A stretch of 64,000 nt of DNA. Source: Gemmatimonadaceae bacterium (GTDB taxonomy: Bacteria; Gemmatimonadota; Gemmatimonadetes; Gemmatimonadales; Gemmatimonadaceae). Below, in pieces: positions 1-64,000 of the stretch. The notes under the pieces are model-generated. The model searched no databases. It was not told where the DNA came from and saw only the letters and a list, made by a program, of their open reading frames with translations. Position numbers and translations under genes: made by a program. Position 1 is the stretch's first letter. Each line of letters starts with the position of its first letter. The stretch covers positions 248,001-312,000 of the forward strand of contig JABAQJ010000004.1 of NCBI GenBank assembly GCA_019186945.1, written 5' to 3'.

Positions 1-36
1 TCGCCAACGCGGGGAACCGGTTCTCCTGGAGCGGCA

Positions 37-219
37 ATGTCGATCCAGGCTCCGCCGGGCACAGATCCTGACCTGTGGAGCGTGCTGTCGGGCGATGAGC
101 GGGCGTACTTCGCAAGGCTCGGCGCAATGGGTCCGTTGACGTATGGCCGTATACTGAGCGGTCAGGTCCAACCGCAGCAGGCCGTCTCCCGCGGGGCCCG
201 CCTGGATGTGAAGGCCTGA
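37..219 (+). CDS. small hypothetical protein ahead of fliE
   Basis: I do not recognise this 60-residue protein. It is acidic at the N-terminus (Asp/Glu around residues 9-22), has a central LGAMGPLTYG segment and a basic tail, with no signal peptide or membrane segment. The ATG at 37 has a GGAG about 5 bases upstream, which supports this start. The frame stays open to the left window edge, however, so it could be the end of a longer protein. It ends one base before the GTG of fliE, so it is probably translated with the flagellar operon. flgB and flgC would be expected just to the left but are not visible. Confidence 0.55.
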   Translation: MSIQAPPGTDPDLWSVLSGDERAYFARLGAMGPLTYGRILSGQVQPQQAVSRGARLDVKA

Positions 220-220
220 C

Positions 221-631
221 GTGGCGGCCGACCAATTCGCTGCTGCCGCGATCCGCGGCACCAGCGGCGGCGGCGCGATTGCCGATCGCATGCAGCAGTT
301 GCGCGATGCCATGGAGCATGCTCGTGCCGGCGACCGTACGGGTGCGCTCCAGGGTGCCGGCGGCACCGATGCGCCCAGGGGCTACACCATCGACATTGGC
401 GCCGGCGACGGGCCGTCCTTCGCCGACACGCTCAAGCGATTCGTCAACCAGGTCTCCGATTCGCAGGATGCCGCCGCCGAAATGGTGCAGCGGTTCGTCG
501 ACGGAGAACCGGTCGAACTGCATCAGGTGATGGCCAAGGCCGAAGAAGCAGGCATCTCGCTCGAACTCCTGATCGAGATGCGGAACAAGCTCACGGAAGC
601 TTATCGCGCCGTGATGTCCATGCAGAGTTGA
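221..631 (+). CDS. fliE: flagellar hook-basal body protein FliE
   Basis: FliE joins the MS ring (FliF) to the proximal rod and is an early substrate of the flagellar export apparatus. The C-terminal half (about residues 65-136) carries the family signature: SFADTLKRFV, then a helix with QDAAAEMVQRFVDGE, the HQVMAKAEEAG stretch and the end LIEMRNKLTEAYRAVM. At 136 residues it is slightly longer than the usual ~105, because of a Gly/Ala-rich N-terminal extension. The start is GTG at 221, directly after the preceding stop. fliF follows after 16 bases, the standard order. Confidence 0.93.
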   Translation: MAADQFAAAAIRGTSGGGAIADRMQQLRDAMEHARAGDRTGALQGAGGTDAPRGYTIDIGAGDGPSFADTLKRFVNQVSDSQDAAAEMVQRFVDGEPVELHQVMAKAEEAGISLELLIEMRNKLTEAYRAVMSMQS

Positions 632-647
632 GCATTCCTGACCACGA

Positions 648-2183
648 ATGGCTGACGGACTCCAAGGTGTGATCGCACAGCTCGGCGGATGGCGTCGGGT
701 CGCAACGTTGGGCGTCGGTATCGGCGCGATCGCGTTGATCATCGGCGTATCCAGGTGGGCGACGGCGCCAACCTGGGTGCCGATCGTCTCCGGCGCGCCG
801 CTCGAGTCCATCGGCGAGATAACCGACCGACTCGATCAGGCCACGATTCCCTACCGGCTGGATCGCGGCGGCGCCGACATCACGGTGGCGGCGACGGATC
901 TGCCGCGCGCCAGGGTTGCGCTGGCGAAGGGCGGCATCCCCTCCGCCGGCCGCCCGGGTCTCGAGATCTTCGACAATCAGTCGCTGGGGATGACGGACTT
1001 CACTCAGCGCGTCAACTACCGGCGGGCGCTCGAGGGTGAGCTCGAGCGCACGATCGGGAAGATGCGCGGCATCCAGTCCGCCCAGGTGCACCTGGCGATG
1101 CACGAAACGTCGAGCTTCCGCGCCGCCACTACTCCGGCGGAAGCGTCCGTGGTGTTGAAGCTGCGTAGCGGCGAGGATCCGCCAGCCGACGTCGTGCAGG
1201 GGATCGCGCACCTGATCGCCAGCAGCGTCGACGGACTGGAGAGCGAGCACGTGACCGTCGTGGATGACGCTGGCCGCCTGCTTTCGATTCCGAACGAAGC
1301 GGGATCGCTGCTCGGTCTGACGAGCCGCCAACTCGCCAACCAGCGCGAGATCGAGGATCGCCTCAAGGAGAAAGCCGAGGAGATCGTGACCCAGATGGTC
1401 GGGCGCGGCAATGCCCGGGTGCAGGTCTCGGCCTCCGTGAACTTCGACCGGGTAGAACGCACGACACAGACCATGGACCCGGAGAAACAGGTAGCGCAGA
1501 CCGAGCAGAAGTCGGAAATCATTCCTGGCGCGCAGGGGGGCGCCGCATCGTCGAGCGCCGCGACGACCTACGAGAACTCGCGCAGCACCGAAACGTACTC
1601 GGGCGCGTTAGGTTCCGTTCGCCGCCTGACCGTGGCCGTGCTGGTCAACGACAGGATGAGTGGGACCGGAGACTCGGCGACGTTCACACCGCGCAGCGCC
1701 GACGAACTCGCCCGCATCGATACCCTGGTGCGCAATGCTGTCGGCTTCGACCCCGCGCGTGGCGACCAGCTGTCCGTGGTCAGCGTGCCATTCACGATGC
1801 CGCCGCTGCCGGCACCGGTGCCCGAACCGGCACCGACGCTGGTCGAGCGTGTTCGCGAGAACGAGTCGCTGTACCTGAACGGCGCGGCCCTGTTGTTCGC
1901 CTTCATCATCGGTTTCCTGGCGCTGCGGTCCGTCAGGCAGACGCGCTCGCACGCACGCAGCACGGCGGTGGTGCCGGCGTCGCCGTCGGTCCCGGCACCG
2001 GCGCTGCCCGGCCATGCACCGGCAACGCCGATGATCGAGGAGGCGGCGTTGGCGCCACGCATGGTCCCGGAACTGGCGGCCATGCAGGCGAACGCCGATA
2101 CGCGGAATCGCGTCACCGCTACGGTCGACCAGCAGCCAGAGGTCGCAGCCAAGCTGGTGCGCGCCTGGATGAAGGAGACGTAG
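648..2183 (+). CDS. fliF: flagellar MS-ring protein FliF
   Basis: FliF forms the MS ring in the inner membrane, the platform for export gate, C-ring and rod. The 511-residue protein has an N-terminal membrane helix (about residues 18-37), a periplasmic ring-building region with the DRLDQATIPYRLD and FTQRVNYRRALEGELERTI motifs typical of the YscJ/FliF fold, and a second membrane helix near residues 408-427. The cytoplasmic tail ends AAKLVRAWMKET, the conserved FliG-binding end. fliG starts two bases after the stop, as expected for proteins that assemble together. Length is close to the usual 520-560. Confidence 0.97.
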   Translation: MADGLQGVIAQLGGWRRVATLGVGIGAIALIIGVSRWATAPTWVPIVSGAPLESIGEITDRLDQATIPYRLDRGGADITVAATDLPRARVALAKGGIPSAGRPGLEIFDNQSLGMTDFTQRVNYRRALEGELERTIGKMRGIQSAQVHLAMHETSSFRAATTPAEASVVLKLRSGEDPPADVVQGIAHLIASSVDGLESEHVTVVDDAGRLLSIPNEAGSLLGLTSRQLANQREIEDRLKEKAEEIVTQMVGRGNARVQVSASVNFDRVERTTQTMDPEKQVAQTEQKSEIIPGAQGGAASSSAATTYENSRSTETYSGALGSVRRLTVAVLVNDRMSGTGDSATFTPRSADELARIDTLVRNAVGFDPARGDQLSVVSVPFTMPPLPAPVPEPAPTLVERVRENESLYLNGAALLFAFIIGFLALRSVRQTRSHARSTAVVPASPSVPAPALPGHAPATPMIEEAALAPRMVPELAAMQANADTRNRVTATVDQQPEVAAKLVRAWMKET

Positions 2184-2184
2184 C

Positions 2185-3240
2185 GTGGGCACGACGGCCT
2201 TGGCCACCAGACCACAAGCCACTGTCGAGGCCGGCGCGCTGGATACCCTGTCCGGGCGCCAGAAGGTCGCGGTATTGTGCCTCGCACTAGGCAGCGATGC
2301 CGCGGCGCAAATCACGCAGCGCCTTGCCTCCGATGAAGTAGACGCGATCTCGTTCGAGATCGCCCGCATGGAGAGCATCAGCCCGACGGTGGTGGACCTG
2401 GTGCTCGAAGAATGGCTCACCCGCATCACCGTCGCCGATTCGCTCGCATCGGGAGGTCTGGACGCAGCGCGCGAAATTCTGGAAAAGGCCTTCGGGTCTC
2501 GCAAGGCGCAGCAGGTTCTGGAACGCATCCAGGGACAGTTGCACAACACCGTCGGCCTGCACCGACTGCGCAACGCTGATCCCCAGCAACTCGGCAGCAT
2601 GCTGCGCGGAGAGCATCCGCAGACCATTGCGCTCATCCTTGCGCACCTGGACCCGCAGCACACAGCCGCCATCCTCAAGGAACTCGACAGCGAAGCCGGC
2701 TCCGAAGTCGTGTACCGCATGGCGAAGATGGAAAAGGTGCAACCGGAGATGCTGCTCCTGGTCGAGCGGTCGCTGAGTGCGGACACCGACCTGACGATGT
2801 CGCAAGGGATGAATACGGCGGGCGGCCCGGCGACCGTTGCCTCGGTCCTGAACTATGTGAACTCCTCGCTCGAAAAGGTGCTGCTGGACAACGTTGCAGC
2901 GAAGGACGAGGCGCTCTGCGAGCAGATCAAGAACCTGATGTTCGTCTTCGAAGATATCGGCACACTGGACAATCGTGCCCTCCAGCGCCTGCTGCGCGAC
3001 GTCGACTCGAAGGAACTGGCGATGGCCCTGAAGGCGGCAAGCATCGATCTGAAGAGCAAGATCACGGCGGCCATGTCTCAGCGCGCGGTACAGGCGTTGA
3101 ACGACGAGATGGAGATGATGGGTCCCGTCAGGATGCGCGACGTCGAGGCCGCGCAGACCAACATCGTCGCCATGGTTCGCAAGCTGGAGGAGTCGGGCGA
3201 GATCGTCCTTGGCGGTGGAGACGATGACCTGGTCCTCTAG
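2185..3240 (+). CDS. fliG: flagellar motor switch protein FliG
   Basis: FliG is the C-ring subunit that contacts the stator and sets torque and direction. The 351 residues follow the family layout: N-terminal FliF-binding domain (about 15-110), middle domain with the EHPQ motif at residues 143-146, and C-terminal torque domain with FEDIGTLDNRALQRLLRD near residues 250-270. GTG at 2185 is used one base after the fliF stop. The gene overlaps the start of fliH by 17 bases. Nothing is missing. Confidence 0.97.
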   Translation: MGTTALATRPQATVEAGALDTLSGRQKVAVLCLALGSDAAAQITQRLASDEVDAISFEIARMESISPTVVDLVLEEWLTRITVADSLASGGLDAAREILEKAFGSRKAQQVLERIQGQLHNTVGLHRLRNADPQQLGSMLRGEHPQTIALILAHLDPQHTAAILKELDSEAGSEVVYRMAKMEKVQPEMLLLVERSLSADTDLTMSQGMNTAGGPATVASVLNYVNSSLEKVLLDNVAAKDEALCEQIKNLMFVFEDIGTLDNRALQRLLRDVDSKELAMALKAASIDLKSKITAAMSQRAVQALNDEMEMMGPVRMRDVEAAQTNIVAMVRKLEESGEIVLGGGDDDLVL

Positions 3241-3868
3241 TTCCAGCGGCGGTGCGGCGAATACCGAGCCGGCGCACGCGCCGATAGCCTGGACGCCGGA
3301 CGATCTTGGCGCGCACCATGCCCACGACGTGCCGGATACCAGCGTGCCTGACGAACCGCTGATCGCCGCTAACGTGCTCGAGCAAGCGCGGCATGCCGCG
3401 TTCGACGAAGGCTTTCGTGCCGGCGAAGACTCGGAACGCACTCGCCTGTTTCACGCCGCGCGCGCCCTCCAGGACGGTCTGTCCTCAGTCCACAGCGGCG
3501 TAGAACGCTGGATCGCGAATGCCGAGGAGAACATCGCCGCATTGGCCGTTGCCATCGCGCGCCACATCCTGTCCCGGGAGGTCACCGTCGACCGCGCGGC
3601 AACGGTCGACGTCGTTCGTCAGGCAATCGCCGAGTTCTCGATCGACCATCCCGTCACGGTGCGACTGCACCCCAACGACCATGCGGAGATCGTGCCGCTG
3701 CTCGTTGCCGGCGAAGGAGAGAGCGGGCGGCGAGACGCGGAATGGATCGCCGATGCGCGGATCGCTCCCGGCGGCTGCGTCGTGGAAGGTCGCGAACGGA
3801 TCATCGACGGGCGCGTGGATGCCGCACTCGAACGCGTGTACCGCAGACTGACGTACACCGGTGCCTGA
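3224..3868 (+). CDS. fliH: flagellar assembly protein FliH
   Basis: FliH is the peripheral stator of the flagellar export ATPase and holds FliI near the gate. The 214-residue protein has a variable N-terminus, a charged helix (DEGFRAGEDSERTR) and a C-terminal domain with ALAVAIARHILSREVT and TVRLHPNDHAEI, both FliH/YscL-like. I prefer ATG 3224 over the in-frame TTG at 3209 because GGTGGAG lies just upstream of the ATG. Either start overlaps the end of fliG. Its stop overlaps the GTG of fliI, which fits equal co-expression of this partner pair. Confidence 0.9.
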   Translation: MTWSSSSSGGAANTEPAHAPIAWTPDDLGAHHAHDVPDTSVPDEPLIAANVLEQARHAAFDEGFRAGEDSERTRLFHAARALQDGLSSVHSGVERWIANAEENIAALAVAIARHILSREVTVDRAATVDVVRQAIAEFSIDHPVTVRLHPNDHAEIVPLLVAGEGESGRRDAEWIADARIAPGGCVVEGRERIIDGRVDAALERVYRRLTYTGA

Positions 3869-5189
3869 GACCCTCGTCCACCGGCTCGCCACGGTCCCGC
3901 GGATCGCCCGGCATGGCCGGGTCACGCGGGTCGTCGGTCTCGTCATCGAGGCGACCGGTCTCGACGTCGCGTTAGGCGAACTGTGCCGTATCTCGTCGTT
4001 CAGCGACGACCACTCGGTCCTCGCCGAGGTCGTGGGATTCCACGAGCGCGGCGTCCTGCTGATGCCCTTGGGCGAACTCGCCGGTCTGCATCCAGGCAGC
4101 TTCGTGCAACCGCTGGGGCGTTCGTTCGGCGTCGACGTCGGACCGGGAATGCTGGGACGTGTCCTCAGTGGCCTGGGTCACCCGATCGACGGACTGGGCA
4201 AGCTGGACACGAAGGAGCGCGTACCGTTGAGCGGAGAGCCACCGCACCCGCTCGAGCGCCGCCGCATCGGCGACATGCTGGAGACCAGCGTTCGTGCCAT
4301 CGATGGCACTCTGACGATCGGACGCGGCCAGCGCATGGGCATCTTCTCGGGGAGCGGCGTCGGCAAGAGCACACTGCTCGGCATGATCGCCCGCCGGGTC
4401 ACCGCCGACGTGAACGTGATCGCACTCCTCGGTGAACGGGGTCGCGAAGTCCGCGAGTTCATCGATCATTCGCTCGGGCCTGAGGGTTTGGCGCGCTCGG
4501 TGGTCATCGTGGCGACCGGCGATCAGGCCGCCCTCGTTCGAGCCCGCGGAGCGCTGGTGGCGACGAGCATCGCCGAGTACTTCCGGGACCAGGGAATGCA
4601 GGTGCTGCTGATGGTCGACAGCGTGACCCGCGTGGCGATGGCGTGGCGCGAGATCGGGCTCGCCGTTGGCGAACCGCCAACCACCAAGGGCTACCCACCG
4701 TCGGTATTCGCGGCGCTTCCTCGCCTGCTCGAACGAGCCGGCAACGGCGCCGTCGGCGGCATTACGGGGATCTACACGGTGCTGGTCGATGGCGACGACT
4801 TCAACGAACCCGTCGCCGACGCCGCGCGCTCGATTCTCGACGGCCACATCGTGCTCACGCGGCGGCTGGCGAGCGCCGGCCACTTCCCCGCCATCGACAT
4901 CCTCGAGAGCAAGAGCCGCGTGCGCGACCAGATCGTCCCACCAACACAACGTCAGGCGGCAAACCTGCTGATGCGACTCGAAGCGTCATATCGCGAGAAG
5001 GAAGATCTCATCATGGTCGGCGCGTACCAGAAGGGCAGCGACGCAATGGTCGACGCGTCGCTGCGCATGCGCGACCCGGTCCTGCAATTCCTGCAGCAGC
5101 GGCCGGAAGAAGCGTCGACGTTACACGCCACGCAGGCTGCGTTGATCGCGCTCGCGCAGCAGGCCGGCATCGCGGGACGGGTGAGCTGA
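3861..5189 (+). CDS. fliI: flagellum-specific ATP synthase FliI
   Basis: FliI is the export ATPase, homologous to F1-beta, that releases chaperones and unfolds substrates at the type III gate. The 442-residue protein has Walker A GSGVGKST at residues 164-171 (Lys169), Walker B ending at Asp253 in LLMVDSVTRVAMA, and the FliI/YscN signature PPSVFAALPRLLERAG. The length is typical. It starts at GTG 3861 inside the end of fliH and its TGA overlaps the ATG of fliJ. Confidence 0.97.
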   Translation: MPETLVHRLATVPRIARHGRVTRVVGLVIEATGLDVALGELCRISSFSDDHSVLAEVVGFHERGVLLMPLGELAGLHPGSFVQPLGRSFGVDVGPGMLGRVLSGLGHPIDGLGKLDTKERVPLSGEPPHPLERRRIGDMLETSVRAIDGTLTIGRGQRMGIFSGSGVGKSTLLGMIARRVTADVNVIALLGERGREVREFIDHSLGPEGLARSVVIVATGDQAALVRARGALVATSIAEYFRDQGMQVLLMVDSVTRVAMAWREIGLAVGEPPTTKGYPPSVFAALPRLLERAGNGAVGGITGIYTVLVDGDDFNEPVADAARSILDGHIVLTRRLASAGHFPAIDILESKSRVRDQIVPPTQRQAANLLMRLEASYREKEDLIMVGAYQKGSDAMVDASLRMRDPVLQFLQQRPEEASTLHATQAALIALAQQAGIAGRVS

Positions 5190-5653
5190 TGTTCAGGTTC
5201 CCACTGCAACGACTCCTCGATCTACGAGCGCAGCGCGAACAGGCGTTGGCTCGCGAGCTGGTCACGGCGCAGGAAGCGGCAGAAGCCGAGCACCAGCGCC
5301 ACGATGCATTAGCCAGCGCTCGCGATTCCGCGCATGCGCGCGTGTCGCAGGCCGCCGCCGAGGGCCCCACGGTGGGGCAGCTCGTCAGCCTGAACTATGC
5401 AGCCGCTCAGCTGAGCGAGCGCGCGGACGCGGCCCAGGAGGCCGCCGTCGCCGCAGACGCGCATGCGAGAGACCGCCGCGATGCGCTCTCGTCAGCGGCA
5501 ATGGACCGGCAGATCCTCGATCGGCTGCGCACAAGGCGCGAAGACGAGTATCGCGCAGACCAGGCACATGCCGAACGCGCGACCATGGACGCCGTCGCGC
5601 TCGCTCGCCACACGCACGGCGATGCGGCGAAACGCAAGGAGAACGAAGCATGA
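5189..5653 (+). CDS. fliJ: flagellar export protein FliJ
   Basis: FliJ is the central stalk of the FliI ring. The 154-residue product opens with FPLQRLLDLRAQREQ, the typical FliJ N-terminus, and is almost entirely charged and Ala-rich, predicting the two-helix coiled coil of the family. The same frame is open far upstream into fliI, so the start must be chosen: ATG 5189 overlaps the fliI stop (TGATG) and gives the normal FliJ length. Position directly after fliI supports the call. Confidence 0.9.
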   Translation: MFRFPLQRLLDLRAQREQALARELVTAQEAAEAEHQRHDALASARDSAHARVSQAAAEGPTVGQLVSLNYAAAQLSERADAAQEAAVAADAHARDRRDALSSAAMDRQILDRLRTRREDEYRADQAHAERATMDAVALARHTHGDAAKRKENEA

Positions 5654-6294
5654 TCCGGATGATCCTGTTCGTGGTCGTTGGCCTGCTCGCCGGCCTTGGT
5701 GCCGGAACCGGGTTCGCCGTCATCAAGGCGAAGTCGGCGTTCGCCAGCGACTCGGCACGCCGCGCCAAGGCTGTATCCGACAGCTTGGCGGAGCACACGG
5801 CGGCACCGCCAGCCTCAAATGCGGACGCCGCCGTCGAGCACGTGGACTCGGCTGACGAAAGCCACGAAGATCGATCGATGGCATCGACACCGCCAGCGGG
5901 CTCGCGGCCATCTCCCGCGACTGCAGCGCCCGAGCGAAAGACGGGAGCACCGCAAGAAGCATCCCGACATGCAGGTGCCGAGCCAGCGGCCGCGGCGGGA
6001 GGCCCTGCCAGTCCTGCGGCTTCGAGCGCTCCAGGAACCACCGCCCGCCCACCAGTCACAACCGCGGCCAGTGTGGGCGACGACGTCGCACAACCCAGGC
6101 GCATCTCCAGGATCTTCGCGGCCATGCCGGCGAGGGATGCCGCCAAGGTGCTTGCCCAGATGGACGATGCCGACGTCCGCCTCATTCTCGACGCGTTAGG
6201 CGAGAAGCAGGCGGCGGCGATACTGCAGAACTTCCCGGCAGACCGCGCCGCGGCGATATCGAAGTACGCCATTCGCGGAGCGCGCACACCGTGA
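5650..6294 (+). CDS. MotE-like flagellar membrane protein
   Basis: The 214-residue protein has one N-terminal membrane helix (about residues 5-25), a long Ala/Pro-rich low-complexity linker (about 55-140), and a C-terminal helical domain with FAAMPARDAAKVLAQMDDAD and ILQNFPADRAAAISK. This end resembles the MgtE N-domain/FliG-middle-like fold found in MotE, a stator or export-associated flagellar protein. The position between fliJ and fliK is where motE/flbB-type genes often sit. Overlaps with both neighbours (ATGA and GTGA) suggest strict co-translation. The family call rests on the C-terminus only; the exact role is inferred. Confidence 0.7.
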   Translation: MIRMILFVVVGLLAGLGAGTGFAVIKAKSAFASDSARRAKAVSDSLAEHTAAPPASNADAAVEHVDSADESHEDRSMASTPPAGSRPSPATAAPERKTGAPQEASRHAGAEPAAAAGGPASPAASSAPGTTARPPVTTAASVGDDVAQPRRISRIFAAMPARDAAKVLAQMDDADVRLILDALGEKQAAAILQNFPADRAAAISKYAIRGARTP

Positions 6295-8420
6295 CACTCC
6301 CCATCGTCCCCACGTCTCCCACCCTCGTCACCGATGCCGGTCACGCGTCAGGCACACCAGACTCTGTGGGACGGACGTCCGGCGCGCCGTTCGCGGAAGT
6401 GCTTGGCTCGGCGCTCGGCGTTGGTGCTGGCGCGATGGCAAGCCCTGCACCGCCCTCGCTACTCGCCTTGCTCCTTGCCGGCTCCTCACGCATGACGCCT
6501 GCTGACGGCGCGCGCCCGATGAGAACCGGTGCATCGAAGTCATCGTCCGCGAACCCGGAGCGAGGGGATGGATTGCCGTCGGCGATACCAGCGGCGGGCG
6601 ATTTGGCGCCCCGGCACGCCGCCGACCTGTCCGACGAGACCGGAACCAGCGAAGCTGCCGTTGAATCTGGCGGCGATCATCCGCTATTGGCCTCCGTGGC
6701 GGCACTCCTCGCCACCTCCACCGGTGTGCACTCTTCGGCTGCCCGGACTGCGACCGCGGCCAACCCGTCGGCAGTCAATCGCGACGTCGGTGCGCTCGTG
6801 CCCGATATTCGCGCACGTCTGGAGAAACTGATCGACCGGATGCGGAACGAGTTCGGCTATACCGTCGAAGTCGTTGAGACGGTGCGATCCCAGGCGCGGC
6901 AGGATGCGCTCTTCGCGCAGGGTCGAACCACGCCCGGACCGGTCGTGACGTGGACGCGTTCGTCGCCACACCTCGAGGGCCGAGCTGCCGACGTGATGAT
7001 CGACGGCGGCTTCGAGAACGTCGCAGCTTTCCGGCGACTGGCAGAGCTCGCGCGCGAAGTCGGGTTGCGGACGCTGTGGCCGAGGGACCCTGGCCATGTC
7101 GAGATCGCCGCTGGGACCACTGCTGCGGTCCCAAGGATTCCTGAGGATGCGTTGACTCGGGCGGGAATCCGGCGGCTCGACGCGGCGTCTCGTCCAATCG
7201 CGCCATTGACGATCGGCGCCGAACCGAGCGGCTCAGTCAGGACGCAGCCAGTGCAGCCGAACATCGGACAGCAAGGCATGCGGGCAAGGCCGGAGCACCC
7301 GCTGCAGTCCGCCGCCGAGGCCCAGCCGAACGTCTCTGGCAGTTCGCAACCACTTGCGCCGGACATCGGACGGCAAGTCAGGAACTCGTCGGGGGAACAC
7401 CAGGCTTGGAATGCTCCTCGTGTGGCGCGAGTCGACACCAGCGGTAAGATCGCCACCGGGCCACAGGTCACCGCTGCAGGGCAAGTCTCGGCTGGACTGC
7501 AGGTCGCGTCAGTTGCGCAAGTCGCAGCCGTAGCACAGGTCGCGACTGTGGCGCGAGTGGCGCCGGTCTCCAGACGCGCTATCGGTGCGTCAGCGAGCTC
7601 GCACATCCGAGGCACGACGGAGGACGCCGCTTGGAACGCTGACGGACGACTGCAGTCGGCCACAGTCGCGAAGCGCGTCGGCCCGCCAGCGGCGGACCAG
7701 CAGTCTGTGGACGTGTCGCCCACGCCAGCATTTCCCGCAGGCGACAACGTCGAGCGGGTGTTGGAGGCCATCGACGCGCAGCTCGTACGAAGCGCGAATC
7801 GTCACGGCGCATCGCGCGACGAGGGCAGCGCGGAAGTCGATCCGGTCGCGGCTGCACGTGAGCAGCTCGACAACGCGGCCACAGGACTGACGCGATCGGC
7901 CGACCTGCCGTTCGCGTCGCGCAGTCCGGCGATCGTTGGAGCCGGCGATGCCGCTCCCGTGAGCCTCGGCGACCGCATCGCCAGGATATTCGACGCGCGC
8001 GACGCTGCGGCCGAACGTCCGCTATCGTCCGTCGTGTTGCGGCTCGATCACCCGCATGGTGGCGAGGATCGCATCCGTGTTGATCTGCGCGGACAAAGCG
8101 TGTCTGCATCGTTCGAGGTGCGCGATCCGATCGTTGCCGATCGACTCGCCGCACACGCACCAGAGCTGTCGCGCGCCCTGTCGCAGCACGGCCTCGACGC
8201 CGAGCATGTGACGATTCGCGCCATGCGCGCGGATGCGTCGGTGGCGGCTCTTTCCGGAGCCATCGCCGAACGCGATGCCGTACGCGGCTCGACGTCATCG
8301 AGCGCATCGAACGATTCGTCGTACACCGGTCGCGACGCCCGCGACCCGTCTCGTCCGCACGATCACCAGCATGGCGACGCGAAACAGCGCGGCCGCCGCG
8401 ATTCCCGAGGATCCCGCTGA
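6291..8420 (+). CDS. fliK: hook-length control protein FliK with an internal M15-type peptidase domain
   Basis: FliK is the secreted ruler that ends hook growth by switching FlhB specificity. The C-terminus (about residues 575-655) has the Flg_hook domain: VVLRLDHPHGGEDRIRVDL and DRLAAHAPELSRALSQHGL. The 709-residue protein also holds, at about residues 169-285, a domain absent from ordinary FliK. It has SPHLEGRAAD (His227, Asp234) followed by RDPGHVEIA (Asp266, His269), the zinc-ligand pattern of M15 D,L-endopeptidases such as the VanY/phage endolysin group. Between the domains is a Ser/Pro/Ala-rich linker with six imperfect six-residue repeats (residues 392-427). It starts at GTG 6291 inside the motE-like stop; flgD overlaps its own stop. 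The FliK call is firm; peptidase activity is inferred from motifs. Confidence 0.88.
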   Translation: MTLPIVPTSPTLVTDAGHASGTPDSVGRTSGAPFAEVLGSALGVGAGAMASPAPPSLLALLLAGSSRMTPADGARPMRTGASKSSSANPERGDGLPSAIPAAGDLAPRHAADLSDETGTSEAAVESGGDHPLLASVAALLATSTGVHSSAARTATAANPSAVNRDVGALVPDIRARLEKLIDRMRNEFGYTVEVVETVRSQARQDALFAQGRTTPGPVVTWTRSSPHLEGRAADVMIDGGFENVAAFRRLAELAREVGLRTLWPRDPGHVEIAAGTTAAVPRIPEDALTRAGIRRLDAASRPIAPLTIGAEPSGSVRTQPVQPNIGQQGMRARPEHPLQSAAEAQPNVSGSSQPLAPDIGRQVRNSSGEHQAWNAPRVARVDTSGKIATGPQVTAAGQVSAGLQVASVAQVAAVAQVATVARVAPVSRRAIGASASSHIRGTTEDAAWNADGRLQSATVAKRVGPPAADQQSVDVSPTPAFPAGDNVERVLEAIDAQLVRSANRHGASRDEGSAEVDPVAAAREQLDNAATGLTRSADLPFASRSPAIVGAGDAAPVSLGDRIARIFDARDAAAERPLSSVVLRLDHPHGGEDRIRVDLRGQSVSASFEVRDPIVADRLAAHAPELSRALSQHGLDAEHVTIRAMRADASVAALSGAIAERDAVRGSTSSSASNDSSYTGRDARDPSRPHDHQHGDAKQRGRRDSRGSR
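7464..7571 (+). repeat. six imperfect 18-bp tandem repeats inside fliK
   Basis: Six in-frame units encode QVTAAG, QVSAGL, QVASVA, QVAAVA, QVATVA and RVAPVS. The DNA units differ by several bases each, so the repeat is old or selected at protein level. It sits in the linker between the peptidase-like domain and the C-terminal FliK domain, the region that sets ruler length in other FliK proteins. Change in copy number would change linker length by six residues. Confidence 0.75.
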
Positions 8421-9124
8421 TGCCAAACTCCATTCCTTCGATCGCCACGTCAACCGCTGCGACAGGGCAGTCACCGACGGCACAGCGCGACGGTACTGCG
8501 GTTGGGCCTGGCGGGAGACTGGGGAAGAACGAGTTTCTGCGTTTGCTCACCACGCAGCTTCGCTACCAGGACCCGATGAATCCGATGGCCGGCGACAAGA
8601 TGGCGGCCGACCTGGCGCAGTTCTCCGGGCTGGAGCAACTCGTGAACATCAACGACGCACTGGCGTCGCAGCAGACACAGTTCAACACGATGCTGATGGC
8701 GATCAATAATTCCGTCGCTCTCAGCACCATAGGAAAGACCGTCGTCGCTGGCGGCGACCAGGTGACTATCACCGTGGACGACGCCGGGGTGAAGACCGGC
8801 AAGGTCGTGGCGGACATCGCGACGGCAGGTCAGGGCACGCTCAGGATTCTGGATGCGGCCGGCAAGGAGATCGCCAGCCGCTCGTTAGGTCAACTGGTCG
8901 CTGGCGACAAGATGGAGTTCGACGTCGGCTCGGCCACCAAGAACCTCCCGGAGGGGACGTATCGCTATCGCATTGACGTGATCGACGCCAAGGGCGTCGC
9001 CATCCCGCAAACGACGTACTCCGTCGGTGTCGTCGACGGCATCGCGTATTCCGCATCTGGGGCCGTGCTCACTGCCGGCGCCCTGCGGTTCGACATCGGC
9101 AAAGTCGTCAAGATCTACTCCTGA
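8420..9124 (+). CDS. flgD: flagellar hook-capping protein FlgD
   Basis: FlgD is the scaffold cap under which hook subunits polymerise. The 234-residue protein has the diagnostic N-terminus LGKNEFLRLLTTQLRYQDPM near residues 34-53, followed by ADLAQFSGLEQLVNIN, then the beta-rich FlgD tudor/Ig-like region with a central GDQVTITVDDAGV. ATG 8420 overlaps the fliK stop. It is followed after 30 bases by flgE, its assembly client. Confidence 0.96.
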   Translation: MPNSIPSIATSTAATGQSPTAQRDGTAVGPGGRLGKNEFLRLLTTQLRYQDPMNPMAGDKMAADLAQFSGLEQLVNINDALASQQTQFNTMLMAINNSVALSTIGKTVVAGGDQVTITVDDAGVKTGKVVADIATAGQGTLRILDAAGKEIASRSLGQLVAGDKMEFDVGSATKNLPEGTYRYRIDVIDAKGVAIPQTTYSVGVVDGIAYSASGAVLTAGALRFDIGKVVKIYS

Positions 9125-9154
9125 TCTCACTCCCACGAAAAGGATCTCGCACCC

Positions 9155-10465
9155 ATGATGCGATCGCTCTTTTCCGGTGTGTCTGGCCTGCGTAACCACC
9201 AGGTGCGCATGGACGTCATCGGAAACAACATTTCGAACGTCAACACCGTCGGCTTCAAGGCAGGCCGGGTAACCTTCAAGGAAGGATTTGCGCAGTTGCT
9301 GCAGGGAGCCTCGCGTCCGCCCGGCGACCACGGCGGCATCAATCCGATCCAGGTGGGACTTGGCATGCAGGTCGGGTCGATCGACACGATCTTCAACCAG
9401 GGTAATCTGGAAACCACCGGGTTGAATACCGATCTCGCCATACAGGGCGACTCGTTCTTCACCGTCGCCAAGGGGCACCAGCACTACTACACTCGCGCCG
9501 GCAACTTCCAGCTCGATGCCGACGGACGGCTCGTGTCGCCCACAAATGGTTTCGTCGTCCAGGGCCGCATGGCGGACAACGGCGCGTTTCTCGACGGCAT
9601 TCGCGACATCGTCCTCCCGTTCGGGCAGAAGACCGCAGCCAAGCCATCCGACTCCGTAGCATTGGCCGGAAACCTGAATGCGTCGGCGCCCGTGTTCGAC
9701 TTTTCGTCGTCCCCGACCAACGCGTTCGACGCCGCATCCCGCGCCGACCCGGTCAACAAGGATTCGTGGACCGAATCGTCGATCACCGTCTTCGATTCGT
9801 TAGGTAATCAACACGACCTCAAGCTGCAGTTCTGGAAGACGGCCGCCGACACATGGACGTGGCAGATCGATGGCACCAATCTGCCCGCCGGCTTCACGCC
9901 GCCGAACAGCACGCCCCAAACGCTGCAGTTCGACACCACGGGCATTCTGCTGGCAGCCGCACCGACCGATCCGCCTGTCATCACCTTCACGCCGTCAGGC
10001 GCCGATCCGGTTTCGATCACCCTCGACCTGGGCCAGGGCATCAACGGCATCACGTCGTTCGCCGGCACGAACACGGCCGTCCTCCGCGATCAGAATGGGT
10101 ACGCCGCGGGCCAGCTGCAGAACTTCTCGATCGACAGGACCGGCACCATCACCGGCTCTTTCACCAACGGGACGAACGTCGTTCTCGCACAGATCGTACT
10201 GGCGGACTTCAACAACCCAGCCGGTCTGCTGCGCGTCGGCGACAACATGTACGCCCTCTCCGGCAACTCCGGCGGCGCCGTCAACGGCTTCGCGCTCGAA
10301 GGCAGCCAGTCCACGATCACGAGCGGCGCGCTGGAAATGTCCAACGTCGACCTGGCGCAGGAGTTCACCAACATGATCGTCGCGCAACGAGGCTTCCAGG
10401 CCAACAGCCGCGTCATTACGAACTCCGACGAGATGCTCCAGGAAGTCGTGAATCTGAAGCGGTAG
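9155..10465 (+). CDS. flgE: flagellar hook protein FlgE
   Basis: FlgE polymerises into the hook. The 436-residue protein has the shared rod/hook N-terminus MMRSLFSGVSGLRNHQ with NNISNVNTVGFKAGR, the DLAIQGDSFF motif near residue 95, and the C-terminal helix LAQEFTNMIVAQRGFQANSR. An AGGA about ten bases before the ATG can serve as ribosome binding site. It is the last gene of the first flagellar block: a strong terminator follows 25 bases later. Length is normal for a simple hook protein without large surface insertions. Confidence 0.97.
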   Translation: MMRSLFSGVSGLRNHQVRMDVIGNNISNVNTVGFKAGRVTFKEGFAQLLQGASRPPGDHGGINPIQVGLGMQVGSIDTIFNQGNLETTGLNTDLAIQGDSFFTVAKGHQHYYTRAGNFQLDADGRLVSPTNGFVVQGRMADNGAFLDGIRDIVLPFGQKTAAKPSDSVALAGNLNASAPVFDFSSSPTNAFDAASRADPVNKDSWTESSITVFDSLGNQHDLKLQFWKTAADTWTWQIDGTNLPAGFTPPNSTPQTLQFDTTGILLAAAPTDPPVITFTPSGADPVSITLDLGQGINGITSFAGTNTAVLRDQNGYAAGQLQNFSIDRTGTITGSFTNGTNVVLAQIVLADFNNPAGLLRVGDNMYALSGNSGGAVNGFALEGSQSTITSGALEMSNVDLAQEFTNMIVAQRGFQANSRVITNSDEMLQEVVNLKR

Positions 10466-10490
10466 CTCGGCAACTCTCTCGACTACAGGC

Positions 10491-10529
10491 GGGGTCGGCG
10501 CTTGGCGCGTCGGCCCCGTTTCGCTTTTT
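10491..10529 (+). terminator. rho-independent terminator after flgE
   Basis: GGGGTCGGCGC pairs with GCGTCGGCCCC (11 base pairs, two of them G-U) around a five-base loop, followed by a T-rich stretch GTTTCGCTTTTT. It ends the fliE-flgE block and separates it from fliL. Confidence 0.85.
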
Positions 10530-10774
10530 GGCTGGTCGCATCATGGGCCCCGGTCCCGGAAAAAAGGAGCATGGACCGCTCGGCAGTTCCTGCCGTCAGG
10601 ACCGAAGCGGGTCGGTCCAGGAGACGACGTACGTAGCAGGTTCGTGACGCCTAACTCGTTGCTTGCAAGAGCTTTGCGCATAGGGATCGCGGAGCGAGGT
10701 CCAGCCGTCGCGCGTGGTATGCGGCATGCCTTTCCGACGTCGCGCAAGCCACTCATCTCGCAACCCAAGTTGCC
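10530..10774. other. intergenic region before fliL
   Basis: These 245 bases between terminator and fliL hold no convincing gene. They should contain the promoter for the second flagellar block, but I see no clear sigma-54 (GG-N10-GC) or sigma-28 (TAAA-N15-GCCGATAA) element. A copy of the recurring GTTAGGC motif lies here in reverse orientation at 10649-10655. Confidence 0.5.
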
Positions 10775-11329
10775 ATGGCAGAGGAAACGGCCGCTCCGTC
10801 CGAAGGCGAAGCCAAACCGGCGCCCAAGGGGCCGAAGGGAATCATTCTGATCCTCGGGCTCGTCGTCGGCCTCCTCGCGGGTGCGGCCGGTGGCTTGTTC
10901 GCGTTAGGTCCGATGCTCGCGAAAAAGTCGGGCTATGTGGCAGCCTCGGCCGAGACAGCCGAGCACGAAGCCGAGGAGGGTTCCGGGGAAGCGTCCCACG
11001 TTGGCGAAGGGGCGGACGGCGAGGCAGTGAGCACCATCTACACCCTCGACAACATCATCCTCAATCCAGCCGGATCCGGCGGCACGCGCTTCCTCATGCT
11101 GGCCACGGCCATCGACGCCAAGGACGCCACTGTCGTCGAGCAGATGAAGGCACGGGACGCGGAGACGCGCGACGTGCTGCTGCGCGTAATGGGATCGAAG
11201 ACCGTGGAGGAACTCGCGGACATGCAGCGGCGCGAAGCCATCAAGAAGGAACTCGCCGATTCGTTAGGTACGCTGTTCAAGAAGGGCGCGATCCGGCGCG
11301 TCTACTTCCCACAGTTCGTCATCCAGTAG
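10775..11329 (+). CDS. fliL: flagellar basal body-associated protein FliL
   Basis: FliL is a single-pass inner-membrane protein that rings and supports the stator. The 184-residue product has a short cytoplasmic N-terminus, a membrane helix (about residues 24-44), an acidic linker (Glu/Ala/Gly, about 55-85), and the periplasmic FliL domain with YTLDNIILNPAGS, RFLMLATAID and the end FKKGAIRRVYFPQFVIQ. fliM starts two bases after its stop, as in many flagellar operons. It is the first gene of the second flagellar block. Confidence 0.94.
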   Translation: MAEETAAPSEGEAKPAPKGPKGIILILGLVVGLLAGAAGGLFALGPMLAKKSGYVAASAETAEHEAEEGSGEASHVGEGADGEAVSTIYTLDNIILNPAGSGGTRFLMLATAIDAKDATVVEQMKARDAETRDVLLRVMGSKTVEELADMQRREAIKKELADSLGTLFKKGAIRRVYFPQFVIQ

Positions 11330-11331
11330 TC

Positions 11332-12363
11332 ATGGCCTCTGAACCGCTGTCCCAGAACGAAATCGATGCGCTCCTTGGCGGTGTCAGGGCATCGGGCGCA
11401 CCGGTGCCGGTCGCGACCGCCGCCACCGCCACTGCCGGCACCAAGGCGGGTACGCAGCTCTACGACTTCCGCCGCCCGCATCGCATCTCGATCGACAAGC
11501 TGCGGAGCCTGGAGGCGATGTACGAGCGTTTCAGCAAGTCGCTCGAAGGCTGGCTCCTGTCGCGCGTACGCGGGCACGTGCAACTCACGCTCCAGAGCGT
11601 GGAGCAGTTCTCGTTCGGCGAGTTCGCGCTCTCGCTCCCGACACCCTGCTCATCGTACACGTTCGAGATCCTGAATTCCGGTGGACAACAGGGCGTGCTC
11701 GACTTCGGGAATGAGTTCGCATACTTCCTCGTCGATCGCCTGTTCGGCGGCGGCGTGACATCGCCAACGCCGGGCCGTGCACTGACACCGCTCGAACGTA
11801 TGGCGATTCGCACCGTAGCCGAACGCGTGCTGACGATCGTGAGCGAGGTGTGGCAGGACTACATCGAGATGGACCTGGAGCTCACTGGCTTCGAGTCCAT
11901 CCCTGAGATCCTGCGCGTCGCGAATCGCGAGGATCCGATGCTCGTCGCCAACGTCGAGGTCATCGCTGGCGATACACGGAGCCTCTTGCTGATCTGCCTC
12001 CCATTCGCCGTACTGGAAAAGTTCTTCGCCGGCGTTAGCGAGCGGCGGACAACGCACCTCGGCTCGCCGGAAGAACAGGCAACGAACCGCATCATCACCG
12101 AAGCCTCGTTGCGTGGGACTCGAGTGGCCATCGCCGCACGCCTCCCCCAGTTCCGCATCGCACTTCGCGAACTCGTTTCTCTCGCCACAGGAAGCGTCAT
12201 CGCGACCGGCATTTCGAGAGGCGCCGATATCGACCTGCTGGTTGGAAGCCAACCGCGCTTTCGTGCCCGTCCGGGTCGTGTCGGACCGTCTCTGGCCGTC
12301 AGGATCAATGAGGGCGTCCTCCCGGCGCCCGAACAGATCACCATCCCGTTCACCCGTTCGTAA
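11332..12363 (+). CDS. fliM: flagellar motor switch protein FliM
   Basis: FliM is the C-ring subunit that binds phospho-CheY. The 343-residue protein begins with LSQNEIDALLGG, the conserved CheY-binding peptide, continues with YDFRRPHRISIDKLRSLEAM, the middle CheC-like domain, and ends in a SpoA-type domain. The frame is open upstream, but ATG 11332 places the CheY-binding peptide at the very N-terminus, as in all FliM proteins. fliN follows 12 bases later. Confidence 0.96.
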   Translation: MASEPLSQNEIDALLGGVRASGAPVPVATAATATAGTKAGTQLYDFRRPHRISIDKLRSLEAMYERFSKSLEGWLLSRVRGHVQLTLQSVEQFSFGEFALSLPTPCSSYTFEILNSGGQQGVLDFGNEFAYFLVDRLFGGGVTSPTPGRALTPLERMAIRTVAERVLTIVSEVWQDYIEMDLELTGFESIPEILRVANREDPMLVANVEVIAGDTRSLLLICLPFAVLEKFFAGVSERRTTHLGSPEEQATNRIITEASLRGTRVAIAARLPQFRIALRELVSLATGSVIATGISRGADIDLLVGSQPRFRARPGRVGPSLAVRINEGVLPAPEQITIPFTRS

Positions 12364-12375
12364 CGCATCGCCGCA

Positions 12376-12747
12376 ATGGCCTCCAACGCGAATCCCTCAC
12401 CTGCTCCGTCGCCGGTTCCGCCAGCGTCGGCAACTCCGACGACCGACATCGACTTCGACGAGCTCGGACAGGCGATGATGGGCGAGAGCGAAGTGCCGTT
12501 GTCGTTGCTGATGGATCTGACGCTGCCCATTTCGATCGAGCTCGGACGCACGACGATGTCGGTCCAGGAGATCCTGCGGCTCGGCCGTGGTTCCGTGATA
12601 CAGTTGGATCGACTGGCCGGCGAGCCGATCGACATCTTCGTCGGCGATCGACGTTTTGCCGAAGGTGAAGTCGTCGTGCTGGGCGAGCACTTCGGGGTGC
12701 GGGTGACGCGCATCCTGGCGCGGAAGAAGGGCGCCGAGGCGGCGTGA
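12376..12747 (+). CDS. fliN: flagellar motor switch protein FliN
   Basis: FliN forms the base of the C-ring and docks FliH. The 123-residue protein has a Pro/Ala/Thr-rich N-terminus, an acidic patch (DIDFDELGQAM) and the C-terminal SpoA domain with LLMDLTLPISIELGRTTM and EILRLGRGSVIQLDRLAGEP (residues about 45-75). These are strongly diagnostic. Its stop overlaps the GTG start of the next gene by four bases. Confidence 0.96.
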   Translation: MASNANPSPAPSPVPPASATPTTDIDFDELGQAMMGESEVPLSLLMDLTLPISIELGRTTMSVQEILRLGRGSVIQLDRLAGEPIDIFVGDRRFAEGEVVVLGEHFGVRVTRILARKKGAEAA

Positions 12748-13982
12748 CGTTCTCCGCGATCGTCGGCGTCGCGCTGACGCTGGCACTGGTGCTTGCCCTT
12801 GTCGCAGTCACCATGCGAATGCTGCGGCGCGTGACCAGCGGCTCGGCGGCGTCACGGAGCGCCATTCCCCTGACCGTGGTTCAGCGCGTGGCGCTTGGGC
12901 CTCGTCAGGGTATAGCGATCGTCCGGATCGGCGAGCAGCTGGTAGCAGTCAGCGTTGGCGAGGGCGGTGTGCGTACGCTGGCCGAGTTGGAAGCGGCGCC
13001 GGAAGCAGCCCCGGTCGTTGCTCCGGAGCAGACGCGCCCCGACTTCCGATCCGCGTTCCGCGCCGGCCTGAGGAACGTTGGTCTTCCGGTGGGCGTGTTG
13101 CTCCTGGCGATCGGGGCGGCGCCGCTCACTGCCGACGCACAGTCGACCAGTGGCGCGGATACAATCTCTCGCTCGGCTGCCGTCTCGCCAGCACGAGCGC
13201 CGACTCCGGCACCTGCAACGGCGGCTCCGCCCACCGGACGGGCGGCGGCTGGCGCCGCGACCGTTGCGGCGCCAGCCGCTTCGCTCGACGCCGTGACTCG
13301 CGCCCTGCCGCAAATCGACCTCAAGCTTGGCGAGAACGGGAACAACGGTGGGCTGCGCCTCAGCGGTACCGTAGGCGTCGTCGTCATGCTCGGCGCCCTG
13401 ACGATGCTGCCGGCGCTGCTGCTGTTGATGACCAGCTTCACCCGCATTCTGATCGTCCTGCACTTCGTGAAGCAGGCGCTGGGAACCCAGACGACACCGC
13501 CGGCGCAGCTGCTGGCGGCGATGGCGCTGCTGCTGACCGGTTTCGTGATGTCGCCGACCTTGTCGGAGGTCAATCAGCAGGCGCTCACGCCGTGGATGAA
13601 CGGAGACATCGACCAACCGGCGATGATGACGGCAGCAATCCAGCCGTTGCGCGGTTTCATGATCCGGCAAACCCGGGAGCGGGACATCGAGGCCTTCCTG
13701 GAGATGAGTCAGACGCCGCCGCCGGCGCGCGTCGAGGATACGCCAACCGTCGTTCTCATGTCCGCTTTCGTCACTGGCGAGCTGCGGACCGCGTTCCAGC
13801 TCGGTTTCGCCCTGTTCCTGCCGTTCATCATCATCGACATCGTCGTCTCGTCGGTGCTGATGAGCATGGGGATGTTCATGCTGCCGCCGGCGATGATCGC
13901 GCTGCCGTTCAAGCTTCTGCTGTTCGTGCTTGTGGATGGCTGGACGCTACTGATGCAGAGCCTGGTGGCCAGCTTCCGATGA
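12744..13982 (+). CDS. FliO-FliP fusion protein, export gate
   Basis: This 412-residue polypeptide joins two gate proteins that are normally separate. Residues 1-95 look like FliO: a membrane helix at 5-25 and a small domain with PLTVVQRVALGPRQGIAIV. Residues about 185-412 are FliP: MLTMLPALLLLMTSFTRI-type motif, MALLLTGFVMSPT, and FLPFIIIDIVVSSVLMSMGM. Residues 107-133 read like a cleavable signal peptide (hydrophobic LPVGVLLLAIGAAPL, then TADAQ), matching the signal peptide of stand-alone FliP. The fusion may therefore be cut into FliO and mature FliP. It starts at GTG 12744 overlapping the fliN stop; fliQ overlaps its end. FliO/FliP fusions are known; cleavage is my inference. Confidence 0.9.
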   Translation: MTFSAIVGVALTLALVLALVAVTMRMLRRVTSGSAASRSAIPLTVVQRVALGPRQGIAIVRIGEQLVAVSVGEGGVRTLAELEAAPEAAPVVAPEQTRPDFRSAFRAGLRNVGLPVGVLLLAIGAAPLTADAQSTSGADTISRSAAVSPARAPTPAPATAAPPTGRAAAGAATVAAPAASLDAVTRALPQIDLKLGENGNNGGLRLSGTVGVVVMLGALTMLPALLLLMTSFTRILIVLHFVKQALGTQTTPPAQLLAAMALLLTGFVMSPTLSEVNQQALTPWMNGDIDQPAMMTAAIQPLRGFMIRQTRERDIEAFLEMSQTPPPARVEDTPTVVLMSAFVTGELRTAFQLGFALFLPFIIIDIVVSSVLMSMGMFMLPPAMIALPFKLLLFVLVDGWTLLMQSLVASFR

Positions 13983-14248
13983 GTTTCGCCGTCGTCTCCG
14001 ACCTGGCCCGGAACGCGATGATGGTGGGGATGCTGATAGCGGCCCCGCTGCTGATCGTCGCGCTCCTGGTCGGTCTGGTCGTCAGCATTCTGCAGACTGT
14101 GACGCAGATCCAGGAGCAGACGCTGTCGTTCGTGCCGAAGCTCGTCGCCGTCGCGGCCACGTTCCTGGTCGCGTTGCCGTGGATGTTGCAACTGCTGGTC
14201 GAGTATACGGCGCAGCTATTCCGCAGCCTTCCCGGGCTGATTTCATGA
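13979..14248 (+). CDS. fliQ: flagellar export gate protein FliQ
   Basis: FliQ is a small subunit of the FliPQR export gate. The 89-residue product has two membrane hairpin helices (about residues 15-38 and 55-75) with the diagnostic LLVGLVVSILQTVTQIQEQT between them and SFVPKLVAVA following. ATG 13979 overlaps the preceding stop (ATGA) and fliR starts in its own stop. Length is exactly as expected. Confidence 0.95.
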   Translation: MSFAVVSDLARNAMMVGMLIAAPLLIVALLVGLVVSILQTVTQIQEQTLSFVPKLVAVAATFLVALPWMLQLLVEYTAQLFRSLPGLIS

Positions 14249-15039
14249 TCGTCGCGACCGGGTTCGACCTGCTCGCGCCGGGAGCCGCTACCGCTTTCGT
14301 CCTTACGCTTGCCCGCGTGGGCGGGCTGGTGCTGATCGCGCCGGTCTATTCGGCGCGGATCATTCCCGCGCCGGCGAAGACCGCGCTCGTTCTGCTGCTG
14401 GCCGTCCTGCTGCAGCCGGTAGCGCGCGCCCACATGCCGGCGGATGCCACGATCACGCCCGCCTCGATCGTCGGCGAGACAGTGGTTGGTCTGGTGGTTG
14501 GCCTGGGCGCCGCACTGCTCGTTGCCGCTGCCGAAGCCGCGGGCGAACTGCTGTCGCTGCAGATCGGACTGTCCGGCGCGGCGCTGCTCGATCCCCTGTC
14601 GCTGCAGCAGTCGACCGTCCTTGGCCAGTTCCTCCAATTGCTTGCGGTGACGCTCCTCCTCGCCGGCAACGGACATCTGGTGATGCTCGATGCGCTGGCC
14701 GGCACCCTGCAGCGGCTTCCTGCGGGCGGCACGTTGAACCTTCCGGCGGGCGCACAGGAGACAGTGGCGTTAGGCAGTCAGATCTTCGTACTCGGGTTCA
14801 AGTTCGCGTCGCCGGTCATCGCCGTCGTCATGGTTGCCAACGTCTCGCTCGCCGTGTTGAGCCGCGCGGCGCCGCAGCTCAACATTCTCCAACTCGCCTT
14901 CCCCGTGCAGATCGCGTTCGGGCTGGCGGCTCTGACGCTGTCAGTCCCGGTAATCGCGGCCTGGTTCATGGGATGGGACCTCACCTACGCGGCCTCCCTC
15001 ACTCGTCTCGTGAACGCCCTTGCGGCGAGGAGTCCATAG
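14245..15039 (+). CDS. fliR: flagellar export gate protein FliR
   Basis: FliR completes the FliPQR gate. The 264-residue protein has about six hydrophobic helices, an early LTLARVGGLVLIAPVYSARI segment typical of FliR, and GLAALTLSVPVIAAW near the end. The frame is open upstream into fliQ, but ATG 14245 overlaps the fliQ stop and gives normal length. flhB begins at the next base after its stop. The two genes are adjacent, not fused. Confidence 0.94.
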   Translation: MIVATGFDLLAPGAATAFVLTLARVGGLVLIAPVYSARIIPAPAKTALVLLLAVLLQPVARAHMPADATITPASIVGETVVGLVVGLGAALLVAAAEAAGELLSLQIGLSGAALLDPLSLQQSTVLGQFLQLLAVTLLLAGNGHLVMLDALAGTLQRLPAGGTLNLPAGAQETVALGSQIFVLGFKFASPVIAVVMVANVSLAVLSRAAPQLNILQLAFPVQIAFGLAALTLSVPVIAAWFMGWDLTYAASLTRLVNALAARSP

Positions 15040-16128
15040 ATGGCGCTCCTCGACCAGGAGAAGACCGAAGCCCCGACGCCACGCCGGCGTGATGAGGCGC
15101 GGAAGGAAGGCAGGATTCCCCGCAGCGCCGAGCTCACGACGTCGTTCGTGCTGCTGGGTGCGGCGCTGCTGCTCAATGTTGCCGGCCCCTCGCTCGGGTC
15201 GCAGGTGCTGCAGCTGTTCCGGTCCGGGCTGAGCACGGCGGGCAGCACGGCGCTCGATATCGACGGGTCGGTAAACCTCGTTAGGTCGCTGGGCCTGCGC
15301 ACCCTGGTCGTGCTGGGAACGTGGGGAGCGGCGCTGATGGCGATCGCCATCGCGGTTGCTGGTCCTCAGGCACGCGGGATCGTGAGCGCGAAGCCGCTGG
15401 CTCCGGATGCGTCGCGCCTCAGCCCGGCAACCAACATCAAGCGGGTGCTTGGACCGCAGGGGCTGGTTGAACTGATCAAGTCGGTGGCCAAGCTGCTCTT
15501 GATCGCCTGGGTCGTGCGCGGCGCGCTCGGGGCGGCATTGCCGGACATGATGTCCCTGGCTCAGTCGTCGGCGTTCGGCTTCCTGCTCGTGATGAAGAAG
15601 TACGTCGTCCGTCTGCTGGTGACGTCCGGGCTGGCGTATCTGGCGCTGGCGGCGTTCGACTACGTGTGGCAGGTGTGGCGATTCGAGCAGTCGCTGCGGA
15701 TGAGCCGCGACGAGATCAAGCAGGAAGTGAAGCAGAGCGAGGGGGATCCGCTCACCAGGCAGCGGTTGCGGAGCTTCGGCCGCGCTCTGGCGCGTCGCCA
15801 GATGTTCCGGAGCGTACCGTCTGCCGACGTCGTGATCACGAATCCCACGCATGTCGCCGTGGCCCTGATCTACGATCCGGACAGGGCACCCGCACCGATC
15901 GTCGTTGCCAAGGGCCAGCGGAAAGTAGCCGAGCGCATCAAGGCAATCGCTCGTGAGCACGGCATTCCCTGCATCGAGAACAAGCCGCTGGCGCGCGCGC
16001 TATTGGCGACGGCGCACATCGGCAGCGTGATTCCTGCCGAGTTGTACGTGGCGGTGGCCGAGATTCTCGCGTTCGTGATCCGCCGTCGCGTAATGAGGGG
16101 TGCGCGCCTGCATGAGGTGGTTGCATGA
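15040..16128 (+). CDS. flhB: flagellar export specificity switch protein FlhB
   Basis: FlhB switches export from rod/hook to filament substrates after autocleavage. The 362-residue protein begins with the typical EKTEAPTPRRRDEARKEG, has four membrane helices, and carries the autocleavage motif NPTH at residues 268-271, followed by the conserved VALIYDPDRAPAPIVVAKG. All parts needed for the switch triggered by FliK are present. flhA overlaps its stop (ATGA). Confidence 0.97.
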   Translation: MALLDQEKTEAPTPRRRDEARKEGRIPRSAELTTSFVLLGAALLLNVAGPSLGSQVLQLFRSGLSTAGSTALDIDGSVNLVRSLGLRTLVVLGTWGAALMAIAIAVAGPQARGIVSAKPLAPDASRLSPATNIKRVLGPQGLVELIKSVAKLLLIAWVVRGALGAALPDMMSLAQSSAFGFLLVMKKYVVRLLVTSGLAYLALAAFDYVWQVWRFEQSLRMSRDEIKQEVKQSEGDPLTRQRLRSFGRALARRQMFRSVPSADVVITNPTHVAVALIYDPDRAPAPIVVAKGQRKVAERIKAIAREHGIPCIENKPLARALLATAHIGSVIPAELYVAVAEILAFVIRRRVMRGARLHEVVA

Positions 16129-18215
16129 CCAGTTCCGCGGCGCCGTTCCCCGTGCTCGCGCCCACGCGCCGATCCGCCGAGGTGGGCCTGGCGGTGGCCG
16201 TGGTGTTTGTCATCGCGCTGCTGATCGTCCCGCTCCCTCCGTTTCTGCTCGACTTCTTCCTCGCCACCAGCATCGGGTTGTCGCTGGTCGTGCTGCTGGC
16301 GACGATGCAGACGACAGATCCGCTGGAGTTCAGTTCGTTTCCGGCGCTGCTGTTGCTGCTGACTCTGTTCCGCTTGGCGCTCAACGTCAGCAGCACGCGG
16401 TTGATTCTGGCGGAGGGTCACGCCGGACAGGTGATCCAGGCATTCGGGCAGTTCGTGATCGGCGGCAATTACGCGGTCGGCCTGGTGCTGTTCCTGATCC
16501 TGGTCGGCATCAACTTCATCGTGATCACCAAGGGCGCCGGTCGCGTCGCCGAAGTTGCGGCGCGGTTCACACTCGATGCGATGCCCGGCAAGCAGATGGC
16601 GATCGACGCCGACCTGTCCGCCGGATTGATCGACGAGACGGAGGCGCGGCGCCGACGCGAGGAGATCGCACGGCATGCCGACTTCTACGGCGCCATGGAC
16701 GGCGCATCCAAGTTCGTGAAGGGCGATGCGATCGCGGCGTTGTTGATCACATTCATCAACATCGTCGGCGGCATCTTCATCGCGGTCATTCAGCGCGGGC
16801 TCCCACTCTCGCAGGCGGCGTCGCGATACACGGTGCTCACGGTAGGCGAAGGTCTGGTGGCTCAGGTTCCGGCGCTCATCGTATCGACGGCGGCCGGCAT
16901 CATGGTGACGCGTGCGTCAGGCGCAACGCGGATGGGCGACCAGGTGGCCGACCAACTGGCTGCCAATCCGCGCGCGCTATGGATCGCCAGCGCCGTCCTT
17001 GCGTGCTTCGGATTGGTTCCGGGCCTGCCCAGGGTGCCATTCCTGGCGTTCGGAGCCGTGCTGGCTTTGGTCGCGCGGCAGGCCACCGTGGCGGAGGCGG
17101 CGCGCCATCGCGCTGCCCGGACAGCGGACGAGGCCGCACAGCGAGGACCGGAGAAACCGGCCGATCCGATGCGCGACCTCTTGCAGATCGATCCCATCGA
17201 ACTCGAGGTTGGCTATGCGCTGATTCCGCTGGTCGACGAGAAGCAGGGTGGCGATCTGCTGGAGCGGATCCAGCTGCTCCGCAAGCAGGCGGCGCTGGAG
17301 GTCGGCATCCTGATTCCGGCGGTGCGTGTCCGCGACGATCTCCGGCTGCCCGCGAACGAGTACGTGATCAAGCTGCGCGGCGCCGAGATAGCGCGCGCCG
17401 AAGTGATGCCGCGCTTCCAGCTGGCGCTGGACACCGGCGGCGTGGCCCATCCCATCGAAGGGATCGAGACGATCGATCCGGCGTTTGGTCTGACGGCGCG
17501 CTGGATCGCCACCACCCGGCGTGTGGAAGCCGAGTCAGTCGGATACGTCGTCGTCGAGCCGACGACGGTGATCGCCACGCATCTCATGGAGGCGCTCAAG
17601 GCCAATTCCGCCGAACTCCTGGGTCGTCAGGACGTCCAGGAAATGGTGGATGCGCTCCGGAAATCGCATCCGGCCCTGGTCGAGGAACTCATCCCGGGCA
17701 AGGTCTCGTTAGGCCTGCTGCACCGGGTTCTGCAACGTCTCCTGCGCGAACGACTCCCGATCCGCGACCTGGTTACCATCCTCGAGGCGCTTGGCGACTC
17801 CGTCGACCAGACGAAGGATGCCGAACTGCTAGTCGAGCACGTGCGCCGCGCCATGTCGAACGTGATCGCCCGACTGCACGCCGACGACGCGGGCGCAGTG
17901 CGTGGACTGACCATGGGTCCGCGCCTGGAAGGTGCACTCATGACCCTGTTCTCCCCGCGCTCGGCTCCGGCCGGCACTCCGGCGATGACACCCGACGTCC
18001 TTGCCGATCTGCTTCGGGATCTGAACCTCCTCGCGACCACGCATGCGGTGGATGGACGGCTTCCGCCGCTGATTACACCGCCAAGCCTGCGGATCGGCGT
18101 CCGTCGTCTGGTGGAGCCGGTGCTGCCGGCACTCCCCGTCGTCTCGCTCGCCGAACTGCCACCCTCCGTGAAGCTCAACACGGTGGCCACCTGGGAGTTG
18201 ACCCATGCTCTTTGA
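16125..18215 (+). CDS. flhA: flagellar export gate protein FlhA
   Basis: FlhA is the nonameric gate subunit whose cytoplasmic domain receives chaperone-substrate complexes. The 696-residue protein has an N-terminal membrane half with the FHIPEP-type signature around LLTLFRLALNVSSTRLIL, the loop MPGKQMAIDADLSAGLI, and a C-terminal cytoplasmic half with PIELEVGYALIPLVDEKQGG and the RLLRERLPIRDLVTILEAL region. Length and order are normal. Its end overlaps flhF by 11 bases. Confidence 0.97.
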   Translation: MTSSAAPFPVLAPTRRSAEVGLAVAVVFVIALLIVPLPPFLLDFFLATSIGLSLVVLLATMQTTDPLEFSSFPALLLLLTLFRLALNVSSTRLILAEGHAGQVIQAFGQFVIGGNYAVGLVLFLILVGINFIVITKGAGRVAEVAARFTLDAMPGKQMAIDADLSAGLIDETEARRRREEIARHADFYGAMDGASKFVKGDAIAALLITFINIVGGIFIAVIQRGLPLSQAASRYTVLTVGEGLVAQVPALIVSTAAGIMVTRASGATRMGDQVADQLAANPRALWIASAVLACFGLVPGLPRVPFLAFGAVLALVARQATVAEAARHRAARTADEAAQRGPEKPADPMRDLLQIDPIELEVGYALIPLVDEKQGGDLLERIQLLRKQAALEVGILIPAVRVRDDLRLPANEYVIKLRGAEIARAEVMPRFQLALDTGGVAHPIEGIETIDPAFGLTARWIATTRRVEAESVGYVVVEPTTVIATHLMEALKANSAELLGRQDVQEMVDALRKSHPALVEELIPGKVSLGLLHRVLQRLLRERLPIRDLVTILEALGDSVDQTKDAELLVEHVRRAMSNVIARLHADDAGAVRGLTMGPRLEGALMTLFSPRSAPAGTPAMTPDVLADLLRDLNLLATTHAVDGRLPPLITPPSLRIGVRRLVEPVLPALPVVSLAELPPSVKLNTVATWELTHAL

Positions 18216-19041
18216 GACATTCCACGGAACGGACCTCCGCCAGGTTTTCGAGGAAGCCCACCGCGCGTTAGGCGACGACTGCCTCGTGATCAGGAGCGAC
18301 GTGCAGCGACACGGATCGCGCTCGCGCGTACAGCTGGTCGTCGCCAGCGGCACAAGCCTCGACGTGCTGCGCAAGCGCCTCGACCCGCCGGCACCGATCC
18401 TGCCACGGACACATGGCGGACGTGGGCGCTCGGGCCCGTTCGTCATGGCGCTTGTGGGACCGACCGGCGCGGGCAAGACGACGACGCTCGCCAAGCTCGC
18501 CCTCAATCCCGCCAGTTTCGGCGCCACGCGTCCGGGAATCCTGTCCCTGGACACGTTCCGGGTTGCCGCCATCGAACAGATCCAGCAGTACGCGGAGATC
18601 GCTGCGCTGCCTCTGGAAGTGGCCTACGATGCGCGCGACATCGCCGGCGCTTTGAAGAGGCTGGACAAGTGCGACGCGATCCTGATCGATACGCCCGGGC
18701 GCAGCGCGCGCGCGCTGGAAGCGAACGGCCAGTGGCAGGCGTTGCTCCGATCCGCTGCACCGGACGAAACGCACCTCGTGATACCGGTCACGATGCGCGC
18801 CGACCTGCTCCCGACGGTGGCGCACCAGTTCTCCAACTGCCGCCTGACGCACCTCCTGATGACGAAGACCGACGAGATCGCGGACGATACGATGCTCGCT
18901 GACGCTTGCGCCGCCATCGAACTGCCCGTTCGCTGGCTGTGCGATGGACAGGCAGTTCCGGCCGACGTCAGACCGGCGCAGGCGCGGATTCTTCACTCGT
19001 TGGGGCTGACGGCACCACGCGCGGCGGACCGGGCAGCGTGA
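18205..19041 (+). CDS. flhF: flagellar SRP-type GTPase FlhF
   Basis: FlhF is an SRP-family GTPase that helps place and number flagella. The 278-residue product has a short N-terminal segment (FEEAHRALGDDCLVIRSDVQ), then an NG domain: G1 GPTGAGKTTT at residues 85-94 (Lys91), DTFRVAAIEQIQQYAEI, G3-like LIDTPGRS and G4-like MTKTDE. It is shorter than the usual 360-430 because the basic B-domain is mostly missing. flhG follows in the usual pairing with a four-base overlap. Confidence 0.92.
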   Translation: MLFETFHGTDLRQVFEEAHRALGDDCLVIRSDVQRHGSRSRVQLVVASGTSLDVLRKRLDPPAPILPRTHGGRGRSGPFVMALVGPTGAGKTTTLAKLALNPASFGATRPGILSLDTFRVAAIEQIQQYAEIAALPLEVAYDARDIAGALKRLDKCDAILIDTPGRSARALEANGQWQALLRSAAPDETHLVIPVTMRADLLPTVAHQFSNCRLTHLLMTKTDEIADDTMLADACAAIELPVRWLCDGQAVPADVRPAQARILHSLGLTAPRAADRAA

Positions 19042-19880
19042 CGATGCAGCTCGATGGCGCCCGCCAGGCTGCTGCCGCAGCGACCGGTGCGTGGGATCGC
19101 GCCCGTCGCCTCGTAGCGGTCGCGAGCGGCAAGGGTGGCGTGGGCACTTCCACCGCCGCTGCTCTCCTGGGAGCCGCCGTGGCCGCCACCGGTCGGCGTG
19201 TATTGCTGGTCGATGCCGTTGGCCAGCTCGGCACCCTCCATCAGGTGCTCGGCATCTCGCCGTCGCACACGTTAGGCGCCCTGCGCCATGGTCTGGAACC
19301 GCAGGACTTCGTGACGCCGGTCTCGCCAACGCTGGCACTGCTGGCCGTCGCGCCGGACGATGCCGCCATCGGCGACACCGACCGCCGCATACTCCAGCAT
19401 CGACTGCTCTCGCTCTACGACGACTACGACCTCGTCGTCGCCGACGCCGGCGCCCATGCCTCGGCCATACTCCAGACGTGTCGAGATGGCGCGTCGCGAG
19501 TCTTCGCGGTGTGCGGAGCCGATCGCGTCGGACTCGCGGCAACGTTCGCACTCATAAAGTTTCTCGGCCAGCACGCCCCGAATGTGCGCGTCGACGTACT
19601 GACGAACCGCGTGACGACCGAGATGGCCGCGACGCTGCACGCCCACGTGAACGCTGCGACCGTACGCTTCCTGTCCCGTACCGTCCACCTCGCAGGCTCC
19701 ATTCCCGAGGACGACGACTTCGGTCAGGCACTGACCGCGGGCCTTGGCGCGCACGACGCTGCCGTCGGCTCGAGCGCCGTCGCCGCCATGCACGATGTTG
19801 GCGAGCGGCTGCTGACGGATCTCGCGACGTACCCATGGACCGGCGCATCGCTGATGACTCGCACCCTACGGAAGAGGTAA
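19038..19880 (+). CDS. flhG: FlhG/YlxH-like MinD-family protein with altered P-loop
   Basis: FlhG is a MinD-type ATPase that limits flagellar number with FlhF. The 280-residue protein has a MinD-like core, but the deviant Walker A reads GKGGVGTST at residues 31-39. The signature Lys32 is kept, while the nucleotide-binding Lys at position 37 is Thr. The usual VDADLG motif is VDAVGQLG. The switch II region LVVADAGAHAS keeps an Asp. ATP hydrolysis may be weak or lost. The frame is open upstream; GTG 19038 (overlapping the flhF stop) or ATG 19044 both fit. Function is inferred from position and fold. Confidence 0.82.
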   Translation: MTMQLDGARQAAAAATGAWDRARRLVAVASGKGGVGTSTAAALLGAAVAATGRRVLLVDAVGQLGTLHQVLGISPSHTLGALRHGLEPQDFVTPVSPTLALLAVAPDDAAIGDTDRRILQHRLLSLYDDYDLVVADAGAHASAILQTCRDGASRVFAVCGADRVGLAATFALIKFLGQHAPNVRVDVLTNRVTTEMAATLHAHVNAATVRFLSRTVHLAGSIPEDDDFGQALTAGLGAHDAAVGSSAVAAMHDVGERLLTDLATYPWTGASLMTRTLRKR

Positions 19881-19885
19881 GGATC

Positions 19886-20644
19886 ATGTCACCGGATGAA
19901 ATGTGGCGTGCCTACGCACAGGGCGACGACGCCGCGCGTGATGCTCTGTTGCAGTCGAACCTGAACCTGGTGCATCACGTCGCCCGCCAGCTCTCGCGCG
20001 CACTCGCTGCCCCGACCGACTTCGACGAACTCGTCAGCTGCGGCACGATCGGCCTGATGAATGCGCTCGATGCGTTCGAGCCGTCGCGCGGCCTCGCCTT
20101 CAGTACCTTCGCCGTTCCCCGCATTCGCGGCGCGATCCTCGACGAGTTGCGACGGCAGGATCACGTGCCCAGATCCGTGCGCCGCAAGACGCGCGACATC
20201 GCGCATGCCCGGGAGACGCTCACACGCATCTTCGGTCGGTCCGCGGAAGACCGGGAAGTCGCCGAGCACCTTGGGATCGACCTGCCCACGCTCTGGCGCT
20301 GGCAGTCGGAGACCGAGAGCGCGGTGCAGATCTCACTGGACCAGTCGGCCGCCGAGCACGAAGGCCATTCCAGCCTCCCGCCGGAAGCGTTCATGCACGA
20401 TGGCGAATCGACTGTCGAGGAAGACATCAACCGCGAACAGGAGCGCAGGATCCTGGAAGACGCTCTGCGCAAGCTCAAGGACCAGGAGCGGATCGTGCTG
20501 ACACTCTACTACTTCGAGGAGCTGAAGCTGCACGAAATCGCCGAAGTACTGAACCTGACGGAATCCCGCGTCTCGCAGATCCGAGCCAAGGCACTCGGCA
20601 GGCTGCGCGTCCAACTCGCCCACTTCCGCATGCCGGCAGCCTGA
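19886..20644 (+). CDS. fliA: flagellar sigma factor FliA (sigma-28)
   Basis: FliA directs RNA polymerase to late flagellar genes. The 252-residue protein shows region 2 (LNLVHHVARQLSRAL, DELVSCGTIGLMNALDAFEP, FSTFAVPRIRGAILDELR), region 3 with VPRSVRRKTRDI, and region 4 ending in LKLHEIAEVLNLTESRVSQI. These are the classic FliA/WhiG signatures. AAGGAT lies just ahead of ATG 19886. It follows flhG, as in many bacteria. No FlgM anti-sigma gene is seen in the window. Confidence 0.97.
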   Translation: MSPDEMWRAYAQGDDAARDALLQSNLNLVHHVARQLSRALAAPTDFDELVSCGTIGLMNALDAFEPSRGLAFSTFAVPRIRGAILDELRRQDHVPRSVRRKTRDIAHARETLTRIFGRSAEDREVAEHLGIDLPTLWRWQSETESAVQISLDQSAAEHEGHSSLPPEAFMHDGESTVEEDINREQERRILEDALRKLKDQERIVLTLYYFEELKLHEIAEVLNLTESRVSQIRAKALGRLRVQLAHFRMPAA

Positions 20645-20646
20645 AC

Positions 20647-21000
20647 ATGACGACGATTCACGACCTCTGGAGTACAGTGGCTTCCGACCCGGTCACTCTT
20701 GCCGCGGCCCTGATGATGGCAGCAGCCCTCCTCGCCCTGGCGCTCATCGCCACGCCGGCACGTACCACTCGCGCCGATCGGAGGCCACTGAGGCGACCGG
20801 CGCAGGCTCGGTCGCTGGCCGCGAGGGGAGCCCCGTCCGCGGAAATTGCCCGTCGAACCGGCCTTTCGCGTGACGCGGTCGCCCTGGTCCTGAGTGCCAC
20901 TCCGTCCACCGACACGCGGCAGACCCGTCCGACTTCGGCACGAAATTCCGGCAGCGGTATTGGCAGACGAATGTCCAGACACGCGGAGCGACGGGTCTAA
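20647..21000 (+). CDS. small membrane protein with HTH-like segment after fliA
   Basis: The 117-residue product has one membrane helix (about residues 17-37) and then a basic cytoplasmic region with a helix-turn-helix-like stretch, LAARGAPSAEIARRTGLSRD (about residues 57-76), and a basic tail. I do not recognise a named family. Position directly after the flagellar sigma gene is where Bacillus has swrB/ylxL, another short single-pass protein, but I see no sequence signature that proves relation. It starts two bases after the fliA stop. Confidence 0.7.
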   Translation: MTTIHDLWSTVASDPVTLAAALMMAAALLALALIATPARTTRADRRPLRRPAQARSLAARGAPSAEIARRTGLSRDAVALVLSATPSTDTRQTRPTSARNSGSGIGRRMSRHAERRV

Positions 21001-21099
21001 CTTCCACTTCCACAGGCCTTTAGACGACTGCCGGCGGAAATGTCCACGGGGGCACATCCGTTGCCACCCCTGATTCCGACGATCACCAGCACCGACGAC

Positions 21100-21825
21100 A
21101 TGATCAAGAGCGATGGAATCGCGAGTGCCGCCAGCGCGCTGCGCTACTGGGAGCGGCGTCAGGAAGTGGCGGCCAACAACCTCGCCAACGCGACTACCGA
21201 TGGGTTCAAGGCCGAGCGCGTGTTTGCGAGGCTGATCGGCGAGTCGCTTCCAGCGGCTGACGCCGTGACCGATCGGCGCAGCGGCACATTGCGTCCGACG
21301 GGTCAACCGCTGGACCTCGCGATCGACGGTGACGGGTTCTTTGTCGTAGCCACGTCGGAAGGCGAACGGTGGACCCGAGGCGGAGCGTTCACTCTCGATC
21401 CGCAAGGGTATCTGGTGGATGCCGACGGCTTCCGCGCCGCTGGTGAGCGCGGTCCGATCCGGGTCACGCGGGATGCGCAGGACCGGGAGATCCTTCCGGA
21501 GCGGATCGCGATCGATCGTAGCGGGCTCGTGTCGGTCAACGGCGTGGGCGTCGATCGTCTGCGCGTGGAGCGCGGCGCGCCCACGGGATCGCTCACTCAT
21601 ACTTCGGGCATGCATTACGTCCCCGACGAAGCTCGCAGCCAGGTTCCGCTCGCCGAGCGGGACGTTCGTCAGCACACCATCGAAGAAAGCAACGTCAATA
21701 CGGTTTCGACGTTGGTCGACCTGATCGCCGTTCAGCGGAACTACGCCTTCGCACAGAAAGTCCTGACGACGCTCGACGGCGTGCGCTCCACGATCACGAA
21801 CGATCTGGGCAAAGCAACCGCCTGA
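21100..21825 (+). CDS. flgF: flagellar proximal rod protein FlgF
   Basis: FlgF is a proximal rod subunit. The product has the rod N-terminal motif VAANNLANATTDGFKAER, LDLAIDGDGFFVVAT, and a C-terminal helix VSTLVDLIAVQRNYAFAQK. An in-frame ATG at 21040 would add 20 residues. I choose ATG 21100 because it places the ANN motif about 26 residues from the start, as in other FlgF/FlgG proteins (241 residues in total). flgG follows in standard order. Confidence 0.93.
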   Translation: MIKSDGIASAASALRYWERRQEVAANNLANATTDGFKAERVFARLIGESLPAADAVTDRRSGTLRPTGQPLDLAIDGDGFFVVATSEGERWTRGGAFTLDPQGYLVDADGFRAAGERGPIRVTRDAQDREILPERIAIDRSGLVSVNGVGVDRLRVERGAPTGSLTHTSGMHYVPDEARSQVPLAERDVRQHTIEESNVNTVSTLVDLIAVQRNYAFAQKVLTTLDGVRSTITNDLGKATA

Positions 21826-21847
21826 CCTTCCCTCGCACAGTCGACAC

Positions 21848-22639
21848 ATGGATCCGGCACTTCGTACAGCTGCAACCGGCATGATGGCCCAGCAGATCCG
21901 CACCGAGGTCATCGCCAACAACCTGGCCAACGTCAACACAACCGGCTTCAAGCGATCGCGTGCGCGCTTCGAGGATCTACTGTACCAGACGGTACAGAGT
22001 CCGGCGATCCTTGGCGCACCGGACAGCAACACCATTCCCGCCATCCAGATCGGACGCGGCACGCGTCTGTCTGCCGTGCAGCGGCTGCATTCCCAGGGAA
22101 GCGTCGAACAGACGAGCAACCCGCTCGATCTCGCGATCGAAGGGGAAGGCTTCTTCCAGGTTCAGCTGCCGAACGGCCAGACGGCCTACACGCGCGATGG
22201 CAGTTTCGGGATCTCCGACACCGGTACGCTCGTTACCGCCGGCGGCTACACCGTTCTACCCGGAATCAGGATCCCAACGGAGGCCACGGCGATCTCGATC
22301 TCCGCCAGTGGCGTCGTCTCGGTCACTCAGGGCAACAGCAAGGCGGAGGCGCAGGAAGTGGGCCGATTGGAGCTGGCGCGTTTCGTCAATCCCGGAGGAC
22401 TCGAGTCGTTGGGCGAAAACCTGTACGCAGAAACTCCGGCCTCCGGTCAGCCCGCGGCCGGATTCGCCCAGGATGAGGGGTTCGGACGCGTGCTGTCCGG
22501 GCATCTCGAATCGAGCAACGTGGAGATCGTCCAGGAGATGGTGGACATGATCAGCGCCATGCGCGCCTACGAGCTGAACTCCAAAGCGATCAGGAACTCG
22601 GAGGAGATGTTGCAGGTGGCTAACAACCTCGTCCGCTGA
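21848..22639 (+). CDS. flgG: flagellar distal rod protein FlgG
   Basis: FlgG builds the distal rod that crosses the periplasm. The 263-residue protein begins MDPALRTAATGMMAQQ, has EVIANNLANVNTTGFKRSR and DLLYQTVQ (a FlgG hallmark), LDLAIEGEGFFQV, and ends with EMVDMISAMRAYELNSK and EEMLQVANNLVR. Length matches the family almost exactly. Confidence 0.97.
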   Translation: MDPALRTAATGMMAQQIRTEVIANNLANVNTTGFKRSRARFEDLLYQTVQSPAILGAPDSNTIPAIQIGRGTRLSAVQRLHSQGSVEQTSNPLDLAIEGEGFFQVQLPNGQTAYTRDGSFGISDTGTLVTAGGYTVLPGIRIPTEATAISISASGVVSVTQGNSKAEAQEVGRLELARFVNPGGLESLGENLYAETPASGQPAAGFAQDEGFGRVLSGHLESSNVEIVQEMVDMISAMRAYELNSKAIRNSEEMLQVANNLVR

Positions 22640-22647
22640 GGGCTGTC

Positions 22648-23130
22648 GTGATCGCTCCGTCGCCACGCCATCTCATGGCCCTTGCCTCCGGACTGACGCT
22701 GTCGGCAGGTGGCGCGCCGCTCCCGGGGCAGCAGGCCGATTCCGACACCGTCACGGTGTTCGTCGCCAGCCGGACGCTGCCCCGCGGCATCGCGTTGCAA
22801 GAGTCGGACATGGTGCGCGACGTCCGTGTCATCCGTCGCGGAGCGCCCCGCGCGCCGGCGCACGTCGGATGGGTTACCCGGCGCGTCGTTCGGGCTGGCG
22901 AAGTCCTCGCCGGACCGGCCGTCGTCCCGCCACCTGCCATCGTCCCCGGCCAGCCGGTCCAGTTCGTACTCGAGCGGGGTGGTGTGACGATCTCCGTGCC
23001 AGGCACCGCCGCCGTCACCGCCTCGATCGGCGACACTGTTGTGGTGCGCCTTGGGGCGCTCCGACGAGCAACCGGGATCGTCACCGGACCGACCACCGTC
23101 ATGGCCCTCTCGCAGGAGCGCGACCGATGA
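22648..23130 (+). CDS. flgA: P-ring assembly chaperone FlgA
   Basis: FlgA is a periplasmic chaperone for P-ring formation. The 160-residue protein has a signal-like hydrophobic N-terminus (about residues 8-28), a SAF-type domain with ASRTLPRGIALQESDMVRD and RRVVRAGEVLAG, and a beta-rich C-terminal part ending ATGIVTGPTTVMAL. GTG 22648 follows flgG closely. Position before flgH and flgI supports the call; the protein is shorter than the Salmonella one (~219). Confidence 0.87.
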   Translation: MIAPSPRHLMALASGLTLSAGGAPLPGQQADSDTVTVFVASRTLPRGIALQESDMVRDVRVIRRGAPRAPAHVGWVTRRVVRAGEVLAGPAVVPPPAIVPGQPVQFVLERGGVTISVPGTAAVTASIGDTVVVRLGALRRATGIVTGPTTVMALSQERDR

Positions 23131-23840
23131 TCCATTACCGCGAGCTGGCGCCGGATAGCGCTCCCGCTGTGTCCGAGATGCCGGACATGCCCCTGCCCAC
23201 CCGGCGCCGCGTGGCGCGAGTGGTGGTCAGCATCCTGACGTCGATCCTTTGTCTCGCCGGCCTGGCTGCCTCGTCAGGCGCGCAAGCGGCCGCGCCACTG
23301 CCCACAGGGCCGGCGGCACCGGCCCGCAACCTGAACTGGCTCGGCGATAAGCGGGCGTTCAGCGTCGGCGATATCCTCAAGGTCAGCGTCGACGAGTATA
23401 CGGCCGCCAGCGCCAACAAGGGAAACACTGCCGACGCCAGTCGGCGAAGGACGATGGACATCGATATAGCGCCACCGTCTGTCGGCACGACTGCAATGGA
23501 GCCGATCGACGGCAGCATCACGACTGGCGACGCCGGCCAGTCGCGCCAGCGCGGGCAGGCCACGAACTCCACTCGCTATGTAGGCGAACTACCGGTCCGC
23601 GTGGTCGCAATCACCAAAGAAGGCCTGTTGCAGGTGCGCGGCACCAAGCTTGTCAACGTGGACAAGAACAAGCAGGAAATGACGCTCACCGGATTCGTTC
23701 GCCCGCAGGACGTCAATTCGCAGGACATGGTGCTGTCATCGTCCATCGCCGACGTACAGCTGGCGTACCAGTCGAAGGGCGGACTCGGCAAGCCCAGAAA
23801 CGGCATCGTTTCCAAGCTCCTTGGGCTCTTCTGGCCATGA
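23127..23840 (+). CDS. flgH: flagellar L-ring protein FlgH
   Basis: FlgH forms the outer-membrane L ring. The 237-residue product contains LNWLGDKRAFSVGDILKVSV, ITKEGLLQVRGTKLVNVDKN and GFVRPQDVNSQDMVLSSSIAD, all diagnostic. A signal-peptide-like helix lies at about residues 32-50, ending AQA. Most FlgH proteins are lipoproteins, but here the only nearby Cys (in SILCLAG) has Leu before it and does not make a normal lipobox. ATG 23127 overlaps the flgA stop; flgI overlaps its end. Confidence 0.95.
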   Translation: MIHYRELAPDSAPAVSEMPDMPLPTRRRVARVVVSILTSILCLAGLAASSGAQAAAPLPTGPAAPARNLNWLGDKRAFSVGDILKVSVDEYTAASANKGNTADASRRRTMDIDIAPPSVGTTAMEPIDGSITTGDAGQSRQRGQATNSTRYVGELPVRVVAITKEGLLQVRGTKLVNVDKNKQEMTLTGFVRPQDVNSQDMVLSSSIADVQLAYQSKGGLGKPRNGIVSKLLGLFWP

Positions 23841-24895
23841 GGTCGTGTCCACGTATCCCGTTAGGCGCCCGTGCGATCGTTCTCGCGTGCCTGCTCCAGG
23901 GTTTCGCCGCGCTTCGGGCACAGGGCGTTCCGATTCATGACCTGGTGATCGACAACCAGGCAGTTCCGGTCAGGTTGGTCGGCTACGGTCTGGTAACGGG
24001 ACTCTCCGGTACCGGCGATCAGACATTCACCGGACGCAACGCGCAACACACCGTGCAATCGATCGCCAATCTGCTGCGTCGCTTCGATATCACCGTGCCG
24101 CCCGAACTTCTCCGGACGCGAAACGTTGCCGCGGTGCTCGTGACGGCGGAGGTCTCGCCTTGGCTGCGGCCCGGCGGTCGCTTCGAGGTCCAGGTTGCCT
24201 CCGTTGGTGACGCGCGCTCGCTGCGTGGCGGCGTTCTGTGGATGACACCTCTCATTGCTGATGCTGGCGGAGCGCCAATGGCGACCGCGCAGGGCCCACT
24301 CGTCGTCGACGACGTGCCGCTCGCGGCCAGACGGCGCTACGCGTACGTGGAAGGTAGCGGCCGCATCGCCAGCGGAGGCGTCCTCGAGGGCGATCTGCCG
24401 CGGCCACGCACTCTCGCGTCCGCGAAACTTCTCCTGCGTGATCCTGACGCCGGTACCGCGGCGCGAATCGCCGCGGTGGTGGACAGCGTCATCGGCAAGG
24501 GTACCGCCGCCGTCGAGGATCCCGGCAGCGTCGCGCTCACGCTCAAGGATGGCGAGGCTCCGTCGCAGCTGGCGATTATCGGGTCGCTGCGGGTCGAACC
24601 GACCCGCGTCGGCCGGATCGTGATCGATACCCGGCAGGGGACCGTTGTTGCTGGCGGTGAACTGACGCTGGGTCCGGCCGTGGTCAGCGTCGCCGGCATC
24701 ACGCTCAGCATCGGCGGTACTGCCGCCGACTCGGCTGGTGCCCAACGCGGCGCGCTGCGCATCGCCGCCGGCACGACGGTACAGGATCTCGCCGCGGCTT
24801 TGGAAGCGGTGCGGACACCGCCTCTCCAGGTCGCCCAGATTTTCGAGGCCCTCAGGCAGGCTGGCGCCATTGCCGCGGAGATAGTCTCCCGATGA
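23837..24895 (+). CDS. flgI: flagellar P-ring protein FlgI
   Basis: FlgI forms the periplasmic P ring. The 352-residue protein has a signal peptide (about residues 1-28) and the conserved NQAVPVRLVGYGLVTGLSGT, then RRFDITVPPELLRTRNVAAV and VTAEVSPWLRPGGRFEVQVA. The C-terminal part keeps TVQDLAAALEAV and IFEALRQAGAIAAEI. Length is typical. Overlaps with flgH and flgJ indicate coupled translation. Confidence 0.96.
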   Translation: MRSCPRIPLGARAIVLACLLQGFAALRAQGVPIHDLVIDNQAVPVRLVGYGLVTGLSGTGDQTFTGRNAQHTVQSIANLLRRFDITVPPELLRTRNVAAVLVTAEVSPWLRPGGRFEVQVASVGDARSLRGGVLWMTPLIADAGGAPMATAQGPLVVDDVPLAARRRYAYVEGSGRIASGGVLEGDLPRPRTLASAKLLLRDPDAGTAARIAAVVDSVIGKGTAAVEDPGSVALTLKDGEAPSQLAIIGSLRVEPTRVGRIVIDTRQGTVVAGGELTLGPAVVSVAGITLSIGGTAADSAGAQRGALRIAAGTTVQDLAAALEAVRTPPLQVAQIFEALRQAGAIAAEIVSR

Positions 24896-25206
24896 CCCAC
24901 ATCGAGTCCACCGGGCTCCCCGGCGCACCCGCACGCACACCCGACGACGCACGACTCGTCAAGGCAGCCCGCCAGCTCGAGGGTGTGTTCGTGCAGCAGC
25001 TGTTCAAGGCGATGCGCGAAACGGTCCCGCGCGAGGGCGCGCTCGACGGCGGATCCGGCGAAGAGATGTTTACCGCGTTGATGGACGAGCAGTTCGCCGA
25101 TCGGCTGCCATCTCAGTGGCACCATGGCATCGGCGAAAGCCTCGTCCGCCAGCTGCGAACCGCACTGTCGCGGTCGAGCCACGCCTCGCCATCGGAGGTA
25201 CCATGA
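24892..25206 (+). CDS. flgJ: rod-binding protein FlgJ, N-terminal domain only
   Basis: FlgJ caps the growing rod. This 104-residue protein has only the rod-binding domain: LVKAARQLEGVFVQQLFKAM and GSGEEMFTALMDEQFADRL are clear signatures. The C-terminal muramidase (glucosaminidase) domain of enterobacterial FlgJ, which opens the peptidoglycan, is absent, as in several other phyla. This raises the question of which enzyme clears the wall; the peptidase-like domain in this organism's FliK is a candidate. ATG overlaps the flgI stop. Confidence 0.93.
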   Translation: MTHIESTGLPGAPARTPDDARLVKAARQLEGVFVQQLFKAMRETVPREGALDGGSGEEMFTALMDEQFADRLPSQWHHGIGESLVRQLRTALSRSSHASPSEVP

Positions 25207-25721
25207 CGCCCCCGGTCCGCGTCTCCCCGCGATCGTCCAATACGCTCGTCGAAAGCCTCGTCGACTCTCTACGATCGGAACAGCATCTGGTAGAGGAGCT
25301 CACCGCCATCATCCTCACACAGCGTCGGGCCGTGACCACCGACGATCTCCAGGGAGTGGACGATTCCGTTTTCGCCCTGCAGAAAGTTCTCCTCACGCTG
25401 AGCGAAGCACGCCGGCGACGCCGGTCGCTGAACTCGCGGCTCGGGTTTGCCGAGGACATTCCGTTGCGCGACCTGATCGCGGTAATGGGAGACTCGGCGC
25501 CCGATTCGTTGCACGCCGTGAGTCTCCAGCTGCAGAAGTGCGCACGGGCCCTCGCCGGCGAAGTGGCGATCAACCGACAGGTGCTACGCGAGTCGCTCGC
25601 CGCCACCGATTCCTACGTTCGCGCCCTCACCGGCGCCTTGTCTCCCGACGCCGGCTACGGCGACGCCGTCGCGTCAGCGGCGGCGAGTCGCCAGCCCAAA
25701 CTCATCAATCGGCGGGCCTGA
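25203..25721 (+). CDS. flgN: FlgN-family flagellar chaperone
   Basis: FlgN-type chaperones bind the hook-filament junction proteins FlgK and FlgL. The 172-residue product is almost all helical and charged, with NTLVESLVDSLRSEQHLVEE near the start and LHAVSLQLQKCARALAGEVA in the second half, as expected for FlgN. The frame is open upstream, but ATG 25203 overlaps the flgJ stop. It sits immediately before flgK, its likely client, with the TGATG overlap at 25719-25721. Confidence 0.82.
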   Translation: MTPPVRVSPRSSNTLVESLVDSLRSEQHLVEELTAIILTQRRAVTTDDLQGVDDSVFALQKVLLTLSEARRRRRSLNSRLGFAEDIPLRDLIAVMGDSAPDSLHAVSLQLQKCARALAGEVAINRQVLRESLAATDSYVRALTGALSPDAGYGDAVASAAASRQPKLINRRA

Positions 25722-27181
25722 TGCCGGGTTTCGGAAGCATCCTCAGCGTCGCGCGCACGGCTATCACCGTGCAGCAGACGGCGATCCAGACGACGTCGCA
25801 CAACATCGCCAACGCACAAACGCCGGGGTATTCGCGGCAACGTGTGGAGATGTCGCCAATGATGCCACTCGTGCTGCCGTTCGGGTCCGTTGGCATGGGC
25901 GTCGAGATCGCCGATATCGCACGCCTCCGCGATACGTTCCTCGACGGCTCGTTCCGGCGCGACGCCGCGGCGACAGACGCCTATGGCATGAGGCGCGATC
26001 TGCTAGGCGAGATCGAGAGCATCCTGTCCGAGCCCTCGGACTCGGCGCTGTCCGCGACGCTCGATGCGTTCTGGAACGCATGGGCGGACCTGTCCAACAA
26101 TCCCGGGAATCCAATCTCGCAAGGCGTCGTCAGGCACCGTGGGCAGCAGGTCGTAGACATGTTTTCCTCGACGACATCGCGTCTCAGCGACCTGGCCAAC
26201 CGAACGCGGGAGCGCCTGACTCTTACAGTCGGAGAGATCAACTCCCTGGCCGAGCAGGTTGCCAGGCTCAACGGCGAAATCTCCGCCGCTGAGGCGTCCG
26301 GCAACCAGGCGCCGGACCTGAGAGACGCGCGCGATCGGCTGTGCGACCAGCTGGCGCGCCTTGGAGTATCCCGTGCCGAGCCTCAGCAGGATGGCTCGGT
26401 GGCGATCTACGTCGGCGGGATGGCCATCGTCTCCGGAAACCGGTCGCGCGCACTGGAAGTGCGCGGCGGAACGGCAGTCGCGATCGGACTGGTGGGAGAT
26501 CCAGATCCGATGATTGGCGTGAGTGGTGCCCTGGCGGCCATGGTCGACTTCATCAACGTCGACTCCGTCGCCGCACAGAGCCGGCTCGACGGACTGGCCC
26601 GCGGTCTCGTCAACGGCGTCAACGAATACCACGCCTCCGGCTGGACGGCGTCCGGTGACGCGTTAGGCAATTCCAACTGGAATCCCCTTCTGGGGCCGAC
26701 GGGGTCGCGCGTGAACTTCTTCGATACCGCGTCGCTCACTGCCGGCACCATCTCGTTGTCGGCGGAGGTACTGAACGACCCGACGGTCATCGCCTCTGGC
26801 GACGTTCAGAACGCCCCAGGCAACAACAACATCGCGCTCGCCCTCGCCGCATTGCGGGACGACGGCGGCATGGACGCCTTGCGCACGCGGCTTGGCGCGA
26901 ACTTCGGAGCCGTGATCGGGTTCCCCCCGGGAACGTCATACGCCGAGCACTACCGACAGACGGTGACGGACGTTGGCGTCCAGGTTGCGGACGCAGAGAA
27001 CCAGCGTGTGGTCTTCGACGCCATGGCGACTCAGGCGGATGCCCGGCGCATGTCGGTCGCTGGCGTTTCGATGGACGAGGAACTGACCAGACTCATGCAG
27101 TTTCAGCAGGGCTACAGTGCCGCCGCAAAGATCATTGGCACGGTCGACGAAATGATGCAGACGCTGATCCAGATGGTATAG
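25721..27181 (+). CDS. flgK: hook-filament junction protein FlgK (HAP1)
   Basis: FlgK is the first junction protein between hook and filament. The 486-residue protein begins with FGSILSVARTAITVQQ, TTSHNIANAQTPGYSRQRVE, contains FWNAWADLSNNPGNP, and ends with DEELTRLMQFQQGYSAAAKI and DEMMQTLIQMV. The frame is open far upstream through flgJ/flgN, but ATG 25721 places the family N-terminus correctly. The partner flgL does not follow; csrA comes next. Confidence 0.96.
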   Translation: MPGFGSILSVARTAITVQQTAIQTTSHNIANAQTPGYSRQRVEMSPMMPLVLPFGSVGMGVEIADIARLRDTFLDGSFRRDAAATDAYGMRRDLLGEIESILSEPSDSALSATLDAFWNAWADLSNNPGNPISQGVVRHRGQQVVDMFSSTTSRLSDLANRTRERLTLTVGEINSLAEQVARLNGEISAAEASGNQAPDLRDARDRLCDQLARLGVSRAEPQQDGSVAIYVGGMAIVSGNRSRALEVRGGTAVAIGLVGDPDPMIGVSGALAAMVDFINVDSVAAQSRLDGLARGLVNGVNEYHASGWTASGDALGNSNWNPLLGPTGSRVNFFDTASLTAGTISLSAEVLNDPTVIASGDVQNAPGNNNIALALAALRDDGGMDALRTRLGANFGAVIGFPPGTSYAEHYRQTVTDVGVQVADAENQRVVFDAMATQADARRMSVAGVSMDEELTRLMQFQQGYSAAAKIIGTVDEMMQTLIQMV

Positions 27182-27184
27182 CGG

Positions 27185-27427
27185 ATGCTGATCCTCAGTC
27201 GGCGCCCCGGCGACGCGATCCTCATCGACGGCGGCATCCGTGTCGTGGTGCTGGCCTGCGATCGCCGAGGCGTGCGCATCGGGATCGAGGCACCAAACAG
27301 CGTCAGCATCGTGCGCGAAGAGATCGTCACCCAGATCGCCGCCGAGAACCGGCGTGCCGGCGCTCCGGAGAATGCCCCGGCGTGGCTGGCACCACGCCCG
27401 GGCGCGCGGGGGCCTGCGTCGTCCTGA
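27185..27427 (+). CDS. csrA: carbon storage regulator CsrA
   Basis: CsrA is a small RNA-binding regulator that blocks translation at GGA motifs and often controls flagellin synthesis. The 80-residue product shows MLILSRRPGDAILIDGGI, VRIGIEAP and IVREEI, the core CsrA signature. The tail beyond residue 50 is a longer Pro/Ala-rich extension than usual. It follows flgK by three bases. Its usual antagonist fliW, and the target fliC, are not in the window. Confidence 0.93.
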   Translation: MLILSRRPGDAILIDGGIRVVVLACDRRGVRIGIEAPNSVSIVREEIVTQIAAENRRAGAPENAPAWLAPRPGARGPASS

Positions 27428-27536
27428 ACCGGAGGCGCCCATCCGATCTCGTTCAGTCCCGTCCGTCATCCGTCGATACTCTTGGTGCGGATGACGTTGT
27501 CGCCGCTCGAACCCTCACCGCTACACCGTCCGACGC

Positions 27537-28394
27537 GTGTTCCAGATCATCGGTCTCGTTGTTGTCTTTGGCAGCGTCATCATCGGCTACACGGCACACC
27601 ACGGGCAGCTCGGGGTGCTGTGGCAGCCGACGGAATTCGTGATTATCGGCGGTGCCGGCCTCGGCTCCTTCATCATCGCGAACCCGCCCTCCGTGCTGAA
27701 GGGAACCGTCAGCGCGCTGCTCGGGCTGATGAAGCCGAACCCGTTCAACAAGGCGTCGTACGGCGAACTGCTGCAGGTTCTGTATGAGGTTTTCCAGACC
27801 GCCCGCAAGGACGGCTTGATCGCCCTCGAAGCGCACATCGAAGAACCGGAGAAGAGCGCCATCTTCTCGAAGTATCCGACATTCTCCCACCACCATCACG
27901 CACTGACCTTCCTCTGCGACACGCTCAAGGTGCTGTTGACGGGAGCGGTGGAGGATCATCACCTGGCAGAAATCCTCGACGGCGATCTCGAACGAATGCA
28001 TGAAGAAGAGCACCAGATTCCCAGTGCGCTGACGAAGGTTGGCGACGCGATGCCGGGTTTCGGGATCGTGGCGGCCGTGCTGGGCGTGGTAATCACGATG
28101 GGCGCGATCGGCGGAGCCGCGTCGGAGATCGGTGAGAAGGTGGGGGCGGCGCTGATCGGCACTTTCCTCGGCATCCTGCTGTCCTACGGCATGATCGGGC
28201 CCCTGGCCGGTGCCGTCGAAGTGCGCCAGCGAGCGGAAGGTGCGTACATGTCGGTGATTCGCACCGCGCTGCTGGCGTTTGCTCGCGGCGATGCGCCGAT
28301 GACCTGCGTGGAGTTTGCACGACGGTCGATCGAGCCCGGCGACCGGCCGTCCTTCGCTGAACTCGAAGGACTTACGCGCCGGAAGGCAGCCTGA
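27537..28394 (+). CDS. motA: flagellar stator protein MotA
   Basis: MotA forms the ring that rotates around MotB to convert ion flow into torque. The 285-residue protein has four membrane helices (about 2-22, 33-53, 165-190, 200-220) and the conserved GDAMPGFGIVAAVLGVVITM with the key Pro. The cytoplasmic loop has charged residues for FliG contact. GTG 27537 fits the family N-terminus FQIIGLVVVFGSVIIGY. It is separated from csrA by 109 bases, where a weak GTCGATAC (27473-27480) resembles a sigma-28 -10 element without a clear -35. Confidence 0.95.
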   Translation: MFQIIGLVVVFGSVIIGYTAHHGQLGVLWQPTEFVIIGGAGLGSFIIANPPSVLKGTVSALLGLMKPNPFNKASYGELLQVLYEVFQTARKDGLIALEAHIEEPEKSAIFSKYPTFSHHHHALTFLCDTLKVLLTGAVEDHHLAEILDGDLERMHEEEHQIPSALTKVGDAMPGFGIVAAVLGVVITMGAIGGAASEIGEKVGAALIGTFLGILLSYGMIGPLAGAVEVRQRAEGAYMSVIRTALLAFARGDAPMTCVEFARRSIEPGDRPSFAELEGLTRRKAA

Positions 28395-28395
28395 C

Positions 28396-29241
28396 GTGGG
28401 CAAACCCGGCGGCAGCAGGATCATCATCGTCAAGAAGCGGAAGAAAGCCGCCCATGGTCATCATGGCGGTTCATGGAAGGTCGCATACGCCGACTTCGTC
28501 ACCGCCATGATGGCGTTTTTCATGGTGATGTGGATTCTTGGCATGGACGAGAATCTGCGGAAGGCGATCGAGGGTTACTTCTCGAACCCAGTCGGCTTCA
28601 AGAAGGGCTACTCCGCCGGCGCGTCGCCGTTGTCGGCAGGCGCCTCGCCGGCGTCGATCAAACGGGACGCGATCGAGCTGGCGAGCCGCAAGATCCAGAC
28701 GGCGAAGTTCTCCGACGTCGGCGAGCACATCAAGCAACGAATCGACAGTCTCACGCTGGCCGGCGGGCTGCGCGCACGAATCGAGGTGACGATCGGGAAG
28801 GACGGGCTGCGGATCGAGCTGATCGAAGACGCGAACGGCGAGACCTTCTTTCCGTTCGGTTCTGCCCGGATGAAGCCCGCCGGCCAACTCGCGCTCTCGA
28901 TCATTTCGCAGGAACTGCTACTGCTGGAGAACCCGGTCATCATCGAGGGCCATACGGACGCCGCGCCCTACTCGCGCGACGACTACACGAACTGGGAACT
29001 CTCGGCCGACCGGGCGAATGCCGCGCGGCGGATCATGATCCAGGACAAGCTCCCGGGTCACCGTATCGTGGAGGTCAACGGCCTGGCGGATCGGCAGCTG
29101 AAGTACCCGGACGATCCGCTCAACCCATCCAACCGCCGGATCTCCATCCGCCTGCCGTTCGTGGTACCTCCAGAGACGCCATCGATCGAACGCCTCGGCG
29201 AGAAACTGTCGCCGGCTCCGGCACCGACGTCTACCTCGTAG
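28396..29241 (+). CDS. motB: flagellar stator protein MotB
   Basis: MotB is the peptidoglycan-anchored stator subunit. The 281-residue protein has a basic N-terminus (IIIVKKRKKAAHGHHGG), one membrane helix with the proton-binding Asp33 in YADFVTAMMAFFMVM, a plug/linker region, and a C-terminal OmpA-like domain with IIEGHTDAAPYS and NWELSADRANAAR. The frame is open upstream; GTG 28396 starts one base after the motA stop. The Asp context suggests a proton motor. It converges on the next gene with a 7-base gap. Confidence 0.96.
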   Translation: MGKPGGSRIIIVKKRKKAAHGHHGGSWKVAYADFVTAMMAFFMVMWILGMDENLRKAIEGYFSNPVGFKKGYSAGASPLSAGASPASIKRDAIELASRKIQTAKFSDVGEHIKQRIDSLTLAGGLRARIEVTIGKDGLRIELIEDANGETFFPFGSARMKPAGQLALSIISQELLLLENPVIIEGHTDAAPYSRDDYTNWELSADRANAARRIMIQDKLPGHRIVEVNGLADRQLKYPDDPLNPSNRRISIRLPFVVPPETPSIERLGEKLSPAPAPTSTS

Positions 29242-29248
29242 CGGCGTG

Positions 29249-30514
29249 CTACCCCTGCGCGGCGCTGCCCACCTGGTCGCGTGCCCAATGGAGCGCAGAC
29301 AGGTAGAGATCGGCGACGGATTGAGCGGGGATGCCTAACAGGTCCGCCTCGCCGTTCACAACGTCCCACGCTCCGCGCTCGTATGCCTCGATCAGGCCGA
29401 GCGTGGGCGCGAACGGGCCGGACCGCACGAGCAGCGCCCGCCGCACTTCCGTTGCCAGGTCGATTCGGTCCAGAAGCTCGGCGAGCGGGGCGCCGAGGAT
29501 CGCGTCGAGCATCGAGAACAGGCCAACCATGAACAGCGCCTCCGCACCGCGCTTGTCTCCCCGATCGATCGCCACCAGCTCGCACATGCGCGCCCGGCGA
29601 ATCGCCGTATGAACCGCCTCTTCTGTCAGGCCCCCTTTTCCGGCGACTGAAGTCACGAGCAGGAGCGCCAGCCACTTGTGCATCTCCGCTCGCCCCACGA
29701 GTCGCACGGCATGGAGGATCGACTCGATCCCGCGACCGCCAATCGCCGCAGAGTTGACGGCGCGCAACAGCTTGTAGGTCAGCGAGATGTCCGTTCGGAA
29801 CGCCTCCTCGATCTTCACATCCGACGAATCGACATCGCGCAACAGATTCATCAGCCGGAGGATGGTCAACTGGCTCGCCGATAGATCGCGATTGGCGAGC
29901 AGTTGCGGCCGGCTGAAGAAGTAGCCCTGGAAGAGCGTGCACCCTAACGACTGGCACGCATCCCGGACGTCCGCGGTCTCGACCCGTTCGGCAAGGAGCT
30001 GGACCTTCCAGGGCGCGAGGCGCTCGATGAGCGCCGCGAGGTCCGCCGGATCCCGGTCCAGGACGTCGAGTTTCACGATCCGGGCCAGCGGCAGGAGCGC
30101 CTCATATCCGGGGTCGAACACGAAATCGTCGAGCGCCAGAGTGTAGCCAGCCCGAGTCATCGCCGTGCACGCCGCGACCACTTCCGCGTCAGGCTGGACC
30201 GACTCGAGCAGCTCGATTACTACTTCCTTGGGGTTGAAGAGCTGGTAAACGCCGTGCAGCAGCATCTCCCGGGTGAAGTTGAGGAAGGCCGGCACGCCAG
30301 CGGTCACCCGATCGATCCCGATGTTCAGGAACGTGTGAACGAGAACCTCGGAGGCCATCACACCTGCTGCATCGCCGTCCGCGAAGGCGATCGCGCCATT
30401 CCTGCGGTACAGCAGTTCGTAGGCGACTACTTTTCCGCCGATATCGAAGATCGGTTGACGCGCGACAAAGACATCCACGAGCGCCGGACTGGTCGTTTCC
30501 GTTTGCGAAGGCAC
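29249..30514 (-). CDS. EAL/HDOD (YuxH-type) signalling protein
   Basis: The 421-residue protein has an N-terminal EAL-like domain (about residues 14-200) and a C-terminal HDOD domain (about 205-400). The EAL motif itself is YELLYR rather than EAL/EVL, and other catalytic acids are not obvious, so c-di-GMP hydrolysis is unlikely. Later motifs LALDDFVFDPGYE and LAERVET are retained. HDOD motifs include LLRAVNSAAIGGR. Such proteins usually act in signalling, often in motility control. It is on the opposite strand, tail-to-tail with motB. Confidence 0.88.
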   Translation of the reverse strand: MPSQTETTSPALVDVFVARQPIFDIGGKVVAYELLYRRNGAIAFADGDAAGVMASEVLVHTFLNIGIDRVTAGVPAFLNFTREMLLHGVYQLFNPKEVVIELLESVQPDAEVVAACTAMTRAGYTLALDDFVFDPGYEALLPLARIVKLDVLDRDPADLAALIERLAPWKVQLLAERVETADVRDACQSLGCTLFQGYFFSRPQLLANRDLSASQLTILRLMNLLRDVDSSDVKIEEAFRTDISLTYKLLRAVNSAAIGGRGIESILHAVRLVGRAEMHKWLALLLVTSVAGKGGLTEEAVHTAIRRARMCELVAIDRGDKRGAEALFMVGLFSMLDAILGAPLAELLDRIDLATEVRRALLVRSGPFAPTLGLIEAYERGAWDVVNGEADLLGIPAQSVADLYLSALHWARDQVGSAAQG

Positions 30515-30620
30515 GCCGATGTATTCCGTTAGAGAGCCCCGTCAGGCTGGCCACGCGTACCGCGTGCGCCAGAGCGGCAGGATGTGTCGGACCACGGTAA
30601 GTATCGGCACGCAAGGCGTC

Positions 30621-30649
30621 TTGTCTGCAATCCGGGACGCCGTTAACCT
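30621..30649 (+). promoter_or_regulatory. possible sigma-70 promoter for tRNA-Arg
   Basis: TTGTCT and TAACCT lie 17 bases apart, 37 bases ahead of the tRNA. Both boxes match the consensus only partly, so this is a suggestion. Confidence 0.3.
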
Positions 30650-30685
30650 ACGCCCACCACCTTGGCCGGCAGGCGCCGGCCATTC

Positions 30686-30759
30686 GCGCGAGTAGCTCAG
30701 CTGGATAGAGCGTCGGCCTCCGGAGCCGAAGGTCGTGGGTTCGAATCCCGCCTCGCGCA
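30686..30759 (+). tRNA. tRNA-Arg (CCG)
   Basis: The 74-base gene folds into a standard cloverleaf. The acceptor GCGCGAG pairs with CTCGCGC, the D arm has TAGCTCAGCTGGATAGAGC, and the anticodon loop CTCCGGA gives anticodon CCG (reads CGG). The T arm contains GGGTTCGAATCCC, and the discriminator base is A. CCA is not encoded. It lies in the divergent gap upstream of rho. Confidence 0.96.
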
Positions 30760-30903
30760 TGCACTCCTGCCAGGACGCCCCGGCTCCGCGACGCCCAATC
30801 CTCATCGCGAGCGCATGGGCGTCGCCAAATCCGCTCCCACACCACTCCTCCCCTCCCCGGCCGTCGCGCTTCGCGCGCACCGCTTCGACCCGCATTCCGC
30901 CGC

Positions 30904-32151
30904 GTGGACATCGCTCAACTCAGACGCCAGTCGAACAGCGAACTTCTCGCTCTCGCCGATTCGTTGCAGCTGGCAGACACGTCCGGCCTTCGCAAGCAGG
31001 ATCTGATACTCCGCATCGAGCAGCGACTACTCGAGGCCGGAGAGATCCTGCGCGCCGAGGGTGTGCTGGAAATTCTGCAGGAGGGCTACGCCTTTCTGCG
31101 AACGCCGGAGTGGGACTACCTGCCTGGCCCGGACGACATCTACGTCTCACCCTCGCAAATCAAGCGCTTCGACCTGCGCACGGGCGACACGATCGCCGGT
31201 CAGGTTCGACCGCCGAAGCCGTGGGAGCGGTATCTCGCATTGTTGAAGCTGGAGACGCTCAACGGGGATCCGCCGAACCCGGACGCACCCCGGGCGTCGT
31301 TCGACACGCTGCGCCCCCTCTACCCGGACCAACGGCTCCGCCTGGAGGACGGTGATATCAGCATGCGGATCGTCGACCTGATCGCGCCAATCGGCAAGGG
31401 CCAGCGCGGCCTCATTGTCGCCCCGCCAAAGGGTGGCAAGACCATCCTGTTGCAGAAGATGGCGAACGCGATTGCCCGCAATCACCCGGAGGTGTATCTG
31501 ATCGTCCTGTTGATCGACGAGCGGCCGGAGGAAGTCACGGATTTCCGCGAACACGTGCTTGGCGCCGAAGTGATCGGCTCAACGTTCGACGAGTCGCCGA
31601 CGCGGCATGTCCAGGTGGCGGAGATGGTGATCGAGAAGGCGAAGCGACTGGTCGAGGCCCGGAAAGACGTGGTCATCCTGCTGGACTCGATCACTCGTCT
31701 GGCGCGCGCGCACAACGCAGTGATTCCCCAGTCCGGGAAGATCATGTCGGGTGGACTGGACGCGTCGGCGATGCAGAAACCGAAGAAGTTCTTCGGATCC
31801 GCGCGCCGCATGGATGTGGGTGGATCGCTGACGATCGTCGCGACGGCACTGATCGAAACCGGATCGCGCATGGACGAGGTGATCTTCGAGGAGTTCAAGG
31901 GTACTGGCAACATGGAACTCGTGCTCAGCCGCGATATCGCGAATCAACGCATTTTCCCGGCGATCGATATCAACAAGTCGGGAACACGCCGCGAGGAGTT
32001 GCTGTTGAGCCAGGAGGAGCAGAACCGGGTATTTCTGCTGCGGACGTTCCTCGCGGAGATGCCGGAAGAGGATGCGATCGCGTTCCTGATCAAGCAGATG
32101 CAGCGATCGAAGACGAACCGCGAGTTTTTCGTCCAGATGACGCAGGGATAG
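30904..32151 (+). CDS. rho: transcription termination factor Rho
   Basis: Rho is the hexameric RNA helicase that ends transcription. The 415-residue protein has the N-terminal three-helix domain ([11 protein letters not shown]), the cold-shock-like RNA-binding domain with [20 protein letters not shown], then the ATPase core: Walker [11 protein letters not shown] (Lys179; usually PPKAGKT), [14 protein letters not shown], and [13 protein letters not shown]. It begins with GTG at 30904. Length is standard, without the large basic insertion seen in some phyla. ruvX follows after six bases. Confidence 0.97.
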
Positions 32152-32157
32152 TCGCAG

Positions 32158-32574
32158 GTGACTCGGGTCATGGCGATCGACTACGGGGAGCGAAGGATCG
32201 GCTTGGCGATGAGCGATCCGCTGCGGATGATCGCATCGCCTGCCGGCCACATCGTGCGTCGGCGTGGTAAGCGCCCGCCGGTCGCCGAACTCGTTCGGCG
32301 GGCAGCCGAGGCGGACGTAGGCGAGTTCGTGATCGGCCTGCCGCTGGACGGCGACGGAAACGAAACGCCGCGATGCGGCGACGTGCGCCGACTGGCCGCC
32401 AGCCTGAGCGAACGGACCCATCTCCCGGTCCGGCTGGTTGACGAGCGATTCACGACCGCCGCCGCACTGCGCGCGATCGGCGAAATGGAAGGCACCACCA
32501 AAGGCCGCAAGGGAGATGTCGACGCTCTCGCCGCTACGATCCTGCTGCGGCATGCCCTCGCCACGGCTCCGTAG
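32158..32574 (+). CDS. ruvX: Holliday junction resolvase-like RuvX/YqgF
   Basis: RuvX/YqgF is an RNase H-fold nuclease implicated in 16S pre-rRNA maturation and junction resolution. The 138-residue product has the acidic start MAIDYGERRIGLAMSD (Asp8), the VIGLPLDGDGNET motif, LVDERFTT, and a C-terminal DVDALAATILL, supplying the usual acidic active site. It starts with GTG 32158. mltG overlaps its end, a pairing seen in many bacteria. Confidence 0.92.
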   Translation: MTRVMAIDYGERRIGLAMSDPLRMIASPAGHIVRRRGKRPPVAELVRRAAEADVGEFVIGLPLDGDGNETPRCGDVRRLAASLSERTHLPVRLVDERFTTAAALRAIGEMEGTTKGRKGDVDALAATILLRHALATAP

Positions 32575-33634
32575 AGTGGCCGCCAGATCAAACTTGCGCC
32601 GAATCGTCGCGCTCGGAGCAGTGATCGTGCTGGCAGGCTGCGGCGATGGCGCGGGGCCACCCGTACGTGTCATCATCCCTGCCGGCGTCGGATTTCGCGC
32701 CGTTGCCGACTCGCTCGAACGGGCGGGCCTGGTCTCGCTTCCCCGTGCGTTCGGCCTGTACGCGAAGGCCCGCAGGCTCGACCGCCGCGTCAAGTCGGGC
32801 ACCTACATCCTGCGCCGCGGGTCGTCATGGAACCGGATCCTCGACGCGCTCGCCATTGGGCGCGGGATGGTCAGGAGCGTGACGATCCCCGAAGGCTGGT
32901 CGATCTCGCAGATCGTGCCGCAACTGTCGCGTGCCTTGAACCTGCCGGTGGATTCGCTGGAGGCGGCCGTACGCGATACCGCCCTGCGCCGCGAACTCGA
33001 CGTCCCGACCGCAACGGTCGAAGGGTATCTCTTTCCGGAGACTTACCTGTTCCCGGTCGGCACTTCGGCTCGCGCGGCCATTCGGCGCATGGTCGACGAA
33101 TTCGAAAAGCGCTGGACTCCGGAGTGGGACGACCGCGCCCGCGCCCTGGCGATGAGCCGCAACGACATCATGGCCCTGGCGGCAATAATCGAAAAGGAGG
33201 CGCGGATCCCCGAAGAGCGTCCCGTCATTTCGGCGGTCTACCACAATCGGCTCAAGAAGGGCATGCTGTTGCAGGCCGATCCGACGGTGCAGTATGCACT
33301 GGGCAGGCACGTCGCACGCGTGCTGTACAGGGATCTGGAGATCGACTCCAGATACAACACGTACCGCTACAAGGGCCTTCCACCGGGCCCGATCGCTTCG
33401 CCAGGTGCCCCGAGCATCGACGCCGCGCTCCACCCAGCGGACGTCCCTTACCTCTACTTCGTTGCGCACCCGGACGGCCATCATGAATTCCGCACTACTT
33501 TCTCCGAGCATGTGAAAGCGGTTGCCCTGATGAAGGCCGCCGCCCGCGCCCTGACCCGTCGTGCCGCCAGCGATTCTGCCGCCCGCGGCCTCCGGCCCGG
33601 CGCCGCGCCGACCGGACCGCGCACCCGACGTTAG
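32552..33634 (+). CDS. mltG: endolytic murein transglycosylase MltG, lipoprotein form
   Basis: MltG cuts nascent glycan strands and sets their length. The product has a LysM-like domain and the YceG core with YLFPETYLFP, AAIIEKEAR (catalytic Glu214) and QADPTVQYAL, then SRYNTYRYKGLPPGPI. Most MltG proteins are anchored by a membrane helix. Here the N-terminus reads IVALGAVIVLAGC, a good lipobox, so the protein may be a lipoprotein. ATG 32552 overlaps ruvX by 23 bases; GTG 32576 just after the ruvX stop is an alternative. The stop codon TAG lies inside a copy of CGTTAGGC. Confidence 0.93.
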   Translation: MPSPRLRRVAARSNLRRIVALGAVIVLAGCGDGAGPPVRVIIPAGVGFRAVADSLERAGLVSLPRAFGLYAKARRLDRRVKSGTYILRRGSSWNRILDALAIGRGMVRSVTIPEGWSISQIVPQLSRALNLPVDSLEAAVRDTALRRELDVPTATVEGYLFPETYLFPVGTSARAAIRRMVDEFEKRWTPEWDDRARALAMSRNDIMALAAIIEKEARIPEERPVISAVYHNRLKKGMLLQADPTVQYALGRHVARVLYRDLEIDSRYNTYRYKGLPPGPIASPGAPSIDAALHPADVPYLYFVAHPDGHHEFRTTFSEHVKAVALMKAAARALTRRAASDSAARGLRPGAAPTGPRTRR

Positions 33635-33640
33635 GCGATC

Positions 33641-34855
33641 ATGGCGCGTCGTCGGAACAAGCAGCCCGATTCCAATGCGACGCAGCGGAGCGACGCCGTT
33701 GCCGTAGTTTCTGCCAGAGGTGCCGCACGGTGGCAGCGCGGGCATCCATGGATCTTCCGGAGCGACGTGCGAGAGATTCCGGGAGCCCCGGCAGGCGCCG
33801 TCCGCGTCCTCGATGACCGCAGACGCCCGTTAGGCATCGCTCTCTGGAGCCCCGTTTCGGAAATCTCGCTGCGCCTGCTGGATAGCGATCCGGACGTGAC
33901 GCTCGACGACGCCTGGTGGTTCCAGCGCCTGCGTCAGGCTGTCGAGCGACGAACGCCGCTCGCCGGTACGACCAACGCCTGCCGGCTCGTTCATGGCGAG
34001 GGCGACGCCATTCCTTCGCTTGTGTGCGACAGGTACGACCGCTGGCTGGTGGTGCAGATCAACAGCGCCGGACTCGAGCCCTTCCGGTCATCGATCCTCG
34101 CGGCGCTCCTCGCACTCGTACAACCGCTCGGGGTACTGGCCCGGAACGACGCGACCGCAAGAGCGCGGGAAGGACTTCCTCGAGAAACGACCCTGGAGTA
34201 TGGCGACGTACCGCGCGAGATCGAAGTGAACGAGCATGACGTACGGTACCTCGCCGCGCCGTGGACCGGCCAGAAAACCGGCGCGTTCCTGGACCAGCGC
34301 GAGAATCGCCTGCGCGTGAGGGAGGTTGCCAGCGGACGAGCGCTCGACTGCTTCGCATACCACGGATCCTTCGCCCTGCATATGGCGATGGCAGCAGGAC
34401 AGGTCGTGGCGCTCGATTCGTCAGCCGACGCCCTCGCCCGTGCGCGCAACAACGCATCGCTCAACTCGACAGAAAATATCGACTTCGTGGAAGCCGACGC
34501 CTTCGACTACCTGCGCGAACGGGAAAGAGCCGGCGAGCGCTTCGACACGATCGTCCTCGATCCGCCAGCCTTCGCCAAGACTCGCGCCACCCTTCCCACG
34601 GCGCTGAACGGCTACCACGAAATCAACCTTCGGGCCATGCGCCTCCTGGCGACTGGCGGGCTCCTGTTCACCGCCAGCTGCAGCTACCACCTGAACAAAC
34701 CGCATTTCCTAGGAATGTTGGAGGACGCGGCCAGGGACAGCGGACGTCGAATGGTCCTCCGCGAGCTACGTGGCCAGCCGCTCGATCACCCGGAGGTGCT
34801 GACCATCCCCGAGACCGGCTACCTCAAGGGCGCCTTGCTGGAAGCGGCCGATTGA
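33641..34855 (+). CDS. rlmI: 23S rRNA (cytosine-C5)-methyltransferase, RlmI family
   Basis: RlmI-type enzymes methylate a cytosine of 23S rRNA using SAM. The 404-residue protein has an N-terminal PUA-like domain (GHPWIFRSDV, residues about 34-95) followed by an EEHUD-like region and a Rossmann methyltransferase core with ALDCFAYHGSFALHMA, VVALDSSADALARARNN, VLDPPAFAK and the SCSYHL motif holding the catalytic Cys. These motifs support the RlmI/RlmK group; the exact target base is inferred from the family. It starts six bases after mltG. Confidence 0.9.
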   Translation: MARRRNKQPDSNATQRSDAVAVVSARGAARWQRGHPWIFRSDVREIPGAPAGAVRVLDDRRRPLGIALWSPVSEISLRLLDSDPDVTLDDAWWFQRLRQAVERRTPLAGTTNACRLVHGEGDAIPSLVCDRYDRWLVVQINSAGLEPFRSSILAALLALVQPLGVLARNDATARAREGLPRETTLEYGDVPREIEVNEHDVRYLAAPWTGQKTGAFLDQRENRLRVREVASGRALDCFAYHGSFALHMAMAAGQVVALDSSADALARARNNASLNSTENIDFVEADAFDYLRERERAGERFDTIVLDPPAFAKTRATLPTALNGYHEINLRAMRLLATGGLLFTASCSYHLNKPHFLGMLEDAARDSGRRMVLRELRGQPLDHPEVLTIPETGYLKGALLEAAD

Positions 34856-34976
34856 GCGGAAGGCCGGCAGCGTACCGGTGACCTGTTCGGCGAGTGTCAC
34901 ACGATTGACAGAAGCGAGCCGGGGCCGTAACAACAATGAGCAGCGCCAATCACGGCCACCGGAAGCGCCGCGTGCA

Positions 34977-35263
34977 GACCTCAACGTGCTGGAACGCGCT
35001 GTGCTGCTGTCTGCCGTGGACACGATTGGTGCGCGAGACCTGCATTTTTACGCGCTCGCGCCGTCCCCGGCAATGACACCCGCGTCGCAACGCTGGTCTG
35101 CGACGGTGCCGAGCGCCCTGGAGACCCCGGCCGTGCCGCTGGAGGCCTCGCAGCGCCAACACAACGTGCTGGCACTCGAGGCGACGGGCGGTAATGTTGA
35201 GGGGGCTGCGCAACTGGCGATACCGCTGTCCACGCTCTATCAGAAGATTAGGCAATGCAGATC
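34977..35263 (+). pseudogene. relic of an NtrC-family activator C-terminus (Fis-type HTH)
   Basis: In one + frame, LNVLERAVLLSAVDTIGARD matches the end of a sigma-54 AAA domain (normally RNVLERAVLLS). It is followed by PLEASQRQHNVLALEATGGN and AIPLSTLYQKIRQ, the typical Fis HTH of NtrC-type regulators. No receiver or ATPase domain precedes it and no plausible start is nearby; the upstream 100 bases are not homologous. The frame then runs on into unrelated sequence. I read this as a decayed or truncated copy. It occupies part of the 521-base gap between rlmI and the next gene. Confidence 0.75.
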
Positions 35264-35376
35264 GCCATCCCCAAGGCGGGGAATCGTTTTCCCTGACGAT
35301 AGTGCGGACCGCGCTGGGCAGGCATCCGGGTCACACCGGAAGCCGACATCCCCCGGCGCCCAACTGGAATCGAATC

Positions 35377-35955
35377 ATGACAGCGCGTGGCAAAGGAACT
35401 CCGGTAGCTGGCGAAGACGCGAACGGCAATCCGCCGGGCATCGAAGGCGACTCCGGAAACGTGGACAAGATCCGCGACATACTCTTCGGCTCCAACATGC
35501 GGGACTACGACCGCCGCTTCGCCACGGTCGAGGAACGCCTGTTACGCGAGTCGGCGTCGTTGCGCGACGACATGGCCAATCGCCTCAGCACGGCCGAGCA
35601 ATTCTTCCGGACGGAACTCGAGGCGTTGAGCGCCAGCTTGCGAAACGAAGAGCGCGAACGAATGAAGGCGATGCGTGAGGCGATGGACGCACTCTCCGCA
35701 ATGAATCGCGATCTGTCCGATCGCATCACCGAACTGACCAGCCAGACGATGCAGCAGCATCGAGACGTCCGTGGCCAGCTGCAGGAGCAGCACCGCCTGC
35801 ATTCGGAGGACGTACAACGTCGGCACCAGGAGATCTCGGAAGCGCTCCATCGCGAGGCCTATGCGCTGCGTGACGCCAAGACAGACCGGACTGCGCTGGC
35901 CGCCATGTTCGCCGAGCTTGCTCAGCAGCTGACGGGCGACGCGGGTCGAACCTGA
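35377..35955 (+). CDS. coiled-coil protein of the small-GTPase island
   Basis: The 192-residue protein has a recognisable motif NVDKIRDILFGSNMRDYDRR (about residues 29-48) and then a long charged helix region (about 50-185), predicting a coiled coil. I know this motif from uncharacterised proteins encoded next to OmpA-like membrane proteins, but no function is established. No signal peptide or membrane helix is visible. The frame is open upstream; ATG 35377 gives the conserved N-terminus. The next gene begins 11 bases after its stop, so the two are probably one operon. Confidence 0.8.
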   Translation: MTARGKGTPVAGEDANGNPPGIEGDSGNVDKIRDILFGSNMRDYDRRFATVEERLLRESASLRDDMANRLSTAEQFFRTELEALSASLRNEERERMKAMREAMDALSAMNRDLSDRITELTSQTMQQHRDVRGQLQEQHRLHSEDVQRRHQEISEALHREAYALRDAKTDRTALAAMFAELAQQLTGDAGRT

Positions 35956-35966
35956 CGCCCGCTTCC

Positions 35967-37739
35967 GTGGCCGCGCCCATGCGGACGAACGACGGCGACA
36001 CCGACGGAATGAGCGGCGCCGACGCCCCAGATCCGGCTGCTACTCCCTCGCCTGACCGCGAGGTGCTGGCGCGCAGCCGCTGGCAGGAACTGCGATCCCT
36101 GCTCCTCGATCCGGAGCGGCGCCGTCTGCGAGCGGTGGAAGAAAAGATCGAGGATCCCGGCCTCTACGCGGATGCCGTCAGCCGAGTCCTTCCCGAGGCC
36201 ATTAGCCGACGGGGCGTAAAGGATCGCGAACTGACGACGGCGTTAGGCCCCGTCGTCGGCGAAGCCATCAAGGTCTCGATCAGGAAGAACCCGCAACCCC
36301 TGGTCGAGGCAATTTTTCCGATCATGGGCCCGGCGATCCGGCGGGCGATCGCAACGGCGCTGTCCGAGCTCACACAATCGCTGAACACGGCGCTCGAGTA
36401 CTCGCTCACGCCGCGCGGGGTTGCCTGGCGCATCGAGGCGGTACGCACAGGGAAGTCCTTCGGCGAGGTGGTACTCCGCCACTCGCTGGTGTACCGGGTG
36501 GAGCAATTGTTCGTAATTCATCCGGAGACCGGCCTCCTGATCGATCATGTTTCAGCGCCCGGCGTGCAACCGCTGTCGCCCGACATGGTCGCGGGAATGC
36601 TAACGGCAATCGTCGATTTCGCCCGGGACTCGTTCCATGTGTCGCAATCGGAAGGACTCGACTCGTTGGAGCTGGGAGAGCTGACGGTCTGGATCGAGCG
36701 TGGTCCGTTGGCGACGTTGGCATGCGTGATTCGCGGCCACGCACCGCTGAGTTACCGCCAGACGATGCAGGGGGCTGTCGAGGAACTCCATAGCGTCCAT
36801 GCGCCGGATATCGCGCAGTCGGCGGCCAGTGGACACAGCTTTGCGGTTCGTCCAGGGATCCTGGAACCGTGCCTGGTCGTAAAGCGGCAGGAGCGTGGCG
36901 GGTCGGGATCCTGGCGGCTGGCGGCACTAGTCGTCACCGTGCTGCTGGGCATCGGGTGGTTTGCCGCGACGCGAATCCTCGACGGCCGTCGCTTCGATCG
37001 CTACGTCGGCGCCCTCCGCGACGAACCCGGCATCGTCGTCGCAAACGCCGAACGAGCTGGCGGTCGCCTTATCCTTACGGGCCTTCGGGATCCGATCGCC
37101 CGTGATCCAGTCGCAATGCTCGAGGCGAACGGGCTGGACACGACGCGCGTGTCGGCGCACTGGGAGCCATACCTGGCTCTACGACCCGATTTCATCGCAC
37201 GGCGCGCCGCCGCCGCGTTGCAGCCACCGCCGGAGGTGCAGGTCGCGATGCGATCGGATACGCTTGTGCTCGGTGGCGTGGCACCGGCCTGGTGGCGCGC
37301 GCGAGCCATTGAGCTGGCGGCAACGCTGGCCGGCGTCAGCGCGGTAGACGCCGGGTCGCTCCGAGACTCGATCGACGTCGCGCTCACCACCATCGCCGAC
37401 CGGCTGAATGACGTCGTCATCACGTTCGGACCGGCCCAGACATCGCCCGACGCAGTTGGCGAACCACGTCTCGATTCGCTCGCGCGATCTGTGCGTCTCC
37501 TGTCTCGCGGTGCAGCCATCAACGGCCGCCAGGTCATGACAAGGGTGTACGGTTCGGCAGACTCGGTGGGTACCCGCGAGTTCAACGCCATCCTCCGCCT
37601 CGCTCGCGCCCGCACCATCCGGAGCCGCCTTGTTGCTGCCGGCCTGGATCCGCGAACCGTCACCACGGCCGCGGACAGCGGACGCGTAGCCCGCCGGGCC
37701 AGCGTCGTCATCACGGTACACCGCAGTCCAACTCCGTAG
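35967..37739 (+). CDS. membrane protein with BON-like and OmpA-like C-terminal domains
   Basis: The 590-residue protein starts with a cytoplasmic region of conserved type: LLLDPERRRLRAVEEKIEDP, VSRVLPEAISRRG, IRKNPQPLVEAIFPIMGPAI (residues about 45-120). One membrane helix lies near 313-333 (LAALVVTVLLGIGWFAATRI). After it come a BON-like part (IVVANAERAGGRLILTGL) and an OmpA-like end (VMTRVYGSADSVGTREFN, ARTIRSRLVAAGLDPRTV). The layout suggests an inner-membrane sensor reaching the periplasm or wall. ATG 35979 and 36009 are alternative starts. It sits between the coiled-coil and GTPase genes. Function unknown. Confidence 0.82.
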   Translation: MAAPMRTNDGDTDGMSGADAPDPAATPSPDREVLARSRWQELRSLLLDPERRRLRAVEEKIEDPGLYADAVSRVLPEAISRRGVKDRELTTALGPVVGEAIKVSIRKNPQPLVEAIFPIMGPAIRRAIATALSELTQSLNTALEYSLTPRGVAWRIEAVRTGKSFGEVVLRHSLVYRVEQLFVIHPETGLLIDHVSAPGVQPLSPDMVAGMLTAIVDFARDSFHVSQSEGLDSLELGELTVWIERGPLATLACVIRGHAPLSYRQTMQGAVEELHSVHAPDIAQSAASGHSFAVRPGILEPCLVVKRQERGGSGSWRLAALVVTVLLGIGWFAATRILDGRRFDRYVGALRDEPGIVVANAERAGGRLILTGLRDPIARDPVAMLEANGLDTTRVSAHWEPYLALRPDFIARRAAAALQPPPEVQVAMRSDTLVLGGVAPAWWRARAIELAATLAGVSAVDAGSLRDSIDVALTTIADRLNDVVITFGPAQTSPDAVGEPRLDSLARSVRLLSRGAAINGRQVMTRVYGSADSVGTREFNAILRLARARTIRSRLVAAGLDPRTVTTAADSGRVARRASVVITVHRSPTP

Positions 37740-37747
37740 GTGCGCTC

Positions 37748-38248
37748 GTGGAGACCCTGCATAGGAAGATCTGCTTGTTAGGCGCAATGGCCGTCGGCAA
37801 GACAAGCCTCGTGCGCCGCTTCGTGGAGGGCATGTTCTCCGAACGGTATCAAGCCACCATCGGCGTGAAGATCGACCGCAAGACCGTTGTATCCGGGAAC
37901 CGACAGGTGAACCTGGTCATCTGGGATCTGCAGGGCGATGACGACATCGAGCGCGTCCGCGCCTCCTACCTTCGCGGCGTCAGCGGACTGCTGATTGTGG
38001 CTGACGGCACACGGCCTGACACGCTGCAGACGGCGAGTCAGATCCGGGCCGACGCCGATCGCTCCGTGGGCCGCGTTCCCACGCTCCTGCTGCTCAACAA
38101 GTGCGACCTCCAGGACACTTGGCATGTCGACGATCGCGGTGCGACTCCTGACTGGAACGGACTGCACACGCTGCGAACTTCCGCCAGAACAGGCGAGAAC
38201 GTGGAGGAAGCGTTCTCTGCCCTCGTCGGTCGCATACTGACCGCATAA
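37748..38248 (+). CDS. Ras/Rab-like small GTPase
   Basis: The 166-residue protein is a single small G domain. G1 is GAMAVGKTS (residues 12-20, Lys18), the switch I Thr is Thr37 in YQATIGVK, G3 reads WDLQGDDD (residues 59-66) instead of WDTAGQE, G4 is NKCD (117-120) and G5 TSARTG (144-149). The residue matching Ras Gln61 is Asp, so intrinsic hydrolysis may differ. It resembles Rab/Rup-type prokaryotic GTPases rather than MglA. GTG 37748 is eight bases after the membrane-protein stop, giving a likely operon. Confidence 0.92.
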   Translation: METLHRKICLLGAMAVGKTSLVRRFVEGMFSERYQATIGVKIDRKTVVSGNRQVNLVIWDLQGDDDIERVRASYLRGVSGLLIVADGTRPDTLQTASQIRADADRSVGRVPTLLLLNKCDLQDTWHVDDRGATPDWNGLHTLRTSARTGENVEEAFSALVGRILTA

Positions 38249-38293
38249 CCGCCATTCCAGCTTCCAGACATCGGAAGACGGTACCGCATCCTT

Positions 38294-38329
38294 GCGGGGG
38301 TCGGCATCAGGTATTTCCTGACTCCCCGC
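38294..38329 (+). terminator. hairpin after the small GTPase gene
   Basis: GCGGGGG pairs with TCCCCGC and an inner TCAGG pairs with CCTGA around TATTT. No T-run follows, so it may be a weak or rho-dependent terminator, or an RNA-stabilising hairpin. Confidence 0.4.
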
Positions 38330-38425
38330 TGCGATGTCGTTAGTTACGCATGATGACGCGCTGCGCCGTTCACTGGCGCGAGTATTGCCTCCTCGCAATC
38401 GCTTCCCTACCTGCGGCTCCGCTAC

Positions 38426-38782
38426 ATGCCAATCGATGACGCGCGTGTGCTTGTGCTCGGCGAGGAAAACGGACGCATGTTCGCGCTTTGTTCGTATCTC
38501 GCGTTTCGCGGCTATCAGGTCGACCGCGCGCAAGAACTCGATGAGGCCGCCTCGCTGGTCCGCAACCTCCGCTACCGAAGCGTTATCGCTCGGCTCCAGG
38601 AATCGACCGATGGGAACGACTACCTCCAGTTGCTGCGTGAACTCAAGCAACGGGCGTTTGTGCATACGGTAGTGCTTCTCGATTCGCCCACCGGTCCTGT
38701 TCAGAATATCGACAGCGTGTTCGGCGCCGAGCACTCGATCGCGCTGATCGCTCGCTCCATCTGCCAGAGGCTGAGCGCCTGA
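38426..38782 (+). CDS. receiver-like protein lacking the phosphorylation Asp
   Basis: The 118-residue product looks like a CheY-type receiver fold: RVLVLGEENGRMFALCSYL, then an alternating helix/strand pattern, and SVIARLQES where a receiver normally carries the phospho-acceptor Asp (VxxDxxxP). The acidic pair of strand 1 is reduced to one or two Glu. It therefore should not be phosphorylated in the normal way. It follows the GTPase gene after a hairpin and may belong to the same island. The family assignment is tentative. Confidence 0.6.
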   Translation: MPIDDARVLVLGEENGRMFALCSYLAFRGYQVDRAQELDEAASLVRNLRYRSVIARLQESTDGNDYLQLLRELKQRAFVHTVVLLDSPTGPVQNIDSVFGAEHSIALIARSICQRLSA

Positions 38783-38909
38783 CGCCTCGCTCGCGGTGAC
38801 GCGATCGGTCCGTCCTCGCCGCGGCAGACCGTGGCCAGCACCGATCCGCACGAACGCAACCACCCAGATGCAGTACACATCCGGATCTCTCAAGGCGAAT
38901 TGGCAGCTG

Positions 38910-40829
38910 TCAGCGGTATAGTTGTGCGTTGAACTGTCCAGTGGCCAACGCGGCATCCACCCGCTTCGCAATCGTCTCCACCAGTCTCGTGTCGGTGCCT
39001 CGCTCCATCCAGACTCCGACATAGGTCTCGTCGGGATTACTCCCCTCGCCTTCGCTGCCGGAGAAACTGACGCTTACCGAGCGGCCGTCGATCAACACGT
39101 CTCGCGAAAAGTCGTCCTCTTTGCCCGGCGCAGGCTCCGCCTGGAACTCGGCGACCAGAAAGTCGATCAATGCGGTGCGCAGCGCTCGCTTGGCTCGGTA
39201 AATCCGGTACTCACGGAAATCGGGGTCGACCTGCAGATACCCGCGAGGCGGGAGCGGAACCGCATCGCGTCGTGCGACAAGGCTGTTTCCGCCACCCAAC
39301 TCCGGCCTCCACACGAAGTAGTGCGTGAGCCACGACGGATCGAGCGTCGCATACTCGTACGCGCCGAGATGCGTGTTCGTGATCGGCACGACCGACGTGG
39401 CCCCGGTCACTATGTCCCGAACGTACAGCACGTGGTCGTCGCCGTCGCCGCCATATCCTAGTCGCGCGAAGGTGCGCCCATCGGGAGACACGCCGAGCGG
39501 CGGAATATTCTCCAATACGCGCTGCGTTTCGTCGCGCGCCAGCTTGTGCACGGTGGAAGTCCGCGTATCGAGGACAGCGTCGCGAAAAAGAAACAAACCG
39601 GCAGCTGCAAATGTCGCTCGATCGAGGCGCCCTTCCGGCTCCGGCGGCGTGCTGGCCGGTGCAAAGTCGGCGGGATCCGACGTGAGCTGCTGCGCCCAGG
39701 GTGCGCTGGCACAGGAACTCACGTACTGCGTGACCAGCGTGTCGCCATCGTCCCGAAGCAGGTAACAGACCCCCTCCCCTGGAGCAGGGCCTACCTGCAC
39801 CAGGAGTGACGACTGAGCGCCTCCGAGAAGGGCCACTGCGTCGAACGCTTCGTATCGCGCGGATGCAGGCTGGCCACTGCCCGCCGCTTCACCCGCCGTG
39901 CGCTCGATTGTCACTGGCGTGTCGCGGAGTCGAATCGCGAATCGGGCGCGCGCCGAGTAGCGCGGCGATGCATTGCCATCTGCTACCTCGCTGAACGTTT
40001 GTGCGATCGTCGAAATCGTGAATGGACCGGCGCGTTCTACACGAATGGGCTGGTCGCTCGGCACGACGCGGAATCGGTATGACATCGCCTGTTGCTGACC
40101 GTCCCCCTTTGGGAGCCACTCGCTCCACTCGAGATGCTTCGCCTTCGGGTAGCCCGGGAGTGGAACCATGAAACCGGCCGGGACGATGCCAGGCGGTTCG
40201 ACACTGATCAGTCGCTGTCCACGACTGGTGAACACTTCGACGGCTCCCGGCACCACCCAACGCCCACTCTCCTGCCGTGCGTCCTCGCGCCACAATGGTC
40301 CCTTGGCGCTCGCGCGCGCTCTTCCGCCGCTTGCTGCACTCAGGCGCAGCCACCACTCACCAGTGTCCGCTGGCGCGGGGAGCATGCTGCCGATCGGCCA
40401 ACGCAGTTCCACAGCCAGAAGAAGCGTCTGACCGTTCAATTTCGGCGCCACGTCTGCGAGCAGGCGAGCGGCACCGCCAACGACCGCAACGGCACCGAGC
40501 GTGGCGAGCTGTCCGAAACCGAGGGCCTTGCCGAGACCCGGGCTCGGACCGGCAGCCACAACCCTGCTGGCAACGATGCCTGCCACGATTCCGACGACGA
40601 AGCCGAGGAGGGCCATGAGCACGACGAAGTAACCGGCCTCACCTTCGCGCGGCGAGAATGCGTACCAGTTGGCGGCCATGTTGGCGACCCAGCCGGCGGC
40701 GAGCAAGCCGACTGTGCCGCAGGCGAGTCCAGCGAGGGTTGATGACAGCCATGACATCGAGCGGTATTGTCGGAGGCTTGAGTACGGGCGTGCGACGCCG
40801 GGTGCGACGGCGCGCGGTAGGTCAGGCAC
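38910..40829 (-). CDS. hypothetical membrane protein with large periplasmic part
   Basis: I do not recognise this 639-residue protein. It has three membrane helices near the N-terminus (about residues 28-52, 66-88 and 104-123), then about 500 residues predicted outside the membrane. These include a stretch like a beta-propeller edge (LGVSPDGRTFARLGYGGDGD, LYVRDIVTGATSVVPI). GTG 40829 overlaps the stop of the upstream zinc-ribbon gene; the internal ATG at 40757 is an alternative start that puts the first helix at the terminus. Coupling suggests it works with the neighbour. Confidence 0.7.
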   Translation of the reverse strand: MPDLPRAVAPGVARPYSSLRQYRSMSWLSSTLAGLACGTVGLLAAGWVANMAANWYAFSPREGEAGYFVVLMALLGFVVGIVAGIVASRVVAAGPSPGLGKALGFGQLATLGAVAVVGGAARLLADVAPKLNGQTLLLAVELRWPIGSMLPAPADTGEWWLRLSAASGGRARASAKGPLWREDARQESGRWVVPGAVEVFTSRGQRLISVEPPGIVPAGFMVPLPGYPKAKHLEWSEWLPKGDGQQQAMSYRFRVVPSDQPIRVERAGPFTISTIAQTFSEVADGNASPRYSARARFAIRLRDTPVTIERTAGEAAGSGQPASARYEAFDAVALLGGAQSSLLVQVGPAPGEGVCYLLRDDGDTLVTQYVSSCASAPWAQQLTSDPADFAPASTPPEPEGRLDRATFAAAGLFLFRDAVLDTRTSTVHKLARDETQRVLENIPPLGVSPDGRTFARLGYGGDGDDHVLYVRDIVTGATSVVPITNTHLGAYEYATLDPSWLTHYFVWRPELGGGNSLVARRDAVPLPPRGYLQVDPDFREYRIYRAKRALRTALIDFLVAEFQAEPAPGKEDDFSRDVLIDGRSVSVSFSGSEGEGSNPDETYVGVWMERGTDTRLVETIAKRVDAALATGQFNAQLYR

Positions 40830-41892
40830 CTGCGTCGGCAGTGGGGAAGCTGGCGGCCGGAACGCCGCACGAGGGGCAATAACGGTAGAAGGCGTTCTTT
40901 CTCGTGGAGCACGCAGTGCAGTTGTCGAACAGCATCATCCCGCAATGCACGCAGAAGTTCGTACTGCTTTGCGGCCCGCCTCCTCCAGGAATTGGGCGCT
41001 CGCATCCGGGACAGAGATTGGCGTTCATTTTCTTGATCGCTTCTTCATCCCCAAGGGCTTGTCGTCGCTCCGATTCTGTCTGTCGTTCGACCACGCGGCG
41101 CTTCGCCAGGTAGCGCTGCATGGCTCGAATCAGGTAGTGGCCAACAACGGCTGTCAGTACGATGCCGACGGCATAGCGTACGTAACCGCCGTAGCTCGGC
41201 AGGTATGGGACGAGTTCGAAAAAGAACGCGAACAGGGCAAACAGGATGAAGCCACGCGCGAGCGGCCAGTATTGAGTCCGCCGCTTGCGCGTGAAGAGCC
41301 ACCAGGCGGCGATGAGCAGCGGCACCGTGAGTGCCAGGCGCATCCCGAAGGCCTTGAGTTCGGTCCGGAACACAGCACGCGAATAGGGGCCGGCGGCAGC
41401 GTCGGTGAGCGACCTGCGTTCCGCTTCGATAGCGGTGAGACGCTGCTGGAGTTCGAGCTGCCGAGTATCCAGGGCTTCGACCGCTGCCTGCGCGACGCGT
41501 TGCCGCGCCTGCATCGTATCGAGTTGGCGCGTTCGCCGCAGGATCTCCGGATCCTGGGCCGGGTCCGTCGTTGCCGTGCGCGTGGCGATCCAGTTGTCGA
41601 ACGCCTCCCGGCTGGAGTGGTAGACATTCGTGCTCGCTGTCAGTACCAGATCTGCCCGCTCGTGCTGGGACTGGACATCGACCTGTAGCAACTTGACGGA
41701 GTCATGAGCGGTGCTATTGCTGGCCAAGGCGCTGGAATCGACGAACTGCTCGAGCGTCAGGGGCCCATCGACTCCGGGAAGGTCAGCGACAATCTTCGCA
41801 CCCAGTCCGTTGAGGAAGCCTGCGAAGACCAGGGTAACGCCCCAGCCGGCGATCTGGAACAGCCGCTCGGGAGCACGAAGGCTCTTGAACAT
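40822..41892 (-). CDS. membrane protein with coiled coil and C-terminal zinc ribbons
   Basis: The 356-residue protein has a membrane helix near residues 11-30, a periplasmic helical region rich in Gln/Arg/Glu (about 95-175, likely coiled coil), three further membrane helices (about 183-265), and a cytoplasmic end with CxxC pairs CPGC, CVHC, CTAC and CPSC. These can make one double zinc ribbon. The frame is open upstream to 42009; I choose ATG 41892 because MFKSLRAPERLFQ directly precedes the first helix. Function is not known. It lies between fpg and the 639-residue membrane protein, all leftward. Confidence 0.72.
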   Translation of the reverse strand: MFKSLRAPERLFQIAGWGVTLVFAGFLNGLGAKIVADLPGVDGPLTLEQFVDSSALASNSTAHDSVKLLQVDVQSQHERADLVLTASTNVYHSSREAFDNWIATRTATTDPAQDPEILRRTRQLDTMQARQRVAQAAVEALDTRQLELQQRLTAIEAERRSLTDAAAGPYSRAVFRTELKAFGMRLALTVPLLIAAWWLFTRKRRTQYWPLARGFILFALFAFFFELVPYLPSYGGYVRYAVGIVLTAVVGHYLIRAMQRYLAKRRVVERQTESERRQALGDEEAIKKMNANLCPGCERPIPGGGGPQSSTNFCVHCGMMLFDNCTACSTRKNAFYRYCPSCGVPAASFPTADAGA

Positions 41893-42109
41893 GCGCTGGA
41901 TGACGTTGGGGGGAACGGGTCCGACCGTACTGGTTGCAGGTCGCTTCGCGCGCAAAGTATGTGACCGCCTGTCGCTGTCCGCAACGCGGCACGCGTCCCG
42001 GAGGGGCACGGCGACGCGCCGGAGGCCCGCCGAGGGTGTCGTCAGCCTCCACCCCCCGCTCCTTCACCTTGTGTCCTGATCAACTCGATGGCTCCCCGTG
42101 GAGCGCACC

Positions 42110-42901
42110 TTATCGGCGCTGGCACCGGGGGCAGAAATAGCTGCTTCTCGCTCCTTGGAGAATCCGTCGGACAGGGGTGCGACACCGGCGGCACGGTTCG
42201 CCCTCGCGTCCGTACACGAAATAGCTTTCCGGCTCGTTCGCGTCCGTACCGTAGCGGCGTTGCCGCGCGAGCGCGAGCGCCATCGTCCGTTTCACGCCGA
42301 TGACGACGGCTCGATATTGGGCGGGTGTCAGCCCAGCAGCCACAACCCGCGGATCCAGGCGGGCTAGCCAGAGCGCCTCGGATGCATGGATGTTCCCTAT
42401 GCCTGCCACGACCCGCTGGTCCAGCAGCGCGCCCTTGATTGCCACTCGGCGTCCCGCGCAGCGTTCGCGGAGCCAGCGGGCGTTGAAGGATGGGGACGTC
42501 GCATCCGGACCGAGCCGAGGGAGCGGATCGGCTTTGGGCTCATGGAGGGTGACGTTGGACAGGGCGCGTGGGTCGTCGAGCGCGATTGCCGACCTGTCGT
42601 CGAAGCGCAGGACCACGCGGGCGTGGCTGGGAAGGGGGGCACAACGACTCGGGAGGACGACCCAGTCACCCGTCATGCGAAAGTGCACGTGCAGAGTGCG
42701 ACCGCTCTTCAGGCGCAACAGCTGGTGCTTGCCGCGCCGCCATACGGCAACTATTGCGTCGCCCGCCAGCGACGCGGCAGCCTCGTCAGGCAGCCCCCGG
42801 CGTTGCGATGGGTGAAGAACCCGGGCGCTCGTTATGGTGCGCCCGATGGCGGCGCGCCGGACGATGCGGGCCGCCAATTCGACTTCCGGAAGCTCGGGCA
42901 T
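42110..42901 (-). CDS. mutM: formamidopyrimidine-DNA glycosylase (Fpg/MutM)
   Basis: Fpg removes oxidised purines such as 8-oxoguanine and nicks the site. The 263-residue protein starts MPELPEVELAAR, giving the catalytic Pro after Met removal and Glu, has the helix-two-turn-helix GALLDQRVVAGIGNIHASEA, and ends with a zinc finger CRRC...CPRC (SSYFCPRCQ). All family elements are present. It is divergent from the gene at 43020 and upstream of two membrane protein genes. Confidence 0.95.
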   Translation of the reverse strand: MPELPEVELAARIVRRAAIGRTITSARVLHPSQRRGLPDEAAASLAGDAIVAVWRRGKHQLLRLKSGRTLHVHFRMTGDWVVLPSRCAPLPSHARVVLRFDDRSAIALDDPRALSNVTLHEPKADPLPRLGPDATSPSFNARWLRERCAGRRVAIKGALLDQRVVAGIGNIHASEALWLARLDPRVVAAGLTPAQYRAVVIGVKRTMALALARQRRYGTDANEPESYFVYGREGEPCRRCRTPVRRILQGARSSYFCPRCQRR

Positions 42902-43019
42902 AGGCGATGGCTACTCGTAAGGCAGGTTCATCGTTCGACGATCGGATTCGGCACGTTCGCCCTTGCGCGCCTGACGAGCGCACCTAAGTTTACCCCCATT
43001 CTTTAGTTCTCCTGTGGCC

Positions 43020-43796
43020 ATGGCGCATCCACCGCAGCGTTCTCTTCGGCACGAATACGAGATCTACGTCGAGCAGGAGATCGAAAATTACAAGGACTCG
43101 ATCCCGCGATCGGCCTTGCTGCGAATCGGCGACGAGGCCGTGGACCAGTTGCGGAAGAAGAACCAGATCGAGTTCAACGAGATCCTGATCTGGGCGGAGG
43201 TCGATCTCATCATCCGGCGTCGCGTGCGGATTCCCGCGTTCGCCACCTGGCGCAACAGGCGGCTCAAGCTCCTCGCCGAGTACCGCCGACCCGAACGTTG
43301 GGGCCTCGCGCTCGATGGGCCGCTCGTGCGTGAGATGATCAGCGATGAGACAGCACGTCATGTCCTCGTCGCGGGCGTGCGCGAAGCAGGCACGGCCATG
43401 TTCCTGGTCGCCAACGGTTGCTCGGTCACCACGGTGGAAGAAGACGAGGATATGGTAGAGCGTGTGCTGACGGCGGCCGGACAGGTGGGGCTGACGTCCA
43501 GGGTCACTGGATGCGCGACAGGTCTGAATCGCTGGGCACCCGACGAGCCTCTCAACGCCGTTGTCTGCACGCCGGCTGCCTTCGAGCACCTGAGCCGGGA
43601 CGAGCGGACGCGCGTGATCGATCTATTGAAGGGCGCCACATTGGATGGCGGCGTTCACTTGGTGCAGACTCTGGTTGCCGGATCGGCCGCGCTCTCAGAG
43701 GAAGAGCTTCGGGATCGGTACGCCGGCTGGGATGTTTCGATCGTGCGTGACGAGCAGTCGAACCGCACGTTCATGGCAAGGAAGGGCGCGGCGTAG
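43020..43796 (+). CDS. methyltransferase-like protein of unknown function
   Basis: The protein (258 residues from ATG 43020) starts with a charged helical region (LRHEYEIYVEQEIENYKDSI) that I cannot assign. The second half reads like a Rossmann methyltransferase: HVLVAGVREAGTAMFLVANG, CSVTTVEEDEDMVERVL and a later LNAVVCTPAAFEHLS. The usual GxGxG is AGVREAG, so SAM binding is uncertain. GTG 43014 is an alternative start two codons upstream. It shares a 118-base divergent gap with fpg. Confidence 0.65.
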   Translation: MAHPPQRSLRHEYEIYVEQEIENYKDSIPRSALLRIGDEAVDQLRKKNQIEFNEILIWAEVDLIIRRRVRIPAFATWRNRRLKLLAEYRRPERWGLALDGPLVREMISDETARHVLVAGVREAGTAMFLVANGCSVTTVEEDEDMVERVLTAAGQVGLTSRVTGCATGLNRWAPDEPLNAVVCTPAAFEHLSRDERTRVIDLLKGATLDGGVHLVQTLVAGSAALSEEELRDRYAGWDVSIVRDEQSNRTFMARKGAA

Positions 43797-44115
43797 CGAA
43801 TCGAAACGGCGGAGGGGGCGCGAACGTGTCGTTCCGCGACATGCGTGGGTTTGGTGGCTGGCGCGTTTCTACCCAAGTCATCCCGCGGTAAGCACTTCGC
43901 CACAATCGTCTCGGTGGCACCGGATGTGCTTTCAGTCCGGTCGCGCGAATGCGCACTCGATATCATGGTAGCATGAGCTGGCCGCATTCGGTGAACCGTT
44001 CTCGCCGACTGCGGCCGCTTCTCTTTTTCGGCTATCACTGGTTTCACGAGTGAATCCCTTCAGTGAATCGTGTCGTAGGCGTGTCTACGAGTAGTCATCA
44101 CACGGGCCAGTGCAA
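43797..44115. other. non-coding stretch
   Basis: I see no gene or RNA in these 319 bases. There are short inverted arms such as TTCAC-GA-GTGAA near 44042-44053, which could be protein-binding sites. Confidence 0.4.
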
Positions 44116-44274
44116 ATGAGAAAACCACATCCGCGCTCACGCGCAGAGGAGCCGGCGATGATCGGCATCTCCGCTGGGAGCCGTAGCGCTCCCGAGCCGC
44201 GCGTCACAGCGTTCGTCTGGAGCGACGAACAGGATCTCGAACAGGTGCTCGCCGATGTGAGGAGCGCTGCATAG
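44116..44274 (+). CDS. possible 52-residue protein
   Basis: A short + frame starts with ATG at 44116 and ends with acidic, protein-like VWSDEQDLEQVLADVRSAA. There is no convincing ribosome binding site and no family is recognised. It may be a real small gene or a chance frame. Confidence 0.25.
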   Translation: MRKPHPRSRAEEPAMIGISAGSRSAPEPRVTAFVWSDEQDLEQVLADVRSAA

Positions 44275-44301
44275 CGAAGCCTCTTTCGTCAGCACCGGGA
44301 A

Positions 44302-44336
44302 ACAAGAAAGCCGGCGACGATGCGCCGGCTTCTTGT
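44302..44336 (-). terminator. strong hairpin terminator after the Lys-rich microprotein gene
   Basis: AAGCCGGCG pairs exactly with CGCCGGCTT around a six-base loop, with flanking ACAAGAA/TTTCTTGT extending the stem. T-rich sequence follows on both strands, so it can act in either direction. It begins about 18 bases after the stop at 44354 on the minus strand. Confidence 0.8.
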
Positions 44337-44353
44337 TGTTGGAGCCCGAAGAG

Positions 44354-44422
44354 TTACTTCTTCTTCGCCTTCTTGGCGGTCTTCTTCGCGGCCTTCTTTG
44401 CGGTCTTCTTCTTCGCAGCCAT
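44354..44422 (-). CDS. 22-residue Lys/Ala-rich microprotein
   Basis: Read leftward from ATG 44422 the gene encodes 22 residues: MAAKKKTAKK, then AAKKTAKKAKKK, and TAA. Twelve residues are Lys. The composition matches the tails of bacterial histone H1-like and nucleoid-associated proteins, and DNA or RNA binding is the natural guess. A GGAG lies nine bases before the ATG and a strong terminator follows the stop, both arguing for a real expressed gene although it is very short. It lies 221 bases downstream of tldE on the same strand, so it probably has its own promoter; I see no clear one. The longer overlapping frames here have no family features. Confidence 0.7.
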   Translation of the reverse strand: MAAKKKTAKKAAKKTAKKAKKK

Positions 44423-44643
44423 GTGAGTGATCTCCATGTCTGAGTGAAACGCCGGTCCAATCCCCCGGTGGATTAGTCGGCAACAACCGAGCGATGTTCC
44501 ACTCGATTGACCTGCGCGCCCTAACTGCGACGCAAAACGGAGAGGTCCAACCGCATCTTCAAACAGCGTGATCGGCCTCTTGCGTCCGTCTGATCCTTTC
44601 GACGACTTGCGAAGCCGATCGTTTCCAACTAGTCGCGAACAAT

Positions 44644-46023
44644 CTATATCGCGTCACTCAAACTAGTAAAGTTGAAATCGCGAGTTTTTATCGATGGCAC
44701 GACGATCGCGGACCCCGGGCCGCCAGATTCACTCGCGCTGACGCGCTCCGCCCTTCCCAGTCGTTCAAGGTTGTTGAGCATGAACACCGGCGATTCGTTG
44801 AAGCGCAGGTTCTTCACGGCCTTCGTGATCGTGCCGTTTTCGATCAGGAACGTTCCGTCACGCGTGAGTCCCGTGTACAGGATGGTGCGCGGATCGACGG
44901 GCCGGATATACCAGAAGCGCGTGACGAGGAGACCGCGCTCCGTGGATGCGACGAGATCATCGAGCGATGTGGACGCATCGCCCGACATGCGCAACGTTGC
45001 GGGCATCGGCGTCGGCGTCCTGCCCTGCTTCTGCGCCCAATAGCGATCGTACGAGAGATTGCGGACGACGCCGCTCTCGATCCACGTCGTGCGGGGGATC
45101 GGTGTTCCATCCGTCGCGAACGGGAGCGCGAACGCTTCCGTATCCGCTGGATCGGAAACCAGGGTCACGCGTTCGTCGACGACCTTCATGCCGACCTTGG
45201 TGCCGCCACCAACCTTCGAAAAGAACGATCGACCTTCGTCTGCACTGCGCGCCGACATCGCGAACGCCATCAACTGGACGAGGTTCCCAACCGCCGTTGG
45301 CTCGAGGATCACCGTGTAGCGGCCCGGTTCGATTGCGACCGGGTTCACCGAGCGACGCGCCTTGTCGATGGCACGCGCCGCCAGCTGCTTCGCGTTGACC
45401 CGAGCCCAGTCGTGGCTCGCCGTGCCGGCCCACCCTGACCCCGTGCCGTCCGGAGTACGGACCGTCGTCGTGAACGCGAGATGCGTCTGCCGGCCGTACG
45501 CAAAAAGGCCGCGGGAGTTGGCGATCGCCGTTGCACCGGCGATCGCCTCCGCGTACCCGGTAGCTACGAGCCCCGCCGCGCGAGCGGCGTCGCTGACCTC
45601 GCGAGTTGCCCCGGAGCGCATCGCAGGATCCAGCGACGCAGTCGCCTCACTCCAGCCTAACGAATCGGCGTACTGCTGAGGCTCGAGCTCGGCAACCGCC
45701 TCGGGATCCTCCGGAGAGAGCTTCGCCAGCGACTCCGCGGACCGAACCGCCTCACGCAGGCTGGCTTCGTCCAGTCGGTTCGTGTTGACGGTTCCCGTGC
45801 GCCTGCCGAACGAACACACAATCGACACGCCGGCGTTGTAGTTGTCCCCGGCAGTCGAAACCTGGTTCACCGCGAATCGTGTGTTTCCCCGCGTCCCGCT
45901 GGTGATCATCACACGGGTCGCATCCGCTGAGGAAATCGATAGGATCCGGCGCGCCAATCGCTCGCAGTCGGCACGCGACAGGTAGCGGGCGCTGTCCAAC
46001 AACGATCGCGGGCCGTCGCTCAT
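44644..46023 (-). CDS. tldE: TldE/PmbA-family protein
   Basis: TldE pairs with the metalloprotease TldD; the heterodimer degrades or matures small peptides. The 459-residue protein has the TldD/PmbA fold, with EPGRYTVILEPTAVGNLVQL, FALPFATDGTPIPRTTW and the ending region VKNLRFNESPVFMLNNLERL. The zinc motif HExxxH is absent, as expected for TldE. The frame is open upstream, but ATG 46023 overlaps the tldD stop (ATGA). No signal peptide is seen, unlike its partner. Confidence 0.9.
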   Translation of the reverse strand: MSDGPRSLLDSARYLSRADCERLARRILSISSADATRVMITSGTRGNTRFAVNQVSTAGDNYNAGVSIVCSFGRRTGTVNTNRLDEASLREAVRSAESLAKLSPEDPEAVAELEPQQYADSLGWSEATASLDPAMRSGATREVSDAARAAGLVATGYAEAIAGATAIANSRGLFAYGRQTHLAFTTTVRTPDGTGSGWAGTASHDWARVNAKQLAARAIDKARRSVNPVAIEPGRYTVILEPTAVGNLVQLMAFAMSARSADEGRSFFSKVGGGTKVGMKVVDERVTLVSDPADTEAFALPFATDGTPIPRTTWIESGVVRNLSYDRYWAQKQGRTPTPMPATLRMSGDASTSLDDLVASTERGLLVTRFWYIRPVDPRTILYTGLTRDGTFLIENGTITKAVKNLRFNESPVFMLNNLERLGRAERVSASESGGPGSAIVVPSIKTRDFNFTSLSDAI

Positions 46024-47657
46024 GCCTTGCGTCCCGTATTGATCACGTTGATCTGGCGGTGACGGGTAGGTGGGCATCCATGCGAAATCGAATTGGCCTG
46101 CGCTGGCTGCCCTTTGCCGTCGCCGAATGCGCCCCACAACCAGTACCCGCTCTTCCCGCCGATCATGTCCATCGCGTTCCAGAACTCCGGAGTGCGCATC
46201 TGGTAGGCCACATCCTTCAGCATGCCGGCGATCTTCCCGCCGCGAATTTCGTAGAAGAGTTGCCCTCCGAACTGCGCGTTGTAGCGCTGCTGATCGATGG
46301 AGAACGACCCGTCACCGACTATCGCGATGCCGCGATCGGTGGCGGCGATGAGATCGTCCCAGCTCAAGTCGCGTTCACCGGGCTGCAGGGACACATTGGG
46401 CATGCGCTGGAACTGGACATCGGCCCACGACTGCGCGTAGGAGCATCCATGCGAGCGTGTCGGCAACCCCTGCCGTGTGTACCACCATTCGAGCCACTGC
46501 GCCTGCTCGCGCGTCGTCTGGTAGTCCACGACGATGCCGTTCCGGATGATGTGGAAGTCCTCCGGTTTCACCCCTTCGTCGTCCCATCCGACGGTCGAGA
46601 GCGCTCCCGATTGCGAGCGATCGCCGACTACGTTCATGAAGTCGGGGCCGTACCGCAGCGTGCCGAGCACTTTCTCTGGCGGTGCCACGAACGAGGTCCC
46701 GGCGTAGTTGGCTTCGTAACCATAGGCACGATCGAGTTCAGTCGGGTGCGCGATCGACTCGTGCAGCGTCAGGCCCAGGTGAGTCGGGTGCAGTACGAGA
46801 TCGTACCGTCCGACCTCGACAGGCCTGGCGGAGAGCTTCTGGACAGCGAGGTCTGCCCATCGCGGCGCGTTTTCCGCGAGCTTCGAGTCGACCACATGCT
46901 CGAATCCGAGTCCCATGGGTGCGATGTCGGTCGACTGCAGAGACTGGAAGTCCGAGAAATCGCTCGACACCGCGGTGATCGACATGCCCGGGAGAGTACG
47001 GAAGATCGTCTGTGCGGTGAACGTGCCGTCGGAGTTGGCGAAACTCTTCTCCTCGCGCAGGAAGAACATCGACGACGTAACGAAACGCGCTCCGGCGACC
47101 TTGAGCGCCGCCTCGTTCGCGGCGAGGAGAAGCGCGACCTTGTCCTCGACCGGAACGCTGAAAGGGTCGATGCGCGCCGGCGAGCGCCATTCGCCGTTAG
47201 GTGTCGGAGTGGCCGGAGTGAGGACGACTGGCCTGAGTTGAGCAGTACGATTTGCCCTGGCCTGAGCGACGGCCAAGCGGGCAACCCGGGCCACCTCGTC
47301 CTTCGTCACATCACTGCTGGCGGCGAACCCCCAGGAACCGCCGACCAGCGTACGCACGCCGAATCCAAAGGTGTCGGAATCGTTCAGGCTCTGCACGCGT
47401 CGTTCGCGGGTGAACACGTTCTGCGACCGATTGCGACTGAAGCGGACGTCGGCGTACTCGGCACCAGCAGATTCGGCCGCATCCAGCGCGAGCATGCACA
47501 ACTCGCGGATTGCGGCATCCTGAGGATTGTAGGGAGCGTCAGAGGGGGAGAGCGACGCCGCTCGCCGGAGCATCTGCGCGTCGACCGCTGACGCGAGGCC
47601 CACCGAGGCCGCAACGACCGATACCTGTTTGACGAACTCTCGCCGCGATGAACTCAA
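46020..47657 (-). CDS. tldD: TldD-family metalloprotease with Tat signal
   Basis: The protein carries the zinc motif HESIAH (HExxxH) in LTLHESIAHPTELDRA and the TldD motifs EYADVRFSRNRSQNV and GCSYAQSWADVQFQRMPNVS. It begins with SSSRREFVKQVSVVAASVGL, a twin-arginine signal, so it should be exported folded. The frame is open to ATG 47759, but TTG 47657 puts the Tat motif at residues 4-10 and has GGGGAT upstream, so I choose it (545 residues). tldE overlaps its stop, indicating a heterodimer made together. Confidence 0.88.
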   Translation of the reverse strand: MSSSRREFVKQVSVVAASVGLASAVDAQMLRRAASLSPSDAPYNPQDAAIRELCMLALDAAESAGAEYADVRFSRNRSQNVFTRERRVQSLNDSDTFGFGVRTLVGGSWGFAASSDVTKDEVARVARLAVAQARANRTAQLRPVVLTPATPTPNGEWRSPARIDPFSVPVEDKVALLLAANEAALKVAGARFVTSSMFFLREEKSFANSDGTFTAQTIFRTLPGMSITAVSSDFSDFQSLQSTDIAPMGLGFEHVVDSKLAENAPRWADLAVQKLSARPVEVGRYDLVLHPTHLGLTLHESIAHPTELDRAYGYEANYAGTSFVAPPEKVLGTLRYGPDFMNVVGDRSQSGALSTVGWDDEGVKPEDFHIIRNGIVVDYQTTREQAQWLEWWYTRQGLPTRSHGCSYAQSWADVQFQRMPNVSLQPGERDLSWDDLIAATDRGIAIVGDGSFSIDQQRYNAQFGGQLFYEIRGGKIAGMLKDVAYQMRTPEFWNAMDMIGGKSGYWLWGAFGDGKGQPAQANSISHGCPPTRHRQINVINTGRKA

Positions 47658-48105
47658 GCAGTATCCCCGCTCGCACGCGAAACGTTGGCCGAATATAGGA
47701 ATGTGCGTATTGGCGCGCAATAGCGCACGACGAGTCTGTGTCTTCCGCTCATCGCGCACGACTACCGAATGCCTAACGAGTCCCTTTCCACGGAACTCGC
47801 GCTCCGAATACGCGAAGGAGTGCGACGCGAACGCATCGCCGTCGGCCGCGCCATCCGGCGGCCAACGTCTGCCGAGAGGCCACGGCGTCGCCGGTCTGGC
47901 ACAACGGCGTCACGCCACACACGGTCCACTCCGGGCCTCGCCGACGGGCGACCACGCATCGCGGCCACGGTGATCCGCTCCACGCTTGTGCTCGCGGACG
48001 GCGGCACGACTATCCCGGATTTCCGTCTGCCTCTGGTAACTTCAGTGCTCCTCCTTTCATAATGAAGGAGAAACCGCCCGAATCGAGGCCTCACCGACAG
48101 GCGCC
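47658..48105. other. divergent intergenic region between tldD and fdhA
   Basis: About 450 bases hold no convincing gene; frames on both strands are Arg-rich and unlike proteins. The region should contain promoters for both flanking genes. A reverse CGTTAGGC copy lies at 47771-47778. Confidence 0.5.
48051..48070. promoter_or_regulatory. palindrome ahead of fdhA, possible operator
   Basis: CTCCTTTCAT followed by AATGAAGGAG is nearly a perfect inverted repeat (core TTCATAATGAA). It lies 36 bases before the fdhA start, too far to act as its ribosome binding site, so a regulator site is possible. The regulator is unknown. Confidence 0.4.
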
Positions 48106-51100
48106 ATGCCCAAGCTATTCGTTGACGAACGCGAAGTAACGGTCCCGGACGGCGCGACGATTCTCGACGCCGCGCGCTCGATCGACGTCCCGGTACCCAC
48201 CTTGTGTTGGTATCCGAAGCTGCCGGTTGTCGGCAACTGTCGCATCTGCCTCGTGTCCGTCGAGGGAAACCCGAAACTGGTACCGGCCTGCGCGACGCAG
48301 GCTGCCGATGGCATGAAGGTGACCACCGAATCGGCGGCGGCAGTCAGAAGCAGACAAGGCGTGCTCTCGCTGCTCCTCGAACGTTACCCGGTCGAGCAGA
48401 TCCCCGAGGGCAGTTCCCGAAACGAATTCGAGGAATACGTCCGCCGCTACAACGTGCCAACGACTCGCAGTCGCGAACTCCCGCTGCGCACGGGCGACGA
48501 ACGCCGCGAGGATCCGATCATCCAGCACGACATGTCGACCTGCATCCTCTGCACGCGCTGCGTGCGTGCATGCGCGGACATCCAGGTCGTTGGGGTGCTC
48601 GATGTCGCCCACCGCGGCGAATTCGCCCAGATCGTCGTTGGTGCTGACGGAAATCCGGAGCACGCCTCCTGCACGTGGTGCGGCGAGTGCGTGCGAGTCT
48701 GTCCGACGGGCGCCATCCACGACATCATCCCGATGGCAGTGAGGGCCGCCAGCGGCGAAATGGTCGAGCGCATGCGCTCCCGGGACATGCCCTCGCCCGA
48801 CAGGACGGTCCGGGCGGTATGCCCGTACTGCGGAGTGGGATGCCAGATCGATCTGCAGGTGCGCGACGAGAAGGTAATTCACGTCAAGAGCCCGTGGATC
48901 GAGGAGGAAACGCCAAACGAGGGTTCGACCTGCGTGAAAGGCCGTTTCGGCACGGATTTCATCCAGCACCGCGACCGCCTGAAGACTCCGATGATCCGGC
49001 GCGGCTGGATTCGTCAGGGTGACACATGGTCCTACGACGCCTCGCGAAATGGCGACGAGCGATGGGGCCGGCGCGGCGGTCCCTGGGATTTGGTCGCCGA
49101 GGAAGGCGTGACCGCGAAGCGGCGCCCGCGCACCAATCCCCTGCGGACCAACCCGACCGGCCCATCCACGTTAGGCGATCCCCAGGATCGCGTCGCCATA
49201 CCGGATGACTGGTACGAGCCGTTCCGTGAAGCAACCTGGGAAGAAGCCATGTCCCTGACAGCCCAGGAACTCACCCGCATCCGCGACACTTACTCGCCCG
49301 AGGCCCTCGCGGTGTTCCAATCCGCGAAGTGCACCAACGAAGAGAACTACCTGCTGCAGCGACTGTTCCGTGGCGGTATCGGCACGAACAACGTGGACCA
49401 CTGCACGCGGTTGTGTCACTCCTCGTCCGTGGCGGCAATGCAGCGCGCCATGAACACCAGCGCCGCGTCGGGATCCATGCGCGAAGTAGAGCACGAATCC
49501 GACGTCATCTTCATCCTCGGCGCCAACACGACCGAGTCGCACCCCGTTTTCGGCGCCGCCATCAAGCGCGCCGTGAGGCGCGGCGCGACTCTGATCGTCT
49601 GCGATCCTCGACGAATCGAGCTGGCGGCGCGGGCACGCATCCACCTGCAGGCGATGCCGGGTACGGACGTCGCCGTGATGAACGGCATGGTCCACCATAT
49701 CCTCGCCATGGGTCTGGAGGCGAAGGAGTTCATCGCCGAGCGTACGCACGACTTCGACAGGTTGCGCGATGCCGTCCAGCCGTACACGCCAGAGCGCGCC
49801 GAGCAGATTTCCGGCGTCCCGGCTTCGCTAATCCGACAGGCGGCCGAAGCGTATGCGCGAGGGCCGCGATCATCGACGCTGTGGGCGATGGGGTTGTCGC
49901 AGCACAGTACCGGCACGGACATCGTCGCTTCACTGCTCAACCTGATCCTCGTGACGGGATCGATCGGACGCTGGGGCGCGGCGATGATCCCGATCCGCGG
50001 CCAGAACAACGTCCAGGGCGCGAGCGACGTCGGCGCGATCCCGATGTTCTATACGGACTATCAGACCGTCACCAGCCCCGAGATCCGACACAAGTTCACG
50101 TCCACCTGGGGAGTGCCTGACGAACGCGTCCCGTTGACGCCGGGGCTCAAGGTGACGCAGATCGTCGGCGCAGGCTCACCGGTCCGCGGCATGTACATCA
50201 TGGGAGAGAACCCGATCCTCTCGGATCCGGACGTCTCGCATGCCGAACAATGGTTCCGCTCCCTGGAGTTCCTCGCCGTGCACGACCTGTTCCTCACCGA
50301 AACGGCTCGCTACGCGGACGTAGTCCTGCCCGGCGCATCGTTCGCTGAGAAGGACGGAACCTTCGTCAACACGGAGCGACGCATCCAGCTCACCAGGAAG
50401 GCGATCGATCCCCCGGGACAGGCTCGGCAGGATCTCGACATCGTCATCGAGCTCTCCAATCGCATCGGACTGCCGACGCCATTCGAGAACGCGGCCCAGG
50501 TAATGGAAGAAATCGCGAAGGTCACGCCGAGCTGGAGAGGAGTCTCCCACGCTCGGCTGGACGGCACCGGAGGATTGCAATATCCAGTCGACAGTCCGAC
50601 GCACATGGGGACGGCCTTCCTTTTCGACAAGGGCTTCCCCACGGAAGACGGAAAGGCGCGTTTCGTAGCGGTCGAGTTTCTTCCGGCGGCGGAACTGCCC
50701 GATGACGAGTTTCCTTTCCTGCTCAACACGGGCCGCCAGATGTACCACTGGCACACGGGCACGATGACGAGGCGCTCGTTTGCCCTCGATGCACGCGAGT
50801 CGACACCGACTGTCGAGCTGAACCCAGCGGACGCCTTGACTCTCGGAGTGCACGAAGGAGAGGACGTCGTCGTGGCATCGCGACGCGCAGAGGTCAGGAT
50901 CGCGGTACGCCTCTCGAAGCGCGTCGCACGACGCCAGGTCTTCATTCCGATGCACTATCGTGAGGCGGCCGCCAACCTGCTGACGAACCCGGTGCTCGAT
51001 CCCTACGCCCACATTCCGGAGTTCAAGGTCTGCGCGGTAAGCGTGAAGCGTGCCGAGCCGGTGCAGTTGGACGCCGGGGCGCAGGGTAGATCCGTCGCCG

Positions 51101-51114
51101 TCCAGGGCGACTGA
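48106..51114 (+). CDS. fdhA: molybdopterin formate dehydrogenase alpha subunit
   Basis: The 1002-residue protein has a NuoG-like N-terminus with a [2Fe-2S] set (Cys34, 45, 48, 62), two [4Fe-4S] sets (Cys146/149/152/156 and 189/192/195/199), and the molybdopterin domain with its own cluster (Cys239/242/246/276). In the active site Cys437-His438 (CTRLCHSSS) matches the Cys/Sec-His pair of formate dehydrogenases, so it should oxidise formate to CO2. An extra loop of about 50 residues lies near 305-355. The diaphorase subunits FdhB/FdhC and the maturation gene fdhD are not next to it. The substrate is inferred from the family. Confidence 0.9.
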   Translation: MPKLFVDEREVTVPDGATILDAARSIDVPVPTLCWYPKLPVVGNCRICLVSVEGNPKLVPACATQAADGMKVTTESAAAVRSRQGVLSLLLERYPVEQIPEGSSRNEFEEYVRRYNVPTTRSRELPLRTGDERREDPIIQHDMSTCILCTRCVRACADIQVVGVLDVAHRGEFAQIVVGADGNPEHASCTWCGECVRVCPTGAIHDIIPMAVRAASGEMVERMRSRDMPSPDRTVRAVCPYCGVGCQIDLQVRDEKVIHVKSPWIEEETPNEGSTCVKGRFGTDFIQHRDRLKTPMIRRGWIRQGDTWSYDASRNGDERWGRRGGPWDLVAEEGVTAKRRPRTNPLRTNPTGPSTLGDPQDRVAIPDDWYEPFREATWEEAMSLTAQELTRIRDTYSPEALAVFQSAKCTNEENYLLQRLFRGGIGTNNVDHCTRLCHSSSVAAMQRAMNTSAASGSMREVEHESDVIFILGANTTESHPVFGAAIKRAVRRGATLIVCDPRRIELAARARIHLQAMPGTDVAVMNGMVHHILAMGLEAKEFIAERTHDFDRLRDAVQPYTPERAEQISGVPASLIRQAAEAYARGPRSSTLWAMGLSQHSTGTDIVASLLNLILVTGSIGRWGAAMIPIRGQNNVQGASDVGAIPMFYTDYQTVTSPEIRHKFTSTWGVPDERVPLTPGLKVTQIVGAGSPVRGMYIMGENPILSDPDVSHAEQWFRSLEFLAVHDLFLTETARYADVVLPGASFAEKDGTFVNTERRIQLTRKAIDPPGQARQDLDIVIELSNRIGLPTPFENAAQVMEEIAKVTPSWRGVSHARLDGTGGLQYPVDSPTHMGTAFLFDKGFPTEDGKARFVAVEFLPAAELPDDEFPFLLNTGRQMYHWHTGTMTRRSFALDARESTPTVELNPADALTLGVHEGEDVVVASRRAEVRIAVRLSKRVARRQVFIPMHYREAAANLLTNPVLDPYAHIPEFKVCAVSVKRAEPVQLDAGAQGRSVAVQGD

Positions 51115-51124
51115 CTGTCCTCCC

Positions 51125-51637
51125 ATGACCCATCGTCGCCTCCTGTCAACGATGTCGTCGCTTCCAGGCGCAGCACGCTCAACCGGCGCTGCCGCCGTAC
51201 TCGCGCTGATAGCGAGTTGCTCCAACCCGAACGCCAACGCGTCAGTCGTCATCGCCACGCAAGTGTCGCCCGGGACGGTTCTTGTCGGCGACTCGGTAAG
51301 TGTCATCGCCACGGTTTTCGTCAGTGGATCAAAGCCAGTCTCCGTGGAAACGAACACCTGTGGTGGTCCGTTCGAGGTTGTGGACAGTCGCGGCCAGGTA
51401 GTTGGCCCGGGGCTGGCCACACCGTGTCTGGCGGTGAGCATTCCGATTGTCGTGGAACCCGGCGGACAGTACGCGTTGCAGGGATACTGGACGGGCCTGT
51501 CGCACCAATCGAGCGACGGAAAGCCCGTGTATGTACCACCGGGCGAGTATCGCATCCGGGGCAAGGTCACCATTCTCGAACGCTCGACGCCGGTGCGCGG
51601 AACGCTCGTTGGAATTACGTTGACCGGTGCCGGGTAG
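51125..51637 (+). CDS. predicted lipoprotein with BsuPI-like domain
   Basis: The 170-residue product has a signal with lipobox IASC (LALIASC) near residue 36. It is followed by a beta-rich domain with VSVIATVFVSGSKPVSVETN and VVEPGGQYALQGYW, then YVPPGEYRIRGKV, the pattern of BsuPI/proteinase-inhibitor-like extracellular domains. The role is unknown. ATG 51125 lies 10 bases after the fdhA stop, so it may be co-transcribed, though a functional link is not obvious. Confidence 0.72.
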   Translation: MTHRRLLSTMSSLPGAARSTGAAAVLALIASCSNPNANASVVIATQVSPGTVLVGDSVSVIATVFVSGSKPVSVETNTCGGPFEVVDSRGQVVGPGLATPCLAVSIPIVVEPGGQYALQGYWTGLSHQSSDGKPVYVPPGEYRIRGKVTILERSTPVRGTLVGITLTGAG

Positions 51638-51675
51638 TCGTTAGGCGGGCCCGGCTTTCCTTCTCGTCCTGCCGT

Positions 51676-52467
51676 ATGGATCTCGGACTTGCCAACAAGG
51701 TGGCGCTCGTGACCGGTGCGTCATCGGGACTGGGGCTCGCCATCGCCCGCGAACTGAGCCAGGAGGGTGCATCGGTCGCGATGGTGGCACGCCGCGAGCC
51801 GCTGCTGAAGTCCCTGGCCGCCGAGATCTCCGCCAGCACCAGACGACGCGTCGTCCCGCTTGCCGGGGATGTCGCGGCGCCCGGCGAGGCCGCGCGCCTG
51901 GCGGAACTCGCCACGAATTCGCTGGGGCCGATCGACATCCTGATCGCGAACGCCGGCGGTCCGCCTTCCACCACGTTCGACACGACCACAGAAGCGCACT
52001 ACGCGAGCGCAATCGACACGAACCTCCTCGGGTCGATCCGCCTGGCGCATGCCTGCGTGCCCGGCATGAGGAAACGCCGCTGGGGCCGCGTCATCTTTCT
52101 GACATCCTTCGCAGCCAAGCAGCCCGTGTCGGGACTCCTCCTCTCGAATACCGCGCGCGCCGGGCTGCTGGGATTCGCCAAGACCCTTTCGAACGAGGTC
52201 GCGAGCGACAACGTCACGGTCAACACGGTGATGCCCGGCCATTTCGACACCGCCCGTGCGTTGGAGCTGGCAAGAATGCGCTCCGAGCGCGAGCACCGGT
52301 CGGTCGAGGAAATCCTCAAGGCCCGCGCCGACGGCATTCCCGCAGGACGCGCTGGCGATCCAAAGGAGTTCGCTGCCGTTGTTGCCTTTCTCGCCAGCGA
52401 GCGCGCGTCTTTCGTAACCGGGGTGGCGCTGCAGGTAGACGGCGGAACGGTTGGGACGATCGTCTGA
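51676..52467 (+). CDS. short-chain dehydrogenase/reductase lacking the catalytic Tyr and Lys
   Basis: The 263-residue protein is a classical SDR by fold: cofactor motif TGASSGLG near residues 14-21, NAGG, and the C-terminal VTGVALQVDGGTVG. At the active site the YxxxK pair is replaced: the segment reads GLLLSNTARAGLLGFAKTLS, with Ser/Asn and Arg instead of Tyr and Lys. This variant is known in a divergent SDR subgroup whose reaction is unclear. The frame is open upstream; ATG 51676 gives the normal start. It overlaps nothing; a methyltransferase follows after three bases. Confidence 0.87.
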   Translation: MDLGLANKVALVTGASSGLGLAIARELSQEGASVAMVARREPLLKSLAAEISASTRRRVVPLAGDVAAPGEAARLAELATNSLGPIDILIANAGGPPSTTFDTTTEAHYASAIDTNLLGSIRLAHACVPGMRKRRWGRVIFLTSFAAKQPVSGLLLSNTARAGLLGFAKTLSNEVASDNVTVNTVMPGHFDTARALELARMRSEREHRSVEEILKARADGIPAGRAGDPKEFAAVVAFLASERASFVTGVALQVDGGTVGTIV

Positions 52468-52470
52468 CCG

Positions 52471-53199
52471 ATGAACGTCGCCTTCTGGAACGCGATGTCA
52501 CATGCATTCGACGCGGAGATCTTCGATTCCCTGAAGGAAGACGTCGGTGGGGTCATCCGTGCGGTCATCGCTGGCGTCGCCACTCGGCGGGGCCGCGCAA
52601 TGGATATGGGATGTGGTGTCGGACGTTACCTCCCGCTGCTCTCGCGCGCGTTCGCTGAGGTGCACGGGACGGACTGGTCACCCGGCTGCGTGCGCCGTGC
52701 GGCTCAAGTGGCCCGTCTCCTGCCGAATGTCACCGTGCGATCGACGCGCGCGTATCGAAGTGCGCAATGGACCGGATACTTCAGCGTCGTGACGGCAGTC
52801 AACGTGCTGTTCGACCCGCTGGAACGCCGTCGTGCGCTACTGCTCGGCGAAATGCGCCGCCTGTTGTCGCGGCGTGGCGCCCTGGTGCTCGTCGTCCCGT
52901 CGCTGGAGGCGATCGTATACGCGGACGCGGTCCGCCGTCGCGTCGCCCCGCGCATCCGATCGCTCTACGAGTTCGCCGTGCCAGCATCCAGGCGCGATCC
53001 TGGCATTCTCCGGATCGAAGGTGTCCCGTACAAGCATTGGGTTGGCGAGGAGTTGCAGCTGGTATTGCGCGACCACGGGTTTCGTGCCGGTCCGTTACAG
53101 AGAGTCGAATACCGATGGGATACCGAGGTCGCCGCCCCACAACCGGTCCGCGGACTGGCACTCCCGTGGGACTGGCTCGTTGTGGCGCGGCGCACCTGA
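52471..53199 (+). CDS. class I SAM-dependent methyltransferase
   Basis: The 242-residue protein has motif I MDMGCGVGRYLPLLS (about residues 44-58), motif II-like EVHGTDWSPGCVRRA, a TAVNVLFDPLERR segment in motif IV position, and LLSRRGALVLVVPSLE after it. This is a typical small-molecule or ubiquinone-type methyltransferase core. The substrate cannot be read from the sequence. It starts three bases after the SDR stop, so the two may form one operon. Confidence 0.8.
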   Translation: MNVAFWNAMSHAFDAEIFDSLKEDVGGVIRAVIAGVATRRGRAMDMGCGVGRYLPLLSRAFAEVHGTDWSPGCVRRAAQVARLLPNVTVRSTRAYRSAQWTGYFSVVTAVNVLFDPLERRRALLLGEMRRLLSRRGALVLVVPSLEAIVYADAVRRRVAPRIRSLYEFAVPASRRDPGILRIEGVPYKHWVGEELQLVLRDHGFRAGPLQRVEYRWDTEVAAPQPVRGLALPWDWLVVARRT

Positions 53200-53307
53200 G
53201 CACAAGCCCTTCCGCCAACTCGCGTTTCGTTCCACTTTCCGCGCGCGCCGACTCGCATTACAACGGGCGCGTGGACGCTGCATCTCACACGACCGACGAG
53301 CGCCAAA

Positions 53308-54336
53308 ATGAAGGCTTTGATCAAGGAGCGAGCGGAACCGGGCTTTGTGCTCCGCGATGTGCCGATCCCCGCGATCCGCGATAACGAGGTGCTCATCCGG
53401 GTTCGTGCAGCGGGCGTTTGCGGCACTGACGTCCACATCCACGAATGGGATCCGTGGGCTGCCGGCCGCTGCAGGCCACCATTCACGGTTGGTCACGAGT
53501 TCTCGGGCGTCGTCGAGCAGGTGGGGGCGCTGGTTCAGGACGTGAAGTCGGGCGACCGCGTGACGGCCGAGGGACACATAGTGTGCGGTCGGTGTCACCT
53601 GTGCCGCACGGGCAACTCGCACGTGTGTCCGAATACACGGATCATCGGCGTCGATCGCGATGGGTGTTTTGCCGAGTACATCGCGATGCCGGCAACGAAT
53701 GTGTGGCACCTCGACGACTCTGTCCCGTTCGAGATAGGCGGGATCCACGATCCGATGGGGAATGCTTTCCATACGGCGCTGCACGACACTGAGATCCCCG
53801 GCAAGACCGTGCTTGTGACCGGGTGCGGGCCCATCGGCATCTTCGCGGTCGGGATCTGCGTGGCCGCTGGCGCCTCCCGGGTGATCGCGAGCGACGTGAA
53901 CGCGACGCGCTTGGCGCTCGCGCGCCAGATGGGCGCACACCACGCCGTCCGACCAGAAGAGTTGTCCGTCGTAGTCGACCAGGCCACGGACGGACTGGGC
54001 GTCGATGTCGTGCTGGAGATGAGCGGCGTGCCGTCAGCCGTGCATCAGGCGTTCGCAGAGGTTCGCGATGGCGGCCGCGTCCAGATGCTGGGCATTCCCT
54101 CGCGACCCATGGAGATCGACCTTGCCACCGAACTGATCTTCAAGGGCATCACGGTTTATGGCGTGATCGGCAGGCGGATGTACGACACATGGATCCAGAT
54201 GACGCAGTTCCTCCGTTCCGGCAAGTTCGATCCGACACCGGTCATCACGCACCGATTCCCGCTCGCGGACTTCGCCGAAGCCATGCACGTGATCAAGTCG
54301 GGCGAAGCTGGCAAGGTCGTTTTCCTCATCTCCTGA
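53308..54336 (+). CDS. tdh: L-threonine 3-dehydrogenase
   Basis: Tdh oxidises L-threonine to 2-amino-3-ketobutyrate with NAD+. The 342-residue protein is a zinc alcohol dehydrogenase: catalytic zinc ligands Cys38 (GVCGTD) and His63-Glu64 (GHEFSG), structural zinc Cys93, 96, 99 and 107, and the NAD motif TGCGPIGIF. DPMGNAFHTAL and the HIHEWDPWA region are typical of Tdh. kbl follows 31 bases later, which confirms the pathway. Confidence 0.95.
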   Translation: MKALIKERAEPGFVLRDVPIPAIRDNEVLIRVRAAGVCGTDVHIHEWDPWAAGRCRPPFTVGHEFSGVVEQVGALVQDVKSGDRVTAEGHIVCGRCHLCRTGNSHVCPNTRIIGVDRDGCFAEYIAMPATNVWHLDDSVPFEIGGIHDPMGNAFHTALHDTEIPGKTVLVTGCGPIGIFAVGICVAAGASRVIASDVNATRLALARQMGAHHAVRPEELSVVVDQATDGLGVDVVLEMSGVPSAVHQAFAEVRDGGRVQMLGIPSRPMEIDLATELIFKGITVYGVIGRRMYDTWIQMTQFLRSGKFDPTPVITHRFPLADFAEAMHVIKSGEAGKVVFLIS

Positions 54337-54367
54337 TCATCGGTTTCGCATCACACGGAGGTCACCC

Positions 54368-55573
54368 GTGAGCCTCAACGCCAGCTTCAAGCGCGATCTG
54401 GAGTCCCGGATCGCCCAGCTGAAGGCGGACAACGTCTACAAGCGGCTGAACTACCTCGATTCGCCTCAGTCGGCGCGCGTGCGGATGGAGGGTCGTGGCG
54501 AGATACTCATCCTGTCGTCGAACAACTACCTTGGATTGTGCGACGAACCGAGTGTCGTGCAGGCCGGCGTCGATGGGTTGCGGAAGTATGGTGCGGGGAC
54601 CGGAAGCGTCCGCTTCATCTGCGGCACCTACACGGTCCATCGGGACCTGGAAGCGGCGTTGGCGCGGTTCGTCGGCACGGCGGCCTCCCTGAGCTTCGTC
54701 GCATGCTGGAACGCCAACGAAGCACTGACTGCGACGGTCGTTGAGGCTGGCGACCTGGTCGTCTCTGACGAACTGAACCATGCCTCGATCATCGACTCGA
54801 TCAGGCTGGCGAAGGCCATCACGAAATGCACGACGGCGGTCTACAGACACGGCGATCTCGATGACCTGGTGGAAAAGCTCCGGGCGCACAGCGGTGCGCG
54901 TCGCCGACTGATCTGGACGGATGGAGTGTTCTCAATGGAAGGCAGCATCTGCAAGCTTCCCGAACTGCTGCAGATCGCGCGCGACCACGATGCCGTGCTC
55001 GTGGTCGACGACTCGCACGCCAGCGGCGTACTGGGCAAGACCGGTCGCGGAACGGCCGAGCACTTTGGTGTTCTTGGCGAGGTCGACGTAATTACATCGA
55101 CGTTAGGCAAGGCACTGGGCGGCGCCGCCGGTGGATTCGTCGCCGGGTCGGAGGCTCTCTGCGACATGCTGACGCAGCGGTCCCGCCCTCAGCTCTTCTC
55201 CAACGCGCTGCCGCCAACCGTAGCGTCGAGCGCCCTGGCGGCTGTCCACTACACCGAGCAGCACCCCGAACGCGTCCAGAGGCTGCGCGACAATACGATC
55301 TACTTCCGCGAACAGATCGTGGAGGCAGGTTTCAAGCCACTTGCCGGCGAAACGCCCATCGTCCCGATCATCATCGGCGAGACAGCGGCGGCGATCCGGA
55401 TGAGCGACATGCTGCTGGAAGAAGGCGTCTTCGTTACCGGATTCGGCTTTCCGGTCGTGCCACAGGGAACGGCGCGCGTGCGCTGTCAGATCTCCGCTGC
55501 GCACAGCAGGGACGACCTCGACTTCGCCGTGCGCGCCTTCAGGAAGGCAGGCGCGAGGCTCGGGCTGGTGTGA
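54368..55573 (+). CDS. kbl: glycine C-acetyltransferase (2-amino-3-ketobutyrate CoA ligase)
   Basis: Kbl uses PLP to split the Tdh product with CoA into glycine and acetyl-CoA. The 401-residue protein is an alpha-oxoamine synthase: SSNNYLGL, GSVRFICGTYTVHRDLE, DDSHASGVLG and the PLP Lys248 in STLGKALGG. GTG 54368 is preceded by GGAGG at good distance. A copy of CGTTAGGC codes for Leu-Gly just before Lys248. The next gene starts inside its stop. Confidence 0.95.
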   Translation: MSLNASFKRDLESRIAQLKADNVYKRLNYLDSPQSARVRMEGRGEILILSSNNYLGLCDEPSVVQAGVDGLRKYGAGTGSVRFICGTYTVHRDLEAALARFVGTAASLSFVACWNANEALTATVVEAGDLVVSDELNHASIIDSIRLAKAITKCTTAVYRHGDLDDLVEKLRAHSGARRRLIWTDGVFSMEGSICKLPELLQIARDHDAVLVVDDSHASGVLGKTGRGTAEHFGVLGEVDVITSTLGKALGGAAGGFVAGSEALCDMLTQRSRPQLFSNALPPTVASSALAAVHYTEQHPERVQRLRDNTIYFREQIVEAGFKPLAGETPIVPIIIGETAAAIRMSDMLLEEGVFVTGFGFPVVPQGTARVRCQISAAHSRDDLDFAVRAFRKAGARLGLV

Positions 55574-56052
55574 CGCTGGCGATGGCTCCGCGCAACTCCA
55601 GGGATCCGAAACGATCCTCGCGCGACGCCCCGTCGCGCGAAGCCCTGGAAGTACACGAGACCATCCGCCAGATCAATTCACTCTGGCTGGGAGGGCGCGT
55701 CTCGCGTCTCAATGAGTACTTGCTGAGCGACGTGGTCATGATCGCCCCGGCGTTCCAGGAGCGCCTGGAGGGCATCCGTGCCGCCATCGAATCGTTCCAG
55801 GCCTTCGTGCGGAACGCGCGCGTGCACGCCTTCCATGAAACGGACATGCAGATCGATGTGTGGGAGAATGCCGCAATGGCGACGTTTCGCTTCGATATGA
55901 CGTACGAGTTCGATGGAACCGTGTACGACGACGCCGGACGCGAACTGTGGCTCTTCGCTCGCGTGGATCGCCGCTGGCGTCTCGCTTGGCGCCATCAGAT
56001 TCCGCTATCGCGCACGGTCGTCGCTTCCCCAGCGGCCAATCGACCGCGATAG
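55570..56052 (+). CDS. NTF2/SnoaL-like protein
   Basis: The 160-residue protein has a basic N-terminus and a cone-shaped-fold pattern: EVHETIRQINSLWLGG, LLSDVVMIAPAFQERLEG, AAIESFQAFVRNARVHAFHE, DVWENAAMATFRFDMTYEFD and RELWLFARVDRRWRLAWRHQ. This matches DUF4440/SnoaL-type proteins. No substrate can be named. GTG 55570 overlaps the kbl stop; ATG 55582 is an alternative. Confidence 0.72.
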   Translation: MTLAMAPRNSRDPKRSSRDAPSREALEVHETIRQINSLWLGGRVSRLNEYLLSDVVMIAPAFQERLEGIRAAIESFQAFVRNARVHAFHETDMQIDVWENAAMATFRFDMTYEFDGTVYDDAGRELWLFARVDRRWRLAWRHQIPLSRTVVASPAANRPR

Positions 56053-56681
56053 CACGACGCATCGCCGCACTTCGCGAGCCGGCGCGCTCTGGCCGCCGTT
56101 CATGCGGGAGCAAGCCAGCATCCTCCATTCCTCGCAAACAGGACGCGACGTCCGGACGGCGACAGAATGGCACGGCCCGCAATCGAATGATGTGGGACGG
56201 CCCCGGGGAACAGGTAGCGTTGCGGACATGCTTCGTGACTTGTTTGACGTCCTTCTCGTCCCTGACAATGACCATGCGTGACCTCTGTGCTTGCCCGCTG
56301 CCCCTGCAGCCGCGCCTGCCTGGAACGACGGCGTGTTGGCGATCACAGTCGCGGCACCGGACATCCGTCGCACGCCGGTTCAGGGATTTCGGTGACGTTT
56401 GATGTCTCCGAGCCGTCGAGTGTAGGCACGCTGCTGCGGAATCCGGAGCGGGGTGAGGGCATGATCGTGAGTGGCTGCCGATTGCGAGTCCACGAGGTCG
56501 CGGAAGGGCGTCCGCCGTGGAGATCGGCAACGGGTACGGAGCCATGGTTATGTCCGGGTTGCGACCGCTGTACCGTGGCCGGGCGATCGGCACGTTCAAC
56601 TTGCTCTTCAGTGCGCTGCTTGACGGAGTGACGCCCGGGCAGCGCTGAAGCCTAACGACGCGTCAAACAGAGGCTCAACGT
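56053..56681. other. 629-base gap without a convincing gene
   Basis: No intact gene is supported. Between about 56395 and 56632 two adjacent + frames look weakly protein-like, one ending GTFNLLFSALLDGVTPGQR before a TGA at 56646-56648, which might be a decayed gene with a frameshift. A reverse CGTTAGGC lies at 56650-56657. Confidence 0.4.
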
Positions 56682-57344
56682 ATGCGCATTGTTCGCACGG
56701 TCGCCCTTGGCATTGCCGGCGCGGCATGGATTCCGGCTCTGGTCCTGGCACAGAAGCCAGCCGATGGCTTCGACAATTCGTGGTTCTGGGGCATCAAGGG
56801 CGGCGCGTCCATGTTCACGGTTGCGGACGGCGCTGCACAGAAGACAGCTCCGAGCGTCGGCGGCGAATGGCTCATCACCCGATCGAGGATCGCACTCAAC
56901 ATCTCCGTCGACCAGTCGTTCTTCGACGGTACCGCCGGCGTCTACGATCCGACGGTCAATGGGTCGTTCCGACCCGTCGACATCAGCGACTGGCGTCGCT
57001 ATCAGGCCAGCATCTATTTCTTCCCCGGTGCCGTCAACACGCTGCGGCCGTATGCGGGGCTGGGACTGGCGATCAATGTCATCCAGAACGCCTCTCCCGA
57101 AGGTCAGTTCACCAGCGAGGACTCGCAGAACAGTGTCTTTCAGCAGGTCAGCGCGTACAGCAGCCGCGCATCCGCCGTCTTCACCGGTGGAGCACAGTAC
57201 GCGGTCGGTCGTGCCGCGCTCTTTGGGCAGGTGAACGCCATGCCCACGCGCAATCGCTTCCTGATCAGCGGCTCAGGCTACACGTTCGTACTCGAGGGCG
57301 GCGTTCGCTACAACGTCGGCAGCGCTATCGAGATGGTGAAGTAG
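56682..57344 (+). CDS. outer-membrane beta-barrel protein
   Basis: The 220-residue product has a Sec signal (about residues 1-24, ending LAQ) and then short alternating strands: WFWGIKGGASMFTV, VGGEWLITRSRIALNISVDQ, YQASIYFFPGAVNTLRPYAG and a C-terminal FVLEGGVRYNVGSA. This is the pattern of an eight-stranded porin-like barrel with an OMP_b-brl type fold. Function is unknown. It is followed by a terminator and converges on the alkyladenine glycosylase gene. Confidence 0.8.
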   Translation: MRIVRTVALGIAGAAWIPALVLAQKPADGFDNSWFWGIKGGASMFTVADGAAQKTAPSVGGEWLITRSRIALNISVDQSFFDGTAGVYDPTVNGSFRPVDISDWRRYQASIYFFPGAVNTLRPYAGLGLAINVIQNASPEGQFTSEDSQNSVFQQVSAYSSRASAVFTGGAQYAVGRAALFGQVNAMPTRNRFLISGSGYTFVLEGGVRYNVGSAIEMVK

Positions 57345-57381
57345 CGACGTCGCGCCAGCAGACACTCGAGGACGCAATCCA

Positions 57382-57420
57382 GGGCGGGTCCGACGCATCC
57401 GTTGGGCCCGTCCCGTTTTC
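57382..57420 (+). terminator. terminator after the beta-barrel gene
   Basis: GGGCGGGTCC pairs with GGGCCCGTCCC (one bulged base) around a 12-base loop, followed by GTTTTC. It lies between two convergent genes. Confidence 0.6.
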
Positions 57421-57450
57421 GACTCGTGCTGCCCCTCAAACAGCCACAGC

Positions 57451-58074
57451 CTACCTGCGTGACCGCGGCGAGCGAACGCGGTCCACACCGCGCCGGACAA
57501 GGAAACGCAGCGGCCAGTCTGCGGCCTTCGTAATGCCGATTCGCGGGGTGACGACGACCTCACGCGCGGGCACGGCTTCGCCGGCAAGGATACGCACCGG
57601 GCCGGATATGAGTGAAGTTCCGTTGTGCCGTGCGCCGATGCCAAACGCCTGGCACAGTTTCCCCGGTCCGTCGGTCAGTGCGCGGTCCGACACACTGCCT
57701 CGCCGTCGGCGCATCAGATGCAGCCCGCTCACAGGCTCCACGGCACGAATGAGGACTGCACTGCCATACCCTTCCTCTCGCGTGACCGCATTCACCATCC
57801 AGTGCACGCCATAGATGAAGTAGACATACACAGTCCCCGGCGGCCCGAACAGCTGCCGGTTGCGTGGCGTCAGACCGGCAGCGGCATGACATGCGGGATC
57901 GTGTGGCCCCGGATACGCTTCGGTTTCCACGATGAGTCCGCGCGTCACGGCGCCACCAGCGCGGCACTCCAGCACAGCGCCGAGCAACTCGCGAGCGACC
58001 AGTTCGGTGGGACGGTTGTAGAAGCTGGCGGGGAGCGGGCAGAGCGCGGCGTTCGGTATCACGTCGCGCGCCAT
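57451..58074 (-). CDS. mpg: 3-methyladenine (alkyladenine) DNA glycosylase
   Basis: AAG/MPG excises alkylated and deaminated purines. The 207-residue protein has LVARELLGAVLECR, the catalytic VETEAYPGPHDPACHA, LFGPPGTVYVYFIYGVHWM and LTDGPGKLCQAFGI, all family hallmarks. The frame is open further upstream; ATG 58074 gives the normal length. It lies 31 bases downstream of the NYN gene on the same strand. Confidence 0.94.
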   Translation of the reverse strand: MARDVIPNAALCPLPASFYNRPTELVARELLGAVLECRAGGAVTRGLIVETEAYPGPHDPACHAAAGLTPRNRQLFGPPGTVYVYFIYGVHWMVNAVTREEGYGSAVLIRAVEPVSGLHLMRRRRGSVSDRALTDGPGKLCQAFGIGARHNGTSLISGPVRILAGEAVPAREVVVTPRIGITKAADWPLRFLVRRGVDRVRSPRSRR

Positions 58075-58105
58075 CCGGCGCCGCCAGCAGCTACAACGAC
58101 TCCTC

Positions 58106-59965
58106 TCATACAGATCCTTCTGCGCTCGCCTTACCCTTCGTCCTGGCGCTTCCTCGCGGCGCTCCCTTGCCGCTTCCGCGCCGAGCCGCCGTCTTCCTTG
58201 CCGGTTCGGCGGCTGCGGCCGGTGGAAGAGCGGTTCCCTGTGCGCCAGCAGTCGTTGCCGCAGACTTGAGCGCACGCTTCGCCGCAACCTTGGCGCGCGC
58301 CCCACGTCCCTTGGCCTGTCGACCCGCCACCTGGGTGGGAGCGCTTGTGCCATCTGCAGCGGCAGCAGGCACGGGTGGTGGCGCTGCCGCGATGGTTTCG
58401 ACTACGCCGATCGACAGCAGTTCCGGAGGTACAACCGTCGGTCCGCGGCCGCGTCCCGGACCCGGAATGCCACGCGGCCCCATCCCTCGCGGAGCGGCTG
58501 GCGTCACCGCTGGCGTTGGGCTTGCCGCCGCGCGCGACTGGGCGGCACGGTTGAGCTGTTCGGCCACAGGTGCCACCACCGCCGGCAACGCCACTTCATA
58601 GTCGTCGCCGTGGCGGCGCAAATCGATCACTTCGGCATCGTGCGCATCGCGCAGGATGCGCTGGAAGTTCCGCTCGCCGAGTGACTCGGAATCGCGCCCC
58701 AGCAGCTCGTAGGCGCGTTTCCGGAGCGCGCCGGCCAGCACCGATCCGTCAGCACCAACCGACTCCTTCGCCGCGCGTACCACCAGATCGAACGCCTCCT
58801 GTTTCGTCAGCCGTTCGCCACTCACGCCGAAGGATTCTCGTGCGGCTGGCGCTGGCGCGGCGGCGGCGGGCTGTACGGGTGACGACACCGCCGCGGTCGG
58901 TACGTCCGCAACTGTTGACGACGTCTGGTTGGCGCTGGCGGGAGCTACCGAAGGCTCCAGCGACGCTGCCACCCCACGATCCGGCTCCGGCGCGCCAGAT
59001 GCACGGACGTCCCGCGGCTCGCGCTCACGATCGCGTCCTCGCCCACGCCGCCCGCGACGCCCACCGCGATCCTCACGCGTCGGACGGTCGACGGCGTCGA
59101 GCGCTGGCTGGCTCGCGGGCGCGGCCGGGCGCGCCGTCGCGGCTCCGTTCATCGGCCCCACCTCGAGCTGACCGTTCTCGAGCTTCGTGATCGTCAGCAG
59201 CCCGCGGTTCGCCGCATCCTGCACGAAACGCGAGAACTTCGACATCCCCAGGTTCTTCTCGTCGAAGGTCGCGTCGATGTCCTGCATGACCTGCTTCAGC
59301 CGGTCCGAGCGCATGACGTCGCCGTTCTTCGCCATCCTGCCGACGGCTTCAACCACCAGCTCCCAGGGATCCCACTTCACCGTTTCCTCGTCCGACGACT
59401 TCACGAGCCCCGCCAACGCGTTGTAGCTGTAATACTCGTCGCAGTTCATCACCAGCAGGTCGCTGGACGACTCGCGGATCCCCACCCCAATCACATACTT
59501 CCCGTACTCCTTGAGCTTGGTCACCAGGCTCGCGAAGTCGGAGTCGCCAGACAGGAGGATGTAGGTTCCGATCTCGGATCGGGTGAATACCAGTTCCATG
59601 GCGTCCACGGCCAGCCGGATGTCCGTGGCGTTCTTCTTCGAGGATCCGTATGCCGGCGCCATGATCATGTCGATCGACGACTCGGCGAGCGGAACGATGT
59701 ACTGCGGGTATCGCCGCCAGTCTGCGTAGGCGCGCTGCACCGCCACCTTCCCCTTGATGATTTCCGACGAGAGGAGCGACCGAAGCTCGGCCGCCAGATC
59801 GGACCTGATCCCCATCGTTACGTTATCGAAATCGATGAGGAGTGCGGCGTTAGGCGCGTGCTGGAAGGGAGACTGGAGCTGGGCTGGGTTCAGGGCCTGC
59901 GGCCCCCTGTGCAGGGGCGCGATCGGACCGCGCGTGGGCGCGTGTCGCGATGGTCGTTGGTTCAT
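58106..59965 (-). CDS. NYN-domain putative RNase with two LOTUS (OST-HTH) domains
   Basis: The 619-residue protein starts with a NYN (PIN-like) nuclease domain, about residues 38-180: AALLIDFDNVTMGIR, DIRLAVDAMELVFTR and LLSGDSDFASLVTKLKEYG carry the acidic active site. It has two OST-HTH/LOTUS-like domains (about 197-270 and 384-455), the second with KQEAFDLVVRAAKE. The rest is Ala/Pro-rich linker, and the end is Lys/Ala/Arg-rich (KGRGARAKVAAKRALKSAA), which may bind RNA. It is probably an RNA-processing enzyme; the target is unknown. It is followed by mpg. Confidence 0.88.
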   Translation of the reverse strand: MNQRPSRHAPTRGPIAPLHRGPQALNPAQLQSPFQHAPNAALLIDFDNVTMGIRSDLAAELRSLLSSEIIKGKVAVQRAYADWRRYPQYIVPLAESSIDMIMAPAYGSSKKNATDIRLAVDAMELVFTRSEIGTYILLSGDSDFASLVTKLKEYGKYVIGVGIRESSSDLLVMNCDEYYSYNALAGLVKSSDEETVKWDPWELVVEAVGRMAKNGDVMRSDRLKQVMQDIDATFDEKNLGMSKFSRFVQDAANRGLLTITKLENGQLEVGPMNGAATARPAAPASQPALDAVDRPTREDRGGRRGRRGRGRDREREPRDVRASGAPEPDRGVAASLEPSVAPASANQTSSTVADVPTAAVSSPVQPAAAAPAPAARESFGVSGERLTKQEAFDLVVRAAKESVGADGSVLAGALRKRAYELLGRDSESLGERNFQRILRDAHDAEVIDLRRHGDDYEVALPAVVAPVAEQLNRAAQSRAAASPTPAVTPAAPRGMGPRGIPGPGRGRGPTVVPPELLSIGVVETIAAAPPPVPAAAADGTSAPTQVAGRQAKGRGARAKVAAKRALKSAATTAGAQGTALPPAAAAEPARKTAARRGSGKGAPRGSARTKGKASAEGSV

Positions 59966-60716
59966 TAGAGCAAACGGGTATCGGGAACGGGCGCAATGCG
60001 CGCCCCGGCTCCCCGCCGCGGCTCTCGTACCTGACCGAAGACCCCGGTCAACAGGCGCCGAGTGCCGAGCGGAGCGTGAGTCGATTCACAACGGCATGAC
60101 CTCGAGGCACCTCGAGAGACATTTCACATGCCGTCGGCCACACCCGGGATCCGCCACTCGCGCGCACCGGCTCCCCGCGACCGCGCGGAGCTACCGATGT
60201 CGCAAACGCCGTCAGTCCTGTCATGCGTGCGTTGCAGCTCCTACTGTGCAACCCCCGTCCTCATTCAGGGCTCGATCCCGGCTGGACACACCAATCTAAC
60301 CGCTCCACGCCGTTTCGTGACCCTCCTCGGCGCGAATCGCCGACCATGGACCCGATGGCCGGAGGCGCCCGTGCACCGGTGGCTCGTCCGGCCCCATCGT
60401 CCCACGCCAGCCCCACTACACCCCAAGGCCAGACTTCGCAGGATTCGGCGAAAATGATCGGGTATCGGATCGCCCGGGATCGACGGCGATCCGCTTCGCT
60501 AGTGTCTCCGCCTCGGGGACCGTCGCGTGCGATTCCCTCCTGGAGAGGTGCGCGAGCGCCAGGCTCCGATGTCGCCAATGACAGGCTCGCTACCGACGGC
60601 GAAGGACGACGCGCAAGAGAGCGTTCCGCCCCAGGCTGACCTGTCAGGAAGCGTCTGCCCGGAGCAATTTTCGACGAAACTTCCTGCTCGTTCGCACTCG
60701 TATTCAGCACACCCGC
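59966..60716. other. 751-base gap without a convincing gene
   Basis: Frames exist on both strands but are Arg/Pro/Ser-rich and lack any family motif. Promoters for the leftward NYN gene and the rightward kinase should be here. The paired CTCGAG-GCAC-CTCGAG at 60101-60116 is a symmetric element. I see no RNA gene. Confidence 0.45.
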
Positions 60717-61943
60717 GTGAAGCAACTCCGATTTCGGACGCGCCTGTTCCTGATCCTCTCCCTGTTCGCGCTCGCCCCCGCATTGGCAGTGACGATCGCG
60801 TGGGCGGTGTTCGTGAGCCAAGCCGCTCCGATCGTCGCGGGCACGGCTGCGTGGGAACGTTTGGCAACAACGGGGTCGGAGGCGCTCGGCGCGGTGGACT
60901 CCCTGGCGATGACAGATGCGCAAAGGCAGGCACTTCGTGCCCACGAACGGGAACTGGAGCAGTCGGTGACGCAAAGTCGCCGTCTGGGCTTCGTGGCGCG
61001 CCGGGCGGCTCCGGCGATCGTCATCGGCGCACTGGCGCTTGTGCTCGTGCTTGGCGTCGTGGCATCGCGCGTTGCGGGGCATCTGAGCCGTCAGCTCAGT
61101 CGACCCCTCAACGAACTCGTAGGGTGGGCACACCTGATCGAACGCGGGGACGCCCTGCCTCGGGAGGGGAGCCAACGGGGCGCGCCTGAGTTCCGGGAAC
61201 TGCGTGAGCGGATGCGAAGCATGTCAGTCGCGCTCGCCGAAGGGCGGGCGCGCGTCGTCGAAGCGGAACGATTGCATGCGTTCCGTGAGGCCGCACGGCG
61301 TGTCGCGCACGAGTTGAAGAATCCACTCACACCCATTCGATTTGCCGTGGCTCGACTCAAGCGAGACGCCTCACCCGACCTCGCCGACGCGATCGAAGTG
61401 CTCGACGTGGAAACGAGCAGGATTCAGGGTCTCTCCCGGGCGTTCGCACAGTTCGGCAGGCTCCCGGAGGGCACACCGTCGGACGTGGATTTCGGTGAAC
61501 TCGTCAGGTATGCAGCCATGTCGTCGATTCCAACGCATCTGCAGGCGGAGGTTTTCGTGGAGGACGATCTTCCTATGGTGCGCGGGCACTACGATGCGCT
61601 GCAGCGCGCCGTGACCAATATTCTGTTGAACGCTGTGGACGCCTGCGGGCAGAGTGGTCGGGTCACTGTTGGCGCGACGAGGACGAGCGTGCAGGGCACG
61701 GTAGGCGTCGAGGTTTCGGTGCAGGATACTGGGTGCGGTATTCCCGCAGACCGGCTCGCGCGGATCTGGGATCCGTATGTGACGAGCAAGCCGGCCGGTA
61801 CCGGCCTTGGGCTGGCAATCGTGCACCAGACTATCCTCGCGCATCATGGGTACGTCTCGGCAAGATCGGAACCGCAGACCGGCACAGTCATCCGCTTCGC
61901 GGTACCTGCATCCGGCGTGGAATCTTCGAAGGCGGAGGGCTAG
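60717..61943 (+). CDS. NtrY-like sensor histidine kinase
   Basis: The 408-residue protein has two membrane helices (about residues 9-31 and 98-120) around a small periplasmic loop, a HAMP-like region, and a kinase core. The H box is VAHELKNPLTPI with His198, in the NtrY/NtrB style. N box NILLNAVDACGQSG, G1 QDTGCGIPADRL and G2 GTGLGLAIVHQT follow. GTG 60717 is the likely start, without a clear ribosome site. It is the first gene of a five-gene run ending in an NtrC-like regulator, its presumed partner. Confidence 0.92.
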   Translation: MKQLRFRTRLFLILSLFALAPALAVTIAWAVFVSQAAPIVAGTAAWERLATTGSEALGAVDSLAMTDAQRQALRAHERELEQSVTQSRRLGFVARRAAPAIVIGALALVLVLGVVASRVAGHLSRQLSRPLNELVGWAHLIERGDALPREGSQRGAPEFRELRERMRSMSVALAEGRARVVEAERLHAFREAARRVAHELKNPLTPIRFAVARLKRDASPDLADAIEVLDVETSRIQGLSRAFAQFGRLPEGTPSDVDFGELVRYAAMSSIPTHLQAEVFVEDDLPMVRGHYDALQRAVTNILLNAVDACGQSGRVTVGATRTSVQGTVGVEVSVQDTGCGIPADRLARIWDPYVTSKPAGTGLGLAIVHQTILAHHGYVSARSEPQTGTVIRFAVPASGVESSKAEG

Positions 61944-61945
61944 TC

Positions 61946-62203
61946 ATGGATCTCGGGCCACTGGTCCCAATCGCGTTCTTCGCCAGTGCGGCCTTTGCCG
62001 TTGTCGGCGTCGCCGTGGCGCGAGCTGTGGTGCGCCTGGCAGAAATGAAACGCGTGGACAGCGCGCCAGATACGCTCGCGCGCCTGGAACGCATGGAGCA
62101 GGCGATCGACGCCATTGCCTTTCAGGTCGATCGCGTCGCCGAAGCACAGCGATTCACCACGCAGTTGCTCTCCGAGAAGGCCGGAACACCGGGACGCTCG
62201 TGA
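61946..62203 (+). CDS. small membrane protein, paralog 1 of 3
   Basis: The 85-residue product has one N-terminal membrane helix (about residues 6-27) and a charged helix with RLERMEQAIDAIAFQVDRV and AQRFTTQLLSE. The same C-terminal signature recurs in the next two genes. ATG 61946 lies two bases after the kinase stop; the frame is open upstream. Function is not known. The helix may be a coiled coil pairing with the other two or with the kinase. Confidence 0.7.
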   Translation: MDLGPLVPIAFFASAAFAVVGVAVARAVVRLAEMKRVDSAPDTLARLERMEQAIDAIAFQVDRVAEAQRFTTQLLSEKAGTPGRS

Positions 62204-62222
62204 CTATCGCGGAGCGATGGAG

Positions 62223-62522
62223 ATGAGTCTGGTGACAGGAGGAGAAGTAGCGGTCACGGCGATCGTGTTTGGGACGTTGAGCGGCACGATCATTACGTTG
62301 GTGCGCCTCAGGTACTCGCACAATTTGTCGAAGCGCCAGCCGTATCCGGACACCGCCGTGGACGAGCGTCTGCAGCGAATCGAACAGGCTGTCGACGCAA
62401 TCGCCATCGAGGTGGAGCGCATGTCCGAGTCGCAGCGTTTCGTTACCAAGGTTCTTGCTGAGCGCCTGCCGGCGCCAGACAGAGCCGTATCGCTCCCATC
62501 CCGGGGAGAGGGTTCCTCATGA
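62223..62522 (+). CDS. small membrane protein, paralog 2 of 3
   Basis: The 99-residue product has one membrane helix (about residues 8-28) and the repeated signature [19 protein letters not shown] with [14 protein letters not shown] 62223 is preferred over 62217 because GGAG lies eight bases before it. Its stop overlaps the next start (ATGA). Confidence 0.7.
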
Positions 62523-63253
62523 CGCCGATACCAGGACCAACGGTCTCGATGCCCCAGGCTCGCGACGAGGTGAGTCGCCAAGTGCAGGAAGCGGTCAAGG
62601 AAGCCGTGAACGCCGCGCGCCGTGCCAAGGCGGAGGCCGAGCAGGACGCTCGCGCCGCTGTGGCCCCGGGGCTCCCGGCATCTCAGAGCGTGATCGATGC
62701 GCTGCGGGCGGAGTTGGCGGCGGAGAAGACTGCCGTCAACGCGTTGACGGCGCAGCTCGAACCCGGACTCTCGCAGGCCCGGGAGGACGCCATAACCGAC
62801 CAGCTCGACGCAGCCCGCGAGCGCGTGCGAACGGTACAGAGCCAGCTCGATCGCGCGTTAGGCGTCCCGGAGGCGACCGCGCTCGTGGTCCAACCACCGC
62901 CGATTCCGGTCGAGCAGATCCCGGAACTCGCCCTCCCGATCGTCAGCGTCGTCATGGGAACACTGGCGTTCATGATCGTCGGATGGCCGATCGCGCGGGC
63001 ATGGGCGCGTCGCATGGACCGGCGCAACGTCGCGCCAGCTGCTTCACCCGACATGTCGCCACGCTTCGACCGGATCGAGCAGGCGATCGAGGCGATGGCA
63101 ATAGAGATCGAGCGGGTATCGGAGGGTCAGCGCTTCACCACCAAGCTGTTGTCCGAGGTACGTGCTCTGCCCTCGCCCAATCCGCTCAACGAGTTTCAAG
63201 GCGCACGGCAGCGCGCTGGCGACGTGATCGAGCGGTCCGAAGTCAAGGGCTAG
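62519..63253 (+). CDS. larger membrane protein, paralog 3 of 3
   Basis: The 244-residue protein has a long charged Ala/Glu-rich helix (about residues 12-120, coiled coil likely), one membrane helix (about 140-160: [17 protein letters not shown]), and the signature [19 protein letters not shown] with [11 protein letters not shown] near the C-terminus. It thus keeps the domain of the two smaller neighbours with an added N-terminal coil. It sits directly before the response regulator gene (20-base gap). Confidence 0.75.
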
Positions 63254-63273
63254 GACGTCAGGCATCCAGCGGC

Positions 63274-64000
63274 ATGCCCAGCGTCTTGATCGTCGACGAC
63301 GAGCCCAATATCCGGCGGATGGTTGGCGCACTGCTCGGAGCAGAGGGCTATGAGGTCCGCGAAGCGCCAGACGGCGCACGCGCGCTCTCCCTTGCCGTCG
63401 AGACGGACCCAGACGTCGCCCTGATCGACCTCATGATGCCCGGCGAGTTCGATGGCATGGCCGTACTGGGTGCGCTCCGAGAGCGTATCCCGGACCTGCC
63501 GGTGGTGATGATGAGCGGCCGTGCCGGTCTTGGCGACGCTGTACGCGCCACCAAACTGGGCGCCTATCATTTTCTCGAGAAGCCGCTCACGCCAGAGGGA
63601 GTCCTGCTGGCGCTGGCGGGTGCCATCGAACTGCGCCGCACCCGGCGCGAGATGCAGGCGCTCCGTGAAGACCTTGGTCTTGCCGGGGCCATGGTGGGCG
63701 AAAGCCTGGGCATGCGTCGCGTTAGGGACTTCATCGCACGTATCGGCCCGACGGATGCTAGGGTTCTGATCACCGGCGAGTCCGGGACGGGCAAGGAACT
63801 GGTGGCTGCGGCGATCCACAATGCCAGCACACGCCACGATCGCCCCTTCGTGCGAGTCAACTGCGCGGCCATCCCTCGCGATCTGCTGGAAAGCGAGATG
63901 TTCGGCCACGAGAAAGGAAGCTTCACCGGCGCAACCGAGCGCAGGATCGGTCGATTTGAGCTGGCGCATCGCGGAACCCTGCTGCTCGACGAGGTCGGAG
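63274..64000 (+). CDS. NtrC-family sigma-54 response regulator, cut by the window end
   Basis: The visible 242 residues contain a receiver ([12 protein letters not shown], phospho-Asp52 in [13 protein letters not shown], Lys in FLEKPLTP) and the start of a sigma-54 AAA domain with Walker A GESGTGKE and the interaction loop GSFTGA (usually GAFTGA). The C-terminus lies outside. ATG 63274 is used. It is likely the partner of the kinase at 60717. The Ser for Ala in GSFTGA is a mild change that should be tolerated. Confidence 0.93.

Follow-up and report, generated by a model that had tools for sequence, protein, structure and literature searches.

A variant Group 1 Rup GTPase locus of Gemmatimonadaceae with a predicted longin/roadblock-fold domain in its membrane protein

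The Group 1 Rup neighbourhood and its core genes in the window

Group 1 Rup proteins are reported to be, among prokaryotic GTPases, those closest to the eukaryotic Rab/Ras/Rho/Ran proteins (PMC4316618, PMC4915359), and their gene neighbourhood was described in 2014 by Wuichet and Sogaard-Andersen (PMC4316618). The described set comprises a coiled-coil protein, a membrane protein combining an unknown conserved domain with a transmembrane (TM) helix and an OmpA end, a GTPase lacking the Gln of its G3 motif, and, for output, an enzyme with an invariant Gln in its N-terminal domain; this Gln was proposed to act in trans in place of the missing one. In the same report the number of Rup genes coupled to MglB was 0, and as of 2014 no member had been characterised (PMC4316618). 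A search of open-licence papers published after 2014 returned a passing mention of Rup GTPases and no characterisation.

The window analysed here, a stretch of 64,000 nucleotides from a Gemmatimonadaceae genome, contains four intact open reading frames at positions 35377-38782, all on the + strand and separated by 11, 8 and 177 bases. This agrees with the original prediction of a four-gene island whose first three genes lie 8-11 bases apart. Genes 1-3 constitute a Group 1 Rup core, matching the published set gene by gene: an adjacent coiled coil, a TM/OmpA protein with a cytoplasmic domain and a small GTPase without the G3 Gln. The set is consequently already known and named (PMC4316618), while the statement that such neighbours have no assigned function still stands. 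Two differences separate the island from the published description: its fourth gene, preceded by a sigma-54-like promoter, encodes a solitary receiver without the Asp in place of a Gln-bearing enzyme, and its "unknown" domain is here assigned a predicted longin/roadblock fold. Because the Gln-bearing output enzyme was tested for and the fourth gene proved to be a lone receiver-like protein, the island is classed as a variant and not as a full Group 1 Rup member.

The first gene of the trio (35377..35955, +) encodes a coiled-coil protein of 192 aa, corresponding to the cytoplasmic coiled-coil neighbour of Group 1 Rup; at almost every locus a homologue of it precedes the gene for the membrane protein. 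Column conservation across 91 homologues delineates an N-terminal motif, DKIRDILFGSNMRDY (35464..35508, +), in which R33, F37 and G38 of the IRDILFG core are 99-100% conserved, and a second conserved stretch close to the C-terminus. The degree of conservation of the motif suggests a fixed binding site.

The third gene (37748..38248, +; GTG start) encodes a Rup-type Ras/Rab-like GTPase of 166 aa, as expected from the original prediction (Pfam Ras, PF00071, 3e-31), with Rab proteins as its best PDB matches. It is a single-domain member of the Ras superfamily below 240 aa, as in Group 1 Rup; the canonical motifs G1, G4 and G5 and the Asp of G3 are all present, and the G3 Gln is missing. The G3 motif reads WDLQGD (37922..37939, +), which confirms the replacement of the catalytic Gln by Asp at the position of Gln61. 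This is a trait of the family and not peculiar to this genome, since the 88 GTPases with a readable motif carry mostly Glu (63) or Asp (8) at this position, i.e. an acid in 71 of them, the remainder being Arg (7), Lys (4), Thr (2), Ala (2), Ser (1) and Gln (1).

The original prediction also implied that homologues of the four genes should be found together in other genomes. The neighbourhood survey bears this out for genes 1-3, which are adjacent in 80 of the 86 loci with enough flanking sequence, from many phyla (a count of what adjoins the membrane-protein gene, through which the loci were retrieved, and not of how frequently the GTPase is solitary), but not for gene 4, which is confined to a small group of Gemmatimonadota. 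One scan of genome contigs yielded at least 572 confirmed stretches. Among the matches listed, the relatives belong to Gemmatimonadota, Acidobacteriota, Pseudomonadota, Cyanobacteriota, Thermodesulfobacteriota, Nitrospirota, Planctomycetota, Verrucomicrobiota, Bacteroidota and Calditrichota, and close matches are Gemmatimonadaceae. In a quick tree, the window falls within a fully supported clade of six Gemmatimonadaceae, five of which carry gene 4. Within the phylum, a strong match to the membrane protein occurs in 16 of 346 genomes, and the GTPase is absent from all 30 relatives searched; this scattered distribution is consistent with loss or transfer.

The membrane protein and its cytoplasmic domain

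The second gene (35967..37739, +) starts with GTG, a start matched in relatives, and encodes a protein of 590 aa with a helical N-terminus, a longin/roadblock-fold domain, a TM segment, a periplasmic region and an OmpA-like C-terminus. The domain, TM helix and OmpA-like end listed for Group 1 Rup are thus all present. Exactly one clear TM segment is found, at about residues 316/317-338 (36915..36980, +), the top hydropathy windows beginning at residues 316-321. The original prediction described the protein as OmpA/BON-like, and the first half of this description is retained. The putative peptidoglycan-binding region (37533..37673, +) corresponds to a match of residues 523-569 to PF00691 at E 7e-4, which is below the Pfam gathering score. 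Its G-x-x-D and L-x-x-x-R positions align with those of the solved OmpA/Pal domains of Acinetobacter Pal and Omp38, and D532 and R547 are (nearly) invariant among relatives. A BON domain in the periplasmic part was rejected, as neither Pfam nor NCBIfam gave a match.

The cytoplasmic domain, at about residues 174-307 (36486..36887, +), is predicted to adopt the longin/roadblock fold. An AlphaFold model of residues 34-325 (pLDDT 78, pTM 0.50) displays a b-b-a-b-b-b-a succession in its second half, and a rerun on residues 170-310 gave pTM 0.81 and pLDDT 86, the two models sharing overlapping alignments and therefore not being independent. Foldseek against the PDB returned 34 matches at E <=0.001, headed by Mon1-Ccz1 (3.9e-5) and including TRAPP, Ragulator, Fuzzy-Inturned and MglB (2.9e-4). 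Likewise, every one of the 50 rows obtained with VIA-align (Z 9.4-12.2) belongs to the longins or the roadblocks, adaptor and coat subunits of longin fold included: the VAMP7 longin aligns with Z 12.2 (3.0 A over 121 residues), Ykt6 with 12.0, the TRAPP subunit Trs23 with 11.8 and MglB with 10.7 (rmsd 2.4 A over 106 residues). In this comparison the domain is covered more fully by longins than by MglB.

At the level of sequence, Pfam gave nothing consistent on 73 members of the domain, only scattered chance matches, and an hhalign profile comparison against eight roadblock sequences yielded no significant result (P 0.39). Because the sequence comparisons connected the domain neither to roadblock nor to a Pfam family, the fold assignment is drawn from predicted structure. 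Longins include SNARE and coat components, and many of them are not guanine nucleotide exchange factors (GEFs). The shared fold alone shows neither GEF nor GTPase-activating (GAP) activity, and any such action of the domain is put forward here as a possibility suggested by the modelled structure. Longins are thought to descend from MglB-type domains (PMC3521125). The prediction is new here and is the result most worth pursuing; no bacterial longin with an OmpA domain was found in the open-licence literature, although the longin assignment may already be noted elsewhere.

Gene 4, its promoter-like site and the flanking genes

The fourth gene (38426..38782, +) encodes a stand-alone protein of 118 aa, with orthologues only in the close clade. 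The earlier description of an Asp-less receiver is accurate as regards the missing Asp: the phosphorylatable position, judged by eye, is occupied by R/C/A/G/G in the clade, while Asp is kept in the related protein of locus L034. The receiver nature is discernible in the window protein by weak matches only (VpsR, 0.0077), but more clearly in its orthologues (Response_reg, 1.4e-5 and 7e-4). In the window and in loci L028, L029, L031 and L047 the GTPase gene is followed by a solitary gene of this receiver-like kind, besides the related one in L034; gene 4 is specific to this small Gemmatimonadota lineage. Its putative role as the local output is drawn from its position and its co-occurrence in five genomes.

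The hairpin previously highlighted before gene 4 turned out to be unremarkable (z -1.4); with no T-tract terminator and no Rfam match, its reading as a terminator or riboswitch was rejected. The notable element of this interval is a sigma-54 promoter-like site, TGGCGCGAGTATTGCC (38374..38389, +), located 126 bases past the GTPase stop. The site, with its GG/GC spacing, precedes gene 4 in all five clade members having the gene, which are five inherited sites and not five independent cases. Where measured, the sites lie 126-154 bases past the GTPase stop; four score at least 10 of 12 and that of L028 falls one short, against a chance rate of 0.08 per kb in shuffled sequences. The window genome possesses rpoN.

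Elsewhere, the gene following the trio typically encodes a signalling enzyme. Across 48 loci, the domains of this next gene were HATPase_c/HisKA (16/13), SpoIIE (10), HD (8), cyclase (5), PP2C (1) and a sigma-54 activator (1). Two kinds of output N-terminal domain were recognised, each with a nearly invariant Gln, in agreement with the 2014 report (PMC4316618); we read them as PAS-like from their sequences. Profiles of both kinds were silent in the window genome, a positive control (6.5e-38) backing the first profile only. The first profile was also silent in the sister genomes G166, G048, G104 and G057, and was found in the control genome G117.

The upstream flank differs between the window and its sisters. 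L028 and L029 carry both an NtrC-type activator and a PAS histidine kinase upstream of the trio, and L031 carries an NtrC, the intact NtrC of all three lying 4-33 bases upstream of the coiled-coil gene; an EAL-like gene stands downstream of gene 4 in L028, as does a gene of similar length in L029. The window retains only a remnant of an NtrC-type sigma-54 activator (34983..35252, +), identified by tblastn with the NtrC of L031 (44% identity, E 8e-10). It consists of a C-terminal stretch with a Fis-like helix-turn-helix (HTH_8, E 0.0026), with neither the receiver nor the bulk of the AAA+ part retained. A relocated copy of the sister histidine kinase elsewhere in the window genome was rejected, only generic kinases being recovered (best 32% identity), and the window has no EAL-like gene. 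It has lost the kinase/NtrC and EAL-like genes present in its sisters.

Comparison with known systems and interpretation

The island was originally regarded as a transmembrane signalling module resembling the MglA systems but built from different parts. The likeness as a signalling module is close, while a role in polarity, also suggested there, found no support; the "different parts" have to be qualified in view of the predicted MglB/longin fold. As in MglA/MglB, a small GTPase stands beside a protein of predicted roadblock/longin fold, and on this prediction a partner of MglB-like fold would be present after all, fused to the membrane protein, so that the parts of the two systems may be more alike than was thought. 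In contrast to MglA, in which the G3 Asp is replaced (by Thr in M. xanthus MglA), the island GTPase keeps WD and belongs by similarity with Rab/Ras; furthermore, its fold partner is joined to a TM segment and an OmpA-like end and lacks a sequence-level roadblock match. No stand-alone MglB (Robl_LC7, PF03259) occurs on the contig of the island (C4), the matches of the genome lying on contigs C1 and C6. The actinobacterial conservons (CvnA-D) likewise hold a membrane signalling protein, a small GTPase and an MglB-fold protein in one operon, whereas in the window island the fold partner and the membrane anchor are one protein and a histidine kinase is absent. With the eukaryotic Rab-longin GEFs Mon1-Ccz1, TRAPP and Fuzzy-Inturned, the locus shares the pairing of a Rab-like GTPase with a longin-fold domain, as predicted here; it differs from them in that its longin resides in a bacterial single-pass membrane protein, putatively tied to peptidoglycan, and in that exchange activity is here only a supposition.

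The reading that we favour, with a probability of about 0.6, is that of a reduced, lineage-specific Group 1 Rup module, in which a GTPase switch operates on an envelope-anchored platform whose longin domain sets or reads the nucleotide state. The OmpA-like end would hold the membrane protein on the peptidoglycan and signal the condition of the envelope. The longin domain would, probably in dimeric form, bind the GTPase and set or read its nucleotide state in the manner of MglB, Mon1-Ccz1 and TRAPP, and the coiled coil could act as effector or adaptor through its invariant IRDILFG motif. The output would pass to signalling enzymes in most bacteria, i.e. a histidine kinase, SpoIIE, HD or nucleotide cyclase protein, and to the Asp-less receiver in the Gemmatimonadaceae clade. 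In the sister genomes, expression of the receiver gene would be governed by the neighbouring kinase/NtrC pair through sigma-54.

The longin domain might instead be a passive anchor or effector, recruiting the GTP-bound GTPase to sites on the envelope without regulating its nucleotide state; the signal would be terminated by a GAP located elsewhere, which for the majority of bacteria would be the output domain with its Gln. The many longins that are not GEFs would fit such a role, as would the nearly invariant Gln of the usual output domain, proposed to act in trans (PMC4316618). Still, neither Gln-domain profile matched in the window genome, which leaves nothing to supply this residue, and MglB, of like fold, does regulate its GTPase; this explanation is thus considered unlikely. 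The combination of a small GTPase, a predicted MglB-like fold and a receiver-like protein resembles MglA, MglB and RomR and recalls a module for polarity or motility, in which the GTPase would shuttle from pole to pole as in MglA/MglB. Such a module is highly improbable here, the partner of the GTPase being anchored in the membrane and wall, the outputs of relatives being kinases, SpoIIE, HD or cyclase proteins instead of motility genes, and no motility gene having been seen beside the trio.

It may also be asked whether the island of the window genome is a decaying leftover, its input pair and output enzyme deleted and the rest not yet lost. The NtrC stump at 34983-35252, the lack of a close histidine kinase homologue (best 32%), the absent EAL-like gene and the occurrence of the GTPase in 0/30 relatives searched are in line with this idea. 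However, all four reading frames are intact, and the GTPase motifs, the Asp/Arg pair of the OmpA-like end, the coiled-coil motif and the sigma-54-like site have all been kept, which makes decay very unlikely.

Within the favoured reading of a reduced Group 1 Rup module, the longin/roadblock fold in the constant membrane partner names a likely regulator of Group 1 Rup GTPases, whose mechanism becomes testable in vitro. More tentatively, and with odds short of even, the trio could be the bacterial equivalent, tethered to peptidoglycan, of the Rab-longin GEF platforms of eukaryotes, with a GTPase of the Rab/Ras clade regulated by the longin domain of an envelope sensor. The fold prediction consequently bears on the origin of Rab-longin pairs: if the two are homologous, the pairing of a Rab-type GTPase with a longin would be older than eukaryotes.

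Other genes in the window and a second GTPase

A further NtrC-type activator, cut by the end of the window, is encoded at positions 63283-63999. It shares 38-39% identity with the NtrC-type activator found upstream of the trio (the coiled-coil, membrane-protein and GTPase genes) in related Gemmatimonadaceae loci, and is a separate gene. Downstream of the island, two genes oppose it on the minus strand (38910-42009): one encodes a 395-aa protein with a double zinc ribbon at its C-terminus, the other a 639-aa protein for which Pfam gave no convincing match.

The source genome also carries another Rup-like GTPase, 42% identical (G000:C10:31873-32364; survey loci L002 and L043). The gene next after it encodes a PP2C-type phosphatase, and neither a coiled coil nor a membrane protein is found near it; the membrane protein is single-copy in this genome.

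Variation among related loci

In two rhizobial loci (L044 and L045), the membrane protein reaches 1021 aa and holds approximately four copies of the periplasmic module, followed by the OmpA-like end, which gives the impression that the protein's reach can vary. The number of GTPase genes also varies: a tandem pair with a 4-base overlap lies 3' of the membrane protein at L034:4099-5132, and loci L051 and L083 likewise contain two each. One Rup locus, L059, is located on a contig labelled as a Klebsiella pneumoniae MAG and places with Acidobacteriota; this contig is probably misbinned or mislabelled.

Phosphatase and possible partner-switching neighbours

In other Gemmatimonadota (L037, L038 and L039), a PP2C-type phosphatase adjoins the trio, either 3' of the GTPase or 5' of the coiled coil. 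In Variovorax loci (e.g., L057, L064 and L074), RsbW-like or STAS-like genes, named by eye, immediately precede the trio, and the output protein encoded after it includes a SpoIIE phosphatase. Taken together, these upstream genes and the SpoIIE output suggest that the Variovorax trio is tied to partner switching.
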